DNA of 64,000 nt from Cyclobacteriaceae bacterium. Its GTDB lineage: Bacteria; Bacteroidota; Bacteroidia; Cytophagales; Cyclobacteriaceae. Shown here piece after piece: positions 1-64,000 of this stretch. The notes under the pieces are model-generated. The model was not told the DNA's origin, made no database searches, and saw only the letters and a list, made by a program, of their open reading frames with translations. Location: contig BPHC01000004.1 of NCBI GenBank assembly GCA_026003355.1, forward strand, positions 124,001-188,000, given 5' to 3'. The position numbers and the translations under genes were made by a program. Every line of letters starts with the position of its first letter. Within the stretch, counting starts at the first letter, position 1.

Positions 1-82
1 TTTATTTTTTTTTTCGGGCAATATATGTTAAAAAACTCCTAAGCACAAGTAAATTTTATATTTTCTGCATTTTGTTTATCCG

Positions 83-2014
83 TTAATCTATTACACGAAA
101 CTCAATTCTTCGGTTTTGCTGGCGGCCTTCAGGTGTATCGTTGCTGGCTACCGGACGCATGTGGCCATAGCCGCGCGCAGCAATGCGAATTTTATCAATA
201 CCATTAGCAATCAGGTAGTTAGCTACTGCAAGAGCGCGGTTTTCAGAAAGTTTCATGTTGTAGGCCGGTTGACCCGTACTATCGGTGTGGCCGCTGATTT
301 CAATGCGCAAAGCAGGATTTTCCTGTAAAAAACGAATAACCCGTTGCAATTCGGTAACCGATTTTTCTTTGATGGCATAGCTGTCGGTATCGAAAAAAAT
401 GTTTTTCAGCACTGTAACTGTTCCTCCCCGCAGGGTTTCCAGAAAAATATTTTGTTCAATCGGATCGGGCGCATTTCCGTCTGTTTCCGGTTGTGTATAG
501 TCAAAATTCTGGCTGTGAAAAAGGTAGCCCTGGCAGTTTACGTACAACGCATATTCCGCACCGCGCGTAAGCACCATGAGGTATTTACCGGTTACCGAAT
601 CAGACTCCACCAGGGAAAGGCGCTGATTCTTTTCAACGTCAAATAACTCTACCTGTGCTTTCAGCGGCCTTCCGGTTAATTTATCGGTAACCTTACCGTA
701 AACATAGCTGCTGGTATATTTAACCTGCCGGTCCGGGGGGACGCTGAAGGTATAAATGAGTCCGCGCGACCCTTGCGGGGTAATTCGTTCATGAGAATAA
801 TATCCCCGCAAGCCATCCGGAGTTATATATAAGGAGAACTGGTCTTCATGGTTGTTTAGCGGATAGCCCAGGTTTATCGGAAGGGTCCATCCCTCATCGG
901 TTTTTTCGGAATAAAAAATATCGAATCCGCCAAAACCCGAATGACCCGTGGAAGCAAAATACAGGGTACGGTTGTTTACATGAATGAAAGGCGAAATTTC
1001 ATCAGCCGGAGTATTAACGGGTTTGCCCAGGTTTCGGGCTTTTGTCCATTGCCCCTGGTCGTCCAGTTCGGCCACCCAAATATCACGCCTTCCCATCCCC
1101 CCCTTACGGTCGGAGACAAAATAAAGCGTTCTTCCGTCGGCCGAGAGCGAGGGCTGTGATTCCCATTCGGCCGAATTAACCATGGGCCCCAGGTTGCGGG
1201 GTGTACTCCACTCCTCTCCTTTTTTAATGCTTTCGTACAAATCGCAGCTGCCGTAGCTCTGCCGCCCCACGCAGGAAGTGAAGATCAGCCTGCGGCCATC
1301 GGCCGAAATGGTACAGGTACCTTCATTCAGTACGGAGTTGATATTTTTTGACAGCGAACGGGGCGGCAACCACCTGCCGGAGGGGTCTTTTTCGCAAACC
1401 ACCAGATCTTCATCGTGCTCTGCTCCAAAGCCTAGCCGGCGGGTAAAAACCAGTTGTTGCTGGTCGGCCGTAAGCACCGGAAAATACTGGGTGGCAAAGC
1501 AGTTAACCGTATCGCTCAACACGCGCAGAGCAATGCCCGATTCCTCATAAGCATGTTGAAGTGCATATTCAGCGCTGGCCAGCCAGCGCGAGGCTTGCTC
1601 CAGGCGTTGTCGGTTCTGGGTTTCCTGCTGAACAAACTGCCGCAGGGTTGTTTGAGCATCCTGATATCTGCCTGTTAGCAGCAAGGCCTCTCCCAGGCTA
1701 TACCAGATTTCTTTTTTTTTGCGAATGTCGGCAGTAAGCTGAAGTGCCCTTTCAAATGATGCAACGGCCCTGCCATAGTCTTTCATGGAAACATACACCA
1801 GGCCCATGCGATAATACGCTTCGGCAAAATTTTTATCACGAGCAATGGCCTGCTGCAGCAAGTTAAGGGCTTCGGTATATTGTCCGCGCACGCGGTAGTT
1901 ATCGGCTTCTGTATAAAGTGCAATGGCCTTTTTCGACCGGGTGCTCAAAGTAGGCTGGGCACAAGCCACGCCAACCGCCAAAAACACAAACCACCACCAT
2001 TTTAAAACAGGCAT
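83..2014 (-). CDS. PorE-like TPR / beta-propeller / OmpA-C outer membrane protein
   Basis: The protein of about 643 residues starts with a signal peptide (WWWFVFLAVGVACA), then has TPR-like helices (about residues 30-155), PD40/WD40-like propeller blades with repeated SADGR-type and LYFVSDR-type motifs (about 175-420), a carboxypeptidase-regulatory-like domain beginning YVYGKVTDKLTGRPL, and a C-terminal OmpA peptidoglycan-binding domain (ISGHTDSTG, NRRIEFRV). This domain order is that of PorE, the type IX secretion peptidoglycan anchor, so periplasmic/outer-membrane anchoring is likely; a T9SS role is inference, since paralogues with this layout exist. An upstream in-frame TTG at 2029 exists, but the ATG at 2014 starts the signal peptide cleanly. 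The gene lies 8 bases after the aminotransferase gene, on the same strand. Confidence 0.88.
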   Translation of the reverse strand: MPVLKWWWFVFLAVGVACAQPTLSTRSKKAIALYTEADNYRVRGQYTEALNLLQQAIARDKNFAEAYYRMGLVYVSMKDYGRAVASFERALQLTADIRKKKEIWYSLGEALLLTGRYQDAQTTLRQFVQQETQNRQRLEQASRWLASAEYALQHAYEESGIALRVLSDTVNCFATQYFPVLTADQQQLVFTRRLGFGAEHDEDLVVCEKDPSGRWLPPRSLSKNINSVLNEGTCTISADGRRLIFTSCVGRQSYGSCDLYESIKKGEEWSTPRNLGPMVNSAEWESQPSLSADGRTLYFVSDRKGGMGRRDIWVAELDDQGQWTKARNLGKPVNTPADEISPFIHVNNRTLYFASTGHSGFGGFDIFYSEKTDEGWTLPINLGYPLNNHEDQFSLYITPDGLRGYYSHERITPQGSRGLIYTFSVPPDRQVKYTSSYVYGKVTDKLTGRPLKAQVELFDVEKNQRLSLVESDSVTGKYLMVLTRGAEYALYVNCQGYLFHSQNFDYTQPETDGNAPDPIEQNIFLETLRGGTVTVLKNIFFDTDSYAIKEKSVTELQRVIRFLQENPALRIEISGHTDSTGQPAYNMKLSENRALAVANYLIANGIDKIRIAARGYGHMRPVASNDTPEGRQQNRRIEFRVID

Positions 2015-2022
2015 GCTGCAAG

Positions 2023-2619
2023 CTACCAAATGATTTGCGATGTGTAAAGGGGCTTTTCATCGAACTGCAGCAGGGCATTGATTCGCTTAACGGCTTTGAA
2101 GTGCCGCATGTGGTGCCCGCGCACCTCTTCTTCATGAATTTGACCTGCTTCCAGCAGCACCTGCCGCATGGTGCCTTTCAGCAAAGGGTGGGCGGGCGTT
2201 AACCAACGGCTGCCATCAAAAAACACCACGTTGCAATACGCGGTGTCGGTTACCAGGCCGTTGCTTACAATGAGCACATCGGTGCCATTGTTTGGGCGGG
2301 CATATTTTTCCAGTGCCCTCCGGTCTTCAAATTTATGGTTGTAGGTAATGGTGTTGTCTCGCACTACGTAAAGTGCAGTAGGCGGAAGTGGCGTATAAGG
2401 GATAAATTCTTTGTGTACAATGCCGCCTGCAGTATACACAATGCGGCATTTGTATAGTCCGGTTATGGGGTAGAGTTGTTCATACAGTTCAGCGGCAAGC
2501 TGAATGGTATTTTGTTTTCCGGTTAGCATCAGCACCGAGTTGTCCATGCGTTGCTGGTGGTACGAAAGCCGGCAAAAGGTTCCGTTTTCGAGGCGTATGC
2601 TTTCAATTAACCGGCACAT
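2023..2619 (-). CDS. pabC: aminotransferase class IV (4-amino-4-deoxychorismate lyase-like)
   Basis: This 198-residue protein has the short class IV aminotransferase fold: an opening LIESIRLENG...YHQQRM typical of PabC-like lyases, a candidate PLP lysine in the YNHKFEDR segment, and the cofactor-binding TAYCNVVFFDG region. The family removes pyruvate from aminodeoxychorismate to give p-aminobenzoate for folate synthesis. It overlaps the end of pabB by 17 bases, which supports the assignment to PABA synthesis and suggests translational coupling. It is shorter than E. coli PabC (269 residues), as is common for Bacteroidota members. A D-amino acid or branched-chain aminotransferase is less likely given the neighbour. 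Confidence 0.8.
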   Translation of the reverse strand: MCRLIESIRLENGTFCRLSYHQQRMDNSVLMLTGKQNTIQLAAELYEQLYPITGLYKCRIVYTAGGIVHKEFIPYTPLPPTALYVVRDNTITYNHKFEDRRALEKYARPNNGTDVLIVSNGLVTDTAYCNVVFFDGSRWLTPAHPLLKGTMRQVLLEAGQIHEEEVRGHHMRHFKAVKRINALLQFDEKPLYTSQIIW

Positions 2620-3640
2620 AAACCTTATCTATCATTTCATGGTACTCGGTTTGCGGTTCGCTCTGTGCCGTTATGCCACCTCCGCTTCGGTAATAAATGC
2701 CGTTTGGCGTGAATTCGAGGTACCGAATCATCACAGCACTTTCCAGGGCGTGGCCGTCAAAGATACCGCATATGCCGGTAAAATAGCCCCGGTCTTCGTC
2801 CTCGGCTTCGCGTATAATATGGCATGTTTTGGGTTTCGGAGCACCGCTAACCGATCCGGCAGGAAGCATGGCCGTTAGTATTTCGCCCGGCATTTGGCGC
2901 AAATCTGGCAAAAGGCGTCCGGTTATGCGGGAGCTTACCTGCAACAGGCGCTTGTTTCCGGCAGGGATTTCGGTAAGATATCTAAACTTTTCAACGGTTA
3001 CCTGCGAGGCTATCCGGCCCAGGTCATTTCTAAGCAAATCAACAATGGTTACATGTTCGGCTGTTTCTTTGGCGTTGTTCAGAATGGTGGAGGCTGCCCG
3101 CGGAATGGCCGCATCAATGGTTCCTTTCATCGGGCAGGTTGTTATAGTATTTTGCTGAATGGTGATAAATGTTTCAGGCGAGAAGCACATGAGCATACCG
3201 GGTATATAAACCTTATACCTGGCCCGGCATGCTAAAAACAAATCAAACCAGTTTGCATTTGTTTGTACCAGCGTTTTACAGGTTAAGTTTACCAGGAAGG
3301 TGTTTCCGGCTTTTAAATGCCGCATTACTTTTTCAAACCGCATGTGGTAGTGCGCATAATCAACTGGGTATTTTTTAAAAAAAATACCGGAAGGTATGGT
3401 TGCGCGATTTGAGAATAGGTTGTTGTACTCAGGAAACTGAAACCATACCAACGGATTGTTTGAATAAAGTTTGCTTAGTTCAACGGCCCACGGCTTTTTC
3501 ATTTCAAAATCTACCATAAAAAAGAAGGGCGTTCGGGTTGCCGCCCATTTGTTTATCTGGACGGCAAACGCAGCCCACGGCAAAACGGGCAAAGCTACGG
3601 TATGTTCATGTATTTGTGTACTTGAAGCGATATGCGCCAT
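2603..3640 (-). CDS. pabB: aminodeoxychorismate synthase component I
   Basis: The protein (about 345 residues from the ATG at 3640) is a chorismate-binding enzyme. It shows the PMKGT motif, whose lysine corresponds to the catalytic lysine of PabB-type PIKGT proteins, then LLRNDLGRI, PAGSVSGAPKPKT and a C-terminal YRSGGGI...E block. It converts chorismate to 4-amino-4-deoxychorismate with ammonia from a PabA glutaminase; no pabA is in the window. A longer frame begins at 3700, but that start would lie deep inside queE; the ATG at 3640 already overlaps queE by 46 bases. The short N-terminus relative to E. coli PabB is usual for the phylum. Confidence 0.87.
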   Translation of the reverse strand: MAHIASSTQIHEHTVALPVLPWAAFAVQINKWAATRTPFFFMVDFEMKKPWAVELSKLYSNNPLVWFQFPEYNNLFSNRATIPSGIFFKKYPVDYAHYHMRFEKVMRHLKAGNTFLVNLTCKTLVQTNANWFDLFLACRARYKVYIPGMLMCFSPETFITIQQNTITTCPMKGTIDAAIPRAASTILNNAKETAEHVTIVDLLRNDLGRIASQVTVEKFRYLTEIPAGNKRLLQVSSRITGRLLPDLRQMPGEILTAMLPAGSVSGAPKPKTCHIIREAEDEDRGYFTGICGIFDGHALESAVMIRYLEFTPNGIYYRSGGGITAQSEPQTEYHEMIDKVYVPVN

Positions 3641-4224
3641 TGCGGATGTTGTTTGACATACTCTGTAATAAAAGGCAGCACGGTTTTTTCGCGCGACCAT
3701 TCGGGCTGGAGATACAGCCTGCAGCCCGGCTTCACCCTGCCGGCATAATCTTCGGCCCAGGCAAAATCGCTCCTGTTGTAAACAATTACTTTCAGTTCAT
3801 CGGCCTGTTGCACCACGGCATCGACCGGCTTTTTGAACTTTTTTGGCGACAGGCAAACCCAGTCCCACCGGCCGGTAAGGGGCCAGGCACCGGAGGTTTC
3901 GATGTGGGTTCGCAGGCCGCCCTGCCGAAGGGCTTCGGTAAGGTTTTGCAGGTTATGCATGGCTGGCTCTCCGCCGGTTACCACGGCAATGGGCGCACCG
4001 CTGGCCTGCGCCCTTGCGGCAATGGTTGCCACGCTAACAATCGGATGGCGCAAGGCATCCCACGACTCTTTTACATCACACCACACACAACCCACATCGC
4101 AACCGCCCAGGCGTATAAAGTAAGCGGCGCAACCCTGAAAAGCCCCCTCTCCCTGAATGGTGTAAAAATCTTCCATGAGGGGTAGTGCGGGGGCTGGAAG
4201 CGCATGTGTTGGTTTTTCAGCCAT
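3595..4224 (-). CDS. queE: 7-carboxy-7-deazaguanine synthase (radical SAM)
   Basis: QueE converts 6-carboxytetrahydropterin to 7-carboxy-7-deazaguanine in the queuosine pathway. The 209-residue protein begins MAEKPTH and carries FYTIQGEGAFQG followed by the cluster-binding GCDVGCVWCDV (CX3CX2C), the SAM-contacting TGGEP motif, and a late LQVHKYM ending typical of the family. The ATG at 4224 overlaps the folD stop (the two share ATGGCTGA), indicating coupling to folD. The other queuosine genes (queC, queD) are not here, so this gene rides in a housekeeping run with folate genes; the shared theme is pterin chemistry. Confidence 0.92.
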   Translation of the reverse strand: MAEKPTHALPAPALPLMEDFYTIQGEGAFQGCAAYFIRLGGCDVGCVWCDVKESWDALRHPIVSVATIAARAQASGAPIAVVTGGEPAMHNLQNLTEALRQGGLRTHIETSGAWPLTGRWDWVCLSPKKFKKPVDAVVQQADELKVIVYNRSDFAWAEDYAGRVKPGCRLYLQPEWSREKTVLPFITEYVKQHPQWRISLQVHKYMNIP

Positions 4225-5107
4225 GGCTGAGCTCGGTTGCCCGAAGGGTGTTGAGCAGCAGGGCGGCAATGGTCATGGGCCCCACCCCGCCCGGAACGGG
4301 GGTAATATAAGCGCAACGTGGGGCTACACTGGCAAAGTCAACATCGCCCTTCAGGGTGTAGCCGTTTTTGTATTGCGGGCCTTCGACCCGTGTGGTGCCC
4401 ACATCAATCACTATGGCACCTTCCTTTACCATATCGCCTGTTATAAGCCCCGGTTTTCCAACGGCAACTACCAGAATATCGGCCTGGCGGGTGTGGTGCG
4501 CCAGGTTTTGCGTGTACTTATGGCAAACGGTAACTGTGGCTCTGCCCTGCTCGGCCAGCATCATGCTTAGGGGGGCACCTACCAGCCTGCTGGCCCCCAC
4601 GACCACACAATGTTTGCTCTGGGTGTGGATTTGATAGCGCTTAAGCAGTTCCATAATGCCGTTTGGCGTGGCCGGCAACAATAACGGGTTTTTCGATACA
4701 ATGCTGCCGAAATTGCGATTGGTAAATCCATCCACATCTTTTTCGGGCCGTATGTGCTCGGTGATGACTTCAACTGAGATATGGGGCGGCAGCGGCAGTT
4801 GAACGATAAAGCCGTCAACGTCGGGGTCGGTATTTACCTGGTCGATGTGCTTGAGCAGGCGTTCTTCGGATATGGTATCGGCAAAACGCATGAGCGTATA
4901 GTGGAAACCCACTTCCTTGCAGGCTTTTACTTTGTGGTCAACATACGTTTGACTGGCCCCGTCATCGCCTACCAGAATGATGGCCAGGTGGGGAATTTTT
5001 TTTCCGGCATCCCTTCGTTTTAGTACCTGTGCAGCTATTTCGCTTTTGATTTCTGCAGCCACCTTGCGGCCGTCCATCAGGGTATAGGTGGTACGTACAT
5101 CGTGCAT
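4217..5107 (-). CDS. folD: methylenetetrahydrofolate dehydrogenase / cyclohydrolase
   Basis: FolD interconverts methylene-, methenyl- and formyl-tetrahydrofolate. Visible hallmarks are YVDHKVKACKEVG with the catalytic lysine, DVDGFIVQLPLP, the PATPNGIMELL segment, the NADP-binding VVGASRLVGAPL, and the C-terminal TPVPGGVGPMT signature. The frame is open to a TTG at 5131 that overlaps the lepA stop; ATG codons follow at 5107 and 5077. I use 5107; the family core begins near MDGRKVAAEI, so 5077 also fits and the TTG cannot be excluded. The gene is downstream of lepA and overlaps queE by 8 bases. Confidence 0.93.
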   Translation of the reverse strand: MHDVRTTYTLMDGRKVAAEIKSEIAAQVLKRRDAGKKIPHLAIILVGDDGASQTYVDHKVKACKEVGFHYTLMRFADTISEERLLKHIDQVNTDPDVDGFIVQLPLPPHISVEVITEHIRPEKDVDGFTNRNFGSIVSKNPLLLPATPNGIMELLKRYQIHTQSKHCVVVGASRLVGAPLSMMLAEQGRATVTVCHKYTQNLAHHTRQADILVVAVGKPGLITGDMVKEGAIVIDVGTTRVEGPQYKNGYTLKGDVDFASVAPRCAYITPVPGGVGPMTIAALLLNTLRATELSHG

Positions 5108-5123
5108 AGGCACCGGGGTTTTA

Positions 5124-6908
5124 TCAGTCAATTTTCAAAACTGCCATAAAGGCTTCCTGCGGTATTTCCACATTGCCTACCTGGCGCATGCGTTTTTTAC
5201 CTTTTTTCTGCTTTTCCAGCAACTTGCGCTTGCGGGTAATGTCTCCTCCGTAGCACTTGGCCAGCACGTTTTTGCGCAGGGCCTTTACGGTTTCGCGGGC
5301 AATGATTTTTTGTCCGATAGCCGCCTGAATGGCAATTTCAAACATCTGGCGGGGCAGCAGTTCTTTTAATTTTTCACAAAGTTTTTTGCCCCATTCATAG
5401 GCTTTGCTACGGTGTACAATGGCAGAGAGGGCATCTACCTTATCACCATTCAGCTGAATATCCAGTTTTACCATGTCCGATTCGCGGTAGCCAATAAGGT
5501 GGTAATCCAGCGAGGCGTAGCCTTTGGATATGGTTTTCAGTTTATCAAAGAAATCGAATACAATTTCGGCCAGCGGCATTTCAAAGGTCATCTCCACGCG
5601 GTCGGTGGTCAGGTAGGTTTGATTTTTAATAACCCCGCGCTTATCCATACACAACTTGATGATGGGCCCTATAAACTCGGCCTTGGTAATGATTTGTGCT
5701 TTTATAAATGGTTCTTCTATATGGTCAATGGTGTTGGGTTCGGGCATTTCGGAGGGGGCGCTTATCTCCAGAATAGTTCCATCGGTTTTTACAGCCCGAA
5801 ACTGAACCGAAGGCACGGTAGTAATAACTGTCATGCCAAATTCACGCTCAAGGCGTTCCTGCACAATCTCCATATGCAGCATACCCAGAAAGCCGCATCG
5901 GAAACCAAAGCCCAGCGCTGCCGAAGTTTCCGGCTCCCACACCAGCGAAGCATCGTTCAACTGCAGCTTCTCCATCGAGGCACGCAGTTCTTCAAACTCC
6001 GAAGTGTCAACCGGATAGATACCGGCAAACACCATGGGTTTTACATTTTCAAAACCTTTAATGGCTTCGCCGGGCCGGTGCACATGGGTAATGGTGTCGC
6101 CCACTTTTACTTCGCGAGCCTCTTTTATTCCGGAAATAAGGTACCCCACATTGCCCGCGCTGATTTCGTTGCGGGGTTGTTTGGTTAGTTTAAGTACCCC
6201 AATTTCCTCGGCTATGTATTCTTTTCCGGTGCTTACAAATTTTACCCGGTCGCCTTTTTTAATGTTGCCGTTAAGTACCCTGAAGTACACTTCTATGCCG
6301 CGGAAAGAGTTAAACACCGAATCGAAAATCATAGCCTGCAACGGGGCGCTACTGTTGCCCTTTGGCGGGGGTATGCGCTCTACCACGGCCCGCAGGATTT
6401 CTTCAATGCCAATACCTTCTTTTGCGCTTGCGCGGATTATATCTTCGGGTTTGCAGCCAATAAGATCTACAATCTCATCGGTAACCTCTTCGGGCATGGC
6501 ATGGGGCAGGTCTATTTTGTTCAGCACCGGAATAATTTCCAGGTCGTGTTCCAGGGCGAGGTACAAATTGGAAATGGTTTGTGCCTCGATACCCTGACTG
6601 GCATCAACCACCAGCAGTGCTCCTTCGCAGGCGGCAATGGAGCGCGACACTTCGTAAGAAAAATCGACATGACCGGGTGTATCAATCAGGTTAAGTACAT
6701 ACTCTTTTCCGTCCATCAGATAATTCATTTGAATGGCGTGGGCTTTTATGGTAATGCCCTTTTCGCGCTCCAGATCCATGTTGTCCAGCACCTGGTCCTG
6801 CATTTGCCGCTCGCTGAGTGTTCCTGTGGCTTCCAGCAGCCTATCGGCCAGTGTGCTTTTTCCGTGATCGATATGCGCGATGATGCAAAAATTGCGGATG
6901 TGCTCCAT
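5124..6908 (-). CDS. lepA: elongation factor 4 (LepA)
   Basis: LepA is a ribosome-bound translational GTPase of about 600 residues; this one has 594. The GTPase motifs are intact: AHIDHGKST (P-loop), [12 protein letters not shown] (G3) and NKIDLP (G4). They are followed by domain II, the EF-G-like domains and the LepA-specific C-terminal domain ([34 protein letters not shown]). It starts at an ATG with [14 protein letters not shown], the normal LepA beginning. It is the first gene of the lepA-folD-queE-pabB-aminotransferase run; a perfect -7 box lies about 30 bases upstream. Confidence 0.97.
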
Positions 6909-6936
6909 ACCCGGCTTTCCTTTACAAATTGAAATG

Positions 6937-6944
6937 CAAAAGTA
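6937..6944 (-). promoter_or_regulatory. candidate -7 box upstream of lepA
   Basis: On the minus strand this reads TACTTTTG, an exact match to the Bacteroidota -7 consensus TAnnTTTG, 28 bases upstream of the lepA ATG. No clear TTTG -33 element sits at the expected distance. It would drive the whole lepA to aminotransferase run. Confidence 0.45.
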
Positions 6945-6960
6945 GGAATTCCGCCCCGAA

Positions 6961-7416
6961 TTAACGGATGAGGCGCGGATCTATCCGCAGGGGATATACC
7001 TGCCATTTTACTTTGCCGAAATGCGTGCTGTGTGGATTGATCACATAATTGCGCGAGGTTGTATCGACTACCGACGGCACAGCAAAGCACAATTGCCCGG
7101 CCCGGATCAGTTTTGAGCCATATGCCTGCGACACCACCGATGGCGGAACAACATCCCAGCCTTTAGGCAAAGAAGCCACCGGAGGTGTGAAAATCAGGTC
7201 GTTCGGAATGTCGAATTCCATAACGGCATAAAGCTGGTCGCGGCCGGTGGTAAACAAATCCTGGTCAACGGTAAGTCGTTCGAGTAAAGCAATGGCTACC
7301 GAACTGCCGGCATAGAGGGCCGCATCGCCCGGCAAATTCCACCGCCCGCCATACAGCCGGGCTCCTTCGCCCGATGCATCGCAATACATTTTTCTTGCCA
7401 CCCGAAAAACCCTCAT
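6961..7416 (-). CDS. RES-domain toxin
   Basis: This 151-residue protein matches the RES family, toxins that deplete NAD+. It opens with [11 protein letters not shown] and has the conserved [13 protein letters not shown] and [14 protein letters not shown] segments (the Arg, Tyr and Glu of the family active site are visible), then a GSKLIRAG...PSVV..ENYVINP-like region, here reading SRNYVINP. Its ATG overlaps the stop of the upstream antitoxin gene by 4 bases (ATGA), the usual arrangement in Xre-RES modules. It ends just before the lepA promoter region. Function is from the family; no mutation of a key residue is evident. Confidence 0.92.
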
Positions 7417-7901
7417 ACCGCAATACCGTGCTGTACGCGGTGAATTTCGGATTTGATGAGGCGAATGCCTTCGGTGGTGTCCAGCAACTCCACGGGCCGG
7501 ATACTGCCCAGCGTAAACAACGGGCGGTTCATCCAGTTGCGAAAATCTTCCAGCCCAAAATAGTTTATACCGTCTGCATATAAATCGGCCAGTAAATACA
7601 TGCGCTCCGACTGTACGGCATCGAAAACCTCGGTGCGTTGAATGGTTTTGGATGAAATGGCCAGCGCCCGGGCCAGGGTTTCGGTATCCAGGCCGGTGGT
7701 TTCTTTCAGGTTGTTGAAAGCGGCCTTTGTAAGACCCCTGCGGAAAATACCCACACGGCTAATTCCATTCATCAGGTCATCGGCAGCAATGCCCAAAATT
7801 TGATGTACCTCTGGCATCCCCGCGACCCTGCGATTATAAGCCAGGGCGGGTTCTTCAACCTGTAAACCGGGCGTTTTTGACTTTTTGGTGGACTTTTTCA
7901 T
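7413..7901 (-). CDS. Xre/MbcA/ParS-type antitoxin (DUF2384)
   Basis: The protein has about 162 residues from the ATG at 7901 (an upstream in-frame TTG at 7919 lies inside the operator). It starts with a lysine-rich tail (MKKSTKKSK), has an Xre-like helix-turn-helix around ETLARALAISSKTIQR, and ends in a DUF2384 domain (FRNWMNRPLFTLG, LLDTTEGIRLI) whose C-terminus normally plugs the RES active site. It lies directly upstream of, and overlaps, the RES toxin gene. Autoregulation is likely: a duplicated 10-base motif lies in the promoter immediately before the start codon. Confidence 0.91.
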   Translation of the reverse strand: MKKSTKKSKTPGLQVEEPALAYNRRVAGMPEVHQILGIAADDLMNGISRVGIFRRGLTKAAFNNLKETTGLDTETLARALAISSKTIQRTEVFDAVQSERMYLLADLYADGINYFGLEDFRNWMNRPLFTLGSIRPVELLDTTEGIRLIKSEIHRVQHGIAV

Positions 7902-7903
7902 AA

Positions 7904-7948
7904 GAAATTTGTCCACCAATATACGGAAATTTGTCTAAATCTTCCAAA
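7904..7948 (-). promoter_or_regulatory. promoter and repeat operator of the Xre-RES module
   Basis: On the minus strand a TTTG (7945-7948), a 21-base spacer and TATATTGG (7916-7923, one mismatch to TAnnTTTG) form a Bacteroidota-type promoter. The motif GACAAATTTC occurs twice exactly, at 7926-7935 in the spacer and at 7904-7913 just after the -7 box. The copies are 22 bases apart, about two helical turns. A repressor bound to both would block polymerase, as expected for antitoxin autoregulation. Confidence 0.6.
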
Positions 7949-7976
7949 TTTTTAAAGCTATTTTTAACGGATACCC

Positions 7977-9554
7977 TTAATCCACACCGGGTTGCTTCAA
8001 CACAAAACCCGTTTTGGCCTTTTCTTCTGCTACCATTTTGCGCACATCGGCCAGCAGTTTTTTGGCATCGTAAATAATGCCATCCTTAATGGTGTACTTC
8101 ACACCGCCCACACGGGTAACATGGTTATCGGCCGAAAGTTTAATAGCTCCGGTGCCATACAGTACCTGAAGGTTCTCCAACGGATTTTGGTCAACAATTA
8201 CAAAATCGGCCAGCTTGCCAACCTCAACCGAACCGAGATCTTTTTCCACACCAAGGGCCTGGGCTCCGTAAAGCGTAGCCGACCGGATGACCTCCAGCGG
8301 ATGGAAGCCCGCCTCGCGAAGCAACTCCAGCTCGCGGATGTAGGCAAAGCCGTAGAGCTGAAAAATAAAGCCCGAATCCGAGCCGGTGGTTACACGACCT
8401 CCCCTGTTTTTATATTCATTAACAAAAGTCATCCAAAGCCGGTAGTTTTCGCGCCAGGCCACCTCCTGTTCCGTGCCCCAGGCAAACCAGTAAGAGCCGT
8501 GTGCCCTGCGGTTGGGCTGGAAAAAGGCCCACAGCTGCGGCAGGGTATACTCTTCGTGCCATTCGGCACGGCGGGCACGGTGCAGGTCACGGCTGGCTTC
8601 GTAAATGTTAAAGGTGGGATCCAGGGTAAAGTCCAGTTTCAGCAATTCATTCATCACATTGTTCCAGTGGTCTGAAAAAGGTGGTGCGGCCTGTTTCCAG
8701 AGCCTGCCGGCATTTTCAAAGCGATGTTGCTCGTTCTGGTAGTTGTAGTCGGGCGGGTAATCCTGAACAGTGCGGTCGTTAAATAAAGCCTCGGGCAAAC
8801 CATACCAGTGCTCCATGCTGGTGAGCCCGGCACGGGCCGACTTTAAAACATTCCACCGGGCCACATCCATTTGGGCATGGTGGCAGGCCGACCGAAGGCC
8901 AAGCTTTTTGTTTTCTTCGAGGGCGGCCTGCATAATATCGGGTGCCGCACCGAAAAATTTAATGCCATCTGCTCCTTTGGCTTTATTGTTTCGCACCCAC
9001 TCGCGGGCCATTTCGGGTGTGCTGATGGGCTTTTCGCTTCCCTGCCCAAATACGGTGTAGGCAAAAATACGCGGGGCGGTTATCAGGTTACGGGCGCTTT
9101 TGTTTTTCTGGTCCAGCACCCAGTCCAGGCCATTGCCGCATGAAGGGTCGCGCACGGTAGTAATGCCGTGGCCCATCCACAGTTTAAAAACATACTCAGC
9201 AAAAGGGGCCTGTGTGCCGCCAATATGGCCGTGCATGTCAATAAAACCGGGCAGCAGGTACATGCCGCCGGCCTGGAGTTCTTTGCCGCCGGCCTCCAGT
9301 TCAGGCCTGCGGTCGGGCGATATGGGTACGCCCGGAAAACCCACCACCACTATTCGCTCAATGCGGTTTTGCCGCACCACAATATCCACCGGGCCAATGG
9401 GCGGGGCCCCGGTACCATCAATTAAAGTTACGCCCCTGATGATAAGCTGCGGAAAGGGGCCTTCGCCCTCTTTTACCTCGGGTGCTTTGGCTACCTGGCT
9501 TTGCACTGCTGCAGCAGTAAGGCAAACCAGCAGGCACAGTAAACAATGCTTCAT
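7977..9554 (-). CDS. secreted amidohydrolase family protein
   Basis: A signal peptide (MKHCLLCLLVCLTAAAVQSQ) precedes a metal-dependent amidohydrolase of 525 residues. Metal-ligand motifs are visible: DMHGHIGG (HxH) after PGFID, a lysine in GADGIKFFGA, histidines in RSACHHAQ and TSMEHW, and an aspartate in TTGSDSGF. The C-terminus has the family segment VGKLADFVIVDQNPLEN. The substrate is unknown; related enzymes include imidazolonepropionase-like and Xaa-Pro dipeptidase-like hydrolases. It is on the same strand as the antitoxin gene but separated by that gene's own promoter, and is divergent from amt. Confidence 0.88.
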   Translation of the reverse strand: MKHCLLCLLVCLTAAAVQSQVAKAPEVKEGEGPFPQLIIRGVTLIDGTGAPPIGPVDIVVRQNRIERIVVVGFPGVPISPDRRPELEAGGKELQAGGMYLLPGFIDMHGHIGGTQAPFAEYVFKLWMGHGITTVRDPSCGNGLDWVLDQKNKSARNLITAPRIFAYTVFGQGSEKPISTPEMAREWVRNNKAKGADGIKFFGAAPDIMQAALEENKKLGLRSACHHAQMDVARWNVLKSARAGLTSMEHWYGLPEALFNDRTVQDYPPDYNYQNEQHRFENAGRLWKQAAPPFSDHWNNVMNELLKLDFTLDPTFNIYEASRDLHRARRAEWHEEYTLPQLWAFFQPNRRAHGSYWFAWGTEQEVAWRENYRLWMTFVNEYKNRGGRVTTGSDSGFIFQLYGFAYIRELELLREAGFHPLEVIRSATLYGAQALGVEKDLGSVEVGKLADFVIVDQNPLENLQVLYGTGAIKLSADNHVTRVGGVKYTIKDGIIYDAKKLLADVRKMVAEEKAKTGFVLKQPGVD

Positions 9555-9686
9555 AACATTTTCAATTTTCTGATTGAAAGCTAACCAGGCGCACCGGAAA
9601 ACAAAATACCAAATACCACTGCCGGCTCTGCCGAAACAGCCGGATAACCATACTGGACATTTTAATAATTTAACCTTTTACAGAAT

Positions 9687-9760
9687 ATGGGTCAATTTTT
9701 ACCCTATCTAAATCGATTTCTATAATTTTTTGCTATAACATGGGTGAATTTTAATCCTAT
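9687..9760 (+). promoter_or_regulatory. paired 21-base repeats upstream of amt
   Basis: Two 21-base elements at 9687-9707 and 9740-9760 match at 18 positions. Each has an ATGGGT left half and a CCTAT right half; the first copy forms a near dyad ATGGGT/ACCCTAT. They repeat at 53 bases, close to five turns of DNA. They lie 40-113 bases upstream of the amt start in the 245-base gap between divergent genes. No matching regulator family is recognised. Confidence 0.45.
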
Positions 9761-9799
9761 TTGTATGAAATTTATATCGTTTTTCTAACAATATAGTTT

Positions 9800-11113
9800 A
9801 TGAGCAAACCCAAACCGCGCTATCTGATTATCTTTTCCGTACTGGTATTGTTGCAAATTTTAGCCCTGACAGGTAACGGGTTTCCGGAGGTTCCTTCCGG
9901 CAACGGGATAGACAAAGCCGATACGGCCTGGATGATTGTAGCTACCGCTTTTGTGTTATTTATGACGCCCGGCCTTTCGTTTTTTTACGGAGGCATGGTA
10001 AGCTACAAAAACGTAATCTCTACCATGCTGCAAAGTTTCATTGCCCTGGGCATTATAAGTTTGGTGTGGTACGCAGTGGGTTTTAGCCTGGCCTTTGGCG
10101 AAAGCATGGGCGGGCTGGTGGGCAATCCGTTTACCTACTTTTGTTTTAACGGTGTGGGGCTGGCTCCGCACGCGGCATTATCGCCCACCGTTCCCTTCCT
10201 CATATTTGCCCTGTTTCAGCTAAAGTTTGCCATTATTACACCGGCACTCATAACCGGCAGTTTTGCCGAGCGGGTAAAGTTTACTTCGTATCTGTTGTTT
10301 ATGTGTCTCTTCTCGATTTTTATCTATTCTCCGCTGGCACACTGGACGTGGCACCCCGAAGGGTTTTTGCGGAAGTGGGGTGTGCTTGATTTTGCCGGGG
10401 GTTCGGTGGTGCACATGTCGGCCGGCTTTGCCGCGCTGGCAGGGGCCTATGTACTGGGTACCCGAAAGTCGGCTTACCATCAGCCTGCCAACATTCCGTT
10501 TGTTATTCTGGGTACGGGAATGCTATGGTTTGGATGGTTTGGTTTTAATGCCGGCTCGGCACTGGGCGCCAACGAACTGGCCGTTCAGGCTTTCGCCACC
10601 ACCAACATGGCTTCTGCTTCGGCCATGATAACCTGGGTGATGTTCGATGCCCTGGTAGGCCGAAAAATTACCGCTTTGGGAGCCTGCATAGGCGCGGTGG
10701 TTGGCCTGGTGGCCATAACACCCGCTGCGGGATTTGTTTCGGCCGGTCAGAGCATCTTTATCGGATTTATGGCGGCCCTGATCAGCAACCTGGCCGTGTA
10801 CTACAAACAGCGCACATCGCTGGATGACACCCTGGACGTGTTTCCCTGCCATGGCATTGGCGGTATTGCCGGCATGTTGTTTACAGCCGTTTTTGCAAAA
10901 GATACCGGGCTGATATATGGCCAAACCACTACCTTTTTATATCACTTGCTGGCCCTGGCAATTGTAGCCTCTTTTACCTTTTTTGGTTCATTGCTTATTT
11001 ACCGCGTGGTGGCCTTAATTACCCGGCTGCGCGTTTCGGAGGAAGAAGAAAAAATAGGGCTTGACCTGAGCCAGCACTCCGAAACCGTACAGGTTACTGC
11101 CACTCCTAACTAA
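9800..11113 (+). CDS. amt: ammonium transporter (Amt family)
   Basis: This 437-residue protein has about eleven hydrophobic segments and the Amt signatures: TAWMIVATAFVLFMTPGLSFFYGGMV, the periplasmic gate and GSFAERVKF region, the twin-histidine pore residues in VVHMSAGFAAL and FPCHGIGGIAG, and WFGFNAGS. It conducts ammonium/ammonia across the inner membrane. No glnK/PII gene lies beside it, which is a departure from the common amt-glnK pair. Its stop overlaps the stop of the convergent helicase gene by 8 bases. A pair of direct repeats lies in the upstream region. Confidence 0.96.
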   Translation: MSKPKPRYLIIFSVLVLLQILALTGNGFPEVPSGNGIDKADTAWMIVATAFVLFMTPGLSFFYGGMVSYKNVISTMLQSFIALGIISLVWYAVGFSLAFGESMGGLVGNPFTYFCFNGVGLAPHAALSPTVPFLIFALFQLKFAIITPALITGSFAERVKFTSYLLFMCLFSIFIYSPLAHWTWHPEGFLRKWGVLDFAGGSVVHMSAGFAALAGAYVLGTRKSAYHQPANIPFVILGTGMLWFGWFGFNAGSALGANELAVQAFATTNMASASAMITWVMFDALVGRKITALGACIGAVVGLVAITPAAGFVSAGQSIFIGFMAALISNLAVYYKQRTSLDDTLDVFPCHGIGGIAGMLFTAVFAKDTGLIYGQTTTFLYHLLALAIVASFTFFGSLLIYRVVALITRLRVSEEEEKIGLDLSQHSETVQVTATPN

Positions 11114-14100
11114 CCTGTTCTGCCAGGCGGTGCAGAAATTTCTGAACCTGAAGGATAGCCTGTTCGCGGTTTGCCCACCAGTTCCGGCTGCTGAGCATAA
11201 GGGCAGGCCACTCTTTTTCCCTGAGCAACTGCGGAAGATGAACCCATGAACCTTTAACCGGTAATGCAGCAAAACACGTGTCATCGGTAAGCACAACACC
11301 TGCAGCGCCATTCTGCACTACCAGCAGGTCGGTGCTGGGAAAGGGCCGCAGGCAGGTCTGTATTCCGGGGGCGTGCTGCTCCAGCCATTCCTGTAGCTGC
11401 AGGGCCAGCTGGGGGCGACCGTCTTCCGCGCCATGGTTTTGCAGCAGCTCCAGGCGGCTTTCTGACGCGGCTGCCCTTCGCACATACTCCAGGTACTCCC
11501 GCAGCAACCGGGGCCCTTCGTTTTTTACGTCCTGCACCTGTAATTCGTCCGGCCACAGGCTGGCTACCACCACCACTTTGCGGCGTGCCCGTGTAACGGC
11601 AACATTCAGGCGGTTTTCACCACCGGGCATGCTCAGGCTGCCGAACTGCAGTTTTATCTTTCCGTGTTTGTCGCGTGCGTAACCCACCGAAAAAATAATA
11701 ATGTCGCGCTCATCGCCCTGAATGTTTTCGATGTTTTTTACAAACAAATGTTCAGGCCATTTACCTCCTGCTTCGGCAACATCGGCAAGTTTGTCCATAA
11801 TCAGTTCCTGTTGCGGGGCATTAAAGGTTACCACTCCCAGCGTGGCTCCTGGATCATTTTGCGAACAGGCCAGAACAAGCTCAACTACTTTATCTGCCTC
11901 TGCTTCATTAACCTGATCATGCCATACACCTTCCACTTTTATAAATTCAAACGGACTTTGTTTTTGCGCAAACGCACTTCGGTGCGGCAGCATGTCAAGC
12001 CGGTTGTTATAAAAATGCCGGTTTGAAAAGGCTATCAGCTCGGGATGCTGGCTGCGGTAATGCCCGTTAAGGTTTGCGGATGGGAGGTAGCGCATGGCCA
12101 GTTCCAGCAGCGACTCGACTTCCAGGTCGGGGTTATCGTCTTCTTCCTTCCAGCGTACCTGGTATAAATCGAAGGGCCTAAGCTGTTTGGGGTCACCGGC
12201 AACCACTACCTGTTTTCCGCGGTAAATGGCCGGAAGGCCATACTCGGCAAAGCATTGCGAAGCTTCATCGAATATAACCAGATCAAACAGCTCCTGCAGC
12301 GGAAACACGGCCGATACCGTTTCGGGCGAAGCCATCCAGCAAGGCACGAGCTGAAACAATTCATCGGCAAAAGATGCCATGAGCCTGCGAAGGGGCCATC
12401 TGCGCTTCTTTTTCGTTACCTGATGGTACAGGTCGCGGTATGTTATGCGGTTCTGCAGCCTGTTGTATTGCACATGCAACACGGTTTGCTGCCGGGCGCG
12501 CTGTACAACCACTTCGCGTGCAGCTTTGCGTTTACCCGCCACCGCCTGTTGCCATTCCTGCTGCACATGTTCCAGATGAAGGGATGAAGGCCACCGCAAA
12601 ACCGGATATTTGGTTTCGAGGTGATCGATCCAGGCCAGTTTTAAGCTGTTCAGGAATACGCGTTCGTATTCCGCTGCCTCGTGGTTTTGCAGGTTGTCGT
12701 GCAGTTTATCAATAACACTTTTTTCATGTTGCTGAAGCGATTCCCTGAGCGAATCGAAAGCACAAAGGTTGTCGAAATCCAAACGAAGCTGCTGCACCCA
12801 GCTAACCCAGAGGCCGGGCGACCGGGCCAGTGCGGCAATCTGATAAGGACTAAGATACCGCTGCCAGCTTTCTTTCTTTTGCCAGAACGTCTCCACTTCA
12901 TCAATTATATTCCACAACAACCTGATAAATTCATCGCGGGTGAATTTATCAGGATCAATGCTGTTTAGTTCGCGAATGGAACCAAACAGCAGTTTGGCCC
13001 TGAGGGCCAGTTCCTGTTTTTCAAACCATTTTTTCCAGGTTCGCAATTCGTACACTTCCGGGATATCGCGCAGCCATTTTTTCTGCCGCAGGGCTGTGAT
13101 ATGATGAATAAGATTGAGCCGGTTATCCAGGCGTTGTTCCAGTGTATAAAGGCCCTCGCGCGAATAATTCAGCCCGTTGGCCACCAGCACCCGCTTAAGG
13201 AAAAATTTCTGGTCGCTGAACAATTCCCATTTAATGAGGCGCACAATGCTTTTTCGTGCACTGAGGCGCTGCTGCAGGGCAATCTGGCACTGTCCCATCT
13301 GGTCATCGCGCAGGGTTGCCTCCACGCCCGGATGATTAAAGCAGTTAAGGCATACCCGCTGCATATTTTGCAACCAAAGCAAACTGGTTTCATCATCTTC
13401 CTCGCCTGCCATTTGCTGAAAAAACAAAAAGGTGGTTTCATCAGTAAGCAGGCCGGTAAGGTTATGCAGGCTGTCTTTTAAGTTCCACAAATTTTCTATC
13501 TCCTCATAATACAGTTCTCTTCCGGTTAACCTGCGCATTGACAAGGCCATGTTTTCCAGTTCTTCGCGTACCTGCTTAATGGTTGCCTCAATAGCGGCCC
13601 TGGCCGATAGCGGAAGTCCGGCAAATGATTTTCGTTCGCGCAGTGGGTAGTCACTTTGTTCAAACTGCCGGGCATAGGCCACATACTGACGCAGCTTTTG
13701 CAAAAAGCCATGCAGGTTATTAAAATGAAAATGATGAAACTCTTGCCGCAACGACACGTGAGGAGTTTCGGGGCTGGAAGTAAGGTACAGCTCTTTTGCA
13801 CTAAGGCCACATTCGCTGTTATCGAACAAAGCTTTTTTGTATTCTTCACACTCATCGGTAAGCTTATCGATGGTGCGGCTGAATTGCAGGAAGTGTACTG
13901 CTTCAGGCGACTCGACAAGGGCATCGGCTTTTTGGCTCACCGTGTCCACGCGGTCAATAAGCCGGGCCAGGCGTGCGTACAGCTCGGTAAGGTCGTGCCT
14001 GAAGTCGTGAATAAGCGCCGCATAATTGGCCAGGCCAGCTCCCTGCAGGCGTTCAAAGACCACATCCAGGGCCACGCGCTTTTGCGACACCACCAGCACC

Positions 14101-15110
14101 TTCCTGCCGGTGGCCATGGCATCGGCAATAATGGCGGCAATGAGTTGCGACTTACCGGTGCCGGGCGGACCGTAAACCACCAGCGACCGGCCTGATTTAC
14201 AAACTTTCAGGGCTTCTTCCTGCCAGCTGTCCAATGGAAAAGGCACATAGAGTTTCTCTTCGGTAACGGGCAGGGCACCCCCGGACCCGCCCGGGTTTTC
14301 ACCCTGTTTGAAAAAGAAATCTTCAATTTGTTGTATGCTGCCTTTCTCAATCATTTGCAGGTAGTCGGGCATAAGCTGTGAATCGGCCTGTGGAAAAATG
14401 CCCAGCACACCCTGGTGGAACATTTTCAGTCCGATGTCCTGAAATTTTTCATCGAACTCCTGACGGGAAAATGCATCGAATGGCGCGAGGTGGTCGGAAT
14501 AAATATCGGGTACAAACCGGATGTCTAATTTGTCTTTAAGCAACTGGTAGAGGCGGGTACGAAATACGGTGGTATCGGGGTCGGTATCTTCAAAGGTAAA
14601 TTCCAGCAGTTCTTCATCGGCAGGTAATTGCCGGTAGTGGTAATAAGCCAGCAGTAAGGTACGGTTAAGCACTATGCCTTCATCTTTTCGCAGATACAAC
14701 CGCCAGAATTTTTTGTCGGCCTCCAGCCGCACCGGAAAGAACAGCAGCGGTGCGCTTACCGGAACCCCTTCGGCCAGCTTACCGCGTACCATGGGCCATG
14801 CCAGGTGCAGGTCAAGAGTGCCGCGCTCTTCAAACAAAAATGCAGCAGCACGGGCCAGGCGGCGCAGTTGCCCGCTAAGTTTATTTACAAAGGGTACGCG
14901 GCTGTTGCTTACCTCGCATATTTTTATGCCTTTCCTGCCCAGCAGGGCTGCTACAATTTCAAAGGCCTCTTTAACTTCAACACCCTGCAGGGTACTCAGG
15001 TCAATAAACTGATCGGCCGAAAGCCGGAACAGCCTTAGCGACCGGTTATTGCCGCTAAGGCGCGATAGCCTGCGCAGGTACGTTTGCAATATGCCGGCCG
15101 GGTTATTCAA
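11106..15110 (-). CDS. DUF4011-type superfamily 1 helicase with degenerate C-terminal nuclease-like domain
   Basis: At 1334 residues this is a large Upf1/Dna2-type helicase. The N-terminus (LRRLSRLSGNNRSLRL) resembles the DUF4011 start. Walker A is GPPGTGKS at residues 314-321, followed by a long helical insert (about 440-900), then LVIFDEASQC (Walker B), VAGDPKQLRPF, IENIQGDERDIIIFSVG and VAVTRARRKVVVVAS. The last 100 residues resemble the Vsr-like endonuclease tail of DUF4011 proteins (ending LMLSSRNWWANREQAI) but seem to lack the acidic active site. The start is a TTG that overlaps the stop of the upstream HhH gene; no nearby ATG precedes the conserved N-terminus. A DNA repair or defence role is plausible but unproven. 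Confidence 0.87.
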   Translation of the reverse strand: MNNPAGILQTYLRRLSRLSGNNRSLRLFRLSADQFIDLSTLQGVEVKEAFEIVAALLGRKGIKICEVSNSRVPFVNKLSGQLRRLARAAAFLFEERGTLDLHLAWPMVRGKLAEGVPVSAPLLFFPVRLEADKKFWRLYLRKDEGIVLNRTLLLAYYHYRQLPADEELLEFTFEDTDPDTTVFRTRLYQLLKDKLDIRFVPDIYSDHLAPFDAFSRQEFDEKFQDIGLKMFHQGVLGIFPQADSQLMPDYLQMIEKGSIQQIEDFFFKQGENPGGSGGALPVTEEKLYVPFPLDSWQEEALKVCKSGRSLVVYGPPGTGKSQLIAAIIADAMATGRKVLVVSQKRVALDVVFERLQGAGLANYAALIHDFRHDLTELYARLARLIDRVDTVSQKADALVESPEAVHFLQFSRTIDKLTDECEEYKKALFDNSECGLSAKELYLTSSPETPHVSLRQEFHHFHFNNLHGFLQKLRQYVAYARQFEQSDYPLRERKSFAGLPLSARAAIEATIKQVREELENMALSMRRLTGRELYYEEIENLWNLKDSLHNLTGLLTDETTFLFFQQMAGEEDDETSLLWLQNMQRVCLNCFNHPGVEATLRDDQMGQCQIALQQRLSARKSIVRLIKWELFSDQKFFLKRVLVANGLNYSREGLYTLEQRLDNRLNLIHHITALRQKKWLRDIPEVYELRTWKKWFEKQELALRAKLLFGSIRELNSIDPDKFTRDEFIRLLWNIIDEVETFWQKKESWQRYLSPYQIAALARSPGLWVSWVQQLRLDFDNLCAFDSLRESLQQHEKSVIDKLHDNLQNHEAAEYERVFLNSLKLAWIDHLETKYPVLRWPSSLHLEHVQQEWQQAVAGKRKAAREVVVQRARQQTVLHVQYNRLQNRITYRDLYHQVTKKKRRWPLRRLMASFADELFQLVPCWMASPETVSAVFPLQELFDLVIFDEASQCFAEYGLPAIYRGKQVVVAGDPKQLRPFDLYQVRWKEEDDNPDLEVESLLELAMRYLPSANLNGHYRSQHPELIAFSNRHFYNNRLDMLPHRSAFAQKQSPFEFIKVEGVWHDQVNEAEADKVVELVLACSQNDPGATLGVVTFNAPQQELIMDKLADVAEAGGKWPEHLFVKNIENIQGDERDIIIFSVGYARDKHGKIKLQFGSLSMPGGENRLNVAVTRARRKVVVVASLWPDELQVQDVKNEGPRLLREYLEYVRRAAASESRLELLQNHGAEDGRPQLALQLQEWLEQHAPGIQTCLRPFPSTDLLVVQNGAAGVVLTDDTCFAALPVKGSWVHLPQLLREKEWPALMLSSRNWWANREQAILQVQKFLHRLAEQVS

Positions 15111-15957
15111 CTGACAGGTAAGGTTTAATACGCTGGTATTGTTCTTCGGTAATAGTAACTATCTTCCGAATATCTTCTGCTGAAAGAAAATTTCCATGCT
15201 GATGCCGGTAAGTTACGATTGCGCGGGCCATTTCGTTCGAAATTAACGGATGGGCCGCCAGCTCTTTAGCGGTAGCTGTGTTCAGGTTTAATTTTCTCGG
15301 AATAAATGCCGGATCAATATAAAACCGGGCTTTTATGGTGCCGATAACCGCACTGTCCAGCCCGTAAACCTGATGCAGCTGCTCCCAGTTAACAAAGCCG
15401 CCCAGGGCTGTGCGGTACCGGACGATTCTGCCGGCCAGCACAGGGCCAATTCCACGAACGGGCAGGAGCCGGACCGAATCGGCCTTGTTCAGGTCAATCC
15501 ACTCCGGCAACTTTTTATCTGTCTTGCCCGTAACCACCGGTCTGGGTGGCAGCGCGATAAACGCGGCCACCTGGCGGTACAGGGTGGAATCCAGGCCGTA
15601 AATCTTTAACAAATCTTCCTGATAAGTAAAACTTCCGCCGCGATTCCGGTAGGCTATTATTCGGGCCGCTATGCGGGGCGGCACGTTAAGTGCCAGCCAG
15701 TCATCATACCGGGCCGTGTTGGGGTTAAGGGACACAACTGCTGCTGCGTTTGCGGAGTCGGTAACAATACGGGTATGGGCAGGAGTATCCGGCACAGGGC
15801 TTTCCGCGACAATCAGCCCCGGAGGCGTTGAACCAGAGCCAAAATACCTTCGGTACAAAGGTTCTGAAAAGATAATGAGCAGCAACAGCGGAAGCAGCAG
15901 GGCAAGACCGTTGGTTTGTGACCGGGAAAGGCTAAAAAAGTCGCGGAGCCAGTTCAT
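15103..15957 (-). CDS. membrane-anchored helix-hairpin-helix protein (ComEA-like repeats)
   Basis: The 284-residue protein has one N-terminal transmembrane helix (GLALLLPLLLLIIFSEPLY) and three tandem ComEA-type helix-hairpin-helix units, each opening with LN (LNPNTARYDDWLAL, LNKADSVRLLPVRGIGPVLA, LNTATAKELAAHPLIS) and containing an AxxIxxYR helix. Such domains bind DNA without sequence specificity; ComEA proteins act in DNA uptake in the periplasm. The stop overlaps the TTG start of the large helicase gene by 8 bases, so the two are probably co-translated. Uptake function is inference; single-helix anchored HhH proteins are frequent in Bacteroidota. Confidence 0.88.
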   Translation of the reverse strand: MNWLRDFFSLSRSQTNGLALLLPLLLLIIFSEPLYRRYFGSGSTPPGLIVAESPVPDTPAHTRIVTDSANAAAVVSLNPNTARYDDWLALNVPPRIAARIIAYRNRGGSFTYQEDLLKIYGLDSTLYRQVAAFIALPPRPVVTGKTDKKLPEWIDLNKADSVRLLPVRGIGPVLAGRIVRYRTALGGFVNWEQLHQVYGLDSAVIGTIKARFYIDPAFIPRKLNLNTATAKELAAHPLISNEMARAIVTYRHQHGNFLSAEDIRKIVTITEEQYQRIKPYLSVE

Positions 15958-16054
15958 ACATCAGGCAGACAAGTATAAAAAATATTGCTGAGGGATTGTA
16001 ACGTAGTATTCGCGCTTTACTACTTATATTTCAGCTCTGAAGCACCCCTCCTTC

Positions 16055-16549
16055 ATGATTAAAGAAGAAAAGGAGAAAGAGTTTATTGAACTGGTTAGCC
16101 GGCATCAGGGGCTTATTCACAAAGTGTGCATCATGTATGGGGCGGATCGCGATGCGCGCGAGGACCTGTTTCAGGAAATTGTGCTGCAGCTGTGGAAGTC
16201 TTTTCACACCTTTCGGGGCGAATCGAAAATTACAACCTGGATGTACCGCATTGCCCTGAACACGGCCATATCCGGCCTGCGTAAACAAAACCGGAAAATT
16301 CAAACGCAGAATCTTACCGACTATCATCTGAATTTTGCAGAGCCCGAACCGGATACCCGCGAAGATGATTTTGAGAAGCTGCAATGGGCCATACGGCAGC
16401 TTTCGGAAATTGACCGGGCCATGATTATGATGGCTCTTGACGAAGTGCCCTACGAAGAGATAGCCCAAACCATTGGCATTACCCAAAACAACGTGCGGGT
16501 ACGCATGAACCGCATTCGGGAAAAACTAAGAAAACTTATGAAAGAGTAG
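16055..16549 (+). CDS. ECF-type RNA polymerase sigma factor
   Basis: The 164-residue protein has a sigma-70 region 2 (GLIHKVCIMYGADRD, AREDLFQEIVLQLWKSF with the DLxQE motif, and TWMYRIALNTA) and a region 4 helix-turn-helix (VPYEEIAQTIGITQNNVRVRMNR). ECF factors direct polymerase to a small regulon and are usually held by a membrane anti-sigma factor. Only 3 bases separate it from the next gene, a 4-helix membrane protein that is the candidate partner. It is transcribed away from the HhH gene. The stimulus cannot be inferred from sequence. Confidence 0.94.
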   Translation: MIKEEKEKEFIELVSRHQGLIHKVCIMYGADRDAREDLFQEIVLQLWKSFHTFRGESKITTWMYRIALNTAISGLRKQNRKIQTQNLTDYHLNFAEPEPDTREDDFEKLQWAIRQLSEIDRAMIMMALDEVPYEEIAQTIGITQNNVRVRMNRIREKLRKLMKE

Positions 16550-16552
16550 GTT

Positions 16553-17176
16553 ATGGACGATCTTGATAAGTTAAAATCAATATGGCAAAAGGCCCCGGCC
16601 AGTGCCAGCAGACAAAAAGAAGATATTGCCCGCATGCTGCAGGGCGAAAGCTTTTCGGTTGTGTTGCGCCTCAAACGCAATGTGCGGGCCGAATTGCTGT
16701 TTACGCTGGTTACCACCCTGGTGCTGCTGTATGTTGGGATCACAGCCGCCAACCCTCGGCTTGCCTGGTTAATCTGGGTGTTGCTGGCTATTAGCCTGAT
16801 GTATTTGCTGTATTACATCAATAAGCTGCGCACGTTAAGCCGTTTTAGCATGACGGAAGGGAATTTGAAAAACAACCTCCAAAATCTTACCGAAGTCCTA
16901 AGAGGCTACCTTAAGTTTTACCGGATTAGCTATGTTATTCTTTACCCCGCTTTTTTTATTGCCGTATTATGGAAAACCGCATACGATGTTGGTGCCGATA
17001 CGTTCTTCAGGGCCTTTGAGGACACCGGCTTTTTGCTGTTGTTCATTGCACTTGCCTCGGTTATACTTGCCGCATCGTATATTTTTACCGGCTGGTATCT
17101 GAGGAAGCTTTATGGCAATCATCTGAAAAAACTGCAGGGTATTTTGAACCAGCTAACCGAAATGCTCAGGGAATAA
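16553..17176 (+). CDS. four-helix membrane protein, candidate anti-sigma factor
   Basis: This 207-residue protein has a short N-terminal cytoplasmic stretch (MDDLDKLKSIWQKAP) and four hydrophobic segments in two pairs (about residues 46-85 and 120-190). The LxxIWQ start is common in proteins that follow ECF sigma genes in Bacteroidota. I see no zinc-binding HxxxCxxC motif of ZAS anti-sigma factors. The anti-sigma role rests on the 3-base spacing from the sigma gene. Its end overlaps the convergent GCS2 gene by 11 bases. Confidence 0.75.
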   Translation: MDDLDKLKSIWQKAPASASRQKEDIARMLQGESFSVVLRLKRNVRAELLFTLVTTLVLLYVGITAANPRLAWLIWVLLAISLMYLLYYINKLRTLSRFSMTEGNLKNNLQNLTEVLRGYLKFYRISYVILYPAFFIAVLWKTAYDVGADTFFRAFEDTGFLLLFIALASVILAASYIFTGWYLRKLYGNHLKKLQGILNQLTEMLRE

Positions 17177-18437
17177 ACATTTTGTTCTGCTCCAGGCAGT
17201 CGGCCAGCTGGCGGTACACTGGCTGCCATGCACCGGCCTGTTTAACGGCACGGATTATACGGGTGGCCAGGGTACCTTCATCGAAAATTATTTTTAACTC
17301 GGGCTCCGACCCGCTGATTACCCGTACATCGCGGTTTATAAGGTGGCCGGTTATTTTTTTCCACAGCGATCCGGCCGTGTACTTTTCCGGATCAAATTCA
17401 AAATACCGGACGTATTCTTCCGGGAGCAGGGCATCTTCTCCTTCTTCGATGGTGCGATCCAGTATGTCGGTTAACATGTCGGACGGGCATTTCATTAATT
17501 CGGCCACGGGAGCAAACATATTGCCGGCCAATGCGCGGATGGTTTCTGCCAGCAACAAACTAACGGCTATATCGGCTGCGGGGCATTCCTGCGAATCGAT
17601 AAGCCTTATTTCAACCGAGCCGCGGTCAAATCGCGGAACGGCACCGCGCGAATTAACCCACACCGGATTGAGAATGCCCTGTGGATCGTGGGGCCGGAGG
17701 TCTGCCTTGATTTTTTCATAAATGTTTTTCAGGTAGGTACGCCGGGAAAAAACAGCCTCCGGAATAATGCGTCCTGTTATGGAAGGTATGCGCGACTGGT
17801 TGTTTTTATAGTATTTAAGCCGCGTATCTCTGCTGCCCGTAAGGGTTTCTTCAACCATAGGCGAACTGGCGCACAACGCCGGAATGAGCGGAAGCACCAC
17901 CCTTACGGCTGCATGAAGCTGGGCAAACTCTTCATCATCGTAAAACGGAAGATTAAGGTGGGTGCTCTGCAGGTTAGACCATCCGTGCCCCCGACAATTG
18001 AATATCCGGTTGTAGGCTTCGTAAATTTCGTTGCTTTCATGGGGCCACAGCCGGGTTTCTTTTTCGGGTCTGAAAGCCGGATGGCAACCCCCTGGCAACA
18101 ATCGTGCATCCCATTGCTTTAATATGTGATTGATATACCGAACTTCATCAGCCAGCAGGTGGCCCAGGTTGCTCAGGTTGCCCTCGGGCTGGGTTGATTT
18201 GAGCTCAATAACGTGCAGCACCATTTCGTTCGACCAGGTTATGGGCCCGCGCACACAATCGGCCCCGAAATAGCCCAGTTCATGTTTCAATAAGTCATCG
18301 GCTATGGGCTTTACCTGCAGGGTGTCGCAATCCACAATCATGTATTCCAGTTCTACCCCATATGCCTGAAACAAGTGGTAACGATACGGAGGCCCGGCAT
18401 GGGCTTTTCCGGCAGAATGAGGCGAAGGAATAATCAT
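17166..18437 (-). CDS. carboxylate-amine ligase of the GCS2 (glutamate-cysteine ligase) family
   Basis: The 423-residue protein carries the GCS2 fold signature YGVELEYMIVD near the N-terminus, followed by HVIELKSTQPEG, LLPGGCHP, STHLNLPFYDDEEF and a SVEIRLIDSQECP segment near residue 275. Members ligate glutamate to cysteine or another amine with ATP. No glutathione synthetase gene is adjacent, so the product is uncertain. The start is an ATG (MIIPSPHS), only 3 bases after the RMD1-like gene's stop, suggesting an operon. Confidence 0.85.
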   Translation of the reverse strand: MIIPSPHSAGKAHAGPPYRYHLFQAYGVELEYMIVDCDTLQVKPIADDLLKHELGYFGADCVRGPITWSNEMVLHVIELKSTQPEGNLSNLGHLLADEVRYINHILKQWDARLLPGGCHPAFRPEKETRLWPHESNEIYEAYNRIFNCRGHGWSNLQSTHLNLPFYDDEEFAQLHAAVRVVLPLIPALCASSPMVEETLTGSRDTRLKYYKNNQSRIPSITGRIIPEAVFSRRTYLKNIYEKIKADLRPHDPQGILNPVWVNSRGAVPRFDRGSVEIRLIDSQECPAADIAVSLLLAETIRALAGNMFAPVAELMKCPSDMLTDILDRTIEEGEDALLPEEYVRYFEFDPEKYTAGSLWKKITGHLINRDVRVISGSEPELKIIFDEGTLATRIIRAVKQAGAWQPVYRQLADCLEQNKMFIP

Positions 18438-18440
18438 GAT

Positions 18441-19229
18441 TCAGAAAAAGCTGGAGAAAATAAGGTTTACTACTTCAACCAGTATTAAGGCAATAATAAT
18501 CATTTCCAGGAGGTTGCTTTCGCGCTGGTTGGATATTTCCATAAAAATGCGAAGGTTTTCGTCAATGATGCGCATCATATATTCCAGTTCGCTGAAGCGC
18601 ATGCGCAGATCGAAATGCCGGATGAGCCCCTGGTGCAGGCGGTCGAGAAATTCATCATCCCACACCAGATCGGGGGCATCAAAAACATAAATATTCTCAG
18701 CTACCTCGTTTTGGGTGCTCAGGGCTTTGCCAATAAACCGCAGCATGTTTCTGCGGCTTATCTTCAGCCTTCCGCTGTTTTCCAGGTAGTATGTAAAGCC
18801 TTTTACCTCGCCCAGCAGTTGTTCGGTTACCGCATGGTAATGATCCATGGCCACCGACTGGGCCAGGTTAAACATGGCAATGCGGATCACCCGCTCATCG
18901 CAGTGGTCAAGCACCACCTCACCAAACCGGAATTGCAGCTCAGTGCCGGGTTCGATAAGCAACACATGTTCATCGCGTATCCAGGTCTGCACAGGACCGC
19001 GCTGAAAAGCCTGAACGGCCTTTACCGACCACTTTATTTCATCTTCCGAGTAGCCGCTGAATACCACCACCCCATAGTTAAAATAATACTGGTATTTGCC
19101 ACCGCTGAAAACATAAAACAACTCGGACGATGAATCGGCCTGCGGCCGGATTTCAAGAAAATTTTTAATGCCTTTTATATCCAGCTGGTTGGCTACCAGT
19201 AAAGCCGTAAGTGTAACCTTTTGCGACAT
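18441..19229 (-). CDS. RMD1/YagE family (DUF155) protein
   Basis: From the ATG at 19229 (MSQKVTLTALL) this is a 262-residue protein. It has the DUF155 features: an N-terminal beta-rich part with YYFNYGVVVFSGYSEDE, an alpha-helical middle including SRRNMLRFIGKAL and VAENIYVFDAPDLVWDDE, and a C-terminal transmembrane helix (LLEMIIIALILVEVVNLIF). The family is found in mitochondria (RMD1) and bacteria; its biochemical role is unknown. An extended frame upstream to 19313 lacks family similarity. It precedes the GCS2 ligase gene by 3 bases. Confidence 0.86.
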   Translation of the reverse strand: MSQKVTLTALLVANQLDIKGIKNFLEIRPQADSSSELFYVFSGGKYQYYFNYGVVVFSGYSEDEIKWSVKAVQAFQRGPVQTWIRDEHVLLIEPGTELQFRFGEVVLDHCDERVIRIAMFNLAQSVAMDHYHAVTEQLLGEVKGFTYYLENSGRLKISRRNMLRFIGKALSTQNEVAENIYVFDAPDLVWDDEFLDRLHQGLIRHFDLRMRFSELEYMMRIIDENLRIFMEISNQRESNLLEMIIIALILVEVVNLIFSSFF

Positions 19230-19311
19230 ACCTGTTTGCTTAAAGTTAAAACAAGTAGCGTAAAAACATGGGCTTATTTTTACATATTTGCAGCCATAAA
19301 AACATACACGC

Positions 19312-20076
19312 ATGCTTCGCCCGGTATTGCTCCTGCTTTTGTCCTCGGTATGGTTTCAACTATTTGCCTGGGGGCCTACCGGCCATCGCGTTACCGGCCA
19401 CATTGCCCAAAAGTACCTGAATAAAAAAGCAAAAAAAGCCCTGCACCGCATATTGGGTGGCGAATCGCTGGCTATGGTAAGTACCTGGATGGATGAAGTT
19501 CGTTCCGATTCGGCTTATGACTACATGGCCGACTGGCATTGGGTGACCATCCCCGACGGACAAACCTATGAGCAGGCCGAAAAAAACCCCAATGGCGACA
19601 TCATTATGACCATTGAGCGGATTATTGAGGAGTTAAAAACGCATAAGCTAACCCCCCGCCAGGAAGCCGAGCGCATTAAAATACTGGTTCACCTGGTGGG
19701 CGACCTGCACCAGCCTCTTCATGTCGGGCGCGGCAACGACCGGGGCGGCAACGATATACGCGTAATGTGGTTTCGTGCCGAAAGTAACCTGCACAGGGTG
19801 TGGGACAGCGACATGATTGACGATACCCGGCTAAGCTACACCGAACTGGCCGAGTCGCTGCTGCTGCCATCTGACTCGCTGCGCAAAGCCTGGCAAAGCA
19901 CTTCTGTACGCCAATGGGCTTACGAAAGCATGGCCTTCCGCAAACAGGTTTACGACACCGGCAACAGCCGGCTGGGGTATGCCTATTCCTATAAATATTT
20001 TCATATTGTACGCCAGCGCCTGCTTCAGGCCGGCATTCGCCTGGCCGGCATTCTGAATGAAGTTTACGGCCATTAA
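19312..20076 (+). CDS. secreted S1/P1 nuclease
   Basis: The 254-residue protein has a signal peptide that would cleave before Trp20 (FQLFA then WGPTGHRVTGHIA), leaving the N-terminal tryptophan that binds zinc in S1/P1 nucleases. Other zinc ligands are visible: STWMDEVRSD, ADWHWVTIP, HLVGDLHQPLHVG and NLHRVWDSDMI. These enzymes degrade single-stranded DNA and RNA and remove 3' phosphates outside the cell or in the periplasm. It is divergent from the RMD1-like gene, with 82 bases between the starts. Confidence 0.95.
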   Translation: MLRPVLLLLLSSVWFQLFAWGPTGHRVTGHIAQKYLNKKAKKALHRILGGESLAMVSTWMDEVRSDSAYDYMADWHWVTIPDGQTYEQAEKNPNGDIIMTIERIIEELKTHKLTPRQEAERIKILVHLVGDLHQPLHVGRGNDRGGNDIRVMWFRAESNLHRVWDSDMIDDTRLSYTELAESLLLPSDSLRKAWQSTSVRQWAYESMAFRKQVYDTGNSRLGYAYSYKYFHIVRQRLLQAGIRLAGILNEVYGH

Positions 20077-20223
20077 CCACCCTACGGCATATTTAAGGGC
20101 CAGTGCAAGGCTTTGCGAAATTTTTTAGCGTCAGATCAGTCGGTTAAAAGGTTTTTTTCTTACCTTTTCCGGTAAAGCCCCGAGGCCGTTTCAATCATTA
20201 CCATTAACCCAAACCCTCTCGTT

Positions 20224-20676
20224 ATGGAACACCCCATTGAGCATTATTACAAACTCTTTGAAGAGGTTCTAACCGAATACAAAGTAGATCCCGCTGCTGC
20301 GCGCGGAAAGCAACCCGGCCAGTGGAACCTTGTGCTGGGCTCGGCCAGTGTATGGGTAGATATCTTCCAGTCGAAAGATGCACAGGGTAACCTTGCCAAT
20401 TACGGCTACCTTCAGGTAATGGCACCGGTATGCGATGTACCCGTAAACAACCAGCATTTGTTTACCAAAGAATTACTTGAAATAAACCATGGCCTGTATG
20501 GCGTAGCCTTTACCATATTTAAGGAAAGGGCCTATATTAAAGCCATACGCGAACTGCAGGGATTGGATAAGTCGGAAATAAAAAGCACGCTTGACCGCGT
20601 GGGCTTTTATGCCGATGATTTTGACGATAAGCTTAAGGCTCGGTATTTTGGTTTTGCAGATGGAAGCCGCGGTTAG
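20224..20676 (+). CDS. YbjN domain-containing protein
   Basis: The 150-residue protein looks like a cytoplasmic YbjN/type III secretion chaperone-like fold: an N-terminal helix, a beta-rich centre (GQWNLVLGSASVWVDIF, GYLQVMAPVCDVP) and the LFTKELLEINHGLYGVAFTIFKERAYIKAIRELQGLD segment split over a strand and helix. Function is unknown; relatives bind proteins as chaperones. It is convergent with the AAA+ gene, the stops lying 8 bases apart. The 147 bases upstream hold no gene and no clear promoter. Confidence 0.8.
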   Translation: MEHPIEHYYKLFEEVLTEYKVDPAAARGKQPGQWNLVLGSASVWVDIFQSKDAQGNLANYGYLQVMAPVCDVPVNNQHLFTKELLEINHGLYGVAFTIFKERAYIKAIRELQGLDKSEIKSTLDRVGFYADDFDDKLKARYFGFADGSRG

Positions 20677-20684
20677 TAAATAAA

Positions 20685-22478
20685 CTATTCGTTACCCAAA
20701 TTAAAACCCAGGCGCCTCCGCTTCAGGCTTGCGTCTTTTATTTCAAACTCCGCCACATCGTCCAGCATAATGGTACGCAGCATGTCGGCTGTGCGGTCTT
20801 CTTTTTTCATGGCCGCTAACCGAAGGTGCTGGTTTTTAACTGCTTCGGCAGCCACCTGCCTTACCGTGCGCGCATTGCCAAAGTGTTTGTCGCGTATGTT
20901 GTACAGGTAGGCAAAATAATTTTGCAGGTGCCGGGCGGCTGCTTCATCGGGCTGTACTTCTTCCTTTTTAAAAAAAGACATCACGATTGTAAACATTTCT
21001 TCGGGGGTGTAATCTTCGAACTGGTAATACTTGTCGAACCTGGACCGCAGGCCGGGGTTAGACTCAATAAAGTCAACCATATTATCGGTATAACCGGCCA
21101 CAATTACACCAAACTTGCCGCGGAAATCTTCCATGCGCTTGAGCAAAACCTGAATGGCCTCTGCCCCGAAGTCGTGCTGCCCACCGCGTTCGTTGGCCAG
21201 CGAATAAGCCTCGTCAATAAACAATATGCCCCCCATGGCCTCTTCAATCTTCTCTGCGGTTTTAATGGCGGTTTGCCCCACATAGCCGGCCACCAGCGCC
21301 TGGCGGTCTACCTCAACCAGATGTCCTTTTTCCAGAATGCCCAGCCCTTTGTAAATACGCGAAAGGATGCGGGCCACAGTGGTTTTTCCGGTACCGGGGT
21401 TGCCCGTAAACACCGAGTGAAGGGAAAAGCGGTTTAGTACATCTTTGCCGGTTTCCTGATAAAACTGTACCAGTTTTACCATTTCGTTAACCTCCTTTTT
21501 TACCGAGGTTAATCCCGTTAGGGCATTCAGTTCGTTGAGGCTTTCCTGTAATATTTCCTCCCGGCTTTTGCCCGCAGTGGAATCCAGTGAGGCGAGCGAC
21601 TGCGCCACGCGGGTTACTTCGGTGAGCACCACTGCATTGCCCTCAACAGCCTGTTCGCCTACCTGAAAGGCCACCGTGGCAATGAGGCTGTCCATAAAAA
21701 CCACTTCGAGGGTATACACATCGCTTTTCCAGGAGCCTGGTGTATCGTTTCCCCAAGAGGGATAAACATAAAAAAGCTGCCCGGCCGTATGGGCCGGAAC
21801 GTGGATAAGCCGGGTGCTGCGCCCTTTCAGGTGGCCGGCATCATCGCAATAATTAAAAAACAATTCGGCATAGTAGCCGGTGTTGCTTTTGTTTTTAAAG
21901 CAAAACTCTCCCCAGATGTAACGGGTATCATTGGCGCTGAATTTGGTAAGATATTTCTTAGTAGCTGCGCTGTAGGCCGAAGCATCGCCTTCAAAGAGCT
22001 TTATGTGCTGCACTTCAAAAAATTTGTTCTCACCGGGTGCTGACGGCCCAAGGTCTTCCACATAAAATTTCGCATCGCCAATAAGTACATCATCCAGGTA
22101 TGCTTCCCATAGGTAATTGCCGCGTATCCAGTAGGCACCCGGCTCGGCATTGCCCCAGGAATCGCGTACGTAAACAATATTTTCGTCTTTGGTAATCTTT
22201 CGCTGCTGGGTAAGGCTGCACAGCTCCTGCCTGCCTGCCTGGGTAAGAAAGTAGCACTTCAGGGTTACGTTTGCTTCCCAGTCGGTTTCATCAAAAAGTT
22301 TGTTAAAAAACGAAAGCTCAACGCGCATGTAGGTGGTTTCGTATCTGTCGTAAACCTGGCGATATTTTTTGGTGCCATCGGCCAGCCAGTCGTCAGAGGC
22401 GTGCACCTTCAGGGCTCTGAATTTATATCGGGTTTCGGAAGACTTTCCGGCATCGGGAGAATTTTGTTCCGGAGGCAT
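20685..22478 (-). CDS. CbbX/SpoVK-like AAA+ ATPase with duplicated N-terminal domain
   Basis: The 597-residue protein has a C-terminal AAA+ module: linker LNALTGLTSVKKEVNEM, Walker A GNPGTGKTT at 359-367, pore-region LVEVDRQALVAGYVGQTA, Walker B GILFIDEAYSLA and sensor/arginine region NPGLRSRFDKYYQFEDY. This is the CbbX/SpoVK clade, which remodels protein partners. The first 280 residues hold two copies of a beta-rich domain: TKKY at 36-39 and 173-176, SWGN at 107-110 and 241-244, and LIGDAKFYVED versus LIATVAFQVGE at the ends. I do not know this N-terminal domain. Starts at ATG; the substrate is unknown. Confidence 0.86.
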   Translation of the reverse strand: MPPEQNSPDAGKSSETRYKFRALKVHASDDWLADGTKKYRQVYDRYETTYMRVELSFFNKLFDETDWEANVTLKCYFLTQAGRQELCSLTQQRKITKDENIVYVRDSWGNAEPGAYWIRGNYLWEAYLDDVLIGDAKFYVEDLGPSAPGENKFFEVQHIKLFEGDASAYSAATKKYLTKFSANDTRYIWGEFCFKNKSNTGYYAELFFNYCDDAGHLKGRSTRLIHVPAHTAGQLFYVYPSWGNDTPGSWKSDVYTLEVVFMDSLIATVAFQVGEQAVEGNAVVLTEVTRVAQSLASLDSTAGKSREEILQESLNELNALTGLTSVKKEVNEMVKLVQFYQETGKDVLNRFSLHSVFTGNPGTGKTTVARILSRIYKGLGILEKGHLVEVDRQALVAGYVGQTAIKTAEKIEEAMGGILFIDEAYSLANERGGQHDFGAEAIQVLLKRMEDFRGKFGVIVAGYTDNMVDFIESNPGLRSRFDKYYQFEDYTPEEMFTIVMSFFKKEEVQPDEAAARHLQNYFAYLYNIRDKHFGNARTVRQVAAEAVKNQHLRLAAMKKEDRTADMLRTIMLDDVAEFEIKDASLKRRRLGFNLGNE

Positions 22479-22547
22479 TGGGTAAGGGTTTTCTGTTACA
22501 AGTTAAATAATTGCAGGTACCGGAACAAAACAGCCAGATGGCAGGGG

Positions 22548-22619
22548 TGGTCTCACCGGGAGTCGAACCCAGATCAAGAGTTTAGGAAACTCCTATTCTA
22601 TCCATTGAACTATGAGACC
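22548..22619 (-). tRNA. tRNA-Arg (anticodon CCT)
   Basis: The minus strand folds as a 72-base cloverleaf. The acceptor stem is GGTCTCA with TGAGACC, the D stem GTTC with GAAT, and the anticodon stem GGAGT with ACTCT around loop TTCCTAA (anticodon CCT). The T arm is CTGGG-TTCGACT-CCCGG and the discriminator base is A. The 3' CCA is not encoded. It reads AGG arginine codons. Confidence 0.93.
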
Positions 22620-22671
22620 ACCTCTGCGAATCGGGCTGTGAGGAGGCAAAATTAACAAACCCGTTTAAAAC

Positions 22672-23880
22672 TCATGATATTTCGTACGGAGCAAATACGT
22701 AGCCGTCTTTAAGATAGTTGGGATAGATTTGTATAAAGATTTTCTTCACCTCGTTGAAGAGCATCCGCTTGAGCTCCGGAATGTGTTCACCGCTCAGAGC
22801 CGATACCATGATAATATGCTCAAAGCCCATCTGCCGGTAAAAGCCCAGCATGTCGGCCGGCTTTACATTGGGGTGCGCCTGCCGGAAAGCATCGATTTTG
22901 TTCAGCACCAGTATGGTGGTTTTGTTTCCCGCCCTGATATCGCCAAGGGTATGGTTAACCACCTCTATCTGATTATGATGAAACGGATGCGATACATCTA
23001 CCACATGCAACAGAATATCAGCCTCACGTACCTCATCGAGGGTGGATTTAAAAGATTCGATGAGGTGATGGGGCAGCTTGCGGATAAAGCCAACCGTATC
23101 GGAAAGCAGAAAGGGAATGTTGCCCAGTTTAACCTTGCGCACGGTCGAATCTACGGTGGCAAACAGCCGGTTTTCGGCCAGCACATCCGAACCCGACAGG
23201 ATATTCATAAGGGTTGACTTGCCCGCATTGGTATAACCTACCAGCGCCACCCGCACGGTGGCCTCGCGGCCCTTGCGCTGCGTGAGCCGCTGTTGCTCAA
23301 TTTTTTTGAGCCGTTCTTTTAACACCGCTATCTGGTGGCGTATGTTTCTGCGGTCGGTTTCTATTTCCTTTTCACCGGCACCGCCACGGGTACCGGTACC
23401 GCCGCGCTGGCGTTCCAGGTGGGTCCACATGCGGGTAAGGCGGGGCAACAGGTATTGGTTGCGCGCCAGCTCAACCTGCGTGCGTGCCTGTGCCGTTTTT
23501 GCCCGATAAAGAAATATGTCGAGTATAAGCAGGCTGCGGTCGTAAACGCGTACGGGGGGCTGGTCTTCTTCCCGGTCTTTGGGGTTTAGCTCGCGCTCCA
23601 GGTTGCGAAGCTGCGAAGGGGTAAGGTCGTCATCGAAAATTACTTCGATGGCATTTGTAAAGCGCACCAGCCTTTTCAGTTCTTCCAATTTGCCCTTTCC
23701 TATAAAAGTACGGGGGTCGGGTTTAGGTAAGTTTTGCACTATCCTGCCCACTTCGCGAAAACCAGCCGTTTCGGCCAGAAAAGCCAGTTCATCCAAGTGC
23801 TCTTCGGTAAGTTCTGGTTGGCGGGTGTGCCCCAGCGCCACCAGCACTGCCGGCCGCAGGGTAGCGGGCATTTGCTTCAT
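22672..23880 (-). CDS. hflX: ribosome-associated GTPase HflX
   Basis: The 402-residue protein has the HflX N-terminal domain (ETAGFREVG, FIGKGKLEELK, FDDDLTPSQLRNLE), the glycine-rich RQRGGTGTRGGAGEKE linker, and a GTPase domain with P-loop GYTNAGKSTL, G2/G3 TVDSTVRKV and SDTVGFIRKLPHHL, and G4 NKIDA. HflX splits stalled 70S ribosomes. It starts at ATG (MKQMPATL). A tRNA-Arg gene lies 52 bases beyond its stop on the same strand. Confidence 0.96.
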   Translation of the reverse strand: MKQMPATLRPAVLVALGHTRQPELTEEHLDELAFLAETAGFREVGRIVQNLPKPDPRTFIGKGKLEELKRLVRFTNAIEVIFDDDLTPSQLRNLERELNPKDREEDQPPVRVYDRSLLILDIFLYRAKTAQARTQVELARNQYLLPRLTRMWTHLERQRGGTGTRGGAGEKEIETDRRNIRHQIAVLKERLKKIEQQRLTQRKGREATVRVALVGYTNAGKSTLMNILSGSDVLAENRLFATVDSTVRKVKLGNIPFLLSDTVGFIRKLPHHLIESFKSTLDEVREADILLHVVDVSHPFHHNQIEVVNHTLGDIRAGNKTTILVLNKIDAFRQAHPNVKPADMLGFYRQMGFEHIIMVSALSGEHIPELKRMLFNEVKKIFIQIYPNYLKDGYVFAPYEIS

Positions 23881-23955
23881 GCTGCAATTTTAATTCAAAA
23901 TACGGGACTTTGGGGCATAAAAATGCCGGAGGCGTAATGTAAGATCTATGTAAGA

Positions 23956-23987
23956 TTTTAGTGGCCGGTTACTTTTTTCTACTTTTG
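23956..23987 (+). promoter_or_regulatory. candidate promoter of the polysaccharide cluster
   Basis: TTTT (23956-23959), a 20-base gap and TACTTTTG (23980-23987) fit the Bacteroidota TTTG/TAnnTTTG promoter, with an exact -7 box. It lies 71 bases upstream of the glycosyltransferase start in the 178-base gap divergent to hflX. Confidence 0.5.
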
Positions 23988-24058
23988 TTCATTCATCATT
24001 GCCTGTGATAACACAAAGGTCTGTAGTTACAGTTGGTCAATAAAGTGCTTTAATCCGT

Positions 24059-25186
24059 ATGCGTATAGCCATTGTTCTGAATACTTCCTGGAATATCTAC
24101 AATTTCAGGCTAAATCTTATAAAATCCTTTCAGAAAGAGGGTCATGAGGTGCACACCATAGCTCCTGAAGATGACTACACCCCGCTGCTCCTGGAAGCCG
24201 GCTGTACACACCACCGGCTTAAAATGGATAGCCGGGGCGCCAATCCGTTTAAAGACCTATTACTTATTTTTGAGCTTTATGCCCTCTACAGGAACCTGCG
24301 CCCCGATGTGGTGCTTCACTTTACCATAAAACCCAACATTTACGGAACACTGGCCGCGGCAGCGCTGGGTATTCCGTCTGTTAACAACGTATGCGGCCTG
24401 GGGACGGCTTTCCTTAAAAATGGCTTCATGGCCAGGGTGGCCATGCTGCTCTACCGCCTCAGCTTTCGCTATGCACATAAAGTGTTTTTTCAAAATCAAG
24501 ATGACCTGAAACTATTTGCCGATTTCAGGTTAATTACTCCGCAAAAAGCCGATCTGGTGCCCGGCTCGGGAATAGACCTGACGCACTTTTCACCGGCCCC
24601 TGCCGCCACCCGTAAGCCCTTTACCTTTCTGATGATCTCCCGGCTGATTACCGACAAGGGCATTACCGAATATGTGCGCGCAATAGAATACCTCAAAAAG
24701 CAGGGGGTAAACGCGCGCTTTCAGCTGCTGGGCGCCATTGACGAAAAGCACAAACAAGGTATTCCGGCCGAAGAACTGAAAAATTGGGTTAATGCCGGCA
24801 CATTGGAATACCTGGGCACTACCGATGACGTGCGCACGTACATACAACAGGCCCATTGCGTGGTGTTGCCCTCTTACCGCGAAGGCACACCCCGTACGCT
24901 GCTGGAGGCAGCCGCCATGGCACGCCCCCTTATAGCCACCAATGTGCCAGGCTGCAGGCAGGTGGTGGAGCACGAAAAAAACGGCTTGTTGTGCGAAGCG
25001 AAAAACCCTCAGGACCTGGCCGCCAAAATGTATGCCATGGCTACCCTGCCTCAACATACGCTTGAGCAATTGGGTGCCCATGCACGAAAAAAAGCCGAGA
25101 AAGAATTTGACGAATCGCTGGTTATTTCAAAATATTTGCAAACGCTCAATGCGCTAAGCAACCGGCATTCTGTTTCATGCAAATAA
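24059..25186 (+). CDS. glycosyltransferase family 4
   Basis: The 375-residue protein has the GT-B layout: an N-terminal acceptor domain (MRIAIVLNTSWNIYNFR, VVLHFTIKPNIYG) and a C-terminal GT4 donor domain (FLMISRLITDKGITEYVRAI, VVLPSYREGTPRTLLEAAAMARP with the E-x7-E pattern, then VPGCRQVV). It probably adds a sugar from a nucleotide donor to a lipid-linked glycan at the inner membrane; PglA-like N-acetylgalactosaminyl transferases have this pattern, but the sugar cannot be told. It opens the export cluster and overlaps rfbC by 10 bases. Confidence 0.91.
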   Translation: MRIAIVLNTSWNIYNFRLNLIKSFQKEGHEVHTIAPEDDYTPLLLEAGCTHHRLKMDSRGANPFKDLLLIFELYALYRNLRPDVVLHFTIKPNIYGTLAAAALGIPSVNNVCGLGTAFLKNGFMARVAMLLYRLSFRYAHKVFFQNQDDLKLFADFRLITPQKADLVPGSGIDLTHFSPAPAATRKPFTFLMISRLITDKGITEYVRAIEYLKKQGVNARFQLLGAIDEKHKQGIPAEELKNWVNAGTLEYLGTTDDVRTYIQQAHCVVLPSYREGTPRTLLEAAAMARPLIATNVPGCRQVVEHEKNGLLCEAKNPQDLAAKMYAMATLPQHTLEQLGAHARKKAEKEFDESLVISKYLQTLNALSNRHSVSCK

Positions 25187-25734
25187 TTTCAACCGGAATT
25201 GAAGGGCTTGTAGAGATTGTCCCTGCGGTTTTTCATGATAACCGGGGATGGTTTTACGAATTCTTTAAACAATCGGCCTTTGAGGCTGCCGGCATAAAAG
25301 AATCATTTACGCAGGAAAACATATCTTTTTCCAGAAAAGGCGTTATCAGGGGCATGCATTTTCAGCTGCCTCCCTACGAACAGGCCAAGCTGGTAAGTGT
25401 GCTGCAGGGTGCCGTACTCGATGCTGTGGTAGATTTGCGCAGCAACAGCCCCACCTTTGGCAGGGTGCACACCTGCCTGCTTACCGCAGAAAAGCACAAC
25501 ATGCTGATGGTACCCGCCGGTTTTGCACATGGTTTTGCTGCATTGGAAGACACCATTTTTATCTATAAAACCACTTCGCAGTACCATCCCGCGTCTGAAC
25601 AGGGCGTGCGCTGGAACGACCCTCAACTGAACATTTCCTGGCCTTTTGATAACCCGTTGCTTTCGGAAAAAGACCGCAACCTGCCTACCCTGGCTGAGTT
25701 GCTGGAAAAATCCGTAATTTCACGGGTTAAATAA
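25177..25734 (+). CDS. rfbC: dTDP-4-dehydrorhamnose 3,5-epimerase
   Basis: The 185-residue cupin protein shows the RfbC hallmarks: DNRGWFYEFF, FTQENISFSRKGVIRGMHFQ (catalytic His in GMHFQ), QGAVLDAVVDLR with the conserved Asp, PAGFAHGFAALED and WNDPQLNISWP. It makes dTDP-4-dehydro-L-rhamnose. The other dTDP-rhamnose genes (rfbA, rfbB, rfbD) are not adjacent, so they must be elsewhere. Overlaps the glycosyltransferase end by 10 bases; ATG start. Confidence 0.95.
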   Translation: MQIISTGIEGLVEIVPAVFHDNRGWFYEFFKQSAFEAAGIKESFTQENISFSRKGVIRGMHFQLPPYEQAKLVSVLQGAVLDAVVDLRSNSPTFGRVHTCLLTAEKHNMLMVPAGFAHGFAALEDTIFIYKTTSQYHPASEQGVRWNDPQLNISWPFDNPLLSEKDRNLPTLAELLEKSVISRVK

Positions 25735-25740
25735 CCTGCT

Positions 25741-26496
25741 GTGTTACGTACTGTTTGTTTATTGTGCCTGCTTTTTTTGCTGCCCTGCTGCAGCTCGTAT
25801 CGCAAAAACATCATGTTCAGGTCTGATAACCTGAGCCTGCCCGACTTCCGGCAGGCAGCCCGCCGGGCCGAAGGCAATTACATCATAAAAAAAGGCGATG
25901 TACTTAAATTAAATGTGTACACCAACCAGGGCGAACGCGTTATTGACCCCGACTTTGAACTTCAGAAAACCCTGAGCAACCCCAACGCCATGTCAAGGCC
26001 GGAACCCCAGTACACCGTTGCTGCCGATGGCACCGTACGCCTGCCCATGGTGGGAAGTATTAAAATAGAGGGATTAACCCTTCGGCAGGCCGAAGAAATG
26101 CTGCAGAAAGCCTACAGCACGTGGTATGCCAGCCCCTATGTGTTGCTGCAAAACACCAGCAACCGGGTGGTGGTGCTGGGCCTTCCACAAAGCAAGGTAA
26201 TACCCCTGCCATACGAAAACATGACCCTCACCGAAGTTATAGCCCTGGCCGGTGGCCTGGACCGCGACTCCAGGGCCGACAACATTCGCATAATACGTGA
26301 TGACCAGTTCTATCTGGCCGACCTCAGCTCGGCCAGTGGCTTTACGCACAACAATATGTTGGTACAGCCGGGCGATATCATTTATATAGAACCCATACGC
26401 CGGCCGGTGAGCGAAGCACTTCGCGACTACGTATCGGTTATCTCCATCCTCAGCAGCCTTACCACATTAATTATTGTTGTATTAAACTCGCGTTAA
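25741..26496 (+). CDS. polysaccharide export protein (Wza-like lipoprotein)
   Basis: GTG start 6 bases after rfbC. The 251-residue protein has a lipoprotein signal (LLFLLPCCSSYRKN), a polysaccharide export (PES) domain (NYIIKKGDVLKLNVY, DGTVRLPMVGSIKIEGLTLRQAEEML), an SLBB-like domain (VLGLPQSKVIPLPYENMTL, LAGGLDRDSRADNIRIIR) and a C-terminal hydrophobic segment (VISILSSLTTLIIVVL). It forms the outer membrane channel for surface polysaccharide with the Wzc-like partner just downstream. It is shorter than E. coli Wza (about 380), as usual in this phylum. Confidence 0.93.
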   Translation: MLRTVCLLCLLFLLPCCSSYRKNIMFRSDNLSLPDFRQAARRAEGNYIIKKGDVLKLNVYTNQGERVIDPDFELQKTLSNPNAMSRPEPQYTVAADGTVRLPMVGSIKIEGLTLRQAEEMLQKAYSTWYASPYVLLQNTSNRVVVLGLPQSKVIPLPYENMTLTEVIALAGGLDRDSRADNIRIIRDDQFYLADLSSASGFTHNNMLVQPGDIIYIEPIRRPVSEALRDYVSVISILSSLTTLIIVVLNSR

Positions 26497-26502
26497 ACAG
26501 CC

Positions 26503-28818
26503 GTGACCACCGAAACGAATCATATACATCAACAGGAGGCACTGGATTTCGGCAAGCTAAAACTAATCATAAGCCGAAACTGGTTATGGCTGTTGCTGAT
26601 TATGATGTTCGTAAACGGAGCAGCCATAATTTATGCGCGCTACACCAAAGAACTCTATGAATCAGAATCGGAAATAAAACTGGATATTAAACAAGATGCC
26701 ACCGAGCTTGGTATTCGTGAGCTGGTACCTGAACGATCGCAGACGAATGTAATAGCTGCTGAAATTGAAACCATAAAATCCAAACTTTTTCTTAGCACGG
26801 TTATCGACTCCCTTAAGCTGGATGTAACCTATCTGAGTATTGGCAAGATACTGAACTTCGATATGCACAGGGCCACACCCTTTGTCGTAACATACAGGGT
26901 TAAAAACCCCTCCATCCTCAATACCCTCATTTTCATTCAGGAAAAAGATAAAGAGAACTACCTCATTACTGTACCTGGTTACGAAAAACCGTTAACCGGA
27001 ACATTTGGCCATAAACTCGAGACCCCCGATTTCGTTTTTACCGTTAACCGCACGCATACTTTGTTCCAGGAGCCCCGTTATGCTTTCGTTATCAACAGCC
27101 GCGAAAATATGCTGGACTACCTGCAGAAAAACCTTACCGTCGAACCCCTGAATGTAAACGCCAACACCATACGGGTAGCATTTAAAGACAGCAACCCCTA
27201 CAAAGCTCACGATATTGTTAACGGCATTGACTCCCTTTACCTGCAATACAGCAACGCACAGAAAAACCTGGCCAACCAGCAAAAAATTGCCTGGCTCAAC
27301 AGCGAACTCAGGCGCATTGAACAGCAAATGGAAGGTTACGAAACCTACCTCGAAAACTTTACCCTTCGCAACCGTACAGGCAGCGTTCAGGATGAACTGA
27401 AAACCACCATTCAGCAAATTAACCGGCTTGACTCCCAACGCTACGAACTAAACCGGAGAATATCGGCCATTAACCGCCTTGCTGATGCCCTGCAAACCGA
27501 TAGCCTGCTGCTGCCGGTAAGCCGGCGCAGTCTGCTGCCCGAACCAGTTATAAAAAATCTGGAACGGCTGCAGGAGCTGAAACTCGAAACCGCACGCCTT
27601 ATGCTTTCTTACAGACCGGGTACACTGGCTTACCGCCAGAAGGAACAGGAAATAGAAAGCCTTTCGGGTAAAATTCATGAACAACTAACCGATATTAAAT
27701 CAAACCTGCTGGAAAGACTGGGCGAGCTTACCCGGGCGCAAACCACCCTGGAAAGACAATTCTCGGTTCTTCCTGACAAAAACACCCAGTTCAACAAGCA
27801 GGCCCGCTACTACAAACTGTATGAAGAACTGTACCTGACGCTCATTCAGAAAAAGTCGGAATTTGAAGTGGCCATGGCAGGCTCCACACCCGATTTCAAA
27901 ATACTATCAACAGCCACACTGCCCAAATCGCCCGTTTCGCCCAAAAAAATCATGGTTTATGCGGCCGGCTTTGTCATGAGCCTTTTCCTGTCGTTTGTAT
28001 TTATTGGTGTTGCTTATCTGCTCAGCGACAAAATTACATCGCTGGCCGAGGTGGAGAAAGCATGTAAGCTGCCCCTGCTGGGCAGCATACCGGCATTCGG
28101 CCATCCTGTATCAAATAGCCTGTATGTACTCGAATACCCACGCTCACGGGTTAGTGAGGCCCTGCGCAGCCTGCGCACCAACCTCACTTTCCTTAGCCCG
28201 GATAAACAAAAAAAGGTTATTGCCGTATCGTCTACCATTTCGGGCGAGGGCAAATCGTTTATTGCCGCCAACCTTAGCGCCATACTGGCGCTTTCAAATA
28301 AAAAAGTAATTCTGCTGGACATGGATATGCGCAAGCCATCCGGCCAGCCGAAAACCGATAGCCCCGAAAAAGGTATCAGCACACTTTTAATTGGCCAATA
28401 TGCGTTGAACGAATGCATCCGCCCCATGTCTCCTTCAATTGAAAATCTGCATTACATACCCCCGGGCCCCCAACCTCCAAACCCGGCCGAACTGCTGCTT
28501 AATGGGGTGTTTGTATCACTGCTGGATGAACTTAAAAGGACTTACGACTTTGTTGTAATGGACACCCCGCCCGTAGGCCTGGTTACCGATGGCATTATGG
28601 CCATTCGCCACAGCGATGTGGCCCTTTACGTTTTCCGGGCCAACTATTCCAGCCGGGAATTTTTCAGCACCCTTAAACGCATTATGCGGATTAACCAATT
28701 CAATCACCTTGCCGTAGTGCTCAATGCCCTGCCGGCATCAGGAAAAACCTATGGATATGGTTATTACCAGGACGAGGAGCCTTCACTTCTCCAAAAGCTG
28801 TTAAGGAAACGTGTTTAA
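26503..28818 (+). CDS. Wzc-like chain-length determinant / tyrosine kinase
   Basis: GTG start 6 bases after the Wza-like gene. The 771-residue protein has an N-terminal transmembrane helix (WLWLLLIMMFVNGAAIIYA), a periplasmic Wzz part with coiled coil (about residues 260-440), a second helix (VYAAGFVMSLFLSFVFIGVAYLL), and a BY-kinase domain: Walker A STISGEGKSF, Walker A' LLDMDMRKPSG, and FVVMDTPPVG. The C-terminal tail is short but has a tyrosine cluster (KTYGYGYYQDEE), the likely autophosphorylation site. The cognate phosphatase gene follows, overlapping by 8 bases. Confidence 0.95.
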   Translation: MTTETNHIHQQEALDFGKLKLIISRNWLWLLLIMMFVNGAAIIYARYTKELYESESEIKLDIKQDATELGIRELVPERSQTNVIAAEIETIKSKLFLSTVIDSLKLDVTYLSIGKILNFDMHRATPFVVTYRVKNPSILNTLIFIQEKDKENYLITVPGYEKPLTGTFGHKLETPDFVFTVNRTHTLFQEPRYAFVINSRENMLDYLQKNLTVEPLNVNANTIRVAFKDSNPYKAHDIVNGIDSLYLQYSNAQKNLANQQKIAWLNSELRRIEQQMEGYETYLENFTLRNRTGSVQDELKTTIQQINRLDSQRYELNRRISAINRLADALQTDSLLLPVSRRSLLPEPVIKNLERLQELKLETARLMLSYRPGTLAYRQKEQEIESLSGKIHEQLTDIKSNLLERLGELTRAQTTLERQFSVLPDKNTQFNKQARYYKLYEELYLTLIQKKSEFEVAMAGSTPDFKILSTATLPKSPVSPKKIMVYAAGFVMSLFLSFVFIGVAYLLSDKITSLAEVEKACKLPLLGSIPAFGHPVSNSLYVLEYPRSRVSEALRSLRTNLTFLSPDKQKKVIAVSSTISGEGKSFIAANLSAILALSNKKVILLDMDMRKPSGQPKTDSPEKGISTLLIGQYALNECIRPMSPSIENLHYIPPGPQPPNPAELLLNGVFVSLLDELKRTYDFVVMDTPPVGLVTDGIMAIRHSDVALYVFRANYSSREFFSTLKRIMRINQFNHLAVVLNALPASGKTYGYGYYQDEEPSLLQKLLRKRV

Positions 28819-29537
28819 CTGGTTTCGCAAAAAGATGGCCGGTGCATCGGCATTACAAACCGACCTGCACTCGCACCTGCTGCCCGGGCTGGATGATGGC
28901 GTTCAAACCATTGACGAAGCCCTGCAGGTTATTGCCAGGCTCAACCATGTGGGATACACCAAATTTATTACCACCCCCCCATATAATGGGCGATGCCTAC
29001 CACAACACCGAAGAGGGCATTCTTGCGGCATGCCAGAACCTGCAATCACTCCTGAGGAAAAGCCATCCCGGCATTGAAATAAGCGCCGCTGCCGAATATT
29101 ACCTCGATGAGCAACTAACCGCCAAATTAGCGGCACAAAAGCCCCTTCTTACTTTTGGTAACCGGTACGTTTTATTCGAACTGAATTTTATGGTTGAGCC
29201 GCTCAACCTGCATGAGTTTATTTTTTCGCTCACCACATCACGCTATGTACCCGTGCTGGCACACCCCGAACGTTACCTGTACTATCAGCAGCAGCCCGAA
29301 AAACTTGAAGACCTGCTGGCACGCGGGGTTCTGTTTCAACTGAACATCGCCTCGGCCACAGGCTATTACGGCAAAGCTGCGGCAAACCTGGCACGAACGC
29401 TTATTGCCGAAAAATGGGTACACTTTGCCGGAAGCGACTGTCACAACCTTACCCATGCGCAGGTGCTGGAAGATGCCCTCCGCACAACGCCCGTTCAAAG
29501 ACTGCTATCTTTACCGCTACTCAACCATACATTGTAA
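28811..29537 (+). pseudogene. CpsB/YwqE-type tyrosine phosphatase, interrupted by a one-base frameshift
   Basis: A GTG-started frame (28811) gives the PHP start TDLHSHLLPGLDDG up to KFITTP, then shifts; the second frame continues HIMGDAYHNTEEG, then LFELNFMVEP, LAHPERY and GSDCHN. The break is in a run of seven C (28974-28980) where six would restore TTPHIMGDAYHN. With one base removed the gene has exactly 242 codons. All metal-ligand motifs remain, so the gene is intact but for this base: sequencing error, recent mutation or phase variation. It would dephosphorylate the upstream Wzc-like kinase. Confidence 0.9.
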
Positions 29538-29539
29538 TC

Positions 29540-30520
29540 ATGATTGCTGTTACCGGAGCCACAGGCCTGCTGGGTAGCCTTATTGTACAAGAACTCGCCC
29601 GTTCAGGCAAAACCGTAATGGCACTTACCCGTAAAGTGCAAAATGATTTGCCTGCATGGGAAAATGTTATCTGGCGGGAAGCCGACATCACCGACCCCGT
29701 AAGCCTGCACGAAGCCCTGCAGCATGCCGATGGTGTTATTCATGCAGCAGCCCTGGTTTCGTTTAACCCGCGGCACCGCAAAAAACTGTTTCAGGTAAAT
29801 GTTATGGGTACGCGCAACATAGTAAATACCTGCCTTAACCTGAAGTTGCAGCGTTTAATACACATCAGCTCGGTCGCAGCCTTGGGCCGCCAGAAAAACC
29901 AAACCCTGATAAACGAAGACAACACCTGGACGGAAAGCCCGGCAAACACTTTCTACGCAGAAACCAAATACCGCGCTGAGCTGGAAGTATTTCGCGGCCA
30001 GCAAGAAGGCCTCTCCGCCGCCATTCTCAATCCGTCCGTAATACTGGCGCCCGGCAACTGGAATCGCAGCAGCGCACAGTTGTTTAAGTATGTATGGAGG
30101 CAAATACCCTTTTACATCAGCGGCTCGCTGAACTTTGTTGACGGCCGCGATGCCGCTGCATTGGCCGTTAAATTATATTATGCACCAGCACAGGGCGAAC
30201 GCTTTATTGCCAATGCCGGGGCGGTACCGTTTAAAACGTTTTTTAATGAAACCGCTGTTCGGCTTCATCGAAGGCCTCCGGGCATCAAAGTTTCAGGCCC
30301 CGTACTGCACCTGCTTAGCCGGCTGGAACAAGTACGCGCCTGGCTGGGCGGAAACCCCCTCATTACCCGCGAAACGGCCCTGCTGGCCGGAAATTATTTT
30401 CTTTACGAAAACCGCAAAGTTACCGAACGCTTTGCGTTTGCGTTTCAATCGTTTGAGGCCACCCTCGACTGGTGCTGCTCCTGGTACAGCCAATGGGCAA
30501 AAAATCAAAATAATAGGTAG
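29540..30520 (+). CDS. NAD-dependent epimerase/dehydratase (extended SDR)
   Basis: The ATG at 29540 begins MIAVTGATGLLGSLI, the Rossmann TGxxGxxG motif of extended short-chain dehydrogenases. The YxxxK catalytic pair is visible in YAETKYRAE, following IHISSVAALG. The 326-residue protein resembles dihydroflavonol-4-reductase-like epimerases rather than GalE. The reading frame is open further upstream, but the Rossmann motif fixes the start, 2 bases after the cpsB stop. The substrate is unknown: a nucleotide sugar is suggested by the neighbours, a lipid or sterol-like substrate by the subfamily. Confidence 0.87.
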   Translation: MIAVTGATGLLGSLIVQELARSGKTVMALTRKVQNDLPAWENVIWREADITDPVSLHEALQHADGVIHAAALVSFNPRHRKKLFQVNVMGTRNIVNTCLNLKLQRLIHISSVAALGRQKNQTLINEDNTWTESPANTFYAETKYRAELEVFRGQQEGLSAAILNPSVILAPGNWNRSSAQLFKYVWRQIPFYISGSLNFVDGRDAAALAVKLYYAPAQGERFIANAGAVPFKTFFNETAVRLHRRPPGIKVSGPVLHLLSRLEQVRAWLGGNPLITRETALLAGNYFLYENRKVTERFAFAFQSFEATLDWCCSWYSQWAKNQNNR

Positions 30521-30560
30521 CTTTGCCGAAAATTGCTACTTTCGAAAAACCTTTCTGCCC

Positions 30561-31970
30561 ATGGCAAAAGACTATCGCAAGCGCGAGGATGAGGGGAATG
30601 ACCTTATCAAGCGTTTTGAAGACCACCTCCGCAAAAAGAAAACCGGATATTTTGACGTTGAAGCTTTTGAAGAAATAATCGAGTTTTACCTGATACGCGC
30701 CAAATACAACCGCGCCCTGAAGGCCGTGAATATGGCCATTGCCCAGTTTCCGTACTCTACCGAACTGCTGGTTATGAAAGCGCAGGTACTTATTCAACTG
30801 CAGGAATACCAGCAGGCCCTTGAACTTCTGGAACAGGCCGAAAACCTTCAGCCCAATGATGCTGAAATTCTGCTTACCAAAGGCAGCCTGTTTGCCGCCC
30901 GCGAAGAGTATGAAAAGGCCCTGACCTGCTTTACACAAGCCCTCGATTTTTCTGATGACAAAGATGAAATCTACTTTAACATTGGGCTGGCCTATCAGCA
31001 CATGGAAGAATATAACAAGGCCATTGAGGCATACAAAATGGCTATTGAATTTAACCTGAGCCACGAAGGGGCCCTTTACGAATTAGCCTACTGCCTGGAC
31101 CTTACCGGCCAACTGGAAAGCAGCATTGCCTACTACAAAAAATTTATTGACGAAGACCCCTACTCGGCAGCTGCCTGGTATAACCTGGGCATTGTTTACA
31201 ACAAACTCGGACAATACGAGGAAGCCCTGATGGCATACGACTATGCCATAACCATTGACGATACCTTTGCATCAGCCTACTTCAATACCGGAAATACCTA
31301 CATGAACATGGGCCGCTACCGCGAAGCCCTGGAAGCTTTCGAAAAAACCATCGAACTCGAAGGCCCCAGTGCCGAAGTGTACTGCTCCATCGGATCCGCC
31401 TACGAAAGCCTGGAGCACTACGACCTGGGACTGAAATATTATCAAAAAGCCACTAAGCTCGACCCTCTGTATGATGAAGCCTGGTTTGGCGCAGGCGTAT
31501 GCCTGGAAAAACAGGAAAAATGGTATCAGGCTTTGCATTTCTACAACAAAGCCCTGAAAACAAATGCCGAAAATCCCGAATACTGGAAAGCCGTAGCCCA
31601 TGCCGAATTTAAAATTGGCAACGTTATTTCCAGTATCGATGCCTACGAGGAGGCCTCACGCCTGGACCCCAAAGACCCGGAAGTGTGGATGAACTGGTCT
31701 TATATTTATTATGAACAGGGCGACTACCAGAAAGCTGCCAATGTGCTGCTGCAGGGCCTGGACGAACTACCCGATGAAGCTGACCTGTATTACCGCATGA
31801 CTGTTTACCTTATCGAGGCCGGCCGCTTTAAAGAAGCCTTTAACTATCTGGAAAATGCACTAATTTTGAACTTTGAAGGACACGCTACTTTGTACGAGTT
31901 CTTCCCCCAACTCGAAACCCAAAAAGCGCTGTTCAAAATCATTGAACAATTCAGAAAAGAAAGCACGTAA
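30561..31970 (+). CDS. TPR protein (about 12 repeats)
   Basis: The ATG at 30561 (MAKDYRKREDEGNDL) begins a 469-residue cytoplasmic protein without signal peptide. Most of it is tandem tetratricopeptide repeats at 34-residue spacing, for example EIYFNIGLAYQHMEEYNKAIEAY, AWYNLGIVYNKLGQYEEALMAY and AYFNTGNTYMNMGRYREALEAF, each shortened here. Such arrays hold protein complexes together. Its stop codon and the ATG of the next gene share one base (TAATG), so the protein is probably co-translated with the phosphosulfolactate synthase. No partner can be named. Confidence 0.9.
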   Translation: MAKDYRKREDEGNDLIKRFEDHLRKKKTGYFDVEAFEEIIEFYLIRAKYNRALKAVNMAIAQFPYSTELLVMKAQVLIQLQEYQQALELLEQAENLQPNDAEILLTKGSLFAAREEYEKALTCFTQALDFSDDKDEIYFNIGLAYQHMEEYNKAIEAYKMAIEFNLSHEGALYELAYCLDLTGQLESSIAYYKKFIDEDPYSAAAWYNLGIVYNKLGQYEEALMAYDYAITIDDTFASAYFNTGNTYMNMGRYREALEAFEKTIELEGPSAEVYCSIGSAYESLEHYDLGLKYYQKATKLDPLYDEAWFGAGVCLEKQEKWYQALHFYNKALKTNAENPEYWKAVAHAEFKIGNVISSIDAYEEASRLDPKDPEVWMNWSYIYYEQGDYQKAANVLLQGLDELPDEADLYYRMTVYLIEAGRFKEAFNYLENALILNFEGHATLYEFFPQLETQKALFKIIEQFRKEST

Positions 31971-32773
31971 TGAACTTTGAACTCAAAAACCTGCCTGAGC
32001 GCACCCGTAAGCCCAGGCAATATGGTTTTACCATGGCCATGGACAAGGGCCTGAGCGTACGGGAAGCCGAAGATTTTGTATCCACCTGTGCCGACCATGT
32101 GGATATTGTAAAGCTGGGCTGGGCTACCTCGTTTGTAACCCCCAATCTTAAAGACAAACTAAAGGTGTACAAAGATGCCGGCATACCCACCTATTTTGGC
32201 GGAACGCTTTTCGAAGCCTTTGTTATCCGCAACCAGTTTGACGACTACCGAAGGCTGCTTGATAAATTCAACATGACGTTTGCCGAAGTATCAGATGGCT
32301 CCATTGATATGGACCACGACAAGAAGTGCGACTACATCAGCAAACTTTCCGAGCAGGTTACTGTGCTGTCGGAAGTAGGCTCGAAAGACGCTGAAAAAAT
32401 CATCCCACCCTACATGTGGATTGAGCTCATGCAAAAAGAGCTGGAGGCCGGCGCCTGGAAGGTAATTGGCGAGGCACGCGAAAGCGGCAACGTGGGCCTG
32501 TTCCGTTCCACAGGCGAAGTGCGCTCGGGACTGGTACAGGAAATCCTTACCCGCATTCCGTTTGAAAAAATTATCTGGGAAGCTCCCCAAAAAGCCCAGC
32601 AGGTGTGGTTCATAAAATTACTCGGACCCAACGTGAACCTGGGAAACATCGCTCCACAGGAGGTAATTCCCCTGGAAACCATTCGGCTGGGGCTGCGGGG
32701 CGACACTTTTCTGCATTTTCTAGGCATTGAACGAAAGAAGTCGAACACGGCTCCACCCTTTGAAGTAGATTAA
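31970..32773 (+). CDS. comA: phosphosulfolactate synthase (ComA family)
   Basis: ComA adds sulfite to phosphoenolpyruvate to give (2R)-phospho-3-sulfolactate, the first step of coenzyme M synthesis in methanogens. This 267-residue TIM-barrel protein has family segments MAMDKGLSVREAEDF, VDIVKLGWATSFV, YFGGTLFEAF, EVSDGSIDM, IPPYMWIELMQKELEAGAWKVIGEARESG (given here in parts) and LGPNVNLGNI. The organism is not a methanogen, so the product is more likely used for another sulfonate. In Bacteroidota the obvious candidate is cysteate for sulfonolipids, an inference. Coupled to the TPR gene (TAATG) and 4 bases before the DUF368 gene. Confidence 0.9.
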   Translation: MNFELKNLPERTRKPRQYGFTMAMDKGLSVREAEDFVSTCADHVDIVKLGWATSFVTPNLKDKLKVYKDAGIPTYFGGTLFEAFVIRNQFDDYRRLLDKFNMTFAEVSDGSIDMDHDKKCDYISKLSEQVTVLSEVGSKDAEKIIPPYMWIELMQKELEAGAWKVIGEARESGNVGLFRSTGEVRSGLVQEILTRIPFEKIIWEAPQKAQQVWFIKLLGPNVNLGNIAPQEVIPLETIRLGLRGDTFLHFLGIERKKSNTAPPFEVD

Positions 32774-32777
32774 GCCC

Positions 32778-33716
32778 TTGCGAAAACCTGTTGATTATAT
32801 TGTTCTTTATATTAAAGGACTTGGCATGGGCGCCGCTGATGTAATACCCGGAGTTTCGGGAGGTACGGTTGCCTTCATTACAGGAATCTACAATGAACTC
32901 ATCCACTCCATACGGGCCATTGATGCCCGGGCCTTACGTCTGTTGCGTACACTGCAACTGCGCGAATGCTGGAAAAAAATTAATGGCCCCTTCCTGCTTA
33001 CGCTTTTGCTGGGCATCCTCACCAGTTTGCTCACACTGGCACGCCTGGTAAACTACCTGTTGCAACATTACGCCATACTGGTATGGTCCTTTTTCTTTGG
33101 CCTCATTCTTATCTCTGCACCCCTGGTTACCCGCGAAATAAAAAAGTGGAACCTGGCAACCATACTGGCTTTTATTATTGGCATTATAGCCGCCTACCTG
33201 ATTACCGTGCTAACACCTACCCAATCACCTGAAAACCTTCTTTTTATTTACATTTCGGGCGTGCTCGCTATTTGTGCAATGATTTTGCCGGGTATTTCAG
33301 GGGCCTTCGTTTTGCTGCTCCTGGGCAAATACCAGTATATGGTCAATGCCCTGCTGCAGGGCAACATTCCCATACTTTTAACCTTTGCCTTCGGTTGCAT
33401 TACCGGCATCCTGTCGTTCTCCAGGTTGCTCACCTGGATACTCGACCATTACCACAGCTTTACTGTAGCCCTGCTGGCAGGTTTCATGCTCGGATCACTT
33501 AATAAAATCTGGCCCTGGCGGCATACGCTTGAATACCGAACAACAGAAACGGGCGAGCGCCTGCCGGTATACGATGTAAGCATTATGCCATGGGATTATC
33601 TGTCATTAACAGGAAAAGACCCCCAGCTTATCGGTGCCCTCATTATGATGGCCTTAGGCGTATTACTGGTATTTAGCATTGAAAAAGCCGCTGCATTAAT
33701 CAAAACCAAAACCTGA
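32778..33716 (+). CDS. DUF368 membrane protein, polyprenyl-phosphate transporter family
   Basis: The 312-residue protein has eight or more hydrophobic segments and the DUF368 signature GLGMGAADVIPGVSGGTVAFITG near the N-terminus (given in part: ADVIPGVSGGT), with a second related motif MILPGISGAFVLLLLGKY later, showing the internal two-fold repeat. DUF368 (PopT) proteins were shown to return undecaprenyl phosphate across the membrane. The start is a TTG 4 bases after comA; the first internal ATG would cut the conserved N-terminus. Next to glycan export genes, recycling of the lipid carrier is a fitting role. Confidence 0.9.
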   Translation: MRKPVDYIVLYIKGLGMGAADVIPGVSGGTVAFITGIYNELIHSIRAIDARALRLLRTLQLRECWKKINGPFLLTLLLGILTSLLTLARLVNYLLQHYAILVWSFFFGLILISAPLVTREIKKWNLATILAFIIGIIAAYLITVLTPTQSPENLLFIYISGVLAICAMILPGISGAFVLLLLGKYQYMVNALLQGNIPILLTFAFGCITGILSFSRLLTWILDHYHSFTVALLAGFMLGSLNKIWPWRHTLEYRTTETGERLPVYDVSIMPWDYLSLTGKDPQLIGALIMMALGVLLVFSIEKAAALIKTKT

Positions 33717-33718
33717 CT

Positions 33719-34456
33719 ATGGAAAAAGTATACGGACTAATCGGCTCGGCCGTGAGCCACTCATTTTCCAAACAGTACTTCGATGAAAAATTTTTCCGCG
33801 AAGGCCTGCGCGACCACCGCTACGAGCTGTTTCAGCTTAACCACATCAGCGAGCTGGAACAACTCATCCAAAACACCAAAGGGCTTGCCGGCCTCAACGT
33901 AACCCTGCCCTATAAGGAACAGGTTATACCTTACCTCAATGAAATAAGCCCCGACTCAAAAAAAATTGGCGCGGTTAACGTAATACGGTTTAAAGACGGC
34001 AAACTGTACGGCTACAATACCGATGCCGATGCCTTTTACGAAACCCTGGACCGCTGGCTGCCCCAGAAAAGCGGCATCACCGCCCTGATACTCGGAACGG
34101 GCGGATCGTCAAAAGCCGTACAGGAAGCGTTAAACCGCCTGGGCATTCCGTACCACCTGGTTTCACGGAGCAATGAAAAAGGAACCTATACCTACCAAAC
34201 CCTCAATGCCCAGATCATTAAAGACCACCGGCTCATCATTAACACCACCCCCCTGGGCATGCACCCCAATACCGAAACGTTTCCGCCCATACCCTACGAA
34301 CACATTACCAAAACCCATTGGGTGTACGATTTGATTTACAACCCGGCACGCACCCTCTTTTTGCAAAAAGCCGAAATGCGCGATGCCCAGATAAAAAACG
34401 GCCTGGAAATGCTGTACCTGCAGGCCGAAAAATCGTGGAATATCTGGAACCGCTAA
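33719..34456 (+). CDS. aroE: shikimate dehydrogenase
   Basis: AroE reduces 3-dehydroshikimate to shikimate with NADPH. The 245-residue protein has GLIGSAVSHSFSKQYF (shikimate-binding serines), NVTLPYKEQVIPYL with the catalytic lysine, GAVNVIRF, and NADP-binding ILGTGGSSKAVQEAL. It is somewhat shorter than the E. coli enzyme (272) as is normal in Bacteroidota. Starts at ATG 2 bases after the DUF368 stop. Confidence 0.95.
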   Translation: MEKVYGLIGSAVSHSFSKQYFDEKFFREGLRDHRYELFQLNHISELEQLIQNTKGLAGLNVTLPYKEQVIPYLNEISPDSKKIGAVNVIRFKDGKLYGYNTDADAFYETLDRWLPQKSGITALILGTGGSSKAVQEALNRLGIPYHLVSRSNEKGTYTYQTLNAQIIKDHRLIINTTPLGMHPNTETFPPIPYEHITKTHWVYDLIYNPARTLFLQKAEMRDAQIKNGLEMLYLQAEKSWNIWNR

Positions 34457-34525
34457 GCCGCTTTTAAGTTTAACCCAACCGCCGGTTTGTCCGTTGGCGT
34501 AACTATACTGATTTTTGACCCCGCC

Positions 34526-36550
<2,025 letters not shown>

Positions 36551-36626
36551 ACCTGCCGCCACCCGAAAGCAGCACCAGCAGATTTTATTCAAAAGTTGAA
36601 TATATTTGAGCTCTCACAAAATCACT

Positions 36627-37043
36627 ATGCGATACGGTCTTATCCTTCTTCTCCTTTCCGCGTCCCTGGCCGCCCGCAGCCAGAGCTCAGGCGACTTTAT
36701 GCTGGGCGCAGGTATGGACCTGTTAAAAACCGATAACACCCGGTTATTTGATAAGGCCCAGATTGGCTTTGAACTAAACTACTTTGTGGTGCGCAAGGTA
36801 AGTCTATCGGCTGGCCTGGAGGTATGGACAGCCTCGCGGGAAAGTTTTGCCTTTGGCGCACGGTACTACTTTACCGACCATATTTTTACCCGCGGTCGCG
36901 CATTGGTAGGCGTAAACGACTTCTCCCTGGGCCTGGGTGGTGCCATCCCCCTGAAAAAAAATGTACGGTTCGAACTGATGGGCGACTTTTTCTTTGAAGG
37001 TGATTTTGCCCTGCGGGCCGGCATCGGTTACCTGCTGCGGTAA
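36627..37043 (+). CDS. small outer membrane beta-barrel protein
   Basis: The 138-residue protein from the ATG at 36627 has a signal peptide (MRYGLILLLLSASLAARSQ) and then alternating hydrophobic strands with glycine and aromatic residues (FMLGAGMDLLKT, IGFELNYFVVRKVSLSAGLEV, FAFGARYYF, ALRAGIGYLLR), consistent with a small eight-strand barrel. No specific family or function is recognised. It is 76 bases after uvrB and followed by a decayed GNAT fragment. Confidence 0.75.
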   Translation: MRYGLILLLLSASLAARSQSSGDFMLGAGMDLLKTDNTRLFDKAQIGFELNYFVVRKVSLSAGLEVWTASRESFAFGARYYFTDHIFTRGRALVGVNDFSLGLGGAIPLKKNVRFELMGDFFFEGDFALRAGIGYLLR

Positions 37044-37072
37044 AGCCAAAACTGCTTACAGCACAGGCCGGG

Positions 37073-37215
37073 CTTCAGGAAACTGTCTGCTGATATTGGC
37101 GATGTTGAAAAACTCAGGGAAATCGGAATACGCACCTTTGCCGAAACGTTTTCTTCGCAAAACAATATCACGATGAAGCTTAATCTGAGCGTTAACCAGG
37201 TATTGTGTTCAACTG
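37073..37215 (+). pseudogene. relic of a GNAT acetyltransferase N-terminus
   Basis: In one frame this stretch reads FRKLSADIGDVEKLREIG followed by IRTFAETFSSQNN and MKLNLSVNQV. This looks like the first 45-50 residues of a GNAT N-acetyltransferase (the ADxxxLxxIxxxTFxETF pattern). There is no start codon in a usable place, and the frame then runs into the sod terminator and sod gene, with no acetyl-CoA-binding part. It is best read as a truncated gene remnant. Confidence 0.55.
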
Positions 37216-37221
37216 CATCTG

Positions 37222-37255
37222 TAAAAATAAAAAAGCAACACCTAACCGGTGTTGC
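37222..37255 (-). terminator. rho-independent terminator after superoxide dismutase
   Basis: The minus strand has GCAACACC, a 5-base loop and GGTGTTGC (37235-37255), followed by TTTTTTATTTTT. It lies 24 bases beyond the sod stop codon. Confidence 0.85.
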
Positions 37256-37278
37256 CTTTAACTGGTGCTTAAAAGTTT

Positions 37279-37887
37279 TTATTGGGTTTGCGCAAACCGC
37301 TTCGCCACTTCATTCCAGTTCACCACATTCCACCAGGCAGCAATGTAGTCAGGGCGGCGGTTCTGATAGTGCAGATAATAGGCGTGTTCCCACACATCAA
37401 GCCCGAGAATAGGCGTTCCTTTTACTTCGGCAACATCCATTAACGGGTTGTCCTGATTAGGGGTAGAAGTAATCTGCAGCTTTTTTCCTGCATCTACGAT
37501 AAGCCAGGCCCATCCGGAACCGAATCTGCCGGCCGCAGCGGCCGAAAATTTATTTTTAAATTCATCGAAACTTCCAAAAGCGGCATTAATGGCATCGGCC
37601 AGCGCACCGGCAGGCGTACCTCCTGCATTGGGCCCCATAATGGTCCAGAACAGGCTGTGGTTGTAATGCCCGCCACCATTGTTTCGAACGGCCACCGGGT
37701 ATTTTGAAATGTTTTTGCAGATTTCTTCGATGGTAAGTTTTTCTGCATCCGTGCCGGCAATGGCGTTGTTCAGGTTGGTTACATAGGCGTTGTGATGCTT
37801 GCCATGGTGTATTTCCATAGTGCGGGCATCAATATGGGGTTCCAGTGCATTGAACGGATACGGTAAATTGGGCAAAGTAAAAGGCAT
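37279..37887 (-). CDS. sod: superoxide dismutase, Fe/Mn family
   Basis: This 202-residue cytoplasmic enzyme dismutates superoxide. Metal ligands are visible in [23 protein letters not shown] and [20 protein letters not shown]. The second-sphere glutamine is in STPNQDNPL, the pattern of manganese enzymes, rather than the alanine/His arrangement of iron enzymes; metal use can still be cambialistic. It starts at ATG ([18 protein letters not shown]) and has its own terminator and a candidate promoter, so it is probably a single-gene unit. Confidence 0.96.
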
Positions 37888-37925
37888 AGCTAAACAGGGT
37901 TTATAGGTTTAACACAATAAGCTCT

Positions 37926-37933
37926 CAAATATA
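37926..37933 (-). promoter_or_regulatory. candidate -7 box of sod
   Basis: The minus strand reads TATATTTG, an exact match to TAnnTTTG, 38 bases upstream of the sod ATG. A TTTG lies only 13 bases further upstream, too close for a standard -33 element. Confidence 0.4.
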
Positions 37934-37993
37934 CACTTCTATTCAACAAATGCTGCGAAATAAAGTTCAACACAGCACCTGCAGCCACAAAAA

Positions 37994-38443
37994 TTATTTT
38001 TCTCTTATGGTTTTAAAAAATTGGTCTATCAGTTGTTTGCATTGTTCTCCGGCAAGTCCTTCGGTTACCCTGGTGCGCGGATGCAGAATATTGTTTTTAA
38101 TGAGCCGATAACCGCGCTGGGGGTCGGACGCGCCAAACACCAGCCGTTGCAGTTGCACCCAGGCCAGTGCGCCTGCGCACATCACGCACGGTTCAAGGGT
38201 AACATACAGGGTGCACTCGCTCAGGTATTTGGAGCCCAGGTAATTGGCCGCTGCCGTAACAGCCAGCATTTCGGCATGGGCGGTGGCATCGGTTAACTTT
38301 TCTGTTTGATTGTGCGCCCGCGCTACAATGCGGTTGCCGCAAACCACTACGGCACCCACGGGAACCTCGCCTGCCTCAAGCGCCTTGCGGGCTTCGCTAA
38401 GCGCCTGATGCATAAACCATTCATCCGAAAATAAATTTTCCAC
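37994..38443 (-). CDS. tadA: tRNA adenosine(34) deaminase
   Basis: TadA makes inosine at the wobble base of tRNA-Arg(ACG). The 149-residue protein has the zinc and catalytic motifs THAEMLAV-like (ATAHAEMLAV) and TLEPCVMCAGALAWVQ. The start is a GTG (MENLFSDEWFMHQAL) that directly follows the stop of the upstream gene at 38444; an ATG ten codons in would remove the usual FMxxAL-preceding part. Confidence 0.95.
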   Translation of the reverse strand: MENLFSDEWFMHQALSEARKALEAGEVPVGAVVVCGNRIVARAHNQTEKLTDATAHAEMLAVTAAANYLGSKYLSECTLYVTLEPCVMCAGALAWVQLQRLVFGASDPQRGYRLIKNNILHPRTRVTEGLAGEQCKQLIDQFFKTIREK

Positions 38444-38992
38444 TTACTTTATTTTAATGCTGTTCATTATTGCATGTGCCGTAGGTTGCCATTCCCCGCG
38501 CAGCCTTCGGGGGCAGTGAAATGAGAAAACAAGTGTGCGTCCGGGCTCAACCAGGTATTGTATATAGGTGTATTTCAGTACCGGCTCGCGCAGGCTCAGG
38601 TCGCGCACATCGCCCTTTACCCGCGACTCAAACTCAAAGTAAATAAACGAACGGCCGTTGATTTCATGAATACCCTCATCAATCATATCCACTCCATCAA
38701 ACAGATTGTATATCCCTGCTCTGAAAAACTTACCGGCCAGTTCCAGGTTGGTATCGGGCCACCGGGTAGCCGAAAGGTTAACACTGAAATCCACTTCGCG
38801 TTCTTCGTTGGTAAACGCAGCAAGCGGCTGCCGCACCGACGGGTAACGCTGCGTAAGGTCCAGTTCGTCCATGGGCCGGAAGTTGTGCGGCAGTCTCACC
38901 GTAATCTCATCGGTAATTTTGGTTTTTACCAGCCTGGGTCCGTTAAAGGCAAACAACACCAGGCAAACAGCAAGCGGCATAAGGAGTTTCAT
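38444..38992 (-). CDS. secreted protein of unknown function
   Basis: From the ATG at 38992 this is a 182-residue protein with a signal peptide ([18 protein letters not shown]). The mature part begins with [20 protein letters not shown] and ends with [14 protein letters not shown]...NSIKIK, a beta-rich layout that recalls PsbP/DcrB-like single-domain proteins, but I cannot assign it. An upstream extension of the frame to 39073 would overlap the divergent aspS start. The stop is immediately adjacent to the tadA GTG, so the two are likely co-transcribed. Confidence 0.7.
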
Positions 38993-39071
38993 AATATTTT
39001 GCCTGATGAACGATAAACTCATAGTATTATTAACTTCGCGCCTTAAAATTTCCACAAAAGTACAAAACACC

Positions 39072-40841
39072 ATGCTACGTACCCATACCTGCGGAGAACT
39101 GCGCCTTTCGCACGTAAACCAAACCGTAACCCTTGCCGGCTGGGTTCAGCGCCTGCGCGACAAAGGAGGTATCATGTGGATTGACCTCCGCGACCGCTAT
39201 GGCATTACCCAACTGGTGCTGGAAGAAGGGGTAACCCATCCGTCATTAATAGAAAAGGCCCGAAACCTGGGGCGCGAATTTGTTATACAGGCAACCGGCA
39301 CGGTTAAGGAGCGACTCGCCAAAAACGATAAGCTGCCAACGGGCGAAGTGGAGGTACGCCTTACCGGTTTGGAACAACTCAACCCCTCTAAAGTACCGCC
39401 CTTTACCATTGAAGATGAATCGGATGGCGGGGAAGAGTTGCGCATGAAATACCGGTACCTGGATTTGCGCAGAAATCCGCTGCGGCAAAACCTTGAATTG
39501 CGCCACCAGATGGCCCGCCAGACGCGTGCCTACCTGGACAGCCTGCATTTTATTGAGGTAGAAACCCCCGTGCTCATAAAATCAACCCCTGAGGGGGCCC
39601 GCGATTTTGTAGTGCCTTCGCGCCTGCATCCGGGCGAGTTCTACGCCCTGCCCCAGTCGCCCCAAACCTTCAAGCAACTGCTCATGGTTTCGGGTTTTGA
39701 CCGATACTACCAGATTGTAAAGTGCTTCCGCGATGAGGATTTCAGAGCCGACCGCCAGCCGGAGTTTACACAGATAGACTGCGAAATGAGTTTTGTTACC
39801 CAGGAAGATATTTTGAATACGTTTGAAGGGCTGATACGCCACTTGTTCAAAACGGTTAAAGGCATTGAATTGCCACCCGTGCCCCGCATGTCGTACGAAG
39901 ATGCCCTGCGGCAGTACGGTTCGGATAAGCCGGATATTCGCTTTGAAATGAAGTTTACCGAGCTGAAAAACCTTGAGGAAAAATCAGACCTTACCTCCGG
40001 TAAAAACTTTGGCGTGTTCGATGGTGCCGAACTGGTGGCAGGAATATGCGCCCCAGGCTGTGCCAATTACTCCCGCAAGCAACTGGATGAGCTCACTGAA
40101 TTTGTGAAGCGCCCTCAGGTTGGCGCCAAAGGGTTGGTGTATGTGCAGTACAAAAGCGATGGCACGTTCAAATCTTCGGTTGATAAATTTTACACCGCTG
40201 ACGAGTTAAGGCAATGGGCTGAACGTTTTGGTGCCCAACCCGGTGATCTGATGTTGATACTGGCAGGCGAAAAGCAATCTACCCGAAAACAGTTAAGCGA
40301 GCTGCGCCTGCTCATGGGCGAACAACTCGGCCTGCGCAAAAAAGATGCATTTGCAGCCCTATGGGTACTCGATTTTCCCCTGCTGGAGTGGAACGAAGAA
40401 ACCCAACGCTACCACGCCATGCACCATCCGTTTACTTCACCAAAAGCCGAAGACCTGCACCTGCTGGAAACCAACCCCGCAAAAGTGCGCGCCAATGCGT
40501 ATGACATGGTGCTGAACGGAACCGAAATTGGTGGCGGCTCGGTGCGTATTCACGACCGCTCCACCCAACAACGCATGTTTAATGTGCTGGGCTTTACGAA
40601 TGAAGAAGCCAGAAAACAGTTTGGCTTTTTGATGGAAGCGTTTGAATACGGAGCACCGCCACATGGAGGCATCGCCTTTGGGTTCGACCGTCTGTGCGCG
40701 TTGTTTGGTGGCTCCGATTCAATACGCGATGTCATAGCCTTCCCGAAAAATAATGCCGGCAGGGATATGATGATCGATACCCCCTCGCCCATTTCGGATG
40801 AGCAGCTCCAGGAACTGCACATCCGCATAGCCCATCACTAA
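39072..40841 (+). CDS. aspS: aspartyl-tRNA synthetase
   Basis: The ATG at 39072 begins [19 protein letters not shown], the bacterial-type AspRS start with an anticodon-binding OB domain. The 589-residue class II enzyme then shows motif 2 ([23 protein letters not shown], in part [11 protein letters not shown]), the bacterial GAD insertion domain (about residues 290-420), and motif 3 ([15 protein letters not shown]). It charges tRNA-Asp (and perhaps tRNA-Asn). It is divergent from the secreted-protein gene, with 79 bases between. Confidence 0.97.
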
Positions 40842-40878
40842 ACTGTATGATGGCCAGACTGTTTCACTAATTTATACT

Positions 40879-42855
40879 TCATATAACTGGAATACCCAAG
40901 CTGGACAGGTATTTAAAGGTAGGGTCGTAGAACTCGGCTTTTCGGGTGTGATCTTTAGGATCTCCTTCCGGAATAACTATAACCATTCCTTGCCTTGCTC
41001 TGGTCAATAGTATTCTATAAGCGTTTATCAGGTATCTTTTTCTATCCTCTTTATGAATGTTTTGCCATTTATTTCCCACAAATGAAAAAGTTTTCCATCC
41101 CTCAGCTGAATACCTTAAGTCTCCATCCCAGGTTACACAGGTCCAATCTAATTCAAGGCCCTGTACATGAAATTCGGTAGCCACATCTTCTAAATAAAAT
41201 GACGATCTTACATCATCCTTATCATTTAAAAACCAATGAACCGGATTCATTGGAGATTTCACATCTATTGCAAAAGGTTTTAATCTTTGGGCTTGTGAGG
41301 ATACAACAATTCCATACCTTTCGCTTCCTCTCGCTTTTTTCTTGAGCCATTCTTTAGCTTTTTGTATATATCTTGTTAGTACAATTGGATATTTATCATG
41401 TAATTTTAAATATGTTTTAATTGCCTCTTCCTTTTTTAAGTCTAATAAATACTTTATGAAAAGAGATAGATTCTCCGCTCTGAAAGAACGCATTGAAACG
41501 CCAAGGTGCAAATCAGGATCAAAGGTCACTTTAGTAACTTTAAATAATTCAGAAATTACATTTGAAGCTTCATATTCCGAGTCTGTCAAATTCGGAGAAA
41601 TAAATACTTCCCAATTAGAAAACCTATTTTTAATCGCATTTAACCATTCTGCAATACCAGCTTCGCCTGTATTAATTTCCTGCCCACCACCTACCAGACA
41701 AATTATTACTGCCCAATCTTTATGACGATCGAGACAAGAAATTAGAAATTCAGGTTCAGAGTAATCGAAATTGTGATATCCTTTTTTTTGTTTCATAAAC
41801 TTTTGCGTCTGCTCTTTATTCCAGGCGCGTTGGGCTTCATCAAATATGGCCACATGATCATAAGGAGGAGATGGATCAACAAGATAAGCATCGCGATAAT
41901 GGTGAATGTTCTGTATAAAGGCCTTTACACTTGCCTTTGCTTTACCTTTAGTTGTTTTTTTACCTTTTTGCTTTTCATTTCTAATTTTATCTCTTGCCAA
42001 AGCCTCTTGAAGTATAGCTACCAAGGGACCATTACCCGATAAGTAAACACTTTCTTTTCCATTTGCCTCATCTAAATGAGAAGTAGCTACTTTTAACCCA
42101 ACTAAAGTTTTGCCAGCTCCCGGCACACCAGTGACAAAACATATTACTTTTCTTTTATCAATGCTTGCTTTTTTTATTATTTGTGAAATTGTCGAAGTGG
42201 TTTTGGTAAGATTCTTTGCTTCAGCATCACTTCTTGTTATTTCATCTACAGTGTGATTATTATATAATGAAAGTGCTGCTTGAATTATAGTTGGAGTGGG
42301 ATAGTAACGTCCACGCGAATATTCATCGGGATTTAATTTTTCAAGCCCCCTAAAAGATTCAACTACTCGAGCAATTGCCAGTTGCAAGCCTTCCTTATTT
42401 ACTTTTATTGGCAGCAATAAATTATCATTATGTGTTGTAGTTGCTATTTCTATAAAAGATTCTTTAGCTTCTGTTGCAACAAGGATGGGAACCAATAAGG
42501 CTTTATGACTTGGCTCATGGAAGTTTTTCAAATCCAAGGCATAATCCCATACCTGTTCAACATCATACCGAAAGAATTTATGTTCCCCGACTTTAAATTC
42601 TATCACGAATACCACTCCTTCCACAATAACCAATACATCTACTCTTTTTCCCATTCGAGGTATTGAAAATTCAAAAAATATCGAGCCCTGAAAATCTATA
42701 AGTGATTTCTTCAATATAGGAATTTGCACTTCCCATGATTTATTCTGATTTACCGAGGAATCAAATTGATTGCAAAGGGTGATCTCTCCAATTATCTCTT
42801 CAATGCTTTTTGAAAGGAAGTTATCAATTAAATCTTTATAATAATAATTAAGCAT
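40879..42855 (-). CDS. DUF2075 helicase with N-terminal PD-(D/E)XK-like nuclease domain
   Basis: The 658-residue protein has an N-terminal restriction-like core: Asp73 in RVDVLVIVEG, Glu86-x-Lys88 in VIEFKVGE, and a QxxxY helix (QVWDYA, 101-106). It is followed by a DUF2075/Schlafen-type helicase with Walker A GVPGAGKT (243-250), Walker B IFDEAQRAW (337-345) and a C-terminal LLTRARQGMVIVIPEG. Proteins of this type occur in defence islands. The gene is clearly richer in A and T than its neighbours and uses more AAA, ATT and TTT codons, suggesting recent transfer. It stands alone between aspS and a TPR lipoprotein gene. Confidence 0.88.
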   Translation of the reverse strand: MLNYYYKDLIDNFLSKSIEEIIGEITLCNQFDSSVNQNKSWEVQIPILKKSLIDFQGSIFFEFSIPRMGKRVDVLVIVEGVVFVIEFKVGEHKFFRYDVEQVWDYALDLKNFHEPSHKALLVPILVATEAKESFIEIATTTHNDNLLLPIKVNKEGLQLAIARVVESFRGLEKLNPDEYSRGRYYPTPTIIQAALSLYNNHTVDEITRSDAEAKNLTKTTSTISQIIKKASIDKRKVICFVTGVPGAGKTLVGLKVATSHLDEANGKESVYLSGNGPLVAILQEALARDKIRNEKQKGKKTTKGKAKASVKAFIQNIHHYRDAYLVDPSPPYDHVAIFDEAQRAWNKEQTQKFMKQKKGYHNFDYSEPEFLISCLDRHKDWAVIICLVGGGQEINTGEAGIAEWLNAIKNRFSNWEVFISPNLTDSEYEASNVISELFKVTKVTFDPDLHLGVSMRSFRAENLSLFIKYLLDLKKEEAIKTYLKLHDKYPIVLTRYIQKAKEWLKKKARGSERYGIVVSSQAQRLKPFAIDVKSPMNPVHWFLNDKDDVRSSFYLEDVATEFHVQGLELDWTCVTWDGDLRYSAEGWKTFSFVGNKWQNIHKEDRKRYLINAYRILLTRARQGMVIVIPEGDPKDHTRKAEFYDPTFKYLSSLGIPVI

Positions 42856-43055
42856 ACCAATTTCCTATATGACTAATTACGGATTAATTGAATATAACCG
42901 TTGTTTATACTTGCCCGACATTTTGTTTATCTTGTAAATTAACCGTACCCCTTGCAAATAAGCTCCTCAAAAAATCTAACCATAAAAATCAATCCGGGAG
43001 CGGATGTTCCTGAAGCAATGCAGCCCTTTCGGGCTTACGAAAGTTGATGGTCTGC

Positions 43056-44006
43056 TTAAAAATCTGTGTCACGGTTGCGGGTGCCCTGCTCAAGTCTTAA
43101 CAAATCCGCCTCGGCAGCAATAAAGCCAAAGGCGGCAAAGTGTTTTCCGTTTTTAACTTTTTTAAAAATGTCAACAGCCCGGGCCGTATCGCCCAGGCAC
43201 AGGTAGTAATTGCCTACGCCATATCCCTGGGTGGCCAGGGCCAGGTCGGCATGGTCTGAAGACTCATCCACCGTTAACAGTTCTTCGGGTTTAAGCTGGC
43301 CTTTGTACATCTTCAGCCGCTTGTAGTACGAGTCGTTCTCCACGATTTTCATGTCATCCCCAATCAGTTCCAGTACCCTGGCGGCCTCGCCTGGTTGGTT
43401 CATCCGGCAATAAGTCATATACAGCCAGTCGGCCGTAGCAACCAGTAAATCATCATTATCGGCCACATCCAGGCAACGGAGGTAGGCTTTTTCAGCGCTT
43501 TCATAGTCGCCCTTAAGATAGTGGGCCAATCCCAGATGATACCAGATGTTGAACTGTACGGTTGACAGCGGAATGTTAAGGCGGTTAGGTTGCCCGTCGG
43601 GCTCAATTTCCAGCGGCTGTCGCATCAGCGAAGCGGCCATCTGCAAATCGGCAAGTGCTTTATCGAACTGCCTGAGGGTAATGTACCGGTGGCCGCGATG
43701 GCGCAGCAGCCGGTAAGAGTCGGGGTATTGCTGCAGGCCTTCTGTAAAGACCTTTACGGCCTCCTGGTACCTCGACAGGTAAGCCAGCCTCCTTCCGAGC
43801 CAAATGTAGTTGGCTTCGCTGGGATTGTCCTCAAAATCTTTTTGGGCAGCGGCCAGGGCGCTATCCAGCTTTTGCTGCAATTGCTCATCCGGTTCAGGAA
43901 CATAGTAAACCGTTCCGTCCAGGCCAACAACCGAAACCTCAGGTTTCTTCTTTTGAGGATTACAGGCCACCAGGGCCACCAGCACTGCATAAAAGTAAGG
44001 CTTCAT
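43056..44006 (-). CDS. TPR lipoprotein
   Basis: The 316-residue protein has a lipobox (FYAVLVALVACNPQKKK) and a series of tetratricopeptide repeats (for example EANYIWLGRRLAYLSRYQEAVKVF and IWYHLGLAHYLKGDYESAEKAYLRCL, parts given). It should be anchored in the periplasm or outer membrane. The specific role is unknown. It is 6 bases downstream of an amidohydrolase gene on the same strand, so it may serve that enzyme. Confidence 0.82.
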   Translation of the reverse strand: MKPYFYAVLVALVACNPQKKKPEVSVVGLDGTVYYVPEPDEQLQQKLDSALAAAQKDFEDNPSEANYIWLGRRLAYLSRYQEAVKVFTEGLQQYPDSYRLLRHRGHRYITLRQFDKALADLQMAASLMRQPLEIEPDGQPNRLNIPLSTVQFNIWYHLGLAHYLKGDYESAEKAYLRCLDVADNDDLLVATADWLYMTYCRMNQPGEAARVLELIGDDMKIVENDSYYKRLKMYKGQLKPEELLTVDESSDHADLALATQGYGVGNYYLCLGDTARAVDIFKKVKNGKHFAAFGFIAAEADLLRLEQGTRNRDTDF

Positions 44007-44012
44007 GGTTTA

Positions 44013-45293
44013 TCAGGGTAAATAAACAACTCCTTCTTTCATTACGAAGGTAATACGTTCCAGGGTGTTTATGTTTTTCAGGGGGTTTTCATCAGCCGCC
44101 ACAATATCGGCCAGCTTACCGGTTTCAATAGTGCCAATTTTATCGGCCATGTTCAGCACCTCAGCCGCCCGTGATGTTGCCGCTTTTATCGCATCCATGG
44201 GCGACATGCCGGCTTCAACCATATAGCCGAATTCTTTGGCATTCTGGCCATGCGGAAACACGCCGGCATCGGTACCAAAAGCAATTTTTACTCCCTTTTT
44301 GTAAGCCATAGCAAAGGTCTGCTGAATTTGCGGGCCAATGGCCAGGGCTTTGGGCACCACTAGGGGGTGGTAATAGCCGGACTCTTTGGCTTTTTCGGCT
44401 ACAAATTTGCCGGCCGAAATGGTGGGAATGTACCACGTACCTTTTTCTTTCATCAGGTCCATGATTTCTTCGGTCATCATGGTGCCGTGTTCAATGGTGG
44501 TGATACCGGCCAGCACGGCACGTTTCATACCCTCGGTACCGTGGGCATGTGCGGCCACGTGCATGCCGTAGTCGCGTGCCGTTTCCACAATGGCTTTTAG
44601 TTCTTCATGGGTAAACTGGGGTCCGGAACCGTCTTTTGCCAGACTCAATACACCGCCGGTGGCGGTAATTTTTATCAGGTCGGCCCCGTCTTTATAGCGC
44701 TGCCGCACAGCTTCCCGGGCTTCTTCAGGTGAGTTAATCACGCCATCGCGTGGTCCCGGGTCGCCCATCAGGTCTTCGCGGTAACCATTGGTGGGGTCGC
44801 CATGTCCCCCGGTAGTAGCTATGGTTTTACCGCTGGTAAAAATTCGGGGCCCCACCACCAACCCCTGATTTACGGCATTGCGCAACGATATGTTAACACC
44901 ACTGCCGCCCACATCGCGCACGGTGGTAAAACCGGCCAACAGGGTTTTACGGGCATATACGGTCGACCGAAAGGAAATGTCAGCTTTATTCAGTGTAAAG
45001 CGTTGCAACGCCTGTTCGCGGTTGGTTTCGCCTTCCAGATGAACATGAAGGTCAATAAAACCGGGCATAACGGTCTTCCGGCTAAGGTCTATGAGTTTAT
45101 CGCTGGCACCGGGCCGGGTAAAACCTTTGTCTATGCGAAGAATTTTGTTGCCCTCTACCACAATCGTTACCTGACTTGCCGGCTCATCTGCCCGACCGTC
45201 AATTAATAGTCCGCAATGAATTAACGTGCGCTGCGCAAACAGCAGGCCGGCGGCACACAGAAGGGCGCCTGTAAAAAGTACTTTCATATTCAT
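44013..45293 (-). CDS. secreted amidohydrolase (imidazolonepropionase/prolidase-like)
   Basis: A signal peptide ([19 protein letters not shown]) leads into an amidohydrolase with HxH in [13 protein letters not shown], a carboxylated-lysine candidate in [12 protein letters not shown], histidines in [11 protein letters not shown] and TTIEHGTMM, and the metal aspartate in [12 protein letters not shown]. The C-terminus has [17 protein letters not shown]. Related characterised enzymes hydrolyse Xaa-Pro-type dipeptides or organophosphates; the substrate here is not known. ATG codons at 45299, 45293 and 45287 are possible starts; I use 45293. It is a different subfamily from the amidohydrolase at 7977. 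Confidence 0.86.
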
Positions 45294-45300
45294 AAGCATT

Positions 45301-45696
45301 TTATTTTTTAAAAAGATATTGTTCGGTAATCTGTTGCAGCGCTTCCATCTCCTTTTGTTGCATGGCTTCGCGAACATGGAGCATAAGGTCGAACAACACC
45401 GCCTTATCATAGCCTAACCGCGAGGCCACAGTAGCGCAGTAGCGTATTTCTTCCTGGTATAAGCGCTCGTCTATTTTCATTAACTGCACCAGGCTTACCA
45501 GGTATTGAAACTTTTGTTCGTTGTTAAGGTCTGGCAGATAAATGTTATCATGATGCTGGTCCAGCAACAGGGTGATTTCTTCCGATGGAATGCCGTTCGC
45601 CAGGCCAATAGTGGTAATATATTTGCGCTCCCGTTCGGCCACCTCTCCGTCAATGCGGGCCAGGTTAACGAGCAATTTAAGTTGCGCCAGGGCCAT
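45301..45696 (-). CDS. TerB-like alpha-helical protein
   Basis: This 131-residue all-helical protein has the TerB/DjlA-N pattern: [22 protein letters not shown] (part given) with the IDGxVxxxE metal-site motif, then LLLDQHHDN and [17 protein letters not shown], where the second IDERLYQEE completes the pair of acidic motifs. TerB domains occur in tellurite-resistance and stress proteins; no ter genes are nearby. It precedes the amidohydrolase by 7 bases or fewer and is divergent from the acyl carrier protein phosphodiesterase gene. Confidence 0.8.
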
Positions 45697-45801
45697 ATGG
45701 ATATATTTTGCGCTATAAGTTGCGCATTTGATACCCGATAATCAAAATCTTTTTTCTGAATCATACCAGCGGCCAGGGGCTTTTGTATTTTTATACCAAT
45801 C

Positions 45802-46401
45802 ATGAATTTTCTGGCACATTTATATCTGTCGGGCGGTCATCCGGGTATAATGGTAGGGAATTTTATTGGCGATTTTGTGAAGGGCAGAAACCTCTACAGC
45901 CGGTACGAAGCGGCCATTGCTGCCGGGGTGGAGTTGCATCGTGCCATTGACGAATTTACCGACCAGCACACGGCTGTTAAGGCCAGCAAGCAGCGCCTTC
46001 GGCCAGGGTACCGCCACTATGCCGGTGTGCTGGTAGATATTTTTTACGACCATTTTCTGGCACGGCAGTGGGATGAACACCATCCTCAGCTCCTCCCCGA
46101 CTTTGCCGAGCAGGTGTACCGGCTTATGGACCAGCACCACCCTGTTCTTCCCCCGAAGGTACAATATATGTTGCCGTATATGACCCGCGAAAACTGGCTG
46201 GCCAACTATGCACGCCTGGAAGGCATTGACCGCGCCCTTAAGGGTATGGCCCGGCGCACCCGCCATATTTCGCACATGGAGCTTGCCCTAACCGACCTCA
46301 AAGCTCATTACCACCAGTTCAATAACGAGTTCAACAACTTCTTCCCGGAAGTATCGGCCTTTGCGGCCCGTTGGCTGAGCCACAAAGGATTTCAGGTGTA
46401 G
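45802..46401 (+). CDS. acpH: acyl carrier protein phosphodiesterase (AcpH family)
   Basis: The 199-residue protein begins MNFLAHLYLSGGHPGIMVGNFIGDFVKG, the HD-like metal site of the AcpH/DUF479 family (histidine in LAHLYLS, aspartate in GNFIGDF), followed by GVELHRAIDEFTDQH and DIFYDHFLARQW. AcpH removes the phosphopantetheine group from acyl carrier protein. It is divergent from the TerB-like gene and convergent with the DUF2141 gene (12-base gap). Confidence 0.87.
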   Translation: MNFLAHLYLSGGHPGIMVGNFIGDFVKGRNLYSRYEAAIAAGVELHRAIDEFTDQHTAVKASKQRLRPGYRHYAGVLVDIFYDHFLARQWDEHHPQLLPDFAEQVYRLMDQHHPVLPPKVQYMLPYMTRENWLANYARLEGIDRALKGMARRTRHISHMELALTDLKAHYHQFNNEFNNFFPEVSAFAARWLSHKGFQV

Positions 46402-46412
46402 CGCTGGTTGCC

Positions 46413-46886
46413 TTAGCGATTCAGCTTTACGGACATGCGTAAAGGCTTGTTAAGTTTAAAACTGGCCGCATTAAAGTGGGGTGGACCGAAACGGCCCCTG
46501 GCGTTATTGGAAAAGCCCCAGGGCTCAGAAGGAATGCCCAACAGGCCGGTATCGAGTTTGCCGTTGTTGTTTACATCATGATACAGGCTAAAGGCATATT
46601 GGCCTTCCGGCAGGTTGTAAAAAACAATGTTCAGCGTTGGCCCCTCAACTTTCAGTTCCTGTACCCGGAAAGGCTCCTTCATAAACCGGTCGGCCGAATT
46701 AAACAGCGCTACCCGAAGGGTGCCACTTGCCGGTTCCAGTGGTCCCACCCGGATTTCAAGCGTACAACAGAACAGGTGCGGCCCTGCCGCTGCTGTAAAA
46801 ATGGCAACCAGTGCAACGGCTAATACCAGTAATGGCCTGCGTTTTTGTTGATTCAGGTGGTGTTTCTTATAACGCCTGTTGAGCAT
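46413..46886 (-). CDS. DUF2141 domain protein
   Basis: The 157-residue protein from the ATG at 46886 has a basic start and hydrophobic signal-anchor-like segment ([24 protein letters not shown]) and a DUF2141 domain: [48 protein letters not shown] (parts given) and [16 protein letters not shown]. The [13 protein letters not shown] motif is the hallmark. The domain is common on envelope proteins of Bacteroidota and its role is unknown. The frame is open to 46952, but that start would overlap the divergent Fe-S gene at 46937. Confidence 0.85.
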
Positions 46887-46936
46887 TCTCGGGGCAAATT
46901 CGTAACTTTCATCAACATCAACACTACCCGACCAGT

Positions 46937-47416
46937 ATGGCACAATATTCATTAACCGTAAACAATAAAACCTATCAGATTGAAGCCGATGCCCGTATGC
47001 CCCTGTTGTGGGTAATACGTGAAATCATTGGCCTTACCGGCACCAAGTACGGGTGCGGTATTGCCCAATGCGGCGCCTGCACGGTGCACCTGAACGGCAA
47101 CCCGGTGCGCTCCTGCTCCATACCCGTTTCCGCGGCCAACAATCAGAAAATCATTACCATTGAAGGACTTTCTGCCGACAACAGTCACCCGGTACAGCAG
47201 GCCTGGATTATGGAACAGGTACCCCAGTGCGGCTATTGCCAGTCGGGCCAGATACTGGCTGCGGCTCACCTGCTAAGCCGCAATCCCAATCCCACCGATG
47301 CCGACATTGACCGCGCCATGATGGGGCATATCTGCCGCTGCGGTACCTATCCGCGCATACGCAAAGCCATAAAAACCGCAGCGCGGCTCATGCAGCAAAA
47401 AGCATCAGTTAAATAA
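46937..47416 (+). CDS. (2Fe-2S) subunit of molybdenum hydroxylase, first copy (IorA-like)
   Basis: The 159-residue protein holds two [2Fe-2S] clusters: plant-ferredoxin type Cys40, Cys45, Cys48 and Cys60 ([16 protein letters not shown]), and the alpha-helical type Cys98, Cys101, Cys133 and Cys135 ([17 protein letters not shown]). It passes electrons from the molybdenum centre of the large subunit encoded 9 bases downstream. It has no signal peptide, so it would be carried out by the Tat signal of its partner. Closest known enzymes are isoquinoline 1-oxidoreductase and aldehyde dehydrogenases of this family. Confidence 0.94.
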
Positions 47417-47425
47417 CCTGCAGCC

Positions 47426-49585
47426 ATGAAAACAACTACTGTTACCCGAAGAGAATTTATACGGTTAACCGGGCTTGGCAGCGCGGCACTTGCGCTGGGG
47501 TATTACCTGCCTGCCGCAGGGCGGCCTGCCCATATCCTGAAGGTTGAAGCAGCCGAAAACCTGGGAATTGAATTAAACGCCTTTATCTTCATCGAATCTT
47601 CCGGTAAAATTACCATCATGAATCACCGGTCAGAAATGGGCCAGGGGGCCTTTCAGGTGGTTCCGCAAATGATAGCCGAAGAGCTTGAAGTTTCGCTTGA
47701 TGAAATCAACATAATATTTGCTCCGGGCAGCCAGACCAAATACGGCAGCCAGGTAACAGGCGGCAGCTCTACCGTGCGGGGTGCCTGGCGGCACCTTATG
47801 CGCATGGGCGCAACAGCGCGCGAAATGCTTATTGAAGCAGCTGCCCGCAAATGGAAGGTAAACGCAGATGAATGTTATGCCGAAAATGCAACGGTAATAC
47901 ACCGCGCCACCGGCCGCAAAGCCACTTATGGCGAGCTGGCAACCGATGCCGCAAAGCTGGAGCCTCCCAAAAATGTAAAACTTAAAAACCGGAGCGAATA
48001 CAAAATAGTAGGTAAGCCCCTGCCCCGACAGGACACGCCATTGAAGGTTAATGGCACAGCTGTATTCGGGCTGGATAAAAAACTGCCGGGCATGTTATAT
48101 GCTGCGGTTGAGCGCAATCCGCGCTTTCTGGGAAAAGTAAAAAGCTATGACGACAGCGCAGCCCGCACCGTACCGGGTGTAAAACACGTGTTCAAAGTGC
48201 AGATGGATGTGTTTTCGCACAAACGCGAGGGAGTGGCCGTTGTAGCAGATACCCTGTGGGCCGCCCTCGAAGGAAAAAAGGCGCTGCGCATTGAATGGGA
48301 TGACAACGGTTTTGAACACTATGGCACCGACCAGCTGTTTTCGCTTATGCACAACAGCCTTGGCCAGCCCGGCCTTACACAAAAAGCAGCCGGCAACTTC
48401 GACGCCTACTTCAGCAAGGCCAGCCGTAAACTGGAAGCCGTTTACGAAACCCCCTATCAGGCACACGCCTGCCTGGAACCACTTAATTGTATTGCCCATT
48501 TTAAAGGCAATAGCTGTGAAATATGGGGGCCTATTCAGGCACCAGACTGGATTCAAAGCGACATCGCCATGAAGTTTGGCCTGAAGCCGGAAAACGTAAC
48601 AGTAAACATGACCTTTCTGGGGGGAGGCTTCGGGCGGAAAGCTTTTACTGATTATACGTATGAGGCCGTGGCCATTTCAAAAGAAATCAACGCCCCCGTA
48701 CAGGTGGTGTGGACACGCGAAGACGACCTCACCCAGGGACCATTCCGCCCCGGTGCCGTTTACGAGTGCAAAGCCGGCCTCACCCAACAGGGGCGTATTT
48801 CGGCTTTTCAGGTAAAGATGGCCGCCCAAAACCTTAACCATCAGTGGCCGGGAGCCGACACCGAATCATACAACGACAGCACCACCGAAGGACTTCCCGA
48901 ACCCTACCTGAATACCATTCCGCACTACCGCTTTGCCGATATACCCCTGGCATCGCCCATACCGGTTATGTGGTGGCGAAGCGTGTATTCATCAACCAAT
49001 GCTTTTGCCTTCGAAAGTTTTATTGACGAACTGGCCCGGGCCGCCGGCAAAGATCCACTGGAATTCAGAAAGCAGCATCTGCCCGATGAACGCCACCGCC
49101 TGCTCATTGACCGGCTTATGGAAGTAAGCAATTGGAAACAGCGCGGACAAAACTCCGGCTATGGAGCCGCAGTAACCGAGTGCTTTCAAAGCATAGTGGG
49201 AGAAGTGGTAAAAGTTTCGCGCAAAGCCGATGGAAAAATAAAAATAGACAAGGTATGGGCCGTAATGGATTGCGGCTGGTACGTAAACCCCGATATTATT
49301 CGGGCCCAGGTAGAAGGCAGCATTGTTATGGCGCTGGGCGCAGCCCTGAAACATGCCACCCTCTTTAACGAAGGCAAGGCCGTTCAGCGAAATTACGACA
49401 CATATAAAATGCCCCGCATTAACGAAATACCCGACATTGAGGTACACATTATGGAGAATGACGAACGTCCCGGCGGGGTGGGCGAACCGGGCCTTCCGCC
49501 ACTTGCACCTGCCTTAACTAATGCCCTGTACGACCTGACCGGCAAACGCATCAGAAAGCTTCCGTTTAACCTGGAAGAATTTTAA
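47426..49585 (+). CDS. molybdopterin-binding subunit of xanthine dehydrogenase family, first copy (IorB-like)
   Basis: The 719-residue protein starts with a Tat signal (TRREFIRLTGLGSAALALGYYLPAA, twin arginine shown in TRREFIRLTG). It has the IorB-type duplicated N-terminal domain and molybdenum-site motifs NHRSEMGQGAFQV, GGGFGRKAFTDYTYEA, and the catalytic glutamate in GVGEPGLPPLAPALTNAL. It oxidises an aldehyde or N-heteroaromatic substrate with water-derived oxygen. The substrate is unknown. It belongs with the upstream Fe-S subunit and downstream cytochrome, and needs the cytidylated cofactor probably made by the MocA-like gene at 55876. Confidence 0.92.
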   Translation: MKTTTVTRREFIRLTGLGSAALALGYYLPAAGRPAHILKVEAAENLGIELNAFIFIESSGKITIMNHRSEMGQGAFQVVPQMIAEELEVSLDEINIIFAPGSQTKYGSQVTGGSSTVRGAWRHLMRMGATAREMLIEAAARKWKVNADECYAENATVIHRATGRKATYGELATDAAKLEPPKNVKLKNRSEYKIVGKPLPRQDTPLKVNGTAVFGLDKKLPGMLYAAVERNPRFLGKVKSYDDSAARTVPGVKHVFKVQMDVFSHKREGVAVVADTLWAALEGKKALRIEWDDNGFEHYGTDQLFSLMHNSLGQPGLTQKAAGNFDAYFSKASRKLEAVYETPYQAHACLEPLNCIAHFKGNSCEIWGPIQAPDWIQSDIAMKFGLKPENVTVNMTFLGGGFGRKAFTDYTYEAVAISKEINAPVQVVWTREDDLTQGPFRPGAVYECKAGLTQQGRISAFQVKMAAQNLNHQWPGADTESYNDSTTEGLPEPYLNTIPHYRFADIPLASPIPVMWWRSVYSSTNAFAFESFIDELARAAGKDPLEFRKQHLPDERHRLLIDRLMEVSNWKQRGQNSGYGAAVTECFQSIVGEVVKVSRKADGKIKIDKVWAVMDCGWYVNPDIIRAQVEGSIVMALGAALKHATLFNEGKAVQRNYDTYKMPRINEIPDIEVHIMENDERPGGVGEPGLPPLAPALTNALYDLTGKRIRKLPFNLEEF

Positions 49586-49609
49586 TGTTTTTTGTTAACC
49601 AAATTTTAA

Positions 49610-50029
49610 ATGAAACGCAACACCATGTACAGTAAATTTCTTTTATTACTTTCGTTTTTCGCATTTGCGCTCTTTTCCTTTCAGCAAAAAACACCCTACG
49701 ACCTGAAGGCCAGCATGGCACGTGGCGAACAGCTTTATGTAAGCTACTGCCTGTCGTGCCACATGGATCAGGGCCAGGGTATTGAAGGCGTTTACCCCCC
49801 GCTGGCCAAATCAGATTACCTCATGGCCGATAAAAAAAGAAGCATAAGGCAAGTTCTGTATGGTATAAGCGGAGAAATAAAAGTAAACGGAAAAACCTAT
49901 AACCTGGAAATGACCGGCTTTGACTTAACTGATGAAGAAACAGCCGATGTACTGAATTACATCCGTAACTCCTGGGGAAACAAAGGGGCGGTGGTTACCC
50001 CGGATGAAGTAAGAACAGCCCGGCAATAA
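49610..50029 (+). CDS. monohaem c-type cytochrome
   Basis: The 139-residue protein has an N-terminal signal anchor (MYSKFLLLLSFFAFALFSFQ) and one haem site, Cys47-Leu-Ser-Cys50-His51 in SYCLSCHMDQGQG, with Met101 (NLEMTGF) as probable axial ligand. It is periplasmic or membrane-tethered. It sits between the two hydroxylase modules, 24 bases after the first large subunit, so it is the likely electron acceptor for one or both. A second ATG at residue 6 would also preserve the signal. Confidence 0.92.
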   Translation: MKRNTMYSKFLLLLSFFAFALFSFQQKTPYDLKASMARGEQLYVSYCLSCHMDQGQGIEGVYPPLAKSDYLMADKKRSIRQVLYGISGEIKVNGKTYNLEMTGFDLTDEETADVLNYIRNSWGNKGAVVTPDEVRTARQ

Positions 50030-50062
50030 AGAATAACCAGGCGCACATTAAAACGTAAACCT

Positions 50063-50527
50063 ATGGCTGTGTTTCAACTTAACGTGAACAACCGATCTTA
50101 TGCGGTCGATGTGGACCCCGACACACCCTTGTTGTGGGTGCTGCGCGATGAGCTCAACCTGACTGGCACCAAGTACGGCTGCGGAGTGGCACAGTGTGGA
50201 GCCTGCACTGTACACCTTAACGGTAACCCGGTGCGCTCATGCACCCTGCCTGTGGCAGCCGCAAAAGGAAACATAACCACCATCGAGGGACTGTCGGAAA
50301 ACGGTGACCATCCCGTACAAAAAGCATGGATTGAACTGGACGTGGCCCAATGCGGCTATTGCCAGGCCGGTCAGATCATGACTGCCGCAGCCTTGCTGGC
50401 AAGAAAGCCCCAACCCACTGATGCCGACATCGATACAGCAATGGCCGGCAACATCTGCCGCTGCGGAACTTATAAACGAATACGAAAAGCCATCCACCTG
50501 GCCGCAACGAAAGGAGGTGCCAGATGA
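50063..50527 (+). CDS. (2Fe-2S) subunit of molybdenum hydroxylase, second copy (IorA-like)
   Basis: The 154-residue protein is a paralogue of the first Fe-S subunit: Cys40, 45, 48 and 60 ([16 protein letters not shown]), and Cys97, 100, 132 and 134 ([17 protein letters not shown]). The two proteins share long identical stretches such as LTGTKYGCG and [10 protein letters not shown]. Its stop overlaps the start of the second large subunit by 4 bases (ATGA), so it belongs to that enzyme. It has no signal of its own. Confidence 0.94.
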
Positions 50528-52650
50528 AAACTGCACTTACCCGAAGAGATTTTATGAAAGTAAGCACCCTGGCCGGGGGAGGTTTACTGCTGAGTTTTCA
50601 AACCGGCAATGCATTGGCTGCGCTGCTGCCGAAAGATGCTGAGGTTTTTCAACCCAATGCTTTTGTATCTATTTCTCCCGAAGGCCTCATCACCATCATG
50701 GCGCCCAATCCGGAGGTGGGGCAAGGAGTAAAAACCTCGTTGCCGATGCTGGTTGCCGAAGAACTCGATGCCGACTGGACAATGGTTCGGGTAGAACAGG
50801 CCGGTCTGGATACCCGAAATTTTCAGCGTCAGGTTGCTGGAGGCAGCGGCTCGGTGCGCAGCAGCTGGGAATCTTTCCGTAAGGCAGGGGCCACGGCCCG
50901 GCAAATGTTGTTAGAGGCTGCTGCGCAGAAATGGGGCGTTCCGGTAAGCGAATGCATTACCCGCAACGGGTTTGTAATACACCAGCCTACCGGAAAAACA
51001 CTTAACTATGGTGCTCTGGCAACGGCAGCCTCCGGGCTGGAGGTGCCTCAAGAAGTGAAGTTGAAAGATCCGAAGGATTACAACCTCATTGGCCGGCGGA
51101 TGGTAAATGTTGATGCTTGGAACATCGTTACCGGCAAAATGCCTTTTGGCCTGGACACCCGCCGCGAAGGCATGCTTACGGCTATGGTGGCACGACCCAC
51201 ATTTGGCAAGAAACTAAAATCGGTTGACGATACCCGCGCCAAACAGGTAAAAGGCGTAAAGCAGGTTATTGTTTTCGATAACAAGGTCGCCATTCTGGCC
51301 ACCAACACCTGGGCAGCCAAAAAAGGACGCGATGCCCTGCGTTTGGAATGGGAAGCCGAAGGAACACCCGAAAGTACCGAAAACTACAACACAGCATTTG
51401 CGGAACTCATAAAAAATACTACACAGGAACCAAAGAGGAACGATGGTGACGTAAACCAGGCGCTGAGCCAGGCCGATAAAGTGCTGGAAAGTGTGTTTTA
51501 CGCACCCTTCCTGCCCCATGCACCCCTGGAACCCATGAACTTTTTTGCCCATGTGCGCGAAGATGGGGCCGAGTTGTACGGCCCAACCCAAACACCCGCA
51601 CGCACACGGACGGAAGCGGCACGCGTACTGGGGCTGCCGGAAGAAAAAATTACCGTGGGCATGTCGCGCATGGGCGGAGGTTTTGGCCGCAGACTCCAGG
51701 CCGACTACTCTGTAGAGGCTGCCCGGATTTCCAAACTGGCCGGAGTGCCCGTGCTGGTGGTGTGGACCCGCGAAGATGATATGCAGGGCGGTTATTACCG
51801 CCCGGCCGGCATGTACCGGTATCGTGCAGCCCTGAAAAACAACCAGCTTACCGGCTGGCACCTCATTGCCGCTGCCGCCAACTCGGCCAACGCTTCGCGC
51901 GAAAACAGCTTTCCGGCAGGCGTTGTACCCAACTTCCGCGTTGACAGCCACAATTATCAAAGCCCTATCACCGTTGGCCCCTGGCGGGCACCTAACCACA
52001 ACTTTATTGCCTTTGCAGAAGAAAGTTTTCTGGACGAAATAGCCCTTGAGCTGGGCAAGGACCCTGTGGCCTTCAGGCTCGAACTGCTGGAGCAGGCCAA
52101 AACCAACCCTGTGGGCCACGTAGCCTACGACCCCACCCGTTACATAAACGTAATAAAAACGGCAGCCGAAATGGGCAACTGGGGCCAACAGGGTGTAAAA
52201 GGAATATTCAAGGGCTTTGGCGCACATTTTTCATTTGGCACGTACGTAGCCCAGGTGGCCGATGTGTCTGTCCAAAACGGAAAGGTTAAAGTTCATAAGG
52301 TGTATTGTGCCGTAGACTGCGGCAGAGTTATAAACCTGAGCGGAGCCGAAACCCAGATTGAAGGAGGCATTATAGACGGCATCGGGCACATGCTGTACGG
52401 AGAAATTACTTTTAAAAGCGGTGAAGTGGAGCAGAAAAACTTCAACACCTACCGCCTCATCCGCATGCCCGATGCTCCCGAAATTGAAGTGCGCTTCATT
52501 AACACAAATGCCGAGCCGCAGGGCCTTGGCGAACCTGGTCTGCCGCCCATCGGGGCGGCTGTGGCCAACGCCATTTTTGCCGCTACCGGCAGTCGCATTT
52601 ACAGGCTGCCTGTACGCTTACCCGGAGAACATTCAAAAAGGTCTTTTTAG
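50524..52650 (+). CDS. molybdopterin-binding subunit of xanthine dehydrogenase family, second copy (IorB-like)
   Basis: The 708-residue protein has a Tat signal ([20 protein letters not shown]) and the same architecture as the first copy: [31 protein letters not shown] and the catalytic glutamate in [17 protein letters not shown]. The sequence differs from the first copy over most of its length, so a different substrate is likely. It is translationally coupled to the second Fe-S subunit. A terminator-like hairpin lies about 85 bases after its stop. Confidence 0.92.
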
Positions 52651-52969
52651 CAACCACCGATGTTATGCGTTTTGGAACAGCCCCGACAGGTATACCCATA
52701 TAACCTAAGCCCTCACCGGCAGGCTTGTCTGTCATAAAAGGCTGTGCGATTATTCTTTGCAGTACAGCCTTTTAATTGCCGGATACTGACCTGGTGAACA
52801 AACCCTGTTTTATAAAAATACCCCTGAAAGTCCGGTTATCTAAACAAATAACCAAATAAGTTTTCGAAACGCCTTTCATATAAAAAATTTTTACCGGCCC
52901 AACACCTCTTTGGCAGTCTTTTCTTCTATATTCGGGCACCTAAACCAATTAACCAAAACCTAAACCCTT
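52651..52969 (+). other. 319-base intergenic region
   Basis: No credible coding region is seen. It holds a hairpin (52736-52773) near the left end, and on the right a TATATTCG (52927-52934, one mismatch to the -7 consensus) about 35 bases before the subtilase start, with TTTG only 14 bases upstream of it, too close for a classic promoter. Confidence 0.5.
52736..52773 (+). terminator. terminator hairpin after the second IorB-like gene
   Basis: AAAAGGCTGT and ACAGCCTTTT form a 10-base stem around an 18-base loop, with a short T run at the end of the stem. It ends the hydroxylase transcript 85 bases beyond the stop. Confidence 0.55.
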
Positions 52970-54361
52970 ATGCAGTTAAAACGATTGCTTGTGCTGTCGG
53001 CCCTGGGTGGCCTGGCAGCCCTTTACTCGTGTATGGATGAAAAGTCCGTCATCGAAGAAACCTCAATCCGCCAGGAAAGCCGTAACCCCGCCTACGTTCC
53101 GGGCGAAGTACTGGTAAAATTTAAATCCGGCGCCTCAGCCGGCTCCCGCTCCCGCTCCGAAGCTCTATCGCTCATTGGTGCTCAGGTACGCGAAACCATC
53201 AGTACGCCTGCTATGGAACTTGAAAATGCCAGGACCGGCAATGCAGGCGAACTTTTACTTGTTGCTTCTGCTCTGGAAACCTGGGATGCCATCAACATCC
53301 TCAAAAACCATCCGGATGTTGAGTATGCCGAACCCAACTGGATTTACAACCACTTCGCAACCTCCAATGACCCCTATTATACCAATGGTTCGCTGTGGGG
53401 CATGTATGGCGATGCCACCAGCCCGGCCAATCAGTATGGAAGCCAGGCCGGTGAAGCCTGGGCAGCCGGCAATACCGGATCAAACACTGTGTGGATAGGT
53501 ATTATTGATGAAGGCTACATGTACACGCACGAAGACCTGGCCGCAAACGCAGGAACCAACCCTGGCGAAATTGCCGGCAATGGGGTGGATGATGACGGCA
53601 ACGGATACGTGGACGATGTGTATGGATGGGATTTTGCCGGAAATAACAACACCGTTTTTGATGGCACCGGTGACGACCATGGTACGCACGTGGCCGGAAC
53701 CATCGGTGCCGTAGGCGGAAACAGCAAAGGCGTGGCAGGGGTGGTATGGAGTGTAAAACTTATGAACGCCAAATTCCTCGGTTCTACCGGCGGCACCACC
53801 GCCAACGCCATTAAGGCCGTTGACTATTTTACCGACCTGAAGCTGCGTCACAACATTAACCTGGTAGCCACCAACAACTCGTGGGGCGGGGGCGGCTATT
53901 CGCAGGGTCTTTACGATGCCATAGAGCGTGCCAACCAGGCAGGCATCCTGTTTATTGCAGCAGCCGGAAACAGCACCAATAACAACGATACCAACCCCTC
54001 TTATCCGGCTTCCTACAACAACACCAATATTATAGCCGTAGCCTCAATAGACAGCAACGGCTCCATAAGCAGCTTTTCCAACTATGGGGCCACTACTGTT
54101 GACCTGGGTGCCCCCGGCAGGAGCATTTACTCAACCGTGCCGGCTAAATCGCGTGGCCGCATTGTTTCGGCCTACGCCAGCTACAGCGGCACTTCCATGG
54201 CCACACCGCACGTAACAGGCGGTGCTGCCCTCTATGCCGCCTCACATCCGGGAGCCACCGCCTCGCAAATCAAAAATGCTATTCTCAACAGCGTAGTGCC
54301 CACCTCTTCGCTGAATGGTAAAACGCTTACCGGCGGACGCCTGAATGTGAGCGGATTTTGA
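52970..54361 (+). CDS. S8 family serine peptidase (subtilase), lipoprotein
   Basis: The 463-residue protein has a lipobox (ALGGLAALYSCMDEK), a prodomain (YVPGEVLVKF to HPDVEYAEPNWIYN, about residues 42-125) and a subtilisin catalytic domain: Asp in VWIGIIDEGYMYTHEDL, His in DDHGTHVAGTIGA, oxyanion Asn in AAAGNSTNN and Ser in YSGTSMATPHVTGG. An acidic loop GVDDDGNGYVDD may bind calcium. There is no C-terminal sorting domain. It is an extracytoplasmic protease of unknown target, placed between the hydroxylases and their maturation genes. Confidence 0.95.
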   Translation: MQLKRLLVLSALGGLAALYSCMDEKSVIEETSIRQESRNPAYVPGEVLVKFKSGASAGSRSRSEALSLIGAQVRETISTPAMELENARTGNAGELLLVASALETWDAINILKNHPDVEYAEPNWIYNHFATSNDPYYTNGSLWGMYGDATSPANQYGSQAGEAWAAGNTGSNTVWIGIIDEGYMYTHEDLAANAGTNPGEIAGNGVDDDGNGYVDDVYGWDFAGNNNTVFDGTGDDHGTHVAGTIGAVGGNSKGVAGVVWSVKLMNAKFLGSTGGTTANAIKAVDYFTDLKLRHNINLVATNNSWGGGGYSQGLYDAIERANQAGILFIAAAGNSTNNNDTNPSYPASYNNTNIIAVASIDSNGSISSFSNYGATTVDLGAPGRSIYSTVPAKSRGRIVSAYASYSGTSMATPHVTGGAALYAASHPGATASQIKNAILNSVVPTSSLNGKTLTGGRLNVSGF

Positions 54362-54381
54362 TTTATTCCTCCTTTAATCGT

Positions 54382-54410
54382 AAAAGGGTTGCCCATGTGG
54401 CAACCCTTTT
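54382..54410 (+). terminator. strong terminator after the subtilase gene
   Basis: AAAAGGGTTGCC and GGCAACCCTTTT form a perfect 12-base stem with a 5-base loop (CATGT), followed by TAATTTTG. A-T ends on both sides could make it bidirectional. Confidence 0.9.
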
Positions 54411-54422
54411 TAATTTTGAAAA

Positions 54423-54713
54423 ATGTTTAAATGTGTTTGTCTGCTGGCCCTGGCCCTGGCATGGTGCCACGCACCCGATAACGACCTTCAGCTTACCGGT
54501 TACCTTACCCGTCCGGAGGCAACCACCTACATGTACGGCACCCACGCCCTCGAAAGCAGGGGCCGCATTGTGGCTGCCCTGAAAAGCGACTCAGTTAACC
54601 TGGATGCCTATACAGGGAAAAAAGTACGCATCACTGGTAACCGGGTACCTGGCTACCCGCTGAGCGGCGGCCCCGACCTTATTGAAGTAAATAAAATAGA
54701 AGCCGTTAACTGA
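54423..54713 (+). CDS. small lipoprotein-like protein of unknown function
   Basis: The 96-residue protein has a short signal (MFKCVCLLALALAWC, with a candidate lipobox Cys15) and a beta-rich body: LTGYLTRPEATTYMYG, GRIVAAL, VNLDAYTGKKVRITGN. The YxGKKVRITG pattern is seen in small OB-fold proteins. Function unknown. Its last base overlaps the first base of xdhC (TGATG), so it is co-translated with a molybdenum maturation gene, while a strong terminator separates it from the subtilase. Confidence 0.75.
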   Translation: MFKCVCLLALALAWCHAPDNDLQLTGYLTRPEATTYMYGTHALESRGRIVAALKSDSVNLDAYTGKKVRITGNRVPGYPLSGGPDLIEVNKIEAVN

Positions 54714-55879
54714 TGAAGGAGCTCAAAGCCATAGTAAGCGCCTGGAAAGCATGCCGGAAAGCAAACCAACGCTTTGCGCTGGCTACAGTGGTACGCGTAC
54801 ATGGATCAGCCTACCGCAGCCCGGGCGCACGCATGCTCATCTCAGATAACGGCAAATGGGTGGGTTCTATAAGCGGTGGCTGCCTGGAGGGCGATGCCCT
54901 GCGAAAAGCCCGTACAGTAATGCAGGAAAACAAACCCCTGCTCATTACCTACGATACACGCCAAGAAAGCAACCAGCAACTGGGCATTGGGCTTGGCTGC
55001 AATGGCGTTATTGATGTGTTGCTTGAACCGGTAATTCCCGGTAACACAAATGTATTAACACTTTTCGAAAACCTGTTAACCCGCAATGAACCCGTGGCCA
55101 TGGGCATTGTGCTAACCGGTAATGAATGCGGCAAAAAAATAACCCGCTATGGCGATGGTACAGTTTATTCCGAAATAACAGATACATACCTGAGCAACCA
55201 AATTGATAAAATTCTTGCCCGGTTGTTTACCGACCACCAAAGCCGCACCATGCAGGTAGGCTCCGAGCAGGTATTTGCCGAGTGGATTCAGCCCGCAATA
55301 AGCCTGCTGATTTTCGGTGCCGGATTCGATGCCCGGCCGGTATGCGCATTTGCCAAAATGCTGGGATGGGACGTTCAGGTTACCGATGAGTGTATTTCGC
55401 ATATTGCACCGGTATTCTTTCCGCAGGCCGACCGGCTTGCGCTGTGCCAGCGAACTTTTGTTGACCGCGAATTTAATATTACACCCTACACGGCATGCGT
55501 ACTCATGTCGCACAACTATGAATACGACCGCGAAGTACTGAAAAAAATTCTGCCCACCCCAACCCCCTATATTGGCCTTATCGGTCCGCGCAAGCGCTTT
55601 GAAAAAATGAAGCTTGAACTGGAACAACAGGGTATTGTTTTCAACACAGATCACCTGCACCGCATCCACGCCCCGGCCGGACTGGATATAGGTGCCGAAA
55701 CCCCCGATGAAATTGCCGTTTCATTGCTGGGCGAAATTCAAAGCAAGTTCACAGGCCGGTCCGGCGGTTTTTTAAAATACCGCTCCGGACCCATCCACCA
55801 GCGTACGGCCAAATCGGATGAGGTGTTCAAGCAGGTATTCCTTACCGGCGATAACCTTAGAAAAACCAGAGGTATGTGA
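54713..55879 (+). CDS. xdhC: XdhC/CoxI family molybdenum-enzyme maturation protein
   Basis: The 388-residue protein has the CoxI/XdhC N-terminal part (ATVVRVHGSAYRSPGARML, SISGGCLEGDAL, GLGCNGVIDVLLEP) and a C-terminal Rossmann fold (LLIFGAGFDARPVCAFAKMLG, LIGPRKRFEKM). XdhC holds the molybdenum cofactor, helps install its terminal sulfur and inserts it into xanthine dehydrogenase family enzymes. It shares 4 bases (GTGA) with the next gene and serves the two hydroxylases upstream. Confidence 0.94.
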   Translation: MKELKAIVSAWKACRKANQRFALATVVRVHGSAYRSPGARMLISDNGKWVGSISGGCLEGDALRKARTVMQENKPLLITYDTRQESNQQLGIGLGCNGVIDVLLEPVIPGNTNVLTLFENLLTRNEPVAMGIVLTGNECGKKITRYGDGTVYSEITDTYLSNQIDKILARLFTDHQSRTMQVGSEQVFAEWIQPAISLLIFGAGFDARPVCAFAKMLGWDVQVTDECISHIAPVFFPQADRLALCQRTFVDREFNITPYTACVLMSHNYEYDREVLKKILPTPTPYIGLIGPRKRFEKMKLELEQQGIVFNTDHLHRIHAPAGLDIGAETPDEIAVSLLGEIQSKFTGRSGGFLKYRSGPIHQRTAKSDEVFKQVFLTGDNLRKTRGM

Positions 55880-56493
55880 AACCCCAACCTGGTAACCTGC
55901 CACTAATACCCATTGTAATTCTGGCAGCAGGAGCCTCTTCCCGTATGGGTAAACCCAAGCAACTGCTAAGCTGGAACGGCATGCCGCTGGTTAACCACAT
56001 CATTCAAACCGCCGCTCAGGCAGGCACCGGACCAGTACTTGTTATACTGGGTGCCCATGCCGAAAAGATCAGGCCCGTACTCAAAAAAACACCGGCTATA
56101 GCTGTGATTAACAACAACTGGGATTCCGGGCCAGGAAGTTCCATTGCCACAGGAATTTCCTACATCATGCAGGCTTTACCCCAGGCAAAGGCAGCAATTA
56201 TTGCACTGTGCGACCAGCCCCTGCTAACTGCTTCGCACCTCCAGCAAATAGCTTCGGTTTACAGGCAGCAAACATCTGGGGTGGTGGCATCAGAATACAA
56301 CCAGATATCGGGCGTGCCGGCTTTGTTTGACAGACAGCTATTTCCTGCCCTGTTAAACCTGCCGCCTGCAGCGGGAGCACAAAAAATTATTGCAGCAGCC
56401 AACCCAGTTGTTACCATCCCCTTTCCGCAAGGAGCTTACGATATTGATACACCCAACGACCTTGAAACCGTAAGGAAAATTACCGCAAAGTAA
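55876..56493 (+). CDS. mocA: molybdenum cofactor cytidylyltransferase (MocA-like)
   Basis: The 205-residue nucleotidyltransferase has the signature LAAGASSRMGKPKQLLSWNGMPLV (part given: LAAGASSRMGKPKQ), then DSGPGSSIATGIS, ALCDQPLLTASHL with the metal Asp, and the C-terminal DIDTPNDLETV. MocA attaches CMP to molybdopterin, giving the MCD cofactor used by xanthine dehydrogenase family enzymes. Starts at GTG, overlapping xdhC by 4 bases. With xdhC it completes the maturation set for the hydroxylases. Confidence 0.92.
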   Translation: MKPQPGNLPLIPIVILAAGASSRMGKPKQLLSWNGMPLVNHIIQTAAQAGTGPVLVILGAHAEKIRPVLKKTPAIAVINNNWDSGPGSSIATGISYIMQALPQAKAAIIALCDQPLLTASHLQQIASVYRQQTSGVVASEYNQISGVPALFDRQLFPALLNLPPAAGAQKIIAAANPVVTIPFPQGAYDIDTPNDLETVRKITAK

Positions 56494-56524
56494 ATTCGCG
56501 GGGCAACCTATCTTTGCCTTAAAA

Positions 56525-58642
56525 ATGAAACACTTGTTTCGGGCTCTTTTAATTTTGCTCAGTTACCAGACACAGGCCGGGTCATATCAGCTTTTTGAAG
56601 AAAACGGAAAAACCGGCCTGAAAGATGATGCCGGCAACATACTTATTCCTGCACGGTTTGAGGCATTGGGCTGGAGCAACGGCTCATTTTCGGTAGTGCA
56701 GTTTACAACCGGCTACAAACAAAATAATGGCTGGGGTCTTATAAGCCTGCACAACGAAATCATTACAAGCCCTGACTACGCAGATCTGCTGCCCACCGAA
56801 AGCGGAATCATTCTGGCAGCCAAACGCAATCCGGTAACCCTTAATGTTTTGTGGGGCGGTTTAAACCCTGCCGGAAAAACCGTAATACCCATTGTATACG
56901 CCGGCATTCATATCGAGGGGCTCCGGGCTGTTACCTATTCGGTTAACAGCCGCAATGAACTGCGCTACGGCTTAACCAACCTGCAGCACCGTACCCTGTT
57001 GCCTGCAGTTTATAAAAACATAAAGGCGCTGGGCAACCTCAGGTTTGCCGTACAGGATACACTCGGTAAAACAGCTCTTTTTACTGAAGATGGAACAAGC
57101 CTTACCGGTTTTACCTTCGACAGCATTGGTGCATTCTCTTACGGAAAGGCCATTGTATACCTCAATGGCCGACAGGGCATTATTACCAGCCAGGGGCAAA
57201 CAACAGCAAAACCGGTTTACCGTGAAATAAAACAGGTAAACAACACATGGATGGGGCGGCAACCCGACACCTGGCTGATACTTCAGTCGGACGGTAAAGT
57301 CGAAAAGCAATATGTGGCCGATACCCTGTTGGTAACCCATACCCGCATGCTGGCCCTGCTGAATGGCAACGTCCTTTCCATGATGGACTACGATCAGCAA
57401 CATGTTAATACAACATTAAAGGCAGATGTCATCCTGCCGGTTTCCGAATCGGATAAACTGCTCATAGGTTATAACGGAAATTACGGGGTTATTCATCCGG
57501 ACGGCACTTTTGTGCTGCCCATGCGTTTCGCCCGGATTATCCACACCCCTAAAGGGTGGATAGCGGAAGCCGGCACCTCAGCACCTAACCGCTGGCAATT
57601 ATTTGACGCCACCGGAAAAGCATTAAGCGAACGCTACGACTTCATGGAACCTTTTAACACCAACTTCTTCCGCGTTCGCAAAAACGGTTTTGAGGGGCTG
57701 ATTAACTCAAACGGAACAACCCGGCTGCCCTGCATTTACGATCGCATCGCAGAAGAACGCCATGGTCTGGTGGTGGTGGTATTCAGGGGCGGACATGGAA
57801 TAGTGAATACAAACGACCAATGGGTGGTGGCGCCCCGGCCACATCCGATAAAGGTTGTAAGCAAACATACTTACCTTGAACAACAGGGTAACCTGCAGTG
57901 GTTACGAAACCTTGAGGGCACGGCTTTGTATTTTACCAACAATCCCCTGCGCCTCGAAGGCGAATACCTGAAAGAAGAAACCGCCACGGGTGCCCGGTGG
58001 CTTATCGATGCTGAGGGAAGGATTATTAACCGCGAGTCACCGCCAGCCCTGCACACCAGCTGGACCGGCCCGTCCAGCGAAGGCTTTCGCCCTGTGCGCA
58101 GAAACGGACGCTACGGTTTTATTAACGATGCAGGCCTGCTCCTGATACCCAACCGATACGAAGATGTTATGCCTTTCAGCGAAGGAAGGGCCGGTATTAA
58201 AATCAGAAATAAATGGGGTTTTATTGACCTTTCTGACCGCATTACCGTACAACCTGTTTATGATAAAGCACAGCCCTTTGTAAACGGAACGGCAAAAGTA
58301 TGCCAGAAGAACAAATGGGGGCTTATCGATAAAGATGGCAACATACTGGTTCCCTTGCGCTACGATTCCCTTAACCTTCTGCCATCGGGCAGAGTGCTGG
58401 TGCAGGCCGATGGTTACTTTGGCCTGGCCGATACCCAGGGCAACCTGTTGCTTCATACCAAATACGACTGGTTAACCGAACTGAACAACGGCATGGTTAT
58501 CGTAAAGCAAAACGGTAAGTACGGTGTTACCGATGTGAACGGCCTGGCAATCATTTCGGTAAATTACGATTACCTCGCCTATCATCCTGCGCTGGACAGA
58601 TTTATTTGCCGTAAAACGGGCCAATGGCAAATGCTGCCATAA
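56525..58642 (+). CDS. WG-repeat protein, secreted
   Basis: The 705-residue protein has a signal peptide (MKHLFRALLILLSYQTQAGS) and tandem WG repeats of about 50 residues, such as NGRYGFINDAGLLLIPNRYE, RNKWGFIDLSDRITVQPVYD and KNKWGLIDKDGNILVPLRYD. WG (KWG) repeats form beta-rich modules on surface or periplasmic proteins; no catalytic domain is seen. Some central repeats have lost the motif. It begins 31 bases after mocA; a role with the hydroxylases is not implied. Confidence 0.88.
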   Translation: MKHLFRALLILLSYQTQAGSYQLFEENGKTGLKDDAGNILIPARFEALGWSNGSFSVVQFTTGYKQNNGWGLISLHNEIITSPDYADLLPTESGIILAAKRNPVTLNVLWGGLNPAGKTVIPIVYAGIHIEGLRAVTYSVNSRNELRYGLTNLQHRTLLPAVYKNIKALGNLRFAVQDTLGKTALFTEDGTSLTGFTFDSIGAFSYGKAIVYLNGRQGIITSQGQTTAKPVYREIKQVNNTWMGRQPDTWLILQSDGKVEKQYVADTLLVTHTRMLALLNGNVLSMMDYDQQHVNTTLKADVILPVSESDKLLIGYNGNYGVIHPDGTFVLPMRFARIIHTPKGWIAEAGTSAPNRWQLFDATGKALSERYDFMEPFNTNFFRVRKNGFEGLINSNGTTRLPCIYDRIAEERHGLVVVVFRGGHGIVNTNDQWVVAPRPHPIKVVSKHTYLEQQGNLQWLRNLEGTALYFTNNPLRLEGEYLKEETATGARWLIDAEGRIINRESPPALHTSWTGPSSEGFRPVRRNGRYGFINDAGLLLIPNRYEDVMPFSEGRAGIKIRNKWGFIDLSDRITVQPVYDKAQPFVNGTAKVCQKNKWGLIDKDGNILVPLRYDSLNLLPSGRVLVQADGYFGLADTQGNLLLHTKYDWLTELNNGMVIVKQNGKYGVTDVNGLAIISVNYDYLAYHPALDRFICRKTGQWQMLP

Positions 58643-58666
58643 AAAAAGGGGCTTTCAGCAAGCCCC
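58641..58666 (-). terminator. terminator after floA
   Basis: On the minus strand GGGGCTT, loop and AAGCCCC (58648-58666) precede a run of T (58641-58647). It lies 10 bases beyond the floA stop and also faces the WG-repeat gene. Confidence 0.75.
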
Positions 58667-58675
58667 CTCATCAGG

Positions 58676-59674
58676 TTAATCTTTTTTAGGTGGTGTGGGT
58701 CCCTGGCCTTTACCCGAGTCGGAGATGGCCTGGCGCATGCCGGTATCGGCCTGAATGTTTTGCATGCGGTAATAATCCATTACCCCCAGGTTGCCGCTGC
58801 GAAAAGCATCGGCAATAGCTTTGGGAATTTCGGCTTCGGCCTGAATTACATTGGCACGGGCCTCCTGCGCTTTGGCTTTCATTTCCTGTTCCAGCGCCAC
58901 AGCCATGGCCCTGCGCTCTTCGGCTTTGGCTTCGGCCACCTTCAAATCGGCTGAAGCCTGATCGATTTGCAGCTTAGCCCCTATGTTGGCGCCCACGTCC
59001 ACATCAGCAATATCAATGGAGAGTATCTGAAAAGCTGTTCCGGCATCGAGGCCTCGCGACAAGACAACCTTCGAAATCTTATCGGGGTTTTCGAGCACTT
59101 CCTTGTGCGAACGGGCCGAGCCAATGGCCGTTACAATGCCTTCGCCCACACGGGCCAGAATGGTATCCTCACCAGCACCCCCTACCAGTTGTTGTATGTT
59201 GGCGCGCACCGTTACCCGTGCCACCGCAATAAGCTGTATGCCATCGGCCGCTACTGCCGCAACCTTGGGTGTGGTAATTACTTTTGGATTAACCGAAATC
59301 TGTACGGCTTCAAACACATCGCGCCCCGCCAGATCGATGGCCGTAGCCTGTTTAAAATCCAGGTGAATATTGGCCTTTTCGGCAGAAATGAGTGCACGGA
59401 TAACGTTGGGAACGTTACCACCGGCCAGATAGTGCGTTTCCAGATCGGTGGAGGTGAGCTTCAGGCCTGCCTTGGTAGCGGTAATGAGCGACTCTACAAT
59501 TACCCGGGGCGGCACCTTGCGAATGCGCATAAACACCAGTTCGAACAGCCCCACGCGTACCCCGCTGAAGAGGGCTGTAATCCAGAGGTTTACAGGAACG
59601 AAGTAGAGAAAAACAAAAAATAGAATAATACCCGCGAATACCGCGAATAGCAATGCTGCACCTTGTAGTTCCAT
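58676..59674 (-). CDS. floA: flotillin-like protein FloA
   Basis: The 332-residue protein has an N-terminal hydrophobic hairpin ([31 protein letters not shown], parts given) and the FloA/YqfA conserved body: [50 protein letters not shown], and an alanine- and glutamate-rich coiled coil ([19 protein letters not shown]). It organises lipid-raft-like membrane domains. It is encoded right after an NfeD-like protein, the standard flotillin partner, on the same strand. Confidence 0.95.
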
Positions 59675-59717
59675 AAATTAAATCATTGAGGGTTTGTAAT
59701 ATTTTATTTAATTGAGT

Positions 59718-60178
59718 TCATGCGGCTTCCACCACAACCACCGGACCATTTACCTGCACCACCCGAATCCGGCTGCCTGCTGCAAGATAGTCACCATAGG
59801 TTGTTACTTCCAATATTTTCCCGTTGAAATCTGCGGTTCCGGCAGGGCGCAATGCAGATACGGCCGTTCCGGTATCGCCCGGTTTGAGCGTTCCTGTAAG
59901 ATCTTCTTTTACCCGGCTGTCGATGCTCTGGTTCAGCGAAAATTTCTTCCAGGCCCCCTTCGAAAACTCCAGTAAAGTGCCAGGGCAAAGGATACGAGCG
60001 AAAAAAACAACACGTAAAAACCCGTTTCCTGGCCATACTGGCTGTACGAAAACGAAACACCTGCTATGAGAAAAAGCACACCCAGCAGACCCACAACCGT
60101 AGTACCCGGAATAAATACCACTTCAACAATCAGCAAGGCAATGCCGGCAAAAATCATCAATGCAATTATCCAGGCCAT
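59718..60178 (-). pseudogene. NfeD-like protein, interrupted by a one-base frameshift
   Basis: The ATG at 60178 starts MAWIIALMIFAGIALLIVEVVF, two more hydrophobic stretches and LALYWSFRRG. The frame then shifts; the second frame reads WKKFSLNQSIDSRVKED and ends with the NfeD OB-fold AGTADFNGKILEV...GDYLAAGSRIRVV. The break is in a run of five G on the minus strand (59954-59958); one more G joins both frames into exactly 154 codons. NfeD proteins partner flotillins, and floA follows. Sequencing error and real mutation cannot be told apart here. Confidence 0.85.
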
Positions 60179-60283
60179 GGCGGTAACTTCGGAAAGCTAA
60201 TGAATTTCTGCACAGGTTGTTGCCGTGGTTTGGAATTTTTATGCCGCGAAACCCCATCACCTAACCTGACGGCAATTTACGCT

Positions 60284-61759
60284 TTAGTAGGCGCGCGCAA
60301 ACAACACCCTTCTGCCGGAGGGCCTGCCCGAATACACGCACATGCCCTGTTCTTCGCGGGCATGGAGCGGTATGCACCTTATGGTGGCTTTGGTTTCTTC
60401 TTTTATTTTTTCCTCGGTTTCGGTTGTGCCGTCCCAGTGGGCTTCAATAAAGCCACCCTTCTCTTCCAACACCTGTTTAAATTCATCAAAAGTATTTACC
60501 TGGGTGGTCATGGTGCTGCGGAAGTCCAGCGCCTTGTGGTAAATGGTTTTCTGAATTTCATCCAGCAACACCAGAACATCAACAGCCACCTGTTCCATCT
60601 TTAAGGTTTGCTTTTCTTTTGTATCCCTGCGAAACACTTCAGCCGTTCCGTTTTCAAGATCGCGCGGGCCTATGGTAATACGAACAGGCACTCCTTTCAG
60701 CTCCCACTCGGCAAACTTAAAGCCCGGCTTATGGGTATCGCGGTCGTCCAGTTTAACGGTAACATGCTGTTTGCGAAGGTCGTTGATCAGAGGCTGAACG
60801 CTTCCGCGTATGGCATTCAGTTCTTCTTCTGATTTGAATACCGGCACAACCACCACCTGTATGGGCGCCAGGCGGGGAGGCAAAACCAGCCCGTCATCAT
60901 CCGAATGGGCCATGATAAGAGCACCCATGAGCCGCGTGCTTACTCCCCAGGAAGTGCCCCACACATAATCCAGCTTACCTTCTTTGGAGGCAAACTGAAC
61001 ATCAAAGGCTTTGGCAAAATTCTGACCCAGAAAATGCGATGTACCCGCCTGCAAAGCCTTACCATCCTGCATAAGCGCTTCAATGCAGTAGGTATCAACC
61101 GCTCCGGGAAATTTTTCACCCTCCGACTTCCGGCCCTTAATAACCGGCAGTGCCATATAGTTTTCAGCAAAGTTGGCATACACGTCCAGCATCCTGAGGG
61201 TTTCCTCCACGGCTTCCTCAGCTGTGGCATGGGCGGTGTGACCCTCCTGCCACAGGAATTCGGCTGTACGCAGAAAAAGGCGCGTGCGCATTTCCCAGCG
61301 CACCACATTGGCCCACTGGTTGATAAGTATGGGCAAGTCACGGTACGACTGTATCCACTTTTTATATGAGTTCCAGATAATGGTTTCGGAGGTGGGCCTC
61401 ACAATGAGCTCCTCTTCCAGCTTCGACTCCGGATCTACCATAACCCCCTTTCCGTCTGGAGCATTCTTCAGGCGGTAATGGGTAACAATGGCGCACTCCT
61501 TGGCAAAGCCCTCTACGTGGCTGGCTTCGCGGGCAAGAAAAGATTTGGGCACAAACAGCGGAAAATACGCATTGGTATGCCCGGTTTCCTTGAACATTTT
61601 ATCCAGCGCTTGCTGCATCTTTTCCCATATGCTGTACCCATAGGGTTTAATAACCATGCACCCCCGTACATCGGAGTGCTCGGCCAGATCGGCTTTTTTT
61701 ACTAACTCGTTGTACCACAGCGAATAATCTTCACTTCGGGCAGGTATTGCTTTGGCCAT
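60284..61759 (-). CDS. proS: prolyl-tRNA synthetase
   Basis: The 491-residue class IIa synthetase begins at the ATG at 61759 ([20 protein letters not shown]); an upstream extension to 61864 shows no homology. It is the short eukaryote/archaea-type ProRS without the bacterial INS editing domain, with motif 2 region [32 protein letters not shown] (parts: [21 protein letters not shown]), motif 3 [23 protein letters not shown] (part: [10 protein letters not shown]) and the family C-terminus [10 protein letters not shown]. Charges tRNA-Pro. Confidence 0.96.
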
Positions 61760-61798
61760 TGCGGTATAATTCTTGCAGTTAAACTTTTTACCGTGCGG

Positions 61799-61828
61799 CA
61801 AATATACGGGCAGGAGGGGCGCCGGAAA
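61799..61828 (-). promoter_or_regulatory. candidate proS promoter
   Basis: On the minus strand TTTC (61825-61828), an 18-base spacer and TATATTTG (61799-61806) fit the Bacteroidota promoter with an exact -7 box, about 40 bases upstream of the proS ATG. Confidence 0.45.
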
Positions 61829-61922
61829 GCGCAAAACCGGATAAAGCCCGGAAATTTTGTACATTTATTGAAACTTTTGCCGCCTGACGCGTTAAATAAA
61901 GTACACCTAACCGGAAAATGCC

Positions 61923-62987
61923 ATGAAAAAGTTAGTTGCTCTTATGTGGTTGTGTGGTTTTGCCGCCATTGTACTGGCGCAGGAAAACGATGACATGTAC
62001 TTCCGCGCCAAAGACCGCCAAAAGCCGGCTGCCGGTAAATCGTTTACAAGTAATTACGAGCAATTTAAAAAGCAGCATTTTCCCGAAGCAGCCGAAGAAG
62101 AAAACCTTAATCCTACCGAAAGCTACTCGGCACGGCAGGTTAATCCGGAATTTATATCCCGCAGCCAGGCAGGCACCGCTGCCACCCAGGACGAGGGGTA
62201 TTTTGATGAAAATTACAGCAATGTTGACCAGGCCTTACGGTTTAACAATATGTACTACTACAACAACCCATGGATCGGATGGAACGCCGGCTGGAATAAT
62301 GCCTGGCTGTACCGCAACTGGAACTGCCCGTGGTACAGCGGATATTACGATCCCTGGCTTGATCCATGGATGTCGCCCTGGGGATATACGCCGGGATGGA
62401 ACTATGGATTTAACAACATGTGGTGGCCTGGTTATTCAGGCTGGTCGATGACCATAGGCTATACCTGGGGTAACAACTGTGCGTGGAATAACTGGGGGCC
62501 GTCGTACACCTGGTGGAATAATTGGGGTATATGGAACAGACCGGTTTACGTTATTGTGCAAAAACCGGAGGTAAACCGGAATTATGGCAAGCGCTCCTCA
62601 CAAACCAATATTATTGCCGGAGACGTCCGCACGCACTACCCGGCAAGACCCCGTAGGCCTGAGCCGGGCAGCAACATCAACAACGGTTCATCTGCCGGAC
62701 GATCCGGGGATAACGATGCCTATTACGTGCCTCCTGCACGAAGGTCGGCACCCGTAAGGCAGAATTCATCGCTCACAAGCCATGATACCCCATCGCGGTT
62801 CAATAACTCGCGGTCAAATTCGCCTTCGCGCGACTGGAACAATAACGGTAGTTTTAACCGCAGCTCAGATAGCTTCAACAACAGCAGGCCATCTTTTTCC
62901 TCCCCCTCCCGCAGTGGCGGGTCCGTTAGCCCCGGGGGCGGCCGGCCGTCGGCGCCTTCGGGTGGCCGGTCACGTGGCGGCCATTGA
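61923..62987 (+). CDS. tryptophan- and asparagine-rich secreted protein
   Basis: The 354-residue protein has a signal peptide (LVALMWLCGFAAIVLAQ). Residues about 109-210 contain 20 tryptophans in about 100 residues, many in GW, NW and PW pairs with Asn, Tyr and Gly (for example WIGWNAGWNNAW). The C-terminal 100 residues are a Ser/Arg/Gly/Asn/Pro-rich low-complexity tail (SGGSVSPGGGRPSAPSGG). No catalytic motif is seen. Likely a surface or matrix protein. It precedes the porin-like gene by 6 bases. Confidence 0.78.
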   Translation: MKKLVALMWLCGFAAIVLAQENDDMYFRAKDRQKPAAGKSFTSNYEQFKKQHFPEAAEEENLNPTESYSARQVNPEFISRSQAGTAATQDEGYFDENYSNVDQALRFNNMYYYNNPWIGWNAGWNNAWLYRNWNCPWYSGYYDPWLDPWMSPWGYTPGWNYGFNNMWWPGYSGWSMTIGYTWGNNCAWNNWGPSYTWWNNWGIWNRPVYVIVQKPEVNRNYGKRSSQTNIIAGDVRTHYPARPRRPEPGSNINNGSSAGRSGDNDAYYVPPARRSAPVRQNSSLTSHDTPSRFNNSRSNSPSRDWNNNGSFNRSSDSFNNSRPSFSSPSRSGGSVSPGGGRPSAPSGGRSRGGH

Positions 62988-62993
62988 TGGCTG

Positions 62994-64000
62994 ATGAGCG
63001 AAACAGATTGCAGAAACGTGTTCGGGTTAAAAACCAGCCTGCTTAAGCTCCTGATGTTTGTGCCCGTGGCATTGTGGGCCCAGGGTTTTGTAGAAAATGC
63101 CCTGTTATTCAGCCGCATACAACCCAATGGCAGCGCGCGTATTTTGGGCGTTGGCGGAAACCAGATTGCCCTGGGTGGCGATTACAGCTCGGCCCTGTCG
63201 AACCCCGCAGGCCTGGGAATGTTTAACCGGTCGGAACTAACGTTTACCCCGGCTCTTAATTTCGCTGATATCCAGGCTGCGCACCTGGGCACAACCGCGT
63301 CATCTGCCAATACCTATTTCAATATTCCGGGTGCAGCCTATGTGCTTCACAAGCCCGGCGCCAATCCAAAATTTCCAGGCAGCACGCTGGCCATATCGGT
63401 AACGCGCATCAACTCCTTTAACAATAATTTCAGTTACAGGGGCACGGATAATCTGTCTTCCATTACCGACTGGTTTATTGAGCGATCAGCGGGTGCTGCC
63501 CCCGAGCAACTTCCCTCACCTTACGATAACCTGCCTTTATTAAACTTTGAAGAAATTACCGGCCAGGCCTACCTTACCTACCTGACCAACACCCTTGCCG
63601 ATGACCCGACCAACACCTCACCGGTTATGCCAGACGACTATATTCAGTACTATTCTGAACTGGAAGCCCTGCCGGGCGAAACCCGTACCCTTAACCGTAC
63701 GGGAACGGTAAAAACCCGGGGCGCACAATACCAGTGGTCGCTGGCCTATGGGGGCAATTATGCCGACAAACTGTTTTTTGGAGCAGCAATGGGAATTACC
63801 ACCATGCGCTATGTGTTTGAGCGCACCTATCGCGAAGACACCTTCAGCTTCAGCGAAGACCCTGCCTACAATCCGCTGGCCTACTTAAGCCTTACCGAAG
63901 AAATTCAAATAGAAGGTTCGGGGGTTAATTTTACCCTTGGCACGATTTACCGCCCGGCTGATAACTTCCAGTTAGGGGTATCGCTGGCCACACCTACCTG
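62994..64000 (+). CDS. OmpP1/FadL-like outer membrane transport protein, cut by window edge
   Basis: An ATG at 62994 opens a frame that stays open to the end of the window (at least 335 residues). A signal peptide (LLKLLMFVPVALWAQG) is followed by the FadL/OmpP1 start: ARILGVGGNQIALGGDYSSALSNPAGLGMF (parts given), with the SNPAGL motif, then amphipathic barrel strands (WSLAYGGNYADKLFFGAAMGI). The family imports hydrophobic molecules. The C-terminal half lies outside. It follows the Trp-rich gene by 6 bases. Confidence 0.85.
   Translation, partial: MSETDCRNVFGLKTSLLKLLMFVPVALWAQGFVENALLFSRIQPNGSARILGVGGNQIALGGDYSSALSNPAGLGMFNRSELTFTPALNFADIQAAHLGTTASSANTYFNIPGAAYVLHKPGANPKFPGSTLAISVTRINSFNNNFSYRGTDNLSSITDWFIERSAGAAPEQLPSPYDNLPLLNFEEITGQAYLTYLTNTLADDPTNTSPVMPDDYIQYYSELEALPGETRTLNRTGTVKTRGAQYQWSLAYGGNYADKLFFGAAMGITTMRYVFERTYREDTFSFSEDPAYNPLAYLSLTEEIQIEGSGVNFTLGTIYRPADNFQLGVSLATPT

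Follow-up and report, generated by a model that had tools for sequence, protein, structure and literature searches.

SpoVK, CbbX and EccA constitute one clade of dedicated AAA+ chaperones, and in the account of this clade by Delerue et al. (PMC10659427) their N-terminal domains are exchangeable and probably recruit the client. Two members are described there as serving one enzyme each, namely MurG in the case of SpoVK and RuBisCO in that of CbbX; CbbX is stimulated by RuBP via its C-terminal bundle, and the sections of that paper that deal with the clade know of no association with a peptidase (PMC10659427). One hypothesis holds that EccA takes apart the EspG-client complex and recycles EspG, and the passage concerned calls the importance of EccA for secretion controversial (PMC10597459); the relevant part of another paper states that the function of EccA is unknown (PMC11217815). 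For a second group of proteins that matters here, AmyR/YbjN, the pertinent part of the literature describes an action via protein-protein interactions and gives no evidence for a role in secretion (PMC5398634), and the superfamily that includes YbjN-like proteins has been described, in the section devoted to it, as one of peptide-binding chaperones (PMC9503650).

Here, we describe an ATPase gene and a neighboring YbjN-like gene in a window of 64,000 nt, that is, the whole stretch of Cyclobacteriaceae DNA that was analyzed. Like the members of the SpoVK/CbbX/EccA clade as they are portrayed in the source cited above, the window protein combines an AAA+ core and AAA_lid_6 with the GY signature at sensor 1 and the FGNAR motif, lacks a peptidase, and differs from its relatives in the N-terminal domain, which is variable in the clade (PMC10659427). 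Unlike SpoVK, CbbX and EccA, it stays below all three of the respective NCBIfam cut-offs and carries a tandem Ig-like head; unlike the situation with CbbX, its genome lacks RuBisCO, and most of the relatives that we fetched have two AAA+ rings. With EccA and EspG of type VII secretion, the pair would share a motor of the same clade and a small chaperone that binds clients, a likeness in logic only: EccA has a TPR head (PMC10659427) and belongs to a secretion locus, whereas the window motor has an Ig-like head, and the putative partner has the predicted fold of YbjN and type III chaperones. A literature search found nothing on this family in Bacteroidota. The new elements are a conserved Ig-like head that the libraries searched fail to recognize and a candidate partner, with a mechanism that would be drawn by analogy only, and the results suggest that motor and chaperone form an undescribed pair.

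The AAA+ module and the predicted Ig-like head

The ATPase gene (ORF at 20685..22478, minus strand) encodes 597 amino acids, consisting of the head and a single AAA+ module. The latter, delimited by Pfam and motif positions, spans residues 315-575 (20754..21536, minus strand), with PF00004 at residues 356-488 and AAA_lid_6 at residues 512-575. All six ATPase motifs are intact in the window protein; they start at residues 359 (Walker A), 398 (pore loop, GYVGQT), 419 (Walker B, LFIDEA), 461 (AGY), 474 (NPGLRSRF) and 533 (FGNAR, which we take to be sensor 2, its arginine presumably being the sensor-2 Arg). All 14 one-ring proteins that were counted, among them the window protein, have the same six motifs. 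In the two-ring proteins, Walker A is present in 42/42 first and 42/42 second rings, and four other motifs are found less consistently in the second rings than in the one-ring proteins (pore loop in 34, FIDEA in 39, NPGLxSR in 39 and FGNA[RK] in 30 of the 42). AGY was found in 14/14 one-ring, 42/42 D1 and 42/42 D2 modules, a count that is loose by itself because the window module has, besides the AGY at 461-463, a second one within the pore loop. Two arginine finger candidates are present in NPGLRSRF, R478, which fits the expected spacing but gives way to Lys in most second rings, and R480, which is kept.

Among the NCBIfam families, the best named relatives of the window ATPase are SpoVK, EccA and CbbX, with scores of 253, 221 and 204 bits that miss the respective cut-offs of 423 (TIGR02881), 467 (TIGR03922) and 459 bits (TIGR02880). 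The closest relatives in the PDB are CbbX (3syk, E 1e-49) and EccA1 (9lur, E 6e-49). With an AAA_lid_6 core, these nearest relatives and a GY at sensor 1, the window protein is, by sequence, an AAA+ ATPase of the SpoVK/CbbX/EccA clade, in agreement with its preliminary description as a CbbX/SpoVK-type AAA+ protein. That description had also assumed that such proteins usually have short or TPR-like N-termini, a premise that is too narrow in the light of what Delerue et al. say of these domains (PMC10659427). RuBisCO (PF00016) was absent from the window's genome, the one genome searched, which is 95% complete.

The head had been described as a duplicated, unrecognized double beta-sandwich, with residues 30-142 and 168-275 as clear repeats, and this description held up. 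The motifs shared by the repeats are found at the positions given, namely TKKY at 36 and 173, SWGN at 107 and 241, LIGDAKFYVED from 132 and LIATVAFQVGE from 265. The repeats are 31% identical over 108 columns (blastp E 6e-6), and their local alignment score of 73 was reached in none of 2000 shuffles (mean 28.4, s.d. 4.8, maximum 59). A profile-profile comparison of the two repeats, based on 56 proteins, yielded a probability of 98.5 and an E value of 3.5e-15 over 121 columns. The underlying head alignment (A1) comprised 56 heads, one of them the window's, and excluded L062 (seemingly the contig of L066), L104 (no AAA+) as well as L079, L080 and L082 (contig edge). An AlphaFold2 model of the head, built from this alignment, reached a mean pLDDT of 91 and a pTM of 0.84. 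In the model, repeat 1 consists of strands at residues 18-27, 42-44, 50-59, 67-79, 82-95, 101-109, 120-128 and 131-141, and repeat 2 of strands at 154-164, 176-181, 187-196, 202-211, 217-227, 235-243 (two short pieces), 253-261 and 264-274. The modelled strand order is identical in both repeats, which share one fold. According to this model, the fold searches and the profile alignment, both repeats are predicted to be Ig-like (or FnIII-like) beta-sandwiches, with domain 1 at residues 18-142 (22053..22427, minus strand) and domain 2 at residues 154-277 (21648..22019, minus strand).

The fold searches returned generic Ig-like matches and, among them, no known domain that would bring a known function with it. 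RbmA, which we take to be a tandem FnIII protein, came first in Foldseek (E 1.9e-8). Single head domains aligned with AlkC (Z 11.0, 3.0 A, 109 residues) and with the carbohydrate-binding domain of Wzt (Z 10.1, 2.8 A, 108 residues), and both repeats aligned with GH2 beta-mannosidase (repeat 1, Z 10.0, 2.6 A, 98 residues; repeat 2, Z 10.1, 2.4 A, 102 residues), the aligned part of the chains beginning at residue 219/220 and ending at differing positions (330 and 450). The likeness to RbmA, AlkC, GH2 and Wzt pertains to the single domain; the head has no sequence match in the PDB at E 10 or better, and over the whole head the TM score with RbmA is just 0.24-0.32. The list of fold-search matches contained no non-Ig folds, an absence that is no proof. 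Because the Ig-like structural neighbors have many unrelated functions, the fold assigns no function to the head. Neither did the sequence libraries: the window head matched nothing in Pfam at E 0.1 and nothing in PHROGs at 0.01, and none of the Pfam matches of the 56 heads was convincing (the best, with E 0.006, came from a single member; DUF6941 matched 5/56, with E 0.01 at best). The head is conserved, repeat 1 more so than repeat 2, with mean modal fractions of 0.60 in repeat 1 and 0.53 in repeat 2 vs. 0.70 in the AAA+ module (55 modules). Residues of repeat 1 conserved in at least 90% include K37, Y39, R40, E47, E54, N59 and W67, and further R105, W108, G109, W117, G120 and W124.

Distribution and architectures of the family

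Searches for the head, the YbjN-like gene, the control gene and the protease fusions (see below) were run against 295 genomes of the class, taken as one set on the basis of handles and counts. The head-only query matched in 67 of the 295, the window's genome included; Ig-headed ATPases are a widespread family in Bacteroidota. Among the fetched regions, 42 encode proteins of about 865-910 aa with two AAA+ modules, and 14 encode proteins with one, one of them a split gene. In a tree of 105 AAA+ modules, the one-ring form is monophyletic (support 1.0) and nested among the second rings (0.953), and the first rings of the two-ring proteins form their own clade (0.896); the alignment left out L062, L079, L082 and L104, and L080 was counted apart. 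Since the one-ring modules are nested within the second rings, the clade of the window protein must have lost the first AAA+ ring. In the split gene (L072:7687-9482, genome G001), the head (315 aa) and the AAA+ module (290 aa) are two ORFs that overlap by 25 nt, with a frame change in the linker that joins the head to the motor; this may reflect an error, decay or a real split. Another genome (G014) encodes, beside the Ig-headed ATPase, a second SpoVK-clade ATPase of 507 aa (L084:7425-8948), in which the Ig profile found no match at E 10.

A search with the profile of a single repeat (A2) extended the module to a wider set of proteins, with matches in 43 of the 395 phylum genomes searched. Seven proteins of about 1300 aa from this search, inspected by eye over part of their length, have a TPR-like start and one Ig module followed by AAA+ modules. 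One Ig module is combined with TPR and three AAA+ modules in a protein from Ignavibacteriales (L064), and two Ig modules with three AAA+ modules in a protein of 1145 aa (L080). In genome G022, a caspase domain (PF00656, E 1.9e-42) is followed by four Ig modules, with a signal-peptide-like start (L079:2303-4609). Secreted-looking proteins of 278 aa consist solely of two Ig modules (L133:1426-2259, L134:1426-2259 and L135:40-873), and another of 661 aa also carries the module (L137). Genome G121 encodes a full form of 881 aa (L098) as well as a head-only ORF of 367 aa (L104:7768-8871), in which a charged C-terminal extension, helix-like by eye, replaces the AAA+ module and which has no Pfam match at 0.01. 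We rejected the interpretation of L104 as a broken copy, as the ORF is open and the reported stop precedes its start. The presence of the Ig module in TPR, caspase, secreted-looking and ATPase-free proteins indicates a reusable domain that is not peculiar to this ATPase.

The YbjN-like gene and its association with the ATPase

The convergent YbjN-like gene pointed out in the preliminary description (20224..20676, plus strand, 150 aa) ends 8 nt from the ATPase gene and is, on the grounds of fold, co-occurrence and adjacency, its probable partner. A model of the protein, based on an alignment of 31 sequences (A4), had a pLDDT of 91, and the fold search matched 2plg (Tll0839, Z 16.2), ExsC (14.6), CesT (14.1), YbjN (6vu7, 11.6) and AmyR (5fr7, 11.2). 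The profile of the protein matched 2plg as well (E 1e-13); a literature search for Tll0839 by name found no paper. Over nearly its whole length, the protein is therefore predicted to fold like the class I chaperones of type III secretion and like YbjN/TY-Chap1 (Z 11-16); unlike members of the TY-Chap1 and YbjN families, it remains below both Pfam gathering scores (22.7 vs. 27 and 15.9 vs. 22, respectively).

Among 39 relatives, the ATPase was found in 14 at E <1e-100; 35 had any match, and in the other 21 these were generic AAA+ matches or, in G022, module matches. The YbjN-like gene is present in 15 relatives, the same 14 and, with a weak match (E 4.6e-6), G038, that is, in 14/14 with the ATPase vs. 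one weak case among the 25 without it (p 1e-9). Within the genus of the window's genome, 11 genomes have both genes and six have neither. The two genes are far apart on one contig in G001, G010 and G028 and on different contigs in G007, G011, G025 and G027.

In the class sample, the YbjN-like profile found the gene in 54/295 genomes, comprising 42 of the 67 with the head and 12 of the 228 others (25 with the head only, 216 with neither; odds ratio 30, Fisher p 9e-23). Counted per genus, both are present in 25, the head only in 20, the partner only in six and neither in 104 (p 2e-11). As a control, we used a neighboring gene that is patchy in the class (16/295), which encodes a DUF155 protein of the RMND1/Sif2 family (18441-19313, minus strand, E 4e-28). 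It occurs in 5/67 head genomes vs. 11/228 others (p 0.37); one control gene is few, and kinship among the genomes makes all these p-values overstate independence. The free YbjN-like gene was not detected in 25 of the 67 head genomes, among them all 10 found in family f25, three of family f28 and two of family f29, and a richer YbjN profile still found no partner in these three families. Forty-six further searches covered genomes chosen for carrying the Ig module, 10 of them from the class (eight already counted); five matched the YbjN-like profile, four in fused form and one marginally. Of the 36 from other classes, where the module is not always part of an ATPase, 33 had no YbjN-like match, one was marginal and two were fused. 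The YbjN-like gene follows the ATPase phyletically, and this link is strong but incomplete and not universal.

Part of the YbjN-like domains are fused to a protease. In proteins of about 360-415 aa, a Trypsin_2 domain and a zinc ribbon are combined with the YbjN-like domain, without a signal peptide as judged by eye. Such fusions, cytosolic in appearance, were seen at L224-L227 and L229-L236 (match regions plus upstream sequence). The profile of ribbon plus chaperone matched in 27/295 class genomes, 13 of which have the whole fused form, defined as a match from the first residues in frames of 365-415 aa. Trypsin_2 was found in 8/8 of these 13 that were checked and in 3/3 others scanned; the serine motif GxSGG is missing in L227 and L235. 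The head is present in 9 of the 13 genomes with the whole fusion (p 3e-4), and two genomes of f76 have fusion and head without a free chaperone. No match of the fused form was found in the window's genome. With fusions included, any YbjN-like domain is present in 46/67 head genomes vs. 14/228 others, a tally combined by hand from several profile searches.

The gene neighborhood was compared in 63 regions (62 fetched plus the window), 61 of which have the head gene. The most common neighbor family is the YbjN-like gene, with nine regions; the next families, which include a glycosyltransferase and an RsmG-type gene common to families f66 and f73, occur in at most five. The ATPase and YbjN-like genes are adjacent or one gene apart in 9/61 regions, corresponding to eight distinct genomes, as L062 and L066 are seemingly one contig. 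These close pairs are all on the window's side of the family. Tail-to-tail pairs, 2 to 55 nt apart, are found in the window, L062/L066, L063, L065 and L081, and in L067-L069 one gene intervenes, which in L067, where it was scanned, encodes an amidohydrolase. As the flanks in L063 and L067-L069 are unlike those of the window, the pair has survived rearrangements in these regions. Elsewhere, the YbjN-like gene is a lone gene: in the 18 regions, out of 20, where it could be located, no neighbor family exceeds five. Neither a broadly conserved operon nor a client was found among the neighbors examined, and operon logic was rejected, as the head gene has no fixed neighbors across the 61 regions. 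Among 20 neighbor proteins scanned, those with matches were mostly of housekeeping or envelope genes of mixed kinds. A PorV gene of type IX secretion (L094:5028-6203) lies 367 nt downstream of an ATPase gene and a PorP/SprF gene (L086:7023-7937) 11 nt upstream of another, both in the same direction as the ATPase. The window itself also encodes a helicase-like protein of 1334 aa (11106-15110, minus strand), which matches the PADLOC family PDC-S37, a defence candidate, with E 3.7e-140 and Hhe with E 1.4e-69. An origin from mobile elements was rejected, as the head was unmatched in plasmids, phages and viral contigs, at the sensitivity of each tool, and in PHROGs.

Possible modes of action and their meaning

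We give somewhat less than an even chance to the reading that we prefer, in which the motor remodels proteins without proteolysis and uses its Ig head to recruit either a client or a complex of client and chaperone, in the manner proposed for EccA with EspG. Six copies of the ATPase would form a ring, as in CbbX, with two Ig-like domains per copy on the N-terminal side that would recruit the client. In many Bacteroidota lineages, the recruited client may be held by the YbjN/TY-type chaperone. ATP hydrolysis would push the pore loop (GYVGQT, with the aromatic residue Tyr399) against a part of the client that lies exposed, so that a dead-end or chaperone-bound complex would be broken up and the client freed or reshaped. 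As no peptidase domain is attached, the default outcome would, from what is known of the clade, be remodelling rather than degradation. By analogy, we infer a contact between the ATPase and the chaperone. It is plausible that, as had been suggested, the head serves as the adaptor of one specific client, and the YbjN-like protein, which had been proposed to belong to the same system, probably does so, given its predicted chaperone fold and a phyletic pattern that tracks the ATPase.

Several other readings would accommodate part of these observations. The ATPase could be a dedicated assembly or activation chaperone of one enzyme that is bound by the Ig head, with the YbjN-like gene independently present in the same lineages. 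The single-enzyme precedents of SpoVK with MurG and CbbX with RuBisCO, in the account cited at the outset (PMC10659427), and the retention of the head without a YbjN-like gene in f25, f28 and f29 are in line with this, as is a co-directional glycosyltransferase gene that in five regions lies downstream of the ATPase and recalls MurG (family c8 adjoins the ATPase in L112, L114, L118 and L120, L112 having been scanned as PF00535; L108 has PF13692). However, the other scanned neighbors are mixed (aldolase, release factor, PorV, PorP/SprF, phosphoesterase), the window's genome has no RuBisCO, and this reading alone does not explain the 14/14 co-occurrence in relatives, so that we consider it somewhat unlikely. 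Another reading is quality control, in which the chaperone would mark misfolded cytosolic proteins, the motor would extract them and the fused trypsin-like protease would degrade them in some lineages. The fusions of Trypsin_2, zinc ribbon and YbjN-like domain, their association with the head and the two f76 genomes without a free chaperone speak for it, but four of the 13 fusion genomes lack the head, two proteins lack GxSGG, the window's genome has no matched fusion and the clade, as far as the cited part of its description goes, has no known peptidase association (PMC10659427), which together make this reading unlikely.

Binding of a carbohydrate or a small ligand by the Ig domains might instead switch the ATPase on. 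The structural neighbors include GH2 domains as well as the carbohydrate-binding domain of Wzt (Z ~10), and RuBP stimulates CbbX, though via the C-terminal bundle according to the section concerned (PMC10659427); as the Ig-like fold is generic and sandwiches of many functions score alike, such a switch appears quite improbable. Least of all do we expect an anti-phage or other conflict gene, which would be a very unlikely outcome in spite of the Ig modules fused to a caspase in G022, a weak match to IetA (E 7.6e-10) and the helicase-like candidate defence protein encoded at a distance of about 5.6 kb. The IetA match is limited to the common AAA+ core (residues 324-469), the cut-off of the IteA/IetA family (NCBIfam NF042959) is missed with 30 vs. 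510 bits, the head has no match on plasmid, phage and viral records or in PHROGs, and it has no fixed neighbors.

Returning to the remodelling motor, its fullest form would be a hitherto undescribed system by which Bacteroidota remodel proteins in the cytosol, in which an Ig-headed motor of the SpoVK clade is fed or steered by a type-III-chaperone-like protein outside secretion systems, and to which some lineages add a trypsin-like protease in fusion with that chaperone domain; we regard this as a possible but rather doubtful generalization. If it is true, the logic of motor and chaperone proposed for EccA and EspG would be general, with exchangeable heads (TPR, Ig) and exchangeable chaperone folds. 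A conserved ATP-driven motor is carried by 67 of the 295 class genomes, and no function for it was found in the literature searched. Should motor and chaperone really form a pair, this would reveal how a SpoVK-clade motor selects its clients, and proteins of the YbjN type would gain a motor to work with.
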